The position numbers and the translations under genes were made by a program. From a virus, in IMG/VR virus record IMGVR_UViG_3300031951_001022, positions 1 through 26,963 of that record: DNA of 26,963 nt, one strand, 5' to 3'. The notes beneath the pieces were generated by a model that was not told the origin of the DNA, ran no database searches, and was given only the letters and a program-made list of their open reading frames with translations. Of the stretch, positions 1-26,963 are shown piece after piece. Position 1 is the stretch's first letter, and each line of letters opens with the position of its first letter.

Positions 1-2
1 TG

Positions 3-1445
3 GAATACAATAAAAACGATGTATGGGCTACTTATCAGTTTTGGCTTGTTTCCGCTGAAAAGATTAAAATTAGGCGCGATTTGACGAAAAAGTACGGTCT
101 GGACTTTATGAATTTATCGGATTCGTCTATGGGTGAAAAACTGGTGCTGTACCTGTATTGCATAAAAACCAATCAACCAGTTGAAAAGGTCGAAAAACTC
201 AGGTCTTATCGTCACTCAATAAAGTTCTCCAATATCATTTTTCCCTATGTCAACTTCAAAACCTATACGTTTCAAAGACTACTGGAAGAAATTAAAATGA
301 TCCAGGTCAACTCAAAAGATGCCCAAGACCTTAAACTCAAAGGTATCTATGAGAAGGAAGTCATATTTGGCAATATATGGTTTAAATATGGAATGGGCGG
401 CATCCATGGTTCTGTGGGATGGAAGATTTTTAAATCAAATCAGCAGAAAGTAATCATGGATGCCGATGTAAGTTCTCTATATCCCGAACTGGGCATTAAG
501 AATAACTTATATCCGAAGCACTTAGGACCTGTATTCGTACAGGTGTACAAAGAAGATATTGTGGATCCGCGCTTGTTAGCTAAAGCAGAAGGGCGTAAAT
601 CTGAAGCAGAAGGAGGTAAACTAGCTGCTAACTCGGTGTATGGTAAATCTAACTCCAAGTATTCATTCATGTATGATCCTGTTTATACGTTAAAAACCAC
701 CATTAACGGTCAATTACTATTGACTATGCTGGCAGAAGCGTTATCGCTCAGTATTCCCAATCTGGAAATGATTCAGATCAATACAGACGGCTTGACGGTT
801 AGAATCGACAGAAAAGACCTAGATACCTACAATGCGGTATGTAACCAATGGTGTGAGGCTACCAAGCTGAACCTGGAATATGTGGAGTATGAAGAAATGA
901 TCATCAAGGACGTGAACAACTACATTGCCATTAAAAAAGGATGCGACCGAACTACAAGAGTAAAAGGAGATCCGCTGTCTTATGATAACGTAAAATACAA
1001 GGGTGACACCTTTGAAATCGTCAAAGATTATCATAAAAACACTTCTTTTCAGGTTATTCCGTATGTTCTGAGTGAGTTTTTTGTGGCCGGCAAGGATATC
1101 AAAGAAACACTTATGAGCATTACTGATCCTTATATGTTCTTTGGTAGGCTGCGCTTTAGAAAGGACAGCAAGGGTACTCTGTTAAGTATTGAAGATGGTG
1201 AACTTGTCGAAGAAGAACAGCAAAAGACCATGAGATATTACATCTCTAATACCGGTGGTTCCCTGATAAAGCATTTTACCGAGAAAAATAAAAGTCAAGC
1301 TCTGGAAAAAGGCTACAAAATCACTCCGGCCAATAGAGTAACATCTTCAGATATCAAGGATTACGACATAGACTACATCTATTACCTGAGTGAATGCATG
1401 GCAGTACAGAAATCATTTTATTCAGATCAAACAACCCTGTTTTAA
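3..1445 (+). CDS. Family B DNA polymerase, C-terminal part (5' end outside window)
   Basis: Replicative DNA polymerase of the phage; the N-terminal part is cut off by the window edge, since the frame is open from base 3. The first residues contain YNKND, which fits the Exo III motif of the 3'-5' proofreading domain. Polymerase motifs follow in order: a GGIHG loop (around 396-410), motif A DADVSSLYP (459-485), motif B KLAANSVYG (about 618-644) and motif C INTDG (about 777-791). Motif C has Asn-Thr-Asp-Gly where the classic form is Asp-Thr-Asp-Ser. The second Asp, the catalytic one in well-studied family B enzymes, is kept, and this variant is seen in other phage PolB. A KxKG-like stretch (RVKGD) lies near 960. 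The TTG at 81 is internal, not a start. The stop is one base before the next ATG, so this is the head of the visible replication operon. Confidence 0.93.
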   Translation, partial: EYNKNDVWATYQFWLVSAEKIKIRRDLTKKYGLDFMNLSDSSMGEKLVLYLYCIKTNQPVEKVEKLRSYRHSIKFSNIIFPYVNFKTYTFQRLLEEIKMIQVNSKDAQDLKLKGIYEKEVIFGNIWFKYGMGGIHGSVGWKIFKSNQQKVIMDADVSSLYPELGIKNNLYPKHLGPVFVQVYKEDIVDPRLLAKAEGRKSEAEGGKLAANSVYGKSNSKYSFMYDPVYTLKTTINGQLLLTMLAEALSLSIPNLEMIQINTDGLTVRIDRKDLDTYNAVCNQWCEATKLNLEYVEYEEMIIKDVNNYIAIKKGCDRTTRVKGDPLSYDNVKYKGDTFEIVKDYHKNTSFQVIPYVLSEFFVAGKDIKETLMSITDPYMFFGRLRFRKDSKGTLLSIEDGELVEEEQQKTMRYYISNTGGSLIKHFTEKNKSQALEKGYKITPANRVTSSDIKDYDIDYIYYLSECMAVQKSFYSDQTTLF

Positions 1446-1446
1446 T

Positions 1447-2175
1447 ATGAATGCAGTTCAAGATTTAATCGAGAAGTTTAAGACCGATTATAAAAATTTA
1501 ACCAATGAAGAAATAGAAGTGATGACACAAAAAGAAAATGAATCAACTGATGACAAAACGATTTTTATACTTGAAGCGATGTTGGCATATACTCAAATGT
1601 CAAAAGAGCAATTGTTTTTCCGTTCTCGCTACGGGTTTTTGATCATTGCTAGAAGATTGCTAGTCAACATGTTGAAGCAGCATTATGATAAACCAGCGCA
1701 GCTTAATCATTTTTTATTTTATCATGGTTATAAATTGGATAGAAGCACCGTTTATCATGATCTCACTGAATTTGTCAACAGTTTCAATAACTGGTCGGAG
1801 TTCAGAGAAGCGTACATGGAGTTTAAAATCTTTATGAATCGCTACTGCCAAAATCGAGATTATCGAATGAAAGAAACGGTGATTTCAAGAATGATATCTT
1901 ATCACAATCAAATACATGGTGCATGGTGGACCAACTTAGAGATAGAATCCAATCTGAAGTCGGAACTGCCTTTGCAGACAACAACGACAACGGAATTGTT
2001 ATTCTCCCAACCGGAACCGGAAAATCCAGAATTATCATTGAAAGAATCAAAGCCTTGGGAAGAATTTATCCTACCGGAAGATTCATCTACACCTGTGATT
2101 CTATCCGACTCAGAGATATTGACTTCCCAAACGAGCTTAGAAAATGGGAAGCCAGCGAGCTTGTATCGCGTATAG
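1447..2175 (+). CDS. DnaA domain IV-like HTH protein, possible replication initiator
   Basis: A 242-residue protein starting one base after the polymerase stop; this ATG is preferred over the upstream in-frame ATG at 1390, which lies inside the polymerase gene. Residues about 56-110 are helical, with RYGFLIIARRLLVNML followed by KLDRSTVYHD. This resembles the DnaA C-terminal DNA-binding domain (AR-x-x-x-x-L ... GRDHSTVxHA), which many phages carry as a stand-alone protein. I infer origin binding or a related replication role. The ATPase part of DnaA is absent. The last 84 residues lie over the start of the helicase gene in another frame and are Thr/Ser/Glu/Pro-rich, so they look like a shadow of that gene rather than a folded domain. 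The gene is real; the DnaA-like reading is moderate. Confidence 0.55.
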   Translation: MNAVQDLIEKFKTDYKNLTNEEIEVMTQKENESTDDKTIFILEAMLAYTQMSKEQLFFRSRYGFLIIARRLLVNMLKQHYDKPAQLNHFLFYHGYKLDRSTVYHDLTEFVNSFNNWSEFREAYMEFKIFMNRYCQNRDYRMKETVISRMISYHNQIHGAWWTNLEIESNLKSELPLQTTTTTELLFSQPEPENPELSLKESKPWEEFILPEDSSTPVILSDSEILTSQTSLENGKPASLYRV

Positions 2176-3062
2176 AGCGAAAATGCTATGCTTCTGCCTA
2201 TGAAATAAAAAACCAAAAGTATGATGTATGGCTTGCTGATGAGTTTGATTACATGTTAAGCCCTGAGTACGTTAAATTCGCGCTCAACAACAGCTTCAAG
2301 CACAAACTTCTGGTGTCTGCTACTCTCAGCGGGGAAAAGCGCGCAATGGCGCTTAAAATCGCTCCCTTGCTATACGAGAAAAAAACCTTTGAAATAGAAG
2401 GTGATGGTATAATCAACAAAAGCCGTCATCTGTTAGTAAAATACTTGCTCAATGACGAGGAAAACCGTCAATACATCAAGTATAACGACAAATTTATTCG
2501 ACTGCTGAATGATGACACGTTATGGGCTCAAAATCAGCTTAAATTTTTAAGTATAGAGCGCAAACAGTTTCTTCAAAATCTCACCAGTAGTCGATCGATG
2601 TGTCGAAATCTGATCAGTTACCTTCATAAAAACGTTCAAAACACCCGGGTTTTAATATTTGGCGGATCCGTGGCTCAGATAGATTCTATTATGCCATGGA
2701 CTTACCATAGCGAAAACGAGAAAAGTGACTGGTTAAACGCCTTTAACAATGGCGATATCAATTACCTGGGGGTTGTAGGCAAGATCGATCGAGGAGTGAA
2801 TTTAAACAACATCAATACGATCATTTTTGAAAGCATTGACGCTTCCGAAACCAAAATGATTCAGCGTTCCGGTAGGGGAAAGCGTATGAAACAAGATGAA
2901 GTATTAGATGTGTATTACTTGATTCCTTATTTCAAAACTGAAAAAGGAGATATTAAACCAACCGTTGTTGAGAAGTGGTTTACCAAAAGCACTACCAACA
3001 TCGATACTTCAAACCTTGAAAACTTTGTAATACCATGCCCCACACCAAACCCATCCATGTAA
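1923..3062 (+). CDS. Superfamily 2 DNA/RNA helicase
   Basis: A 379-residue DEAD-like ATPase that should unwind or remodel nucleic acid during replication or repair. Motifs in order: Walker A LPTGTGKS (28-35), motif II DEFD (106-109), motif III SAT (132-134), a motif IV-like RVLIFGG (near 243-249), motif V around GKIDRGVNL, and motif VI QRSGRGKR (314-321). This is close to the minimal two-RecA-domain core with little added at either end. A Q-motif-like LRDRIQ stands just before Walker A, which supports the ATG at 1923. The frame is open upstream to 1827 but has no better start. The first 253 bases overlap the preceding gene in another frame, an unusually long overlap. Sits between initiator-like and DnaB-like genes, so a role at the fork or in origin opening is likely. 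Confidence 0.88.
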   Translation: MVDQLRDRIQSEVGTAFADNNDNGIVILPTGTGKSRIIIERIKALGRIYPTGRFIYTCDSIRLRDIDFPNELRKWEASELVSRIERKCYASAYEIKNQKYDVWLADEFDYMLSPEYVKFALNNSFKHKLLVSATLSGEKRAMALKIAPLLYEKKTFEIEGDGIINKSRHLLVKYLLNDEENRQYIKYNDKFIRLLNDDTLWAQNQLKFLSIERKQFLQNLTSSRSMCRNLISYLHKNVQNTRVLIFGGSVAQIDSIMPWTYHSENEKSDWLNAFNNGDINYLGVVGKIDRGVNLNNINTIIFESIDASETKMIQRSGRGKRMKQDEVLDVYYLIPYFKTEKGDIKPTVVEKWFTKSTTNIDTSNLENFVIPCPTPNPSM

Positions 3063-3694
3063 AGCTGTATATGCCTCATTTGATAGCAATGGCTGATCAT
3101 TTTCCACCCAGCCTGTTAGGAACAGGTGTACTGGTAATGATTGCGCTCTATCACAATGATCTGGATACATTTTATAAACTGGCTCCTACGGGTAATCCGG
3201 TCTTAAATGCTATGGTAGCCAAGAAATGGCTAAGTATGAACAAACATTTTGACTACGAATTAACCGATAAAGGCAAATCAGTTGTAGAAGTGTTTCTGTC
3301 TAAGCCTCCCAAAATATCCAAACCTAAAGTAGAATCAGAAGAAGTCAAAGCAGTAGCGGATTGGATAGACGAATGGCTGAACATATGGCCGAGTAACGTG
3401 CGTTCCGGTGGTAAACTGGTACGTTCAGACCCCAAAGGTTGTCTAAAGAAGATGAAATGGTTTGTTCAGGAATACGGTTTTTCTAAGGATGTTATCATGC
3501 ATGCTACTCGTAACGGGTATCTCATGAAGCAATATCAGGATCAGTGGCGCTATACTATGCTGGCAAGCAACTTCATTTATAAGGAGGACCAGTCAAAGAT
3601 CAGACAAAGCGAATTAGGTGCATGGTGCAATAAAGCGGTAGGTACTCAGAAAAGTCAGTTTGAGCAAGATCAAGTACGCGTAAAAATGCTGTAA
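3035..3694 (+). CDS. Replication-associated protein, possible helicase loader
   Basis: A 219-residue protein without a motif I can assign firmly. From about residue 90 the pattern is W-x-x-x-W, a Lys-rich stretch, then alternating helices ending in Y-x-x-x-A-x-N-F-I-Y-K. This is the layout often seen in phage replisome organiser or helicase-loader proteins encoded immediately upstream of a DnaB-like helicase, and that is the position here: its stop shares one base with the helicase start (TAATG). That role is an inference from position and overall pattern. The start at 3035 overlaps the SF2 helicase by 28 bases; an in-frame ATG at 3071 would leave an 8-base gap and is equally plausible. Confidence 0.7.
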   Translation: MPHTKPIHVKLYMPHLIAMADHFPPSLLGTGVLVMIALYHNDLDTFYKLAPTGNPVLNAMVAKKWLSMNKHFDYELTDKGKSVVEVFLSKPPKISKPKVESEEVKAVADWIDEWLNIWPSNVRSGGKLVRSDPKGCLKKMKWFVQEYGFSKDVIMHATRNGYLMKQYQDQWRYTMLASNFIYKEDQSKIRQSELGAWCNKAVGTQKSQFEQDQVRVKML

Positions 3695-4854
3695 TGGATA
3701 ATTTAGACAGAGTTTATCATCAGATTAAAACCAATTACGAAAGGCGAAGAGAAGGAAAGTTTAATGCTATCCCATTTCCTTTTGGAAAACTTAACAAAGC
3801 GGTACCAGGAATTATTCCAGGTCTTCATTACTTGGTTACAGCTGATACTAAAGTTGGTAAAAGTCGTTTTGCTAGGCAAACCTTTGTCATGCACCCCTAC
3901 GAATGGGCCAAAAAGAACAACTACGAGGTAGAAATTCTGTATTTCCCGTTGGAGGATAGCGCTGACAGAGTGATAAAAATGCTGATTTGTTTTAAGATGT
4001 TCGTCAAGTACGGTATTGAAATATCGGTAGAAATGCTGGATAGCATGGGTCAGGAAGTTCATCTGAATGATGTGTTGCTGTCTTATCTGGATGATTGTAA
4101 AGACGAGATCCGTCAAATGCTACGGGAAATTACCGTCATGGATACTATTACGTCTCCCAGAGGTATGTATAACTATATTCAGAACCGGCTGGATCAGAAC
4201 GGATACGTTGAGTTTGAGATTTTGAATGAGGGAACTGGTGAAGAACAACGAGTTCCGCTGCGATACATCAAGAAAACGGAAAAACATTTCATTATTGTCG
4301 TTGATAACCTGAATAACATTACTCCGGAAGCTAAACACAGCAATCAAAGGCTTGCTATAGACGAATGGACGGAGTTTTATACCCGTAAATGGCTATGTAA
4401 CTTCTTTGGTTGTACGGTGGTAAACATTCAGCAACAGGCTCCGGCAAGCGCCCAGCACCAGTATTCCAATACAGGTCAGCTGATCGTAGAAAAGCTAATG
4501 CCGAGTATATCCGGCCTAGGTGACAACAAAGCTACGGCACAGACTGCTCACGTTATCATGGGTCTGTTCTCACCGTACCGGCATAAAATTGGAGATTCAT
4601 CGGCTTTTGGCTGCAACGTGGCAAGAATGAAGGATTTCTACCGGCACCTGAGAATCATAGCCTCTAATATTGGTGAATCGCCAGTAGACATGGGGTTGTT
4701 CTTTGACGGATTGACGGAGAAATTCGCTCAGTTACCCACCGAACGAGAGAAACTGGAAGAAATGTACACTTACATTACTGGTCTTGAACAGAAGCGAGGA
4801 TTGGTAGGAAATATTCAAGGGAATTTATTGGGAGCTTTTGCGGATTTAATGTGA
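3694..4854 (+). CDS. DnaB-like replicative helicase (RecA-fold ATPase)
   Basis: A 386-residue RecA-fold ATPase, most likely the replicative hexameric helicase. Walker A is ADTKVGKS (50-57), preceded by GLHYLVT, the usual beta-strand context in DnaB C-terminal domains. The first Gly of the P-loop is Ala, as is tolerated in DnaB. YFPLED (83-88) corresponds to the DnaB SLEM region, IIVVDNLNN (200-208) is Walker B, and VVNIQQQ (about 240-246) matches the H3 strand with its Gln sensor. There is no obvious DnaB N-terminal domain: the protein begins about 40 residues before the ATPase core. The start overlaps the previous stop by one base. Later partners in the operon are an SSB-like protein and a TOPRIM primase, which supports a replisome role. 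Confidence 0.8.
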   Translation: MDNLDRVYHQIKTNYERRREGKFNAIPFPFGKLNKAVPGIIPGLHYLVTADTKVGKSRFARQTFVMHPYEWAKKNNYEVEILYFPLEDSADRVIKMLICFKMFVKYGIEISVEMLDSMGQEVHLNDVLLSYLDDCKDEIRQMLREITVMDTITSPRGMYNYIQNRLDQNGYVEFEILNEGTGEEQRVPLRYIKKTEKHFIIVVDNLNNITPEAKHSNQRLAIDEWTEFYTRKWLCNFFGCTVVNIQQQAPASAQHQYSNTGQLIVEKLMPSISGLGDNKATAQTAHVIMGLFSPYRHKIGDSSAFGCNVARMKDFYRHLRIIASNIGESPVDMGLFFDGLTEKFAQLPTEREKLEEMYTYITGLEQKRGLVGNIQGNLLGAFADLM

Positions 4855-4865
4855 TAAGGATCAGT

Positions 4866-4882
4866 AATATAACGTATATTTA
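4866..4882 (+). promoter_or_regulatory. Dyad with a -7-like box before the Sak4-like gene
   Basis: The 50-base gap between the DnaB-like and Sak4-like genes contains AATATA-ACG-TATATT (4866-4880), a perfect inverted repeat of 6 bases per arm. Overlapping it is TATATTTA (4875-4882), one base away from the Bacteroidota -7 consensus TAnnTTTG. No clear TTTG lies 19 bases upstream. AGTAATAT at 4863-4870 also matches part of the motif shared by the operator candidates at 17943-17952 and 22602-22611. Candidate promoter with operator; modest certainty. Confidence 0.35.
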
Positions 4883-4904
4883 GTACCCTTTTTAATTTAA
4901 TACT

Positions 4905-5741
4905 ATGGGCTATTTATTAGGCATCGGAGGCAATCAGAACACAGGAAAAAGCTACAGTCGCAAATTTTTAAAAGAAGAAGCGATGGTCATTACCTGTAAC
5001 ACAAAGAGTATTTACTTGACAAAAAAAGACACTACTCCCGTAGATCATTTGCAGTTTAAGGCTGCAGAACATGAAACTATGATGGAAACGTTGCAAAAAT
5101 GGGAAGTTTCTTCTCCCGTTCAGTTGGCAAGTCTGCTGGTAAATACGGCTATAAGCGGTAAAGCGACACCAAAGTTGAACATCAAAGGCAACTACGTGTT
5201 GGCTGAAAACATTCTTCATGCTGATGTATGGTTAAAGTTTGTAAGTCTGTTTATGCCTCACATTAAAGTCGTGATATTTCCGGATTTCACGCATTACATA
5301 ACCGAAACGCTAACCGATCACGATTTCTTGGCAAAAGGCCAAACTAAACAGGCTTTTGAAAGATACGTCGAATTGGCAGCAACAGCTTTTAACGCTTTCT
5401 TCAAAAGCGCAAGAGTGACCAGAAAAGACTTAATTCAAGTTATTGAGTTCCATCTGGAATTTGATGAAAATGCTAAAGTCTGGACCATTTTCACCCCGGG
5501 CGGTAAGATGCTCAAAGAAAAATTCAAACCTGAATCCTATTTTGACGTATTTCTGGTTTCCACCTTTATTGATGAAGATGAAGATAAAACCCTTAAATAC
5601 GGCGAACGGTTCAAGTTTGTAACCCGCAAAATGAAGCATTTTGATGCTCGGTCTAATGTTCATGATCCAGAAACGGAAGCATTAGTTCCAAACGATTTGC
5701 AAGACGTGATATCACGGATTCGCAAAGCAGAAAATCTCTAA
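4905..5741 (+). CDS. Sak4-like RecA-fold ATPase, recombination
   Basis: A 278-residue P-loop protein. Walker A is GGNQNTGKS (8-16) at the extreme N-terminus, and VVIFPDF (122-128) is the likely Walker B strand. Length, an N-terminal P-loop and a compact single domain match the phage AAA_24/Sak4 group, RecA-like ATPases that help single-strand annealing together with a phage SSB. An SSB-like gene is two genes downstream, the expected company. The C-terminal part is charged (EDEDKTLKYGERFKF) and probably flexible. It follows a short regulatory gap and overlaps the next gene by one base (TAATG). A different nucleotide-binding role cannot be excluded. Confidence 0.68.
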   Translation: MGYLLGIGGNQNTGKSYSRKFLKEEAMVITCNTKSIYLTKKDTTPVDHLQFKAAEHETMMETLQKWEVSSPVQLASLLVNTAISGKATPKLNIKGNYVLAENILHADVWLKFVSLFMPHIKVVIFPDFTHYITETLTDHDFLAKGQTKQAFERYVELAATAFNAFFKSARVTRKDLIQVIEFHLEFDENAKVWTIFTPGGKMLKEKFKPESYFDVFLVSTFIDEDEDKTLKYGERFKFVTRKMKHFDARSNVHDPETEALVPNDLQDVISRIRKAENL

Positions 5742-5950
5742 TGAAAGATGCACTGTTTTCTATCTGTAAACCGATGGGTTTTAAAGTTAAGCTGACTACA
5801 GAAGGTGACATCAAGAAAGTATTCATTATCAAAAACAAGAATCCATTGTTTGCATTTGCGCTTCATAAATCTGTTGATAGTACTTATTCAACAGTGTGTG
5901 ATGCTGCTGTACAATTTCTTGCTGATATGGTTATTTCTGGTGAAGCCTAA
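5741..5950 (+). CDS. Small protein of unknown function
   Basis: A 69-residue protein linked to the Sak4-like gene by a TAATG overlap, which is the main reason to accept it. It has a mixed beta/alpha pattern (GFKVKLTTEGDIKKVFII, then a helix CDAAVQFLADMVIS) and no cysteine pairs, signal peptide or membrane segment. Position between the Sak4-like ATPase and the SSB-like gene suggests an accessory role in recombination or replication, but nothing in the sequence shows it directly. Confidence 0.65.
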   Translation: MKDALFSICKPMGFKVKLTTEGDIKKVFIIKNKNPLFAFALHKSVDSTYSTVCDAAVQFLADMVISGEA

Positions 5951-6005
5951 CATAAAATTGGATATGCCGCAAGAATAGCGATGACTAAAGTTTAAAACTT
6001 ACAAG

Positions 6006-6608
6006 ATGGACACAAACATGTTTTTGAATTTCAACGATGTAGCCGTACCAACCGCTAATTACATTGAGCCCGGACAGTATCGTACAAAAGTTAGCAAAGT
6101 AGAATTGACAGATGTGGCGAACAAGCAGGGTGGCTCTAAGAAAGTCCTTAAAGTAACCTTCACCACAAAAGATGACAAAAGCTACACCGAGAACTTTTAC
6201 CTCCAGGGTGAAACGGATCAAAAGACAAAATCAGCCCTTGGAAGGCTTCAATACTTCTATAACGCTGTTTTCGGTAAAACCATCTCTGAAAGCTTCAAGA
6301 GCTTCGATGAGATTAAGGATTACTTTGAAGCAAAGTTTATGGGTAAAAGTAAGCCGGATGTACTGCTGATCGTGGGCGGTGAGAAACAGGAGAACGGTAC
6401 GGTGTACGCAAGGTTGGGCTTTACCCGATTCATATACGAAGGAAACGAAAAGGATTTCGTGGAAGAAGTATTTGAAAAGGATTCCGCCAAGTATAAGGAA
6501 GTGGTTTCTGTAAAGAAGTCTACTGCTGCTGGGATCGGAATGGCCTCTACCAGTGCGCCAGCGTTGAACGCAACAACAGGTGCAGCTGTATCAGCACCAT
6601 GGGAGTAA
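6006..6608 (+). CDS. SSB-like single-stranded DNA-binding protein
   Basis: A 200-residue protein. Residues about 20-150 have the beta-rich pattern of an OB-type domain (GQYRTKVSKVELTD, KKVLKVTFTTKD, SYTENFYLQGE, KPDVLLIVGGEKQENGTVYARLGF). A low-complexity Ala/Thr/Ser/Gly linker follows (about 170-195), and the end is SAPWE. A folded domain, flexible linker and short end with a Trp and an acidic residue is the SSB layout, although the tail is less acidic than classic DDIPF. Position near the Sak4-like ATPase agrees with the usual pairing of Sak4 with a phage SSB. It is the last gene before a strong terminator. Family assignment is by pattern and context. Confidence 0.6.
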   Translation: MDTNMFLNFNDVAVPTANYIEPGQYRTKVSKVELTDVANKQGGSKKVLKVTFTTKDDKSYTENFYLQGETDQKTKSALGRLQYFYNAVFGKTISESFKSFDEIKDYFEAKFMGKSKPDVLLIVGGEKQENGTVYARLGFTRFIYEGNEKDFVEEVFEKDSAKYKEVVSVKKSTAAGIGMASTSAPALNATTGAAVSAPWE

Positions 6609-6617
6609 TTCTAAAAC

Positions 6618-6650
6618 ACCCCGCTCGAAAGGGCGGGGTTATTTTTTCTT
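6618..6650 (+). terminator. Rho-independent terminator after the SSB-like gene
   Basis: Stem ACCCCGC (6618-6624) pairs perfectly with GCGGGGT (6633-6639) around an 8-base loop, followed by a T-rich tract to 6650. It ends the first replication operon. The primase ATG is the next base after the T tract, so the primase is transcribed from read-through or from a promoter inside the upstream gene. The stem core CCCCGC/GCGGGG is the same as in the terminator at 17505-17535. Confidence 0.88.
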
Positions 6651-7712
6651 ATGATAGATTTCAACCAGATTGAAGGGCATTTGGATATTTCCAAAGACTT
6701 CATCCTATCAAAATTAAGTGACGAGCAAATCTTCTATCGGTATTTTGGTTCCTTCAGTTATGGTAAAACCTATCCTTCATTATTAAGACCTGACAATCAT
6801 CCTTCTACCTCTTTTTATATCAACGGGAGCGGTAGGGTAATTTATCATGATCACGCGCTGAATACGGGATATGATTGTTTTGACTTTGTAATGGAGCTTT
6901 ACAAATGCTCTTTTCAAAATGCTTTAAAAGTTGTCGCCAATGATTTCGGATTGATCAAAGACGGCAAGATAAGCATGTCAATGACAACCGGCGAAAGGCG
7001 AAAATCAGATCGTTTTGACCGAAAAAGCAAAGGTGAAAAGGCATTTCAATTTACCCTATTAGACTGGGAACAAAGGCATCTGGACTACTGGAAACAGTAT
7101 CATTTTACAGAAGAAGAACTGAGAAATGACAAGTTTCTGCATCCTATTGGTGAATTGTTTATCAACAAGAACCGCATTTACAACCAGGAAAATTTACTTT
7201 GGTTTGTTTATGTTATTAGGGATTGCACCAGTCCTTTTGATAAATCAAAGGTATTCTTCAAAACATACATGCCACAAAGCCAGGAATTAAAATGGCTTAC
7301 CAATAACCCAAACACTAATCCATACGGTTATCTGGATTTACCTTATGCCACGTCTACGCTGATTATTACTAAAAGTCGAAAAGACATGATGGTAATGCGA
7401 AAGATATGGCCTGATGTAATGGCTACTCAAAATGAAAGCGAGGGTTCGCTGCCTTATTCGATGCTGGCAAACCTTAAAAAGCGTTATGATCGAATATTTA
7501 TCTGGTTTGATGCAGATAAAACAGGTGTAGAAAATAGTATCAAGTTTAACAAGTTTGGGTGTGGTTACATTAACACCCCAAAAGACCTTCTTCAAAAAAA
7601 CATTAAAGATCCCAGTGATTACGCTAAATCATTTGGGATGGACAATCTAAAAGATTACACCTTTTCAAAACTCAATTTATGGACACTATCTCAAAACAGC
7701 GAGAAGCAATAA
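6651..7712 (+). CDS. DNA primase (TOPRIM type)
   Basis: A 353-residue primase that would make RNA primers for the DnaB-like helicase. The N-terminal third (about 22-101) has the layout of the DnaG/gp4 zinc-binding region (YFGSF, RPDNHPSTSFYINGSG, then YDCFDFVMELYKCSFQNAL) but lacks the four zinc-binding cysteines. STLIITKSRKDMMVMRKI (from about 235) is the first TOPRIM strand with Lys where the catalytic Glu usually stands. FIWFDADKTG (283-292) carries the Asp-x-Asp pair, and KDPSDY (319-324) matches the third TOPRIM motif. The loss of the Cys ligands and of the TOPRIM Glu is worth noting, though degenerate forms occur in phage primases. The gene starts directly after a terminator and overlaps the next gene by 34 bases. 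Confidence 0.78.
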   Translation: MIDFNQIEGHLDISKDFILSKLSDEQIFYRYFGSFSYGKTYPSLLRPDNHPSTSFYINGSGRVIYHDHALNTGYDCFDFVMELYKCSFQNALKVVANDFGLIKDGKISMSMTTGERRKSDRFDRKSKGEKAFQFTLLDWEQRHLDYWKQYHFTEEELRNDKFLHPIGELFINKNRIYNQENLLWFVYVIRDCTSPFDKSKVFFKTYMPQSQELKWLTNNPNTNPYGYLDLPYATSTLIITKSRKDMMVMRKIWPDVMATQNESEGSLPYSMLANLKKRYDRIFIWFDADKTGVENSIKFNKFGCGYINTPKDLLQKNIKDPSDYAKSFGMDNLKDYTFSKLNLWTLSQNSEKQ

Positions 7713-8476
7713 TAAACATACCGGTTCCGGAATCTACAAGAACCTATACGGCAATTCCCAATGGATTAGTGGTTGCCTCTATCGAACAGGAAATTGAAAA
7801 AGCAGGGCTCAAAATATATTCTGAGCATTATAAGACCAATGGCAAGGGTAATCAGGTCATAGGTACGTTTTCCATCGCTTCTGATGATGCGGATATGGGA
7901 ATGATGATTGCCTTCCAAAACAGCTATGACAAATCAAAGCGTCTTGCTGTTGCCGTAGGTGGTCATGTATTTATCTGTACGAACGGAGCAGTAGTAGGCG
8001 ATGCCATTACCTTAAATAAGAAACACCAGGGCTCCATATTCTTTGAAATGCAAGAATCCATTCATAAAGGAGTAGATGTTATGTTTGAGCGTTACGAAAA
8101 GCTCAGGGGTGACAAAGAGCGTATGCTGAACGTCACCATGGACAAAAGAACAATATCTGAATTAGTGGGGAGAATGTACATAGAAGAAGCCTTGATTACG
8201 GCTGAACAGCTAAGCGTTCTCAAAAAAGAACTGGACGAGCCTACCCATGAGTACGATAACATAGAGAACAACAGCTTATGGGCGTTTTACAACAACGTCA
8301 CCTATTCCTATAAAGAAAAGGCAAACCCTAGGAACTGGATGCAGAATCATATCGATTTGCACTCTTTTGTGGAAGGTGAGTTCTTTAAACCCAAAGGAAA
8401 CCTGTTTGTGCCGCTTTCTCTGGAAGAATCGATTTCAGAACCTTTTCAACCCATACTCGATGAAATACACTCCTGA
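7679..8476 (+). CDS. DUF932-like phage/plasmid protein
   Basis: A 265-residue protein. The stretch VAVGGHVFICTNGAVVGD (about 94-111) followed by KKHQG resembles the centre of the DUF932 family of phage and plasmid proteins, where a G-x-x-VFVCxN motif is followed by a Lys/Arg-His turn. The remainder is mixed alpha/beta without catalytic motifs I recognise. Members are often found near replication genes, and their biochemical function is not settled as far as I know. The ATG lies inside the primase 3' end (34-base overlap) and the stop lies 17 bases into the next gene, so the three genes are translationally linked. Family name is a moderate call. Confidence 0.55.
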   Translation: MDTISKQREAIINIPVPESTRTYTAIPNGLVVASIEQEIEKAGLKIYSEHYKTNGKGNQVIGTFSIASDDADMGMMIAFQNSYDKSKRLAVAVGGHVFICTNGAVVGDAITLNKKHQGSIFFEMQESIHKGVDVMFERYEKLRGDKERMLNVTMDKRTISELVGRMYIEEALITAEQLSVLKKELDEPTHEYDNIENNSLWAFYNNVTYSYKEKANPRNWMQNHIDLHSFVEGEFFKPKGNLFVPLSLEESISEPFQPILDEIHS

Positions 8477-9074
8477 TAAGATCGAACAACTGGAAGACAA
8501 CGAAATATTTGTTTTTGGATCCAATTTACGCGGATTTCATGCTGCCGGTCATGCTTTACAAGCACTTGATTTTGGTGCACTGCAAGACCGAGGCGTAGGT
8601 ATGGTCAATCAGACCTACGCTATTCCCGTAAAAGACATTCAGCTTCAAAGTTTGCCGCTAAATACCATTGCTTATTACGTAGATGCATTTTTGACCTTTG
8701 CCGTTAATAAACCAGGTCTTACTTTCTATGTAACCAAAGTAGGTTGTGGAATAGACGGGCATCCGATTGAATCGATAGCACCGCTGTTTATCAAAGCTTT
8801 ACTCATTCCTAACGTGATTTTACCAGAGGAATTTCATAAAATACTGAAGCAAAAGCCGTTGTTTAAGGTTTTTGAGCCCGATAACTATGAAATATTCCAT
8901 GGAAACGAAGGCGATCTATCTGTGGATGAATTCCAGGCGGTTTTGGATACGATCTGCTCATCAGTCGATGGTATACTCCCGGCTAAAATAGAGTTTAACT
9001 ATGGAAAGCATATTGAGGCGAAAGTCCACTTTTCAAAAAACTCTTCTAACGCAGATTACCTCACCTCTTGGTAA
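8460..9074 (+). CDS. Macro-like phage protein of the A1S_2505 type
   Basis: A 204-residue protein with an N-terminal NEIFVFGSNLRGFHAAG (14-30), then a VGMVNQTYAIPVKD segment and, further on, LTFYVTKVGCGIDGH. This pattern (FGSN-x-x-G-x-H-x-x-G, YAIP-x-KD, VT-x-x-GCG-x-x-G) is that of a widespread phage family annotated A1S_2505. It looks like a macro-domain relative with a Gly-rich ligand loop, so ADP-ribose or nucleotide binding is possible but unproven. I choose the ATG at 8460: the longer frame from 8367 adds 31 residues that are a shadow of the DUF932-like gene. It overlaps neighbours on both sides. The C-terminal 60 residues are not conserved in any pattern I know. Confidence 0.7.
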   Translation: MKYTPDKIEQLEDNEIFVFGSNLRGFHAAGHALQALDFGALQDRGVGMVNQTYAIPVKDIQLQSLPLNTIAYYVDAFLTFAVNKPGLTFYVTKVGCGIDGHPIESIAPLFIKALLIPNVILPEEFHKILKQKPLFKVFEPDNYEIFHGNEGDLSVDEFQAVLDTICSSVDGILPAKIEFNYGKHIEAKVHFSKNSSNADYLTSW

Positions 9075-9307
9075 AATTCGCCTTTACAAATTTCAAACAA
9101 AACGACCTATTTACAGTACGCGGCACTCTCCATTTTGAATTTAAAGACGAAAAACTGTGGCAAGAATTCAACATGAGAGCTTGCGCTGGTAAGAAATGGT
9201 TGCCTTACAATGAAGAACAGGCCTGGAAAGAAAGCAAAACACCCAAAGAAGAACAGAAACCTGAATTAAAACAAATCGCTTATCAAGCAGAAATGGAACT
9301 AGTATGA
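9068..9307 (+). CDS. Small protein of unknown function, TTG start
   Basis: A 79-residue protein in a frame that opens just before a TTG at 9068. The first ATG would be at 9172 and would remove the beta-strand-rich first half (FAFTNFKQNDLFTVRGTLHFEF). With the TTG start it overlaps the preceding gene by 7 bases, matching the overlap style of the operon, and its end overlaps the next gene by ATGA. The C-terminal part is Lys/Glu-rich. No function can be given. Confidence 0.6.
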   Translation: MVKFAFTNFKQNDLFTVRGTLHFEFKDEKLWQEFNMRACAGKKWLPYNEEQAWKESKTPKEEQKPELKQIAYQAEMELV

Positions 9308-9513
9308 GAAATTATCGAGTAAAAGTTGTTTTGTCTACTGAAGGTTATATAGACGTAAATGCCGAAAATAAGGAAGAAGCAAAAGAGTTTGTTGAAAAAC
9401 ATTGGGGAGCCATGTTAGGAAATATCGATAGTTCATTATCTGATGAAGAATTTCCAGATTGGGGTTTTGATACGCATTTAGATAAAACAATCAAATCAAT
9501 TCGATTACGATGA
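9304..9513 (+). CDS. Small acidic protein, possibly DpnD/PcfM-like
   Basis: A 69-residue protein joined by ATGA overlaps to both neighbours. The first 35 residues, a strand pair YRVKVVLSTEGYIDVNAEN followed by the helix KEEAKEFVEK, resemble small DpnD/PcfM-type domains, in which a substrate strand pattern is followed by an EAxExV helix. The rest is acidic. The resemblance is weak and short, and no function follows from it. It sits directly before the uracil-DNA glycosylase gene. Confidence 0.55.
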   Translation: MRNYRVKVVLSTEGYIDVNAENKEEAKEFVEKHWGAMLGNIDSSLSDEEFPDWGFDTHLDKTIKSIRLR

Positions 9514-10226
9514 AACTGCAGGAGTTACTGGATAGCTGGTATCTGCCGCTAAAACCTATACTGGAAAGTGCCGATTTTAAATCAATCGGCGCTTTTCTGG
9601 TAAAGGAACAAAACGAAGGCAGACCCGTTACCCCTACGTTTGATAACATATTTAGGGCTTTTAAGGAATGCCCCTACCACGATCTGAAAGTAGTCATTGT
9701 TGGACAGGATCCGTACCCTGGCACAGTACTGCCTTTAAATCAGGTAGCAGACGGTATAGCGTTTAGTGCGAGAACTTCGCCTAAACCGCCTAAATCGCTG
9801 ACTTACATTCTAAAAGCGTTGGAAGAAGATTGTTTTGACGGATTTGACCTCAATGTGTCAACTATGACCGATCTAACCCATTGGGCCAACCAGGGGATTT
9901 TGATGTTAAATACCGCTTTGACAACCCAATTGGGTGAAATAGGAAAGCACATGGAAATCTGGAAGCCTTTTACTACCCGTTTATTAACGCATCTTAACGA
10001 CACCCATAATGGTATTGTTTATGTGTTTTTGGGTAAACCGGCCCAGAAGTTCATTCCGTTAATCAGCGAAACCCGCAATTACATATTAACGGCTAGTCAC
10101 CCTTCCCATGCCAATTATACCGGAGGAACCTGGGAGCATGGAAAGCTTTTTAGCCGTGTTAACACCGTTCTAAAGGATTTGAACCGTTTTGAAGTAAAAT
10201 GGTCAAATTCAACATTAGTACAATAA
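9510..10226 (+). CDS. ung: Uracil-DNA glycosylase, family 1
   Basis: A 238-residue enzyme that removes uracil from DNA, the first step of base-excision repair. Motif 1 is GQDPYP (65-70), with Asp67 as the water-activating residue. LMLNTALTT (131-139) gives the uracil-recognising Asn134. The leucine-loop region is TASHPSHANYTGG with His197. Length is near that of bacterial Ung (about 220-230). Compared with E. coli there are a few extra residues after GQDPYPG (TVLPLNQVADGIAFSA), and the loop after HPS differs, having HANYTGG where E. coli has PLSxYRGF. The ATG overlaps the previous stop by ATGA. It is the last gene of this operon segment; a 36-base gap with a candidate operator follows. Phage-borne Ung suggests removal of uracil matters to this phage; no dUTPase is visible here. 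Confidence 0.92.
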   Translation: MKLQELLDSWYLPLKPILESADFKSIGAFLVKEQNEGRPVTPTFDNIFRAFKECPYHDLKVVIVGQDPYPGTVLPLNQVADGIAFSARTSPKPPKSLTYILKALEEDCFDGFDLNVSTMTDLTHWANQGILMLNTALTTQLGEIGKHMEIWKPFTTRLLTHLNDTHNGIVYVFLGKPAQKFIPLISETRNYILTASHPSHANYTGGTWEHGKLFSRVNTVLKDLNRFEVKWSNSTLVQ

Positions 10227-10233
10227 ATAAAAC

Positions 10234-10248
10234 ACTAATTTTACTAAT
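10234..10248 (+). promoter_or_regulatory. Candidate operator / -7-like box before the 131-aa gene
   Basis: The 36-base gap after ung contains two CTAAT units 9 bases apart (CTAAT-TTTA-CTAAT, 10235-10248). The same CTAAT-N4-CTAAT layout occurs at 17958-17971. ACTAATTTTA (10234-10243) recurs exactly on the minus strand at 22606-22597, where it forms the -7 region of the HTH gene's promoter. An ATTAGTA at 10214-10220 in the ung 3' end is inverted relative to TACTAAT at 10242-10248. No TTTG lies at the expected -33 position, so the promoter itself is uncertain. Confidence 0.4.
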
Positions 10249-10262
10249 CTAAACCAAGTATT

Positions 10263-10658
10263 ATGCATGAACAAATGGTTCAAAAAAAGGAAAAGCAAGA
10301 ATTAATGGTCGGCTTCCAAAGGTCTAAAGAGATCATCAGGCACACATTTACAGACGAAGAAATCAAAGATTTAAGTCTTGGCATTGCTGACAATCTTATG
10401 AAAGCCGGTGATCTGGAAGATCAGATGAAGAAATTCAAAGAGGAAATTGATTTGAAACTTAAACCTCTTAAGAGCGAAACCGCTGAAATTCTCCGGGATA
10501 TTCGTAATGGTTTCCGTGATGCAGAACATGAAGTGTTCCTGGTTCCAGACTATGAAACCCGTACCGTTGACTTTTATGATCTTGAAGGAAACAAGATCGG
10601 TGATCGCCGCATGACTATGAGCGAGTTTCAAGGTAATCTTTTTCATCCCGTAAAATAA
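10263..10658 (+). CDS. Hypothetical helical protein (131 aa)
   Basis: First gene after the regulatory gap that follows ung. The N-terminal two thirds are strongly helical and charged (EIIRHTFTDEEIKDLSLGIADNL, then EDQMKKFKEEIDLKLKPLKSETAEILRDI) and probably form a coiled coil. A short beta region follows (HEVFLVPDYETRTVDFYDLEGNKIGDRRM). I do not recognise a catalytic motif. The layout resembles small phage accessory proteins near recombination genes. The next gene starts 4 bases after its stop, so the two are co-transcribed. Confidence 0.65.
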   Translation: MHEQMVQKKEKQELMVGFQRSKEIIRHTFTDEEIKDLSLGIADNLMKAGDLEDQMKKFKEEIDLKLKPLKSETAEILRDIRNGFRDAEHEVFLVPDYETRTVDFYDLEGNKIGDRRMTMSEFQGNLFHPVK

Positions 10659-10662
10659 TCTG

Positions 10663-11385
10663 ATGGAACCAGTAGTTAAAATAGAAACCAGCACAGGGCA
10701 AATTGATTTCAGAACAGGGGAATTACCAGCCCCACATAACAGAAAACCTCTTGAAATCGTTGGAAATATCTACGCTGCTTCGACATTTTATGAAGCTCGT
10801 AAACAGATCGTCGAAGATGTTAATTTATCCTCTCACGTAAAGTTTAGTCGGACAAACAATGACGAGAATCCTCTTACAATTCAATTAATTGTTGGAGAGC
10901 AGGAACAAGACCGTATTACAGTTACGGGAAGGCTTACGCTGAATGAAGAATACAAAAAGTTTGGTATTAACCAACCTAAAAAGTATTCTCTTGACCAGTT
11001 GCTGAAACTGATCAAACATTCCAGGCCTTTCTTTGACGACATGAATGTGCATGCTGCTTTGCTCAGAGGCTTACAGAATTTTTCTGCTAATACAGCTGTT
11101 GAGTTTACTTCTGCTAATGACTTTAAAGGAAACGTAGCGTCTAGTAAGATTCAAAAGTGTATGACCAATTTGGAGTACAAATTCAATCTTTCACTGCCTA
11201 TTTACACAGGTGCCCCAAAGTCTACTTTTGAAGTAGAAATTGAATTTGAGCCTGATAATGGAAGCATCGTAGCCTGGTTGATAAGTACTGAAGCCAAACT
11301 GTATGAAATCGAGCAGTTGGAAACCATTTACGAAATCGAAAAAGCAAAGTTTAACGATCCTTTATTAGCATTGATCGAACAATAA
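10663..11385 (+). CDS. Hypothetical phage protein (240 aa)
   Basis: A 240-residue soluble protein. It starts 4 bases after the preceding stop and ends 13 bases before the GIY-YIG gene. The middle part (SLDQLLKLIKHSRPFFDD, then a long helix ending in LLRGLQNFSANTAVEF) and a C-terminal part ending in a helical YEIEQLETIYEIEKAKF tail suggest an alpha/beta protein that may oligomerise. It contains two regions with repeated beta strands (TIQLIVGEQEQDRITVTGRL; FEVEIEFEPDNGSIVAWL). I cannot assign a family, and no motif points to an enzyme. Confidence 0.65.
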   Translation: MEPVVKIETSTGQIDFRTGELPAPHNRKPLEIVGNIYAASTFYEARKQIVEDVNLSSHVKFSRTNNDENPLTIQLIVGEQEQDRITVTGRLTLNEEYKKFGINQPKKYSLDQLLKLIKHSRPFFDDMNVHAALLRGLQNFSANTAVEFTSANDFKGNVASSKIQKCMTNLEYKFNLSLPIYTGAPKSTFEVEIEFEPDNGSIVAWLISTEAKLYEIEQLETIYEIEKAKFNDPLLALIEQ

Positions 11386-11398
11386 TCCGCTATACCCT

Positions 11399-11830
11399 AT
11401 GTGGCACTTTAATGGAAATCCAATATCCTATTTAGAAAACCTGCCCAATCATGAATCGGCAGCAGGATTTGTCTATATGATCACCAATAAAGTAACTGGT
11501 AAGATCTATATCGGCAAAAAGTCTTTATTCAGCGTAAGGAAAAAGAGAATCGGCAAACGTGAAAAAGCTGAAACAAAGACCCGTAAAACCTTTAAACAGG
11601 AAATCAAGGAATCAGACTGGAAAACATACTATGGAAGCAGTGAAGAACTCCTAAAAGACATTGAAACACATGGTCAGGAGAACTTTCACCGCGAAATCCT
11701 TGAAGTATGCTATTCCAAGAAGTACTTGGGTTACTGTGAATTAGCGCATCAAATCAAATATGATGTGCTTCGTAAAGACAGTTACAATGGCAACATCTTG
11801 GGCCGGTTCTGGCGCAAGGACATGCAGTAA
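11399..11830 (+). CDS. GIY-YIG nuclease-like protein
   Basis: A 143-residue protein with a GIY-YIG fold. GFVYMITN (23-30) is the first strand with the Gly-x-x-Tyr form of the first motif, and KIYIGKKSLF (35-44) carries the second YIG motif. A basic segment (RKKRIGKREKAETKTRK) follows, then YYGSSEELLKDIETHGQENF, the helix and turn typical of phage GIY-YIG proteins; the Glu in REILEVC is a candidate metal ligand. There is no separate DNA-binding domain, so it is shorter than homing enzymes such as the T4 Seg proteins and may be a structure-specific or residual endonuclease. It lies immediately upstream of the PRTRC cassette, 23 bases before PRTRC-E. Confidence 0.78.
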   Translation: MWHFNGNPISYLENLPNHESAAGFVYMITNKVTGKIYIGKKSLFSVRKKRIGKREKAETKTRKTFKQEIKESDWKTYYGSSEELLKDIETHGQENFHREILEVCYSKKYLGYCELAHQIKYDVLRKDSYNGNILGRFWRKDMQ

Positions 11831-11853
11831 GTAAAAAGAAACAAAACAACACT

Positions 11854-12549
11854 ATGTTCAAACAGTTATTCGATGTCCTCTCTGAAGGGGATACGGTTAA
11901 GATTATCGTGACTAAAAATAAGGAAACGCTAAGTACAACTGTACTGGCTGTTGTCAAGGAAGATGTAAAGGCCGCTCTTGCCCCATTAACTGCAAAAGGA
12001 ACACCGGAAGATCTTGATGAGCAGCTTATTCCGGCATTTGGTAAAACGCTGGAAGAAAGTCGTGAACTGGTCATCGAAGCCGGCGAAATGAAAAAGTCTG
12101 CCGAAGCCCTGAAGAAAGCAGAAGAAACCAAAAAGAAAGAAGATGCTAAGAAAAAGTCTACTGGAGGAAGCAATAAGTCAGATGTTTCAAACCCGGCCAT
12201 CAGCAATTCCACTAAGAAAACTGACGATAGTGACGGGGAAAGCGGGAATGATGATGTTTCAGAGGATGATGAAAACGATGATGATGATAAACCGATTGAA
12301 AACAAGGTTGAAATCAAAAAAGAAAAAGTAGAAAAAGTTGTAGAGCCCAAATACACTACGGCTCAAAAGAAAGCACTGGAAAATGTAGCTGCGCTCATGA
12401 CCAGGGCCGAGCGTGAATCTGACGTTGACATGGTGGAATTCCTGCGTAAGCAAGTCATTAGAACGCTCAATGAACAGGAGCTTCCTACTGAGAAATATGT
12501 AGAAAGCTTTGAAACCATTATTTCCAAATTTGAAATACAGGAGGCTTAA
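11854..12549 (+). CDS. PRTRC system protein E
   Basis: A 231-residue protein matching PRTRC system protein E. The N-terminal domain begins MFKQLFDVLSEGDTVKIIVT and continues with ALAPLTAKGTPEDLDEQLIPAF (about 41-62), both hallmarks of that family. Residues about 75-165 are low complexity: a Lys/Glu-rich stretch, then a Ser/Asn part, then a very acidic run (about 123-146), then basic again. The C-terminal 60 residues are helical. The N-terminal domain is thus tethered to a C-terminal helical domain by a long charged linker. PRTRC-E is always found with PRTRC-C, B and ThiF; its own biochemical role is unknown. It heads the cassette here and ends one base before PRTRC-C. Confidence 0.87.
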   Translation: MFKQLFDVLSEGDTVKIIVTKNKETLSTTVLAVVKEDVKAALAPLTAKGTPEDLDEQLIPAFGKTLEESRELVIEAGEMKKSAEALKKAEETKKKEDAKKKSTGGSNKSDVSNPAISNSTKKTDDSDGESGNDDVSEDDENDDDDKPIENKVEIKKEKVEKVVEPKYTTAQKKALENVAALMTRAERESDVDMVEFLRKQVIRTLNEQELPTEKYVESFETIISKFEIQEA

Positions 12550-12550
12550 T

Positions 12551-12757
12551 ATGGAAATCACTCAAGCCAAACGTGTGTTTATCTGGAAAGATAAAGAATA
12601 CGCAGACCCCAATCCTGCTTTTACAATTAACCAGGTCGCTGATCATTATGCCGGTCTTTACCCTGAATGGGTAACCGCTTCCATAACGCAAGGCAATGTT
12701 AAGAAAGACGGCACTATTGTTTACAATGTGAAAAGCGATTTTAAGGAAAAAGGATGA
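12551..12757 (+). CDS. PRTRC system protein C, ubiquitin-like
   Basis: A 68-residue protein; the start is the ATG one base after the PRTRC-E stop, since the longer frame from 12509 is a shadow of E. The sequence KRVFIWKDKEYADPNPAFTI ... VADHYAGLYPE is the PRTRC-C signature (FxxxGKExxDPNPxxxxxxVxxFYxxxYPE). As I recall, this family is grouped in Pfam as a prokaryotic ubiquitin-like fold (Prok_Ub). The strand-helix-strand pattern and length fit a beta-grasp, and the chain ends in Lys-Gly, as needed for activation at a C-terminal Gly without processing. Together with the E1-like ThiF and E2-like PRTRC-B genes downstream, this would be the conjugated modifier. The stop overlaps the next ATG (ATGA). 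Confidence 0.87.
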   Translation: MEITQAKRVFIWKDKEYADPNPAFTINQVADHYAGLYPEWVTASITQGNVKKDGTIVYNVKSDFKEKG

Positions 12758-12948
12758 CAGTAAAAGAACTTATGAAAATTGGGCGGGATGGTTTTCTCCC
12801 GCCCAATTTAACCCAAAAGGAAGAAAAAGAAATTGAAGATCGTGTGAGATTTTACAATAACATATACCGAATTGTATGCGACTCTCAAGAAACGGATACC
12901 AACAGGGAGCGAGCAACCGCGCCTTCAAATTTGCAAATACTTCTTTAA
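12754..12948 (+). CDS. Short ORF between PRTRC-C and the 411-aa gene, possible first half of a frameshift product
   Basis: A 64-residue frame joined to PRTRC-C by ATGA. The first 45 residues look like protein (MTVKELMKIGRDGFLPPN, then a helix KEEKEIEDRVRFYNNIYRIVC); the last 20 lie over the start of the next gene. Two things are odd. Its early codons contain a perfect 13-bp hairpin (12776-12809). Its reading frame contains the heptamer A-AAT-TTG at 12927-12933, and a -1 slip there would enter the frame of the 411-residue gene. It may therefore be a short separate protein, the N-terminal part of a fused product, or mainly a regulatory leader. I cannot choose from sequence alone. Confidence 0.5.
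   Translation: MTVKELMKIGRDGFLPPNLTQKEEKEIEDRVRFYNNIYRIVCDSQETDTNRERATAPSNLQILL
12776..12809. repeat. Perfect 13-bp inverted repeat inside the PRTRC cassette
   Basis: AAATTGGGCGGGA (12776-12788) is followed after 8 bases by its exact reverse complement (12797-12809). The stem has a GC-rich core and would be stable in RNA. Only three T residues end the plus-strand copy, so it is not a standard terminator on that strand; on the minus strand it is followed by TTTT. It begins 19 bases after the PRTRC-C stop and could limit read-through, protect the upstream mRNA end or slow ribosomes, lowering the E1/E2 genes relative to the ubiquitin-like gene. Confidence 0.8.
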
Positions 12949-14111
12949 CCGGAATAGATATTATTGAGAAAATAACAGGTAAAAAAACAACACCTGACAT
13001 ATTTGGAATTACAGCGCAGCAAGCACAATCGTTAATTAAAGTAGCCAAAAACAGAAATATCAAAATATCAGATTCGCTTCCCTCTACAACAGCAGTAATT
13101 AAAGCCATAGGAGAATTTAAATGTTTAATTGAACACGAATATATAACGCTTCAGTCGAATAACGTTACCGAGTTTATGCTGGATTTGCCCACGGCATGCA
13201 AAGAATTGAACGTAGAGGAAATATTCACGTATCATCAAAAAACAGAGGCTTTTTACATTCTTCTGTACATGATGCATTTATTGGTTACAATGGGATATGA
13301 TACTCGTTTTGAAGAATTGGACTACATCCAAGAATTTCCCCAAGCATGTGAAGAAACTGAAAAAGAGAATCATGATTACGAAGTCATGCTTTTTGACAAG
13401 TATATTGATTTTAATAACAAAGTTTCCCAGTTTATGGAATTAATCGCTAATGCCGATGAATGGAATAACGAATCATCGTATGACATGATAATGAGTAATT
13501 CAGATTTATCGGTTTTTGTCCATATCGTACTCTACTTAAAAAGCAAAGAATTTCACCTTTCAAAGTATCAGGAAGAAGAAGAAGAAGAATGGGATGGTCC
13601 GTCATGCTTTGAAATGTTTCGACTGAACTGTGGAATGGATGATGAACTTGATGAGTACAGAATACCCTGGGACCGAGAAGGGTACCGGCCTTTGATTAGG
13701 CGCAAGTTTCATTTTCCTGACGGTACGATACTTGACGAAAGTTTTGATGAACTGGAACTTGCTGGTTTTTTGTCTTGTTTTGATTTTAAGACTTTAAAAT
13801 TTGAGATTTATGACGCTGACGAATCCTACATACAATCTATCGAATCTATTATACATCTACACCTCAAAAGAAAAGTCAGATGTGTATATAGAAACATCAA
13901 AAATAACACCAACGGGTCAAATGGGATCAAGACAACCACTAAAAAAGAGTGCACTTTCAAATTTGGCAAGATTGATGATAAGCAGCAAAACGCTAATGGG
14001 GGAAATTCCGAAGAATTTAATATACTACAAAGAATTTCCTGTAAGAACTCTGCTGTGGAAAAGCCTACCCCAGTTCAAAGACCTTTCATTTCATCACAAT
14101 CTTACTACTAA
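12876..14111 (+). CDS. PRTRC cassette middle gene, unknown function (411 aa)
   Basis: A large unknown protein in the position where Bacteroidota PRTRC cassettes usually carry a poorly conserved gene between C and B. Residues 1-110 are helical (DIIEKITGKKT, TAQQAQSLIKVAKNRNIK). The middle contains long helices (EAFYILLYMMHLLVTMGYDTRFEEL) and an acidic run EEEEEEWDG (near 232-240) followed by LIRRKFHFPDGTILDESFDELELAGFLSCFD. From about residue 312 (base 13810) the frame overlaps PRTRC-B and becomes Asn/Lys/Thr-rich, which looks like a shadow of B. The functional protein may therefore end near 13810 in relatives. The start at 12876 overlaps the 64-residue ORF by 73 bases; a -1 frameshift start is an alternative. 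Function not recognised. Confidence 0.65.
   Translation: MRLSRNGYQQGASNRAFKFANTSLTGIDIIEKITGKKTTPDIFGITAQQAQSLIKVAKNRNIKISDSLPSTTAVIKAIGEFKCLIEHEYITLQSNNVTEFMLDLPTACKELNVEEIFTYHQKTEAFYILLYMMHLLVTMGYDTRFEELDYIQEFPQACEETEKENHDYEVMLFDKYIDFNNKVSQFMELIANADEWNNESSYDMIMSNSDLSVFVHIVLYLKSKEFHLSKYQEEEEEEWDGPSCFEMFRLNCGMDDELDEYRIPWDREGYRPLIRRKFHFPDGTILDESFDELELAGFLSCFDFKTLKFEIYDADESYIQSIESIIHLHLKRKVRCVYRNIKNNTNGSNGIKTTTKKECTFKFGKIDDKQQNANGGNSEEFNILQRISCKNSAVEKPTPVQRPFISSQSYY
12927..12933 (+). promoter_or_regulatory. Candidate -1 frameshift heptamer A-AAT-TTG
   Basis: The heptamer AAATTTG fits the X-XXY-YYZ slippery form and is read as AAT-TTG in the frame of the 64-residue ORF. A -1 slip moves the ribosome into the frame of the 411-residue gene, which is already open there (from 12861), 15 bases before the ORF's stop. 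I see no strong stem-loop in the bases just downstream, so an essential stimulator may be missing. In AT-rich DNA such heptamers also arise by chance. Confidence 0.3.
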
Positions 14112-14481
14112 ATCTGGTCGTTACGCTGTTCCTGGTCTGATTTGGGTTTTAGATGATAACTCTTTAGAGCTATATGCTTATAAAGTTTTTGAAGGTCTTA
14201 ATACTAAATTATTTTGCGCTCCTTTCCCTAATGTAAACGGTAGCGTTTGTTTTGGGTCTGCCAGTTCTATTCTAAAAAGAAATAATAACTCGGATTTCAA
14301 AATGTACATGGATTACATAGAAACAGTGTTCTGGAACAGCACATTTACTCACGAAGGAAAAGAATGTATTCAGAAAAAAAACTACAATTCCATGATGGAA
14401 ATGCTTAAGAACTCAGAAATAGAGTTTCCTTCTGAAGTTTTAATTCCTACAGAACAAATACTTAGAGATGTCATTGATTAA
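13810..14481 (+). CDS. PRTRC system protein B, E2-like
   Basis: A 223-residue protein matching PRTRC system protein B. The N-terminal LLYIYTSKEKSDVYIE ... GQMGSRQPL (about 13-44), the central RYAVPGLIWVLDDNSLELYAYK (104-125) and NTKLFCAPFPNVNGSVCFG (131-149) are family hallmarks. The last segment resembles the active site of ubiquitin-conjugating E2 enzymes (PNV-x-x-G-x-ICL), which puts Cys147 (codon 14248-14250) as the candidate thioester cysteine. As I recall, Pfam treats the family as a prokaryotic E2 (Prok-E2). I infer it accepts PRTRC-C from the ThiF protein. The ATG at 13810 is preferred to TTG 13801. It overlaps the preceding gene by about 300 bases and the ThiF gene by 14. Confidence 0.85.
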   Translation: MTLTNPTYNLSNLLYIYTSKEKSDVYIETSKITPTGQMGSRQPLKKSALSNLARLMISSKTLMGEIPKNLIYYKEFPVRTLLWKSLPQFKDLSFHHNLTTKSGRYAVPGLIWVLDDNSLELYAYKVFEGLNTKLFCAPFPNVNGSVCFGSASSILKRNNNSDFKMYMDYIETVFWNSTFTHEGKECIQKKNYNSMMEMLKNSEIEFPSEVLIPTEQILRDVID

Positions 14482-15274
14482 AATACCCGAGTATTTACAT
14501 AATCCTCGGCATTCAATATCAGTTGCACTGGTAGGGGCCGGGGGAAACGGTAGCGAAATGCTGACCAAGTTGGGCAGAATGGCCTATACCCTTAATGCGG
14601 TATACGGGCGTGACTTGTTTGTAACGCTAATAGATCCCGATACCGTTGAAGAACCCAATCTGGGCAGGCAGTTGTTTTGCGCCAGTGATTTAGGGCGATT
14701 TAAATCTGACGTATTAATAGAGCGGGTAAACCGGTTTTATGGTACCAACTGGGTGTCTAACCCTAAAGCAGTTGAAAAAAGTGATCTAAAAAGTAATCTT
14801 GTAATTAGCTGTACCGATAATGTTGCCAGTAGAAAATTGATTCATGACAATCTCCGTTATACTCATGATTTGTATTATCGCCATGAGTACGCTACCTATT
14901 TCTGGTTAGACATGGGTAATGATTTTACCAGTGGTAATATCATTTTATCCAGTAAGTGTAAGGAAATCAAAACTTACATGCCAGATGCCTTTGAAATATT
15001 CGGGGATATCAAAGACAATCCTTCTCGCCCAAGCTGTAGCCTTGCAGAAGCTATAGAAAAACAACACCTTTTAGTCAATCCTTTTGTAGCGGATCTTGCC
15101 AGTACCCTATTGTGGGAAGTGCTGACCAAGCCAGAAATTGACTATCAAGGGATATATTTTGACCTAAATGCCATGCGTGTAAGGAAAGTACCCGCAGGAT
15201 ATTACATCAAACCAAAGAAAAAGAAATGCAAAACACAACGTACAGAAACACCTTTGGCATTAGCCAGAGCATGA
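14468..15274 (+). CDS. PRTRC ThiF-family protein, E1-like adenylyltransferase
   Basis: A 268-residue ThiF/MoeB/E1-fold enzyme that should adenylate the C-terminal Gly of a ubiquitin-like or sulfur-carrier protein, here presumably PRTRC-C. The ATP loop is VGAGGNGSEM (22-31). The acidic end of the second strand is LIDPDTVEEPNLGRQ (54-68), with Asp56, Asn64, Arg67 and Gln68 in the E1 positions, and Lys79 follows in GRFKSD. CTDNVASR (115-122) gives the Asp117-x-x-x-x-Arg motif. SCSLAEAIEKQ (189-199) holds a conserved-looking Cys190; whether this or another Cys forms the thioester is open. The zinc-binding CxxC pairs of MoeB are absent. The ATG lies 14 bases before the PRTRC-B stop and the C-terminal 16 codons overlap the exonuclease gene. 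Confidence 0.9.
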   Translation: MSLIKIPEYLHNPRHSISVALVGAGGNGSEMLTKLGRMAYTLNAVYGRDLFVTLIDPDTVEEPNLGRQLFCASDLGRFKSDVLIERVNRFYGTNWVSNPKAVEKSDLKSNLVISCTDNVASRKLIHDNLRYTHDLYYRHEYATYFWLDMGNDFTSGNIILSSKCKEIKTYMPDAFEIFGDIKDNPSRPSCSLAEAIEKQHLLVNPFVADLASTLLWEVLTKPEIDYQGIYFDLNAMRVRKVPAGYYIKPKKKKCKTQRTETPLALARA

Positions 15275-16347
15275 TCAAGGACTTTCGCTGGATGACTCCC
15301 CAGCAATGGTACAACAAATACATACTTTACCAAGAGAAAAACGAGAAAGAAGCTGACCATTTGGATTACGGTTCACTAGTAGATACTTTGATGTTTACCC
15401 CAGAACTGTTGAAAGAGCGATTCTTTATAGCAGACGAAAACGTAAAACTGCCTTCTGATAGCGTTAAAAACATCATCGACACTCTTTATGCCGAACACGT
15501 ATCGGTTGATGAAACCTTGTTGTCAATCGGGGCCATTACCAGTAACCATGCCTTGGCGAATCTGAGCAATGAAATAATTGAAATTGCCCAACGCCCTGAA
15601 AACAATTACGGTAAAGGCTCTTATAAGCCGGAAAGAATCATCAAGGAAATCAATGAGAAAGGCGGTCAGTATTTCGAACTTAAGCTAAAAATTGGTAACC
15701 GAATCGTGATTTCAAATACCGATAACATGATGGCTTTGACCCAAAAGGAGATGCTACAAAGTCATCCCAGGACAAAAGCTTATTTTATTCAACAAGAAGG
15801 AGAAACTCTGTTGTTTCAATTTGAAGCCTTTATTCCCTATCATAGTTTTGATTTACCCAAGCCAGCGCTAATTGAGGCAAAAACAGAAGAACCTACCAAG
15901 CTTTTCAAAAAAGGTGCTTTGGATATTCTCCGAATCAATCATATCGAAAAGACAGTACGTATTGTCGATTTCAAGACCAGTTTTGATGCCCATAACTTCC
16001 TTAGCAGCATTAAAAAGTACGGATATTGCACTCAGCTTAGCTACTACTACGACTTGATAGAAAAATGGAAGTTTATCAATTACCCAGGCTACGAGATGCT
16101 AGCTCCAATCAACATTGTCATCGACAAAACTCAAACGGAACCCTACGTCTACGAGTACAACCTGGAAGATCTGGCGATTGAGAAAACCGGTTATAACAAC
16201 TTGAAAGGAGTAAAGGAAGGGTGGTCAAGCGTATTATCGACTATAATCTGGCACATCGAAAACCATGTCTGGTCGCCCAAGGAACTTTATAACAATGATA
16301 AAATCGCTGTAAAACTATATCAATGGGAATACGAAGCTACGAAGTAG
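15226..16347 (+). CDS. RecE-like PD-(D/E)XK exonuclease
   Basis: A 373-residue nuclease of the RecE/exodeoxyribonuclease VIII-like PD-(D/E)XK group. His45 precedes YGSLVDTLMF (48-57), the helix that carries the first conserved residues in this group. GALDILRI (230-237) supplies Asp233, VRIVDFKTS (244-252) supplies Asp248 and Lys250, and GYCTQLSYYYDL contains the downstream Gln-x-x-x-Tyr motif. It would resect double-stranded ends for annealing by the Sak4-like/SSB pair encoded near 5-6.6 kb. Its ATG is inside the ThiF gene (49-base overlap), so production is tied to the PRTRC cassette; nuclease genes next to PRTRC cassettes fit a role in DNA maintenance. Its end overlaps the next gene by 25 bases. 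Confidence 0.8.
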   Translation: MQNTTYRNTFGISQSMIKDFRWMTPQQWYNKYILYQEKNEKEADHLDYGSLVDTLMFTPELLKERFFIADENVKLPSDSVKNIIDTLYAEHVSVDETLLSIGAITSNHALANLSNEIIEIAQRPENNYGKGSYKPERIIKEINEKGGQYFELKLKIGNRIVISNTDNMMALTQKEMLQSHPRTKAYFIQQEGETLLFQFEAFIPYHSFDLPKPALIEAKTEEPTKLFKKGALDILRINHIEKTVRIVDFKTSFDAHNFLSSIKKYGYCTQLSYYYDLIEKWKFINYPGYEMLAPINIVIDKTQTEPYVYEYNLEDLAIEKTGYNNLKGVKEGWSSVLSTIIWHIENHVWSPKELYNNDKIAVKLYQWEYEATK

Positions 16348-16643
16348 GAGATTTTTGTTATTTGGTTTTTAATGAAAGCGCTTCTTATGTCATTTTACAA
16401 GTCAGGGTCAAGGAGTGCACCGGTAAATTTGAAGGTGACAAAATGATTCAGACCTTACGAATGGAACAGTATGGAAAGAATCAAGCATTTATTGACAAAG
16501 TAGTTATTCACAATAATGTTGAGAACAGTATGATTTTACCATTTTTTAAGGACGCTTTTGATCAATGCGAAAACGATAAACCCATTCATTTCCACGATAT
16601 AAATGGTAGTTTAACCGTATTAACAAAGGCTTTGAGCTTATGA
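16323..16643 (+). CDS. Hypothetical protein (106 aa)
   Basis: A 106-residue protein starting 25 bases inside the exonuclease gene and linked by ATGA to the next. The first part is beta-rich (EVGDFCYLVFNESASYVILQVRVKEC) with a turn typical of small SH3-like or Tudor-like barrels. The second half contains a short KPIHFHDINGS segment. No catalytic motif is evident: the two His in HFH do not form a JAB His-x-His-x7-Ser-x2-Asp motif. Unknown function; co-expressed with the exonuclease. Confidence 0.62.
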   Translation: MGIRSYEVGDFCYLVFNESASYVILQVRVKECTGKFEGDKMIQTLRMEQYGKNQAFIDKVVIHNNVENSMILPFFKDAFDQCENDKPIHFHDINGSLTVLTKALSL

Positions 16644-17038
16644 TTTTACAAAACGCATACGCTACTCCTGATGGTCATATATTAGTTTCGGATAATGATA
16701 AAAATGTTGAACATTTTGATTCGAAATCTAATATTTTGTTCCATATTTGTGGAGGTAAGGGATTATTAATTAATAACATTAATCACGAATGCACTCCTTA
16801 TTTTTTAACTGATGATTCTTCTTTAACTGAAATTAAAAACAAACTGCTTTGGCGAACAATTCCGGGACCAATTTGGGAACATAGCCAAGAAACAGCAGTA
16901 TACAAACCTTTATTAACACTTGAATCGGATCATCTTAAAGCAATTTTGTCAAAAAACATACCGCATTTACATAAGTATATAATAGGAAGAATACTATCAG
17001 ATCGTAAAGTAAAATTCAGATTACAACGAAAACCATAA
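16640..17038 (+). CDS. Hypothetical protein (132 aa)
   Basis: A 132-residue protein joined to the previous gene by ATGA. The first half is beta-rich and acidic (DGHILVSDNDKNVEHFDSKSNILFHICGGKG), then a loop with WRTIPGPIWEH, and the end is basic and helical (HKYIIGRILSDRKVKFRLQRKP), which could contact nucleic acid. I do not recognise the family. Codon use is more AT-rich than in the PRTRC genes just upstream. Confidence 0.6.
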   Translation: MILQNAYATPDGHILVSDNDKNVEHFDSKSNILFHICGGKGLLINNINHECTPYFLTDDSSLTEIKNKLLWRTIPGPIWEHSQETAVYKPLLTLESDHLKAILSKNIPHLHKYIIGRILSDRKVKFRLQRKP

Positions 17039-17052
17039 TACCTGTTAACACC

Positions 17053-17502
17053 ATGAAAACCCTTTGTTCTAATTCTTTACAAGAACTTGCTATGCAAGAA
17101 TATTTTAATGTGAAAGCATTTGGTTTGTTTAATAACATGTCGTTTAAAGAGTTTATTAAAACTACTAACGGATGCATTTATGGTTTTGTAGATAAAATGA
17201 TTAGCGGAAAATGCGATCCTAATTCAGTATATGCTTTAAAGACAATTCAAAAAACGTGTCAGTTTGTAACCAGTAACACTTTTGATGGGTTCGGTAAAGT
17301 ATTACCAGTTTCTTATGTTGATCAGTTTATTGATCATTACGGCCGGGTTTTAATTCACCGAGATCAAAAACAAAGTCTGATTGTCAATACTGAAATGCGG
17401 GTGTTATACTTTCTAACGCCTCTGGAAAACTTTATGAGATTTCCAGAGAATGAAACAGGATATCGAAATATGGAATTTGTCAGTAACCTACTGGCGACAT
17501 AA
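17053..17502 (+). CDS. Hypothetical protein (149 aa)
   Basis: Last gene of the plus-strand segment, 14 bases after the preceding gene and directly before a bidirectional terminator. The 149 residues are mostly helical in the first half (LQELAMQEYFNVKAFGLF, SFKEFIKTTNGCIYGFVDKM) with four cysteines spread too far apart for an obvious zinc site. A strand pair RVLIHRDQKQSLIVNTEMRVLYFLTP appears in the second half. No function assigned. Confidence 0.6.
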   Translation: MKTLCSNSLQELAMQEYFNVKAFGLFNNMSFKEFIKTTNGCIYGFVDKMISGKCDPNSVYALKTIQKTCQFVTSNTFDGFGKVLPVSYVDQFIDHYGRVLIHRDQKQSLIVNTEMRVLYFLTPLENFMRFPENETGYRNMEFVSNLLAT

Positions 17503-17504
17503 AC

Positions 17505-17535
17505 AAAAAACCCCGCTTTTTAGGCGGGGTTTTTC
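17505..17535. terminator. Bidirectional rho-independent terminator
   Basis: AAAAAACCCCGC (17505-17516) pairs with GCGGGGTTTTT (17525-17535) around a short T-rich loop. The A run on one side and T run on the other make it work on both strands. It separates the convergent plus-strand hypothetical gene and the minus-strand gene at 17538-17924. The stem core equals that of the terminator at 6618-6650. Confidence 0.88.
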
Positions 17536-17537
17536 TT

Positions 17538-17924
17538 TTACTCTGGACTTGTTATAATCAAGGGTTTTTCTTCTTTTTCGGCTCGCATCTCAGTAATGTG
17601 CTGAAAATACTTGGCAAGGTCTTCTTGGTATTTTTTGACTTTTTCTGGATCAGCAATAGTACCGTCTTGATTTTGATAAACAGGGGTTATCTTTTTCTCC
17701 ATTACTCCTTTCCTAAATACAGATTCGAAAGCCTGCATGAAAGGGAAAAATAATTCGTAAAAGTTGTGAAGTTCCTGAAACTGAGCACCGGTGATTTCAA
17801 ACTTTTCGCTAGGGCTCCAGGTAGGGATTTCTTGAAAATCGCGTACTGGGGGTTTTACTTGTTCTTCAGACATACTTTGTGTTTTTGGTTTGTACTTCTT
17901 GCCACGAGTTATTGAAACTGGCAT
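17538..17924 (-). CDS. Isolated minus-strand hypothetical protein (128 aa)
   Basis: A lone minus-strand gene set in a long run of plus-strand genes, with its own candidate promoter (TATATTTG, read from 17945 to 17938) and its own side of a bidirectional terminator. The ATG at 17924 is preferred over the TTG at 17930. The N-terminus is basic (SITRGKKYKPKTQ), followed by a Pro-rich stretch and then helices with aromatic clusters (FQELHNFYELFFPFMQAFESVF) and a charged C-terminal helix. There is no signal peptide or membrane segment. A monocistronic gene on the opposite strand, with an operator-like motif over its promoter, suggests a regulated or lysogenic gene, but the protein family is unknown to me and it has no clear HTH. 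Confidence 0.7.
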   Translation of the reverse strand: MPVSITRGKKYKPKTQSMSEEQVKPPVRDFQEIPTWSPSEKFEITGAQFQELHNFYELFFPFMQAFESVFRKGVMEKKITPVYQNQDGTIADPEKVKKYQEDLAKYFQHITEMRAEKEEKPLIITSPE

Positions 17925-17937
17925 ATTCAAATTTTGT

Positions 17938-17971
17938 CAAATATATTACTAAAAACGCTAATTCCACTAAT
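17938..17971 (-). promoter_or_regulatory. Divergent control region: -7 box and operator-like motif
   Basis: On the minus strand TATATTTG (17945-17938) is an exact Bacteroidota -7 box (TAnnTTTG) about 14 bases upstream of the ATG at 17924; a -33 TTTG is not clear. Overlapping it is TTAGTAATAT (minus strand of 17943-17952), identical to 22602-22611 on the plus strand. CTAAT-TCCA-CTAAT (17958-17971) has the same spacing as the pair at 10235-10248. The arrangement places a possible regulator over this promoter and upstream of the ligase operon. Confidence 0.5.
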
Positions 17972-17992
17972 ATTTAATTAATTTTAAACCGC

Positions 17993-19054
17993 ATGACAAC
18001 ACTATACAAAAAGGATTCTAAAGGAAAAATTAGGATCCTCAATATCTACACAGAAGGTGCCGAACTGGTACAAGAGGCAGGATTACTTGAAGGTTCTTTG
18101 GTGATGAACCGTAAGGTTTGCAAGCCTAAAAACGAAGGTCGTTCCAATGCAACCACACCGGAAGAACAGGCCATATCTGAAATGGAAAGCAAAATAGCCG
18201 AAAAGCTAAAAGAGGATTATTTCCGCACTCAGGAAGAAGCGCAAACCATACAGGTCATTCTTCCTATGCTAGCGAAAGACTACAAAGAACATAATCACAA
18301 GATCGACTGGCGTACAGCGGCCATACAGCCCAAATTAGACGGTATGCGCGCTCTTGGGGTAACTGGTCCAAACGCTACGCTAACGTCAAGGGAAGGCAGC
18401 CCTATCACGACCATGGATCATATCATCGCTGATCTGAAAAGATTACCGGAAGGAATGATACTGGACGGTGAGTTATACGCTCATGGGGTAAGTTTTCAGG
18501 AAAATATGAAACTCATTAAGAAGTATCGTCCTGATCATTCAGAATCAGTAAAATATCATGTTTATGATACAATAGCGGATCTCCGTTTTGAAACCAGGTT
18601 CCGCATGATGCTGTATGAAATTGAGCAAATGCTGGTAGATACCATCATTCCAGTAGCTACTCATTTTACGGTTACTTCTTCAGAACTGATAGATCTGCAC
18701 ACTTTGAACATATCTAACGGGTATGAAGGCACAATGGTACGCTGGGGCAACGAAGGGTATAAAATTAACGGTCGATCTGAGCATCTGCTGAAATACAAAG
18801 ATTTCAGGGACATAGCACTGCCTATTGTTGACATTAAGCCTTCCGATGCCCGGCCCGAGTGGGGTCAGCCGGTCTTTAATCTGAACGGTAAGGAATTCTC
18901 ATCTGGTTTACGCTACTCTCATCAGGAGCGTAGAGAGTTTTTAATCAACAAAGACCAGTACATCGGCAAGACTGCGGAGATCCGCTTCTTTGAATACACT
19001 CATGACGGACTGCCCAGGTTTCCGGTAATGGTAGGAATTCGTAACGATAAATAA
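17993..19054 (+). CDS. ATP-dependent DNA ligase with N-terminal WGR-like region
   Basis: A 353-residue ligase that seals nicks using ATP. The N-terminal 60 residues (LYKKDSKGKIRILNIYTEGAELVQEAGLLEG ... NEGRSNATTPEEQA) match the WGR-like domain common in phage ligases of this type. The nucleotidyltransferase core follows: motif I QPKLDGMRAL (112-121) with catalytic Lys114, motif III ILDGELY (156-162), motif IV EGTMVRW (245-251) and motif V LLKYKD (265-270). The OB domain ends with an RFFEYTHDGLPRFP segment typical of phage ligases. Length fits. It is the first gene of the third plus-strand operon, downstream of the divergent control region, with the methyltransferase 5 bases after it. Confidence 0.93.
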   Translation: MTTLYKKDSKGKIRILNIYTEGAELVQEAGLLEGSLVMNRKVCKPKNEGRSNATTPEEQAISEMESKIAEKLKEDYFRTQEEAQTIQVILPMLAKDYKEHNHKIDWRTAAIQPKLDGMRALGVTGPNATLTSREGSPITTMDHIIADLKRLPEGMILDGELYAHGVSFQENMKLIKKYRPDHSESVKYHVYDTIADLRFETRFRMMLYEIEQMLVDTIIPVATHFTVTSSELIDLHTLNISNGYEGTMVRWGNEGYKINGRSEHLLKYKDFRDIALPIVDIKPSDARPEWGQPVFNLNGKEFSSGLRYSHQERREFLINKDQYIGKTAEIRFFEYTHDGLPRFPVMVGIRNDK

Positions 19055-19059
19055 AAGCT

Positions 19060-19749
19060 ATGAATACATTATTTGAAATCGGGCCGAATAGAAAAGACGA
19101 ATGGTTGACACCGCCATATATAGTCAAATCGCTTGGTGAATTTGATCTGGATCCATGTTCTCCAATAAACCGACCATGGACTACCGCAAAGAATCATTAT
19201 ACGGAATTGGATAATGGATTAACCAAATCCTGGTTTGGTCGAGTTTGGTGCAATCCTCCTTATTCTGATCTGGAAAGATGGTTGAAAAAATGCAGTTATC
19301 ACCAAAATTGCATTGCTTTAACCTTTGCTAGAGTAGACACCCGACTATTTCAACACAATGTTTTTGTAAACGCGTATTCACTGTTTTTCTTTAAAGGAAG
19401 GCTTCAGTTTTATCATGTTGACGGTACTAAACCAAAAGTTAATGCAGGTGCTCCTTCCGTACTAATTTCTTTCAATGAAGAAAACGCTGAAGCTATTGAT
19501 ATTGCAAAGTTAAACGGCACACACATTCCTCTATTTTCAAATGTATTTGTAGTAGGTACAACACCGACTTGGATATCTATTGTAAAAATAGCGGTCAGAC
19601 GTAATGGCAATGAAGATTTAAAGGCATTGTACGAAATGGTAGAACGTATTGCTCCGGATAAAGTGCAAAAAAATCAACACTGGAAGGCTAAAGTCCGACA
19701 GCAGATTCAGAGAATTCGTAAATCTAATGAAGAAATATGCTTGAATTAA
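19060..19749 (+). CDS. Phage DNA N6-adenine methyltransferase (Dam type)
   Basis: A 229-residue methyltransferase of the phage DNA_N-6-adenine family, transferring a methyl group from SAM to adenine. DEWLTPPY (13-20) and FDLDPCSP (28-35) form the SAM-binding side, NGLTKSWFGRVWCNPPYSD (52-70) contains the catalytic NPPY (65-68), and a C-terminal helical part is basic (KVRQQIQRIRK). The order and spacing are typical, although the protein has about 50 residues more than the shortest members. It probably protects phage DNA from host restriction or marks it. It overlaps the PP-loop gene by 13 bases, so the two are produced together. Confidence 0.88.
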   Translation: MNTLFEIGPNRKDEWLTPPYIVKSLGEFDLDPCSPINRPWTTAKNHYTELDNGLTKSWFGRVWCNPPYSDLERWLKKCSYHQNCIALTFARVDTRLFQHNVFVNAYSLFFFKGRLQFYHVDGTKPKVNAGAPSVLISFNEENAEAIDIAKLNGTHIPLFSNVFVVGTTPTWISIVKIAVRRNGNEDLKALYEMVERIAPDKVQKNQHWKAKVRQQIQRIRKSNEEICLN

Positions 19750-20639
19750 TCAAATACGCTATTGAAAAAGGCGCTATTCTGGTAGGCAGTGTATCGGGAG
19801 GTAAAGATGGTCAGGCAATGGTAAAAACGCTGGTCAACAATAAGTTTCCCGTTACGCTGCTTATTCATGCTGATCTGGGCCGCGTAGAATGGCCCGACAG
19901 TATAAAAATGTGCAAGCGTCAAAGTGAAGAACTTAACATACCGTTAATAACAGTTACTAGACACGATGGACTGGATCTACTGGCCTACTGGCAACGTAGA
20001 ATGTACAAGTTAATGAGTAAAGGTAAACCGTTTTGGAGTAGCGCGAAACAACGTTACTGCACATCGGACCTCAAAAGAGAGCCCATAAATAAATACTTCC
20101 GATCGCTACCCAGTAATTTCATTATCAGCTGTGAAGGTATTCGTGCTGAAGAAAGCTCAGCCAGAGCTAAAAAGTCACCGTTAAGTATTCGAAAAGAAAT
20201 CACTTCTACGTATTACGATGGAATGAGTGTGATTGAAGCCATAGCGAATTTCAATCCTAAAAAGCGACTGGCGCTGACTTGGTACCCTGTATTCAACTAC
20301 ACATTGGAAGATGTTTGGTTAACCTATGGAATGACCATGACTGATGCAGAAATGGCTAGGCATGCCTACGCTTGTGACAAAAAGGTACCGGAATGGTGGC
20401 CTTTTCATCCAGCCTATGCTTTTGGCAATGATCGGGTAAGCTGCATCTTCTGCGTTCTCGGTAGCATAAACGATTTGAAAGTAGGTGCTAAACATAATCC
20501 AGATCTATTGGACGAAATGATTCACATGGAAGATGTATCTGATGCAACATTCAGGCACAATTGGTCGCTTCGCAACCTTAAAGAACCGGAAAAACCAAAG
20601 ACTGAAAAAGGTCCTTTCATGCAAGCAATCTTTGAATAA
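19737..20639 (+). CDS. PAPS-reductase-like PP-loop protein
   Basis: A 300-residue ATP-pyrophosphatase of the PAPS reductase / DndC-like superfamily. SVSGGKDGQA (18-27) is the PP-loop (SGGKDS in most members, with Gly for Ser here). RYCTSDLKREP (107-117) carries the conserved Cys-Thr-x-x-Leu-Lys block, GIRAEES (134-140) is the family's GxRxxES motif, and YPVFNYTLEDVW (183-194) is the usual C-terminal strand-helix. Cys236 and Cys239 form a CxxC (CIFC) suggesting a metal or Fe-S site. Real PAPS reductases act in sulfate assimilation; phage relatives are often linked with nucleic-acid modification. Next to a DNA methyltransferase, a DNA or nucleotide modification role is an inference. It precedes the HAD gene by 10 bases. 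Confidence 0.8.
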   Translation: MLELIKYAIEKGAILVGSVSGGKDGQAMVKTLVNNKFPVTLLIHADLGRVEWPDSIKMCKRQSEELNIPLITVTRHDGLDLLAYWQRRMYKLMSKGKPFWSSAKQRYCTSDLKREPINKYFRSLPSNFIISCEGIRAEESSARAKKSPLSIRKEITSTYYDGMSVIEAIANFNPKKRLALTWYPVFNYTLEDVWLTYGMTMTDAEMARHAYACDKKVPEWWPFHPAYAFGNDRVSCIFCVLGSINDLKVGAKHNPDLLDEMIHMEDVSDATFRHNWSLRNLKEPEKPKTEKGPFMQAIFE

Positions 20640-20649
20640 AATACATGCA

Positions 20650-21003
20650 ATGATAATAGCAATCGATTTTGACGGCACAATCGCTGAACTTAACTATCCT
20701 GAGTGTGGGGCCTTAAAACTCCACGCTAAGGATGTTATTAATCGCCTTTACGATAGAGGGCATGAAATCATTATTTGGACTTGCCGATGGGATGAACCAT
20801 TAGGCTTGTGCAAGACATTTCTCCATGAACACGGTATCAAATACCACAAAATCAACGAACACGTAGAACGCCTAATAGAAATGTACGGTAACGACACTCG
20901 AAAGATATCTGCTGACATTTACATAGACGACAGACAACTAGGTGGATTACCTGATTGCTGGTTGGAAATTGAACACATTTTACACGAAAAACACTTGTTA
21001 TGA
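20650..21003 (+). CDS. HAD-type phosphatase
   Basis: A 117-residue HAD-superfamily phosphohydrolase. IAIDFDGT (3-10) contains the nucleophile and acid/base pair Asp6 and Asp8. IIWTCR (41-46) supplies the motif II Thr44, and YIDDRQ (91-96) is motif IV with Asp93/Asp94. It has no cap domain, so it is of the minimal phage type, likely acting on a small phosphorylated substrate or a DNA/RNA 3' phosphate. The start at 20650 is used, since the longer frame from 20533 is a shadow of the PP-loop gene. Its last four bases overlap the dNMP kinase start (ATGA). Confidence 0.82.
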   Translation: MIIAIDFDGTIAELNYPECGALKLHAKDVINRLYDRGHEIIIWTCRWDEPLGLCKTFLHEHGIKYHKINEHVERLIEMYGNDTRKISADIYIDDRQLGGLPDCWLEIEHILHEKHLL

Positions 21004-21824
21004 TTATAGGAATAAATGGATATGCTAAGTCTGGTAAAGACACTTTCGCCAATATTTGGAACAATCTCGCCCAAGGATTTACTGCAGATGATATTATAGG
21101 TCATTTGGAAGAAAATGACAACTTTACGATTAACCCTTATATGCTTAATATATGGGAAGTAAAGAAATGGGCAAAGAAATTAAAGCAATTTGCTTCTGTT
21201 CTTACAGGAATTTCAGAGTATGAATTTGAAAAGCAACAAGTGAAAGATAGTTTTCTACCAGAGCAATGGGATTACTATCAAATCGAAGCGGCATGGCCTG
21301 ACGGCGATATTCGCTTATATACAAATACCCGGTTTATTTCTGAAAAAGATGCTTTTTCCTATCTCCATAGTAGAGGTAGAACATTTAATGGTTATTATGA
21401 TTTAAAAACAAAACGTATAAGAATGACAGTCAGGCAATTCCTTCAGGAGTTAGGTACTGATGCCATTCGCAACGGTTTACATCCCAACACCTGGGTAAAC
21501 GCACTCATGCATGAGTATGAGCCGAATAAAGGTTCTAATTGGCTCATTTCTGATACTCGCTTCCCTAATGAAGCCGAAGCAATTAAAAAGTGCGATGGGT
21601 TAGTTATTCGTATCAACAGAAAAAACGTTAAGCCAATTAACGCTCACGAAAGCGAAACCGCTCTGGACAATTGGAATTTTGATTACACCATTGAGAACAA
21701 TAAAGGATTAAAAACATTTGTCGCAAATGTAGAAAATCTGTTTAATCAAATCAAGTTAGATGAACATAATAAAAAAACTGCTTGCGCTGATACGCAAAAA
21801 CAAAACCAACCCTTACAAGCCTGA
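21000..21824 (+). CDS. Deoxynucleoside monophosphate kinase
   Basis: A 274-residue phage dNMP kinase that would phosphorylate dNMPs to dNDPs for phage DNA synthesis. The P-loop is GYAKSGKDT (7-15) at the N-terminus. TVRQFLQELGTDAIRNGLHPNTWVN and LISDTRFPNEAEAI are the hallmark mid-protein motifs, and HESETALD with DYTIENN near the end are typical of this family. Unlike T4 gp1 it has an insert between the P-loop and the TVRQFLQ motif (about residues 90-135) with EQWDYYQIEAAWPDG. The last 65 bases are shared with a small basic gene in another frame. Confidence 0.85.
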   Translation: MIIGINGYAKSGKDTFANIWNNLAQGFTADDIIGHLEENDNFTINPYMLNIWEVKKWAKKLKQFASVLTGISEYEFEKQQVKDSFLPEQWDYYQIEAAWPDGDIRLYTNTRFISEKDAFSYLHSRGRTFNGYYDLKTKRIRMTVRQFLQELGTDAIRNGLHPNTWVNALMHEYEPNKGSNWLISDTRFPNEAEAIKKCDGLVIRINRKNVKPINAHESETALDNWNFDYTIENNKGLKTFVANVENLFNQIKLDEHNKKTACADTQKQNQPLQA

Positions 21825-21903
21825 CGTAGAAGTTAACTTTGCACCGGTTGTCAAGCGATTACTGGTTAAGAAAAAGACAATTAAGCAACAACCTAAATTC
21901 TGA
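21760..21903 (+). CDS. Small basic protein (47 aa)
   Basis: A short frame in a different register from the kinase, overlapping its last 65 bases. Its stop is fused to the next start as TGATG at 21901-21905, which is the strongest argument that it is translated and that it couples to the zinc-finger gene. Lys/Arg-rich at both ends (IIKKLLALIRKNKT ... KRLLVKKKTIK) with a short neutral centre, so a nucleic-acid contact is conceivable. Without it there would be a 78-base gap here, unusual in this packed operon. Confidence 0.55.
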   Translation: MNIIKKLLALIRKNKTNPYKPDVEVNFAPVVKRLLVKKKTIKQQPKF

Positions 21904-22142
21904 TGAATTACTCATACGCTCGATGGAGAGAAGTCAATAAAGTACCAATTCCTGATTCAGATAAAAGAGCATTATGTCCTGAGTGTCAAAAACCAAGAAA
22001 AATTAAACGTTTGTTTGAAATTTTTTCTTTCTGGGCTTATTCAGGTCCTGGTTTTTTTTGCTCAACTAAGTGTGCTGTAAATTGGGGTAACAAGGTATGC
22101 GCTGAACAGTTATCAAGAATAATAGAAAAATACGGAGAATGA
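21903..22142 (+). CDS. Small zinc-finger-like protein (79 aa)
   Basis: A 79-residue protein with Cys25-x2-Cys28 (CPEC) and Cys53-x3-Cys57 (CSTKC), a four-Cys site of the treble-clef or zinc-ribbon kind. The second pair opens a helix (KCAVNWGNKVCAEQL), as in treble clefs. The N-terminus is basic. Probably binds nucleic acid or a protein partner; no specific function can be assigned. It starts at the TGATG after the 47-residue gene and ends with ATGA to the next gene. Confidence 0.72.
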   Translation: MNYSYARWREVNKVPIPDSDKRALCPECQKPRKIKRLFEIFSFWAYSGPGFFCSTKCAVNWGNKVCAEQLSRIIEKYGE

Positions 22143-22384
22143 GCCAGTATCTTTTAGTTCGAAATCAAGAGCATGATGTTATCGGTGTAGCTGCTAATAC
22201 TGACCGTCTTCCTGCCTATGTTCAAGTCATGCTTTTAAAAAGCATTGATAGTTATAACATAGCAGATGCAGTTGTTATTTTTAAAGGACCTATTCCTATT
22301 GATATAGGTCAAACGGTCTTTGAAAATGTTCTATTACAAAATATTTCCGTTTCTGTTTCTTTTACTTTGGTAGATGTCTACTAA
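22139..22384 (+). CDS. Small hypothetical protein (81 aa)
   Basis: Last gene of the plus-strand operon, coupled by ATGA to the zinc-finger-like gene and followed at once by a bidirectional terminator. It contains alternating strands and one helix (YLLVRNQEHDVIGVAAN, YVQVMLLKSIDSYN, ADAVVIFKGPIP, ISVSVSFTLVDVY), a compact alpha/beta domain. No cysteine site, membrane segment or motif is recognised. Confidence 0.62.
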   Translation: MSQYLLVRNQEHDVIGVAANTDRLPAYVQVMLLKSIDSYNIADAVVIFKGPIPIDIGQTVFENVLLQNISVSVSFTLVDVY

Positions 22385-22386
22385 GC

Positions 22387-22417
22387 AAAAAGGCTTCCTT
22401 AATTGGAAGCCTTTTTT
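22387..22417. terminator. Bidirectional terminator between the ligase operon and the lysogeny module
   Basis: AAAAAGGCTTCC (22387-22398) pairs with GGAAGCCTTTTT (22405-22416) around a 6-base loop (TTAATT), with A and T runs on opposite sides. It serves the plus-strand operon and the convergent HTH gene, whose stop codon begins two bases away. Confidence 0.9.
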
Positions 22418-22418
22418 G

Positions 22419-22592
22419 TTATTTTCCCATGATTTTCTCACGGTTATAAAATCTCTTGCCGCCTACACCTATTCGATACATAGATCGGCTTATTTTACCA
22501 CTGTAAACGTACTGGATGAGTGTGCGTTTCTTAATGTTTAGTAATTCACAAACTTCATCGTCTGTCATCCAAAGCGATTGAACTGCTTCCAT
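22419..22592 (-). CDS. Excisionase-like HTH protein (57 aa)
   Basis: A short gene directly downstream of the integrase on the same strand, with 26 bases between them. The translated product is a single winged HTH of the HTH_17/excisionase type: LWMTDDEVCELLNIKKRTLIQYV (residues 7-29) is the helix-turn-helix, and a short wing ends with RFYNREKIMGK. The placement beside an integrase and the size point to a recombination directionality factor, or a small regulator of the lysogeny switch. It has its own promoter with a palindromic operator (22597-22627). Its ATG at 22592 is the only start before that promoter. A repressor role is the main alternative. Confidence 0.75.
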   Translation of the reverse strand: MEAVQSLWMTDDEVCELLNIKKRTLIQYVYSGKISRSMYRIGVGGKRFYNREKIMGK

Positions 22593-22596
22593 GACA

Positions 22597-22627
22597 TAAA
22601 ATTAGTAATATTGCTAATCTAACCAAA
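22597..22627 (-). promoter_or_regulatory. Promoter of the HTH gene with an internal palindromic operator
   Basis: Read on the minus strand, TTTG (22627-22624) is followed after exactly 19 bases by TAATTTTA (22604-22597), close to the Bacteroidota consensus TTTG-N19-TAnnTTTG with one mismatch. Between and over these boxes lies ATTAGTAATATTGCTAAT (22601-22618), a near-perfect 18-bp palindrome, as expected for an operator. The -33 box lies inside the integrase 3' end. Autoregulation by the HTH protein is a reasonable inference. Confidence 0.6.
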
Positions 22628-23713
22628 CTTTTCATTGATCATTCTTTCCAGTCTTTTGTTCGTTACTCGAGCGTAAATCCTGGCGGTTTTGACGGTAATA
22701 CCCATCAGTTCAGCAACGTCTTCAATAGTAAAATCTTTACTGGTCAACAACATACCGAATGTATGGCGCGAAGTATGATATGTAATTTTACGCTCTACAC
22801 CGGCAGATTTGGCAATAGCGTACACATGATCTCGAACAATAGGTTCTGCTAACGTCAAAGGCTTGTCTTTTATGTACTCCAGTATTTCTACCAGTTGTTT
22901 GTAAATTGGAATAGATACAATCTCTCCGTTCTTTTTGGCCCTGAGAATAATCCGATTAGCTTTTATACGTTCTTCGTACTTAAAGCTCTTACAATCAGAT
23001 ATTCGATACCCAGCGTAGCAGGATAGTAAAAAATAATAACCGGCAACCTTTAGATTTTCATCGTAAAGCTTATCTGTAGCTGCTTTAAACAATAAAATCT
23101 CGTGTTCCTCCAGAAACTCAGGAATCTTCTGGAGATAGACAGGAACTTGATAATGATCAAATTGCTTACTATCAATCATAGACCTTTTACCAGCCTCAAT
23201 CAAGAACTTTTTAATGTTCTTCATTTTTTTGTGAATAGTGTTATTATCGTGTCGACCGTACCCTTTTTCAACCTTTAGTAAAAAGGATACATTAACTTCT
23301 ACCAGAGGAATATTATAAAACTCTATTTCTCTTGCAAGTAATAAATACAGATCATGAGTAGTGTTTTTGACCTTGACTTTAAATTCTTCAGCATAAATGT
23401 AAATCCAGTCATGAAACATAACTTCCCCTCGCTGATCTTTTTCTTCTTTTACGATTTTAAGGTCAAACGGCTTTTTGCTTTTTATAGCGGTGATCAACCT
23501 ATCCTCTATGTCAGTCTTAATCTGAAGTAAATGAGCGTTTTTGGATTTTCTATTCTTGCCTTCCACGAACTCTCCGTCAATAAATTCTTTCGGTGTAGAC
23601 CGGTAAGGAGTTGATTGAAATACCTTTTTACGATTATGAATTACCTGGATCACCACTTGCTGTCCTTCCTTGCTTTTGTACGGTAATAAAATTGCTTTTA
23701 TGGAGTAAATCAT
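22619..23713 (-). CDS. int: Tyrosine recombinase / phage integrase
   Basis: A 364-residue tyrosine recombinase that integrates and excises the element. The N-terminal 100 residues form the arm-type DNA-binding domain typical of Bacteroidota integrases, followed by a SAM-like core-binding domain (about 100-195). The catalytic domain has Arg237 (SCYAGYRISDCKSF), a beta-hairpin Lys (near 260-261), His313-x-x-Arg316 (TYHTSRHTFG) and the nucleophile Tyr347 (ARIYARV). The usual LGH block reads MGI, so the second His/Trp position (about 339) is Ile; this weakens but does not rule out activity. The start sits next to the attP region, and the small HTH gene lies at the 3' side. A candidate autogenous control is suggested by arm-type repeats just upstream. 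Confidence 0.93.
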   Translation of the reverse strand: MIYSIKAILLPYKSKEGQQVVIQVIHNRKKVFQSTPYRSTPKEFIDGEFVEGKNRKSKNAHLLQIKTDIEDRLITAIKSKKPFDLKIVKEEKDQRGEVMFHDWIYIYAEEFKVKVKNTTHDLYLLLAREIEFYNIPLVEVNVSFLLKVEKGYGRHDNNTIHKKMKNIKKFLIEAGKRSMIDSKQFDHYQVPVYLQKIPEFLEEHEILLFKAATDKLYDENLKVAGYYFLLSCYAGYRISDCKSFKYEERIKANRIILRAKKNGEIVSIPIYKQLVEILEYIKDKPLTLAEPIVRDHVYAIAKSAGVERKITYHTSRHTFGMLLTSKDFTIEDVAELMGITVKTARIYARVTNKRLERMINEKFG

Positions 23714-23731
23714 AACTTATAGAACATCAGT

Positions 23732-23747
23732 AGAACAATTATAGCAA
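23732..23747 (+). repeat. Arm-type direct repeat, left copy
   Basis: AGAACAATTATAGCAA. The same 16 bases with one change (A to G at position 7) occur at 23914-23929, 182 bases away in the same orientation, one copy on each side of the tRNA-like core. A further partial copy, TTATAGAACA (23718-23727), also recurs at 23910-23919. Probably integrase arm-binding sites; the left ones overlap the integrase leader. Confidence 0.68.
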
Positions 23748-23811
23748 CAAAGCATTGATTTTAATAGACAATGGTAGATGAAAATATACCATTTTAGCCG
23801 TAAAATAAGAA

Positions 23812-23833
23812 AGCCTCACATTTCTGTGAGGCT
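23812..23833 (-). terminator. Hairpin terminator adjoining the attP core
   Basis: AGCCTCACA (23812-23820) pairs perfectly with TGTGAGGCT (23825-23833) over a 4-base loop. On the minus strand it is followed by TTCTTATTTTA, a T-rich tract, so it terminates transcripts moving toward the integrase. It lies just downstream (minus strand) of the tRNA 3'-end-like core, so after integration it would end the host tRNA transcript and shield int from the tRNA promoter and from late-gene read-through. Confidence 0.8.
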
Positions 23834-23837
23834 CTAT

Positions 23838-23857
23838 GCGGACCGGACGGGACTCGA
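23838..23857 (-). other. Candidate attP core: tRNA 3' end
   Basis: The plus strand reads GCGGACCGGACGGGACTCGA. Its complement reads TCGAGTC-CCGTC-CGGTCC-GC, which has the form of the T-loop end, 3' T-stem and 3' acceptor strand of a tRNA without an encoded CCA. After it, the plus strand departs from tRNA form (GACATG instead of the expected T-loop/T-stem start). The acceptor strand would pair with a 5' GGACCGG, compatible with a tRNA-Asp-like gene, though this is not firm. There is no full tRNA here, so it is a fragment, the classic identity core of phages that integrate in tRNA genes. Confidence 0.7.
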
Positions 23858-23913
23858 CATGTTTTGTAAAACGCAGTACGGAAAAGCGTTTCAGCGGACA
23901 TTAAATTAATTAT

Positions 23914-23929
23914 AGAACAGTTATAGCAA
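23914..23929 (+). repeat. Arm-type direct repeat, right copy
   Basis: AGAACAGTTATAGCAA, the right-hand partner of the repeat at 23732-23747, on the other side of the core. Preceded by TTAT as in the partial left copy at 23718. The pair together with the core gives the P-arm/core/P'-arm layout. Confidence 0.68.
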
Positions 23930-23963
23930 GATTCAAAATAATTAAAAATTCGTAATCATTAAA

Positions 23964-23981
23964 TATGGCAAATTTGCCATA
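23964..23981. promoter_or_regulatory. Perfect 18-bp palindrome, operator candidate
   Basis: TATGGCAAATTTGCCATA reads the same on both strands. It lies about 95 bases upstream of the gene at 24077 and 35 bases right of the arm repeat. Such a palindrome is a strong candidate for a homodimeric regulator, or for an accessory factor site in the attP complex. I do not find a second exact copy in this window. Confidence 0.6.
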
Positions 23982-24076
23982 GATTGCCGGCCGTTAAAAA
24001 AGAGTATAAAACAAAGCGGCTTTAGATCATTGCATTGTATTATATCTATAAATTTATCGTTTTAAACTGATTTGTA

Positions 24077-24307
24077 ATGAAAATATCATTTGTGATAATC
24101 GACAACAAGCCAGTTGTAAAAGTACTAACTGACGAAACCAGTAATCAATTTATAATGAATGTCTTTGTGGATATTAAAGACAATCAAGTTGTCAATGAAA
24201 CAGAAATTAAAACAGCCTTTGAAAGAGTAATAAATGCAGTAAAGGCTTGTGTTAAACAACGCAAGCCTGTTACACAAAAAGATATTGACATGGCTATCGA
24301 ACCTTAG
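24077..24307 (+). CDS. Small hypothetical protein next to attP (76 aa)
   Basis: A 76-residue protein on the plus strand between attP and the minus-strand late genes. Strands in the first half (MKISFVIIDNKPVVKVLTDET, FIMNVFVDIKDNQVV) are followed by a helix (TEIKTAFERVINAVKACVKQ). No HTH is apparent. It has a 363-base regulatory region to its left and converges with a small minus-strand gene, their stops overlapping by 4 bases. This isolation and the palindrome upstream hint at an individually regulated gene, perhaps part of the lysogeny or superinfection functions, but nothing in the protein shows it. Confidence 0.6.
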   Translation: MKISFVIIDNKPVVKVLTDETSNQFIMNVFVDIKDNQVVNETEIKTAFERVINAVKACVKQRKPVTQKDIDMAIEP

Positions 24308-24438
24308 CGAACAGGAGGTCCAAAATTTGGCGAATTACATCCCATTTGATTAACGAGATAAGCTAGTCCAATCAAAACAGAATACTCAAATATGGTAAGT
24401 ATAACTCGGTTCCAGTTTGTTTTCTTTTTTTCAATCAT
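24304..24438 (-). CDS. Small single-pass membrane protein (44 aa)
   Basis: A short gene directly after the large late gene, coupled by ATGA (24438-24435). The first residues are Lys-rich (MIEKKKTNWNR), followed by a hydrophobic segment VILTIFEYSVLIGLAYLV that is long enough to span the membrane, then a short tail with one Cys (MGCNSPNFGPPVR). The inner-face basic start and single span are compatible with a small holin, antiholin or other phage membrane peptide; no lysis genes are visible for support. Its stop overlaps that of the convergent plus-strand gene by 4 bases. Confidence 0.65.
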   Translation of the reverse strand: MIEKKKTNWNRVILTIFEYSVLIGLAYLVNQMGCNSPNFGPPVR

Positions 24439-26963
24439 CGTAATTTGTTGTAATTGAAAGATTCTTCCATTACCTTATTATAGTTATAGATTGACGAAAA
24501 TACTGGAATGTTTTTTTCTAATTGAGTTTGACCTGGAATATTTCCATTGTCTTGACGATCACCCGTTAAAAGTCCAACTGTAATGTCCTGTAATGCAACT
24601 ACGACATTATGAGCTCTGGTAATAGCAGGAGTAGGATTCTTTGCCATTCTTAACAAGTCTACTGGGTTAAGACCTTCCATCATGTCTTCTACAAATCGTG
24701 ACATTTTCCTACCCATTGTGGTGTTCTTGTCATCTTCGTCAGGGAAAGCAGCGAGATAGGCGAGATATGCAACTAAAGTAAACGACAGATCTACCCAAAA
24801 CTTAGCAATGTTTTGCTTTTGTTCAGGAGAAAGATTTTCCCAACGATAATCTTCATTTGTACCTTCTATTTTAATACCTGCGGCTGCAAACAATTTATAC
24901 AAAGCGCTATCTTGACCTAGTGCTCCTAGTCCTGCAGCCAAGTTTTTAAAGAACGTAATTACCCTTCCTTCATGAACCCGAGCATGCCATTCCATAGCTG
25001 TTTCCATTCTTTTCACTTTAGTAACTGGATCCTCAATCTCTACCAGAACAGGCTGACCATTTTCATAGCGGGGTTTATAATAACCTGAGTTAGCATCGCT
25101 GTATTTTGACGACCAAAGGTTACTCATTTGACCAGGAAGATATTTTTTGAACTGAAGAAACAACTGCCCTAAAGCATACAATTCCGCACCCGACCGTTCA
25201 TCCTGGCGATAAGCACCATGTATCTTCTGGGAGGCCCTTTTCAATCTCATAATTTCTTTACTGGTAAGCTCAGTTACATTTTTGTAGGTTTCCCCTTCCG
25301 GAGTTTGAAATACTTCGACACCTCTTACAATACCGTCTTTCCATTTTATTTCCTTAAACTCATTTCCAAATTTATCTTTTGTAGATACTAGTTCGTAAGC
25401 ATCATATACTCTGATTTCTTCTCCGTTTTTGTTTTTTACTTTCATGTGATGAAGCATTGAAGCCAGTACTGAAATAGTACCAAAATCTTCTACAAACGAG
25501 TTCATAAACATCAGCGTAGATCCGTCTACTAGTTTATTCTTACCGGCTATCTTCTCATCAGCTCTGATCTTGTAATCATAAAAATCCGGCATATAGTTAA
25601 AATGAGAAAGCAAACGATAAAGTTTGTTATCTTCTTTCCTACCGGTAACAATATCCATCTTCATTTGCAGAAACTCTTTCTTGGCCCACCATAGATCTTC
25701 CTCTGTATAATCAATGTCCTGGTCTTTGATTCCCATTACTCGCTTAGATAGATCACCGACAATAGCGCCTTTATGTAAAAGCGTAGTGATCAATCCACCG
25801 TTGGTAGCAGCATTAGCAGCTTGCAGCCACATAGCGCCGTAAGTAGTGAAGTTCTTTGCACCTTTGATCAAACTATCAATACCGACTTTATATCGTTTAC
25901 CATCTTGGGTAAATGAATGTGTCAGATATCTAACCTTTGGCTTAGTGTCCGTGATATGAAGCATCATCTGCTTTTCCATGAAACTGTACAGGTTCTTCAT
26001 CTTTAGCGAGCCGTCCATGTTTTGTTGTTCCTTTATCCAGGCTTGTACCCCTTCTCCCAAAGCTTGAACATCGTCAAGCTCTTCCATCATGAACATATTA
26101 TTCATGAACTGAGTATAGGAACTTTCCAGATCGAAAGTGTGGTCCATATTGGCCACGATTTTTTTTATGCTACCTACATTACCCATTCCCTTTAACGGCA
26201 ACCCAACTCCTTGTTCACTCGTGGTATAGTATTCTTCCTTGTAATCTTCTAATACAGTATCCTTAAACTTCTTCCATCTTGTGCCTACATTAAAGCCAAA
26301 GCGTTCAGAATATTCATCCTTTTGCATTGGCATTCTTGGAAAAAAATCGCTTCTCAACTTTCCTGGCCGGCTCAATAAAGCAGCCTTGCTGACAAGTTCA
26401 CCTTTCTTATCACGATACACTGTTTTACTGGTTGCTGCTTGATACGCTTCATTCATTGATTCCCTAACGAATGTCAAATAATCTTTTTGAGCCTGAGTAA
26501 GCGCATCCCATTCTGTGATATCATCAGAAGTAACCAAGTAATATCCTTCTCCATGCTCACCCATCTTTCTCTTATATGCAAAGTCATAAATACCACTACC
26601 ATCACCTTTGAAGTATTGGAAACCCATACCAAAAAACGAATTCAGTGTCTTTGTATTTGGAATTCCCCTGGAACTGAAATATTCACTGGCAACCTTACTG
26701 GCAACCTGTTCATAGCGGATCTTATTGGCTTCTATTTTCAAACGAGCCTTGTTTTTTCTTTCATTCAGCAGTTTAAAAAATGCCTGGGCAAGCTTGTTTT
26801 TCGCATCATACTGGTTACCAAACCAATTTGTCAACATCGTCATGTCCTCAGTCACATTGAACATTTCCTGAGCCTTCCCATCGGTGTCCATTTCCAGAAC
26901 TTGTTTCATAATCCGTTCCCGCTTATCTTCCAGTTTAAGCTTTTGCTGCTTGATTTCAGACAT
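24435..26963 (-). CDS. Large late/virion-like protein, C-terminal 842 aa (N-terminus may lie outside window)
   Basis: The frame begins with a Met at the last three bases of the window, so the true start is probably further out. The first 100 residues are charged and helical (coiled-coil-like). The middle is alpha-rich with many aromatic and charged residues. Near 722-740 there is a hydrophobic segment FWVDLSFTLVAYLAYLAAF that could insert in a membrane, and the end has PVFSSIYNYNKVMEESFNYN. No enzyme motif is obvious. A very long protein on a strand opposite to the replication genes, ending the minus-strand operon, is typical of internal virion or ejection proteins of tailed phages infecting Bacteroidota, but this is an inference from size, strand and composition. 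Codon use is like the rest of the window. Confidence 0.75.
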   Translation of the reverse strand: MSEIKQQKLKLEDKRERIMKQVLEMDTDGKAQEMFNVTEDMTMLTNWFGNQYDAKNKLAQAFFKLLNERKNKARLKIEANKIRYEQVASKVASEYFSSRGIPNTKTLNSFFGMGFQYFKGDGSGIYDFAYKRKMGEHGEGYYLVTSDDITEWDALTQAQKDYLTFVRESMNEAYQAATSKTVYRDKKGELVSKAALLSRPGKLRSDFFPRMPMQKDEYSERFGFNVGTRWKKFKDTVLEDYKEEYYTTSEQGVGLPLKGMGNVGSIKKIVANMDHTFDLESSYTQFMNNMFMMEELDDVQALGEGVQAWIKEQQNMDGSLKMKNLYSFMEKQMMLHITDTKPKVRYLTHSFTQDGKRYKVGIDSLIKGAKNFTTYGAMWLQAANAATNGGLITTLLHKGAIVGDLSKRVMGIKDQDIDYTEEDLWWAKKEFLQMKMDIVTGRKEDNKLYRLLSHFNYMPDFYDYKIRADEKIAGKNKLVDGSTLMFMNSFVEDFGTISVLASMLHHMKVKNKNGEEIRVYDAYELVSTKDKFGNEFKEIKWKDGIVRGVEVFQTPEGETYKNVTELTSKEIMRLKRASQKIHGAYRQDERSGAELYALGQLFLQFKKYLPGQMSNLWSSKYSDANSGYYKPRYENGQPVLVEIEDPVTKVKRMETAMEWHARVHEGRVITFFKNLAAGLGALGQDSALYKLFAAAGIKIEGTNEDYRWENLSPEQKQNIAKFWVDLSFTLVAYLAYLAAFPDEDDKNTTMGRKMSRFVEDMMEGLNPVDLLRMAKNPTPAITRAHNVVVALQDITVGLLTGDRQDNGNIPGQTQLEKNIPVFSSIYNYNKVMEESFNYNKLR

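Follow-up and report, generated by a model that had tools for sequence, protein, structure and literature searches.

A reduced PRTRC cassette in a probable Bacteroidota phage, predicted to encode a ubiquitin-like conjugation pathway without a JAB peptidase

The IMG/VR virus record IMGVR_UViG_3300031951_001022, analyzed here over its full length of exactly 26,963 bases (hereafter the window), probably represents a Bacteroidota phage and carries, in a replication/recombination operon, a reduced relative of the PRTRC cassette. We consider it probable, at roughly 60%, that this cassette is functional and directs E1-E2-Ubl conjugation, with proteins of the replication fork as the most likely targets. 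All of its catalytic steps and all of its substrates we infer from sequence: the adenylation of PRTRC-C by ThiF, the transfer to PRTRC-B and the attachment to substrates are each read from homology and conserved residues.

An earlier note, made from the letters of the window, had recognized four cassette genes, PRTRC-E, C, B and ThiF. Pfam and NCBIfam profile searches confirmed all four at the positions it gave (Table 1), with matches far above chance. The PRTRC-E protein, a conserved N-terminal domain followed by a charged, low-complexity C-terminal half, scored 50.2 bits against TIGR03741 (cut-off 37.95) and 29.3 against PF19556 (cut-off 26), and ThiF scored 193.6 bits against TIGR03736 (cut-off 144.75). 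PRTRC-C, read from the ATG at 12551, has the 68 residues and terminal glycine previously described (C-terminus ...KEKG); it reached 54.4 bits against PF14454 Prok_Ub (cut-off 25), and 40.9 bits against TIGR03738, which lies under the cut-off of 45.95. Similarly, PRTRC-B matched PF14460 Prok-E2_D at 83.5 bits (cut-off 25) and TIGR03737 at 74 bits (E 1.1e-20), under the cut-off of 131.45. Its Cys147, numbered from the ATG at 13810, is present as claimed. Given that the JAB and ParB features of PRTRC were not found, we file the set as a reduced PRTRC relative rather than as full PRTRC; for ParB, this refers to the window proteins scanned with Pfam, a scan that left out several small ORFs of a record that is possibly a fragment.

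Table 1. Cassette genes and the evidence for their assignment
Feature	Coordinates	Strand	Basis
PRTRC-E	11854..12549	+	TIGR03741 and PF19556, both over cut-off
PRTRC-C, ubiquitin-like modifier, 68 aa	12551..12757	+	PF14454; predicted beta-grasp; Gly68 end
Small ORF 'X', 64 aa	12754..12948	+	Start overlaps C stop codon; same slot in relatives
Divergent PRTRC-F, alpha-helical protein	12876..14111	+	Position; F family includes L007; substitution pattern
PRTRC-B, E2-like, Cys147 and His181	13810..14481	+	PF14460; predicted E2 fold
PRTRC-ThiF, E1-like adenylating enzyme (by family)	14468..15274	+	TIGR03736; conserved residues

The earlier note had made its reading depend on a beta-grasp fold for C and on conservation of Cys147 in B, and both came out in its favor. 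The AlphaFold2 model of C (mean pLDDT 82) has the order strand-strand-helix-strand-strand, and its best structural neighbors (VIA) are, with few exceptions, ubiquitin or ubiquitin-like proteins, at modest Z scores of up to 5.6. For the model of B (pLDDT 88), the top 25 structural neighbors (VIA) are all E2 or UEV proteins, aligned over residues 54-217, again at modest Z scores (4.0-5.1). Foldseek alone returned no significant match for either model. C is thus predicted to fold as a beta-grasp modifier with a terminal glycine, and B is predicted to have an E2 fold with a catalytic-type cysteine. For B, C and E, sequence and profile searches of the PDB turned up no clear relative of known structure, the best matches of E being weak ones to designed TPR proteins; the same search with ThiF matched eukaryotic E1s only. 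Conservation follows the expected active-site residues: Cys147 of B is kept in 155 of 156 homologs and the downstream His181 in 142, the terminal glycine of C in 146/146, and in ThiF the GxGGxG motif together with D56, D58, N64, R67, Q68, K79, D117, R122 and Cys190 shows little or no variation in about 160 homologs. Profiles, predicted folds and these residues together support the E1-like, E2-like and Ubl assignments. We gauged selection by counting substitutions per codon position against L007 (L numbers are our handles for loci), the closest relative of the window; in C, E, B and ThiF the changes are concentrated at the third position, a bias as expected under purifying selection.

Two further ORFs, one in the F slot and the small ORF X, were not named in the earlier note. 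Between C and B, an ORF of at least 200 aa is present in 144 of the 146 loci that have both genes, and 140 of these 144 ORFs, including that of L007, form a single F family. The window F has no direct HMM match to TIGR03742 (PRTRC_F), and an hhalign comparison of the window and L007 F proteins with the other F proteins gave a probability of 32%; the window F is therefore placed by position, and transitively through L007. Its frame overlaps B out of frame by about 300 nucleotides (13810-14111), as it does in L007. The last 100 or so codons of the window F lack F-frame constraint, the codon-position pattern favoring B as the constrained frame, so the conserved body of F probably ends near 13811.

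The small ORF, 38-80 aa long, begins at or just past the C stop codon in 121 of the 146 loci (for example, L005 9165-9350) and has a recurring pattern at its C-terminus, LPPSxPLLF or LPxxxMPVLP; it is absent from the plasmid annotations that we looked at. The F start often lies over the small-ORF stop codon in JAB-containing loci, and usually inside the small ORF, in a different frame, in JAB-less loci. Because 22 close pairs of JAB-less loci have 201, 154 and 315 substitutions at codon positions 1, 2 and 3 of the small frame, coding is supported for the family as a whole; the window/L007 pair taken alone is uninformative on this point. X is possibly an overlooked member of the cassette. A -1 frameshift fusing X to F had been considered, because TTTTCTGA is frequently found at the X stop, with F in the -1 frame; the idea was provisionally set aside, as an in-frame F ATG lies within X in 57 of 60 JAB-less loci.

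Prok-JAB has no match anywhere in the record, in agreement with the earlier note, and the overlap of B and ThiF leaves no room for PRTRC-A (TIGR03735) between them. JAB loss is nevertheless not the peculiarity of this element that it had seemed to be, but is lineage-wide, mainly in Bacteroidota. In the tree, the window falls in a large JAB-less clade, mainly of Bacteroidota and viral loci; the branch that connects the window with this clade is only moderately supported. Among 50 contigs, Prok-JAB matched all 12 that contain JAB and exceeded its cut-off in no other. A scan of 296 Bacteroidota genomes, ten of them with PRTRC-ThiF over cut-off, detected PRTRC-A in none (positive controls were run).

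The C-terminus of C differs between the two kinds of locus. In 97 of 97 distinct JAB-less loci, C ends exactly at its glycine. Among 49 JAB-containing loci, 37 have 47-97 residues past the glycine, two have 3-4 and ten have none; a tail occurs only where a JAB gene is present. This confinement fits a role of JAB as the maturation protease, with C encoded in pre-matured form where JAB is missing. The window C likewise already ends in glycine, as the earlier note had observed. On the tree, about four changes are needed for JAB and six for the C tail, too few for the association to be established as independent of descent, and an independent-pairs test was not significant. The ten JAB-containing loci with tailless C suggest that JAB has another role besides C maturation. 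JAB-containing loci also have a ParB gene upstream of the cassette (for example, L139 1224-2921 and L171 2341-4074).

The placement of the cassette within a replication/recombination operon is supported by its neighbors in the window: a Sak4-like annealing protein, an exonuclease VIII-like protein, a DNA ligase, a UDG and a helicase, with weak matches to DnaG-zinc-ribbon and DnaB-like proteins. An integrase gene accompanies this phage-type replication set, and no terminase, portal or capsid gene was recognized within the window; the label 'temperate phage' is for this reason plausible only. A search for structural genes through other relatives of the window gave the L007 contig alone, the sole close relative found in IMG/VR and itself a fragment. 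Directly upstream of PRTRC-E lies a gene for a SegE-like GIY-YIG endonuclease (PF19835; 11399-11830), with a homolog at the same place in L007. Two genes at 10663-11385 and 10263-10658 lack Pfam matches and have homologs in L002 and L007; those of the larger gene extend to L046, L076 and L078. Its 240-aa product was considered as a divergent sliding clamp and rejected, no relation to DnaN being seen. Elsewhere in the window, genes for a Dam-type methyltransferase and a PAPS-reductase-domain protein lie side by side (19060-20639), and an 842-aa ORF on the minus strand (24435-26963) has no match in phage records, IMG/VR peptide patterns, Pfam or PHROGs.

The phage location had been presented as exceptional, a claim that does not hold. 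Candidate IMG/VR loci with a ThiF relative numbered 146 (80 of them fetched), and relatives also occurred at 117 genome loci (80 fetched) and in 400 plasmid records. The gene order E-C-F-B-(A)-ThiF is fixed over about 150 loci and is the same in annotated plasmids. Thirteen of 50 IMG/VR contigs have a terminase match on the same contig, one of the 13 under the family cut-off. A sequenced phage of Burkholderia, BgVeeders33, carries E, C, F, B, A and ThiF, most of them labeled hypothetical in its annotation. Among the papers searched, the titles and abstracts of those using the term PRTRC gave no description of a phage-borne cassette, no statement of its function and no biochemistry of any PRTRC protein.

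A first concrete indication of possible targets comes from the wider relatives of the window. Of 68 non-redundant JAB-less loci, 23 have dnaN as the next gene upstream of PRTRC-E (gap -10 to 109 nucleotides), versus 0 of 30 non-redundant JAB-containing loci; dnaN and the cassette appear to share an operon in a portion of the JAB-less lineage. The loci with dnaN in this position include L008, L010, L016, L025, L028, L030, L033, L037, L047, L050, L051, L054, L058, L060, L063, L065, L085, L111, L114, L126 and L130, among others. The copy in L008 is a three-domain DNA polymerase III beta subunit with its Pfam domains over cut-off, and the contigs of L030 and L051 also carry terminase. Past residue 100, the PRTRC-E proteins of 56 of 68 JAB-less loci contain the motif [SDTNG][LIM]F, versus 7.4 expected from shuffles, and 25 of 30 JAB-containing proteins have a similar motif at the extreme C-terminus, versus 0.3 expected, figures that somewhat overstate significance because we had already seen the sequences when we defined the motif. 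The motif is no commoner next to dnaN than elsewhere. Some copies (QNSLF, QTSLF, TLDLF) resemble clamp-binding peptides. The motif is absent from E of the window and of L007, and no dnaN was recognized in the window; this evidence therefore applies to the family as a whole rather than to the window itself.

In the pathway that we propose, ThiF would adenylate the C-terminal Gly68 of C, possibly picking C up on its Cys190, and C would pass on to Cys147 of B. B would then attach C to target proteins, aided by E and F and possibly by X. JAB would not be needed for maturation, since C is encoded ending at its glycine. With no dedicated deconjugase seen, the mark may be long-lived, or may be removed by a host enzyme. 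Replication-fork proteins would be the likeliest substrates, given the operon context in the window and the dnaN link in relatives. A more specific form of this proposal has E docking on the bacterial-type sliding clamp through the clamp-binding-like motif (QxSLF/TLDLF), with C conjugated to the clamp itself or to clamp-bound proteins; the window would then be a divergent member with a different docking partner. We put this forward tentatively, as possible but on balance rather unlikely; it would make PRTRC a bacterial and phage counterpart of the modification of PCNA by SUMO and ubiquitin.

The same conjugation chemistry might instead be aimed at host defense or regulatory proteins, in counter-defense or host takeover. 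The cassette is carried by phages, plasmids and integrated elements alike, and the bacterial Ubl pathways CBASS Cap2, Bil and Bub are tied to phage immunity or stress response (PMC10097602, PMC13373217). The recurrent neighbors, however, are dnaN in JAB-less loci and ParB in the annotated JAB-containing plasmid, and PADLOC, run on the cassette, returned generic E1-E2 matches to ThiF alone and none to B, E or F, so we regard such targets as unlikely. Still less likely, in our judgment, is a sulfur-carrier pathway of the ThiS/ThiF kind, in which C would end as a thiocarboxylate and a small molecule, RNA or DNA would be modified in place of proteins. The E1 does belong to the ThiF superfamily, and the PAPS-reductase-domain gene lies about 4.5 kb downstream of the cassette, but a protein of predicted E2 fold with an almost invariant cysteine is co-conserved, no sulfurtransferase is among the recurrent neighbor clusters examined, and PMC1779556 describes no E2-like partner for ThiS/MoaD pathways.

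Two other explanations were considered. The window could have been wrongly classed as viral and belong instead to a plasmid or an integrative element with an ordinary plasmid PRTRC, which would be compatible with the conjugation mechanism. The lack of recognized terminase, portal and capsid genes, the abundance of PRTRC on plasmids (400 records) and the fragmentary state of the only close IMG/VR relative are all consistent with this. We nonetheless think it improbable, since the window is listed as a virus record and contains phage-type replication genes and an integrase, and since other PRTRC contigs carry terminases and BgVeeders33 is a sequenced phage. That the cassette is a non-functional passenger of the phage might be argued from the scores of B and C under the NCBIfam cut-offs and from the high divergence of F, yet the four core ORFs are intact, their catalytic residues are kept and substitutions relative to L007 fall mostly at third codon positions; this we consider very improbable indeed.

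If the conjugation reading with replication-fork targets is true, Bacteroidota phages and plasmids employ a minimal, JAB-less E1-E2-Ubl pathway of about six genes, which for that reason would be an unusually simple system to reconstitute, and ubiquitin-like tagging would be connected to replication outside eukaryotes. The recurring dnaN neighbor and the conserved E motif make the question of substrates specific and testable.

Among known systems, CBASS Cap2/Cap3, Bil and Bub share with the window the bacterial E1-E2(-Ubl) logic (PMC10097602, PMC11354881, PMC13373217). Bil has a JAB peptidase, BilC (PMC11354881), unlike the window, whose E2 is of the Prok-E2_D family. Closer is operon type 6d of Iyer, Burroughs and Aravind (2006), for which Bacteroides thetaiotaomicron is listed (PMC1779556): like the window, it has a Ub-like protein with a terminal glycine, an E1-like protein, an E2-like protein with a cysteine and a downstream histidine, and a rapidly diverging alpha-helical protein, the last represented in the window by F, on position only. 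Type 6d was described with an adjacent JAB protein (PMC1779556), which the window lacks. Plasmid PRTRC (NCBIfam; for example, Hydrogenophaga pBPS33-1) has E, C, F, B and ThiF in the same order and on the same strand, with a Ubl of conserved GTKG-type end, an E2-like B and an E1-like ThiF. In pBPS33-1, PRTRC-A (JAB) lies between B and ThiF and PRTRC-ParB upstream, and in loci related to it C has a tail after its glycine; the window has none of the three. BgVeeders33 (OK665841) resembles the window in bearing the cassette on a phage, with a small ORF between C and F, and differs in having the full version, with JAB and a 62-residue C tail. The plasmids of Parabacteroides distasonis (NZ_OY725769) and Tunicatimonas pelagia (NZ_CP120684) share the arrangement E-C-(F)-(B)-ThiF, in which JAB is not annotated and would not fit; their cassettes lie in a plasmid context, whereas that of the window lies in a phage replication operon.
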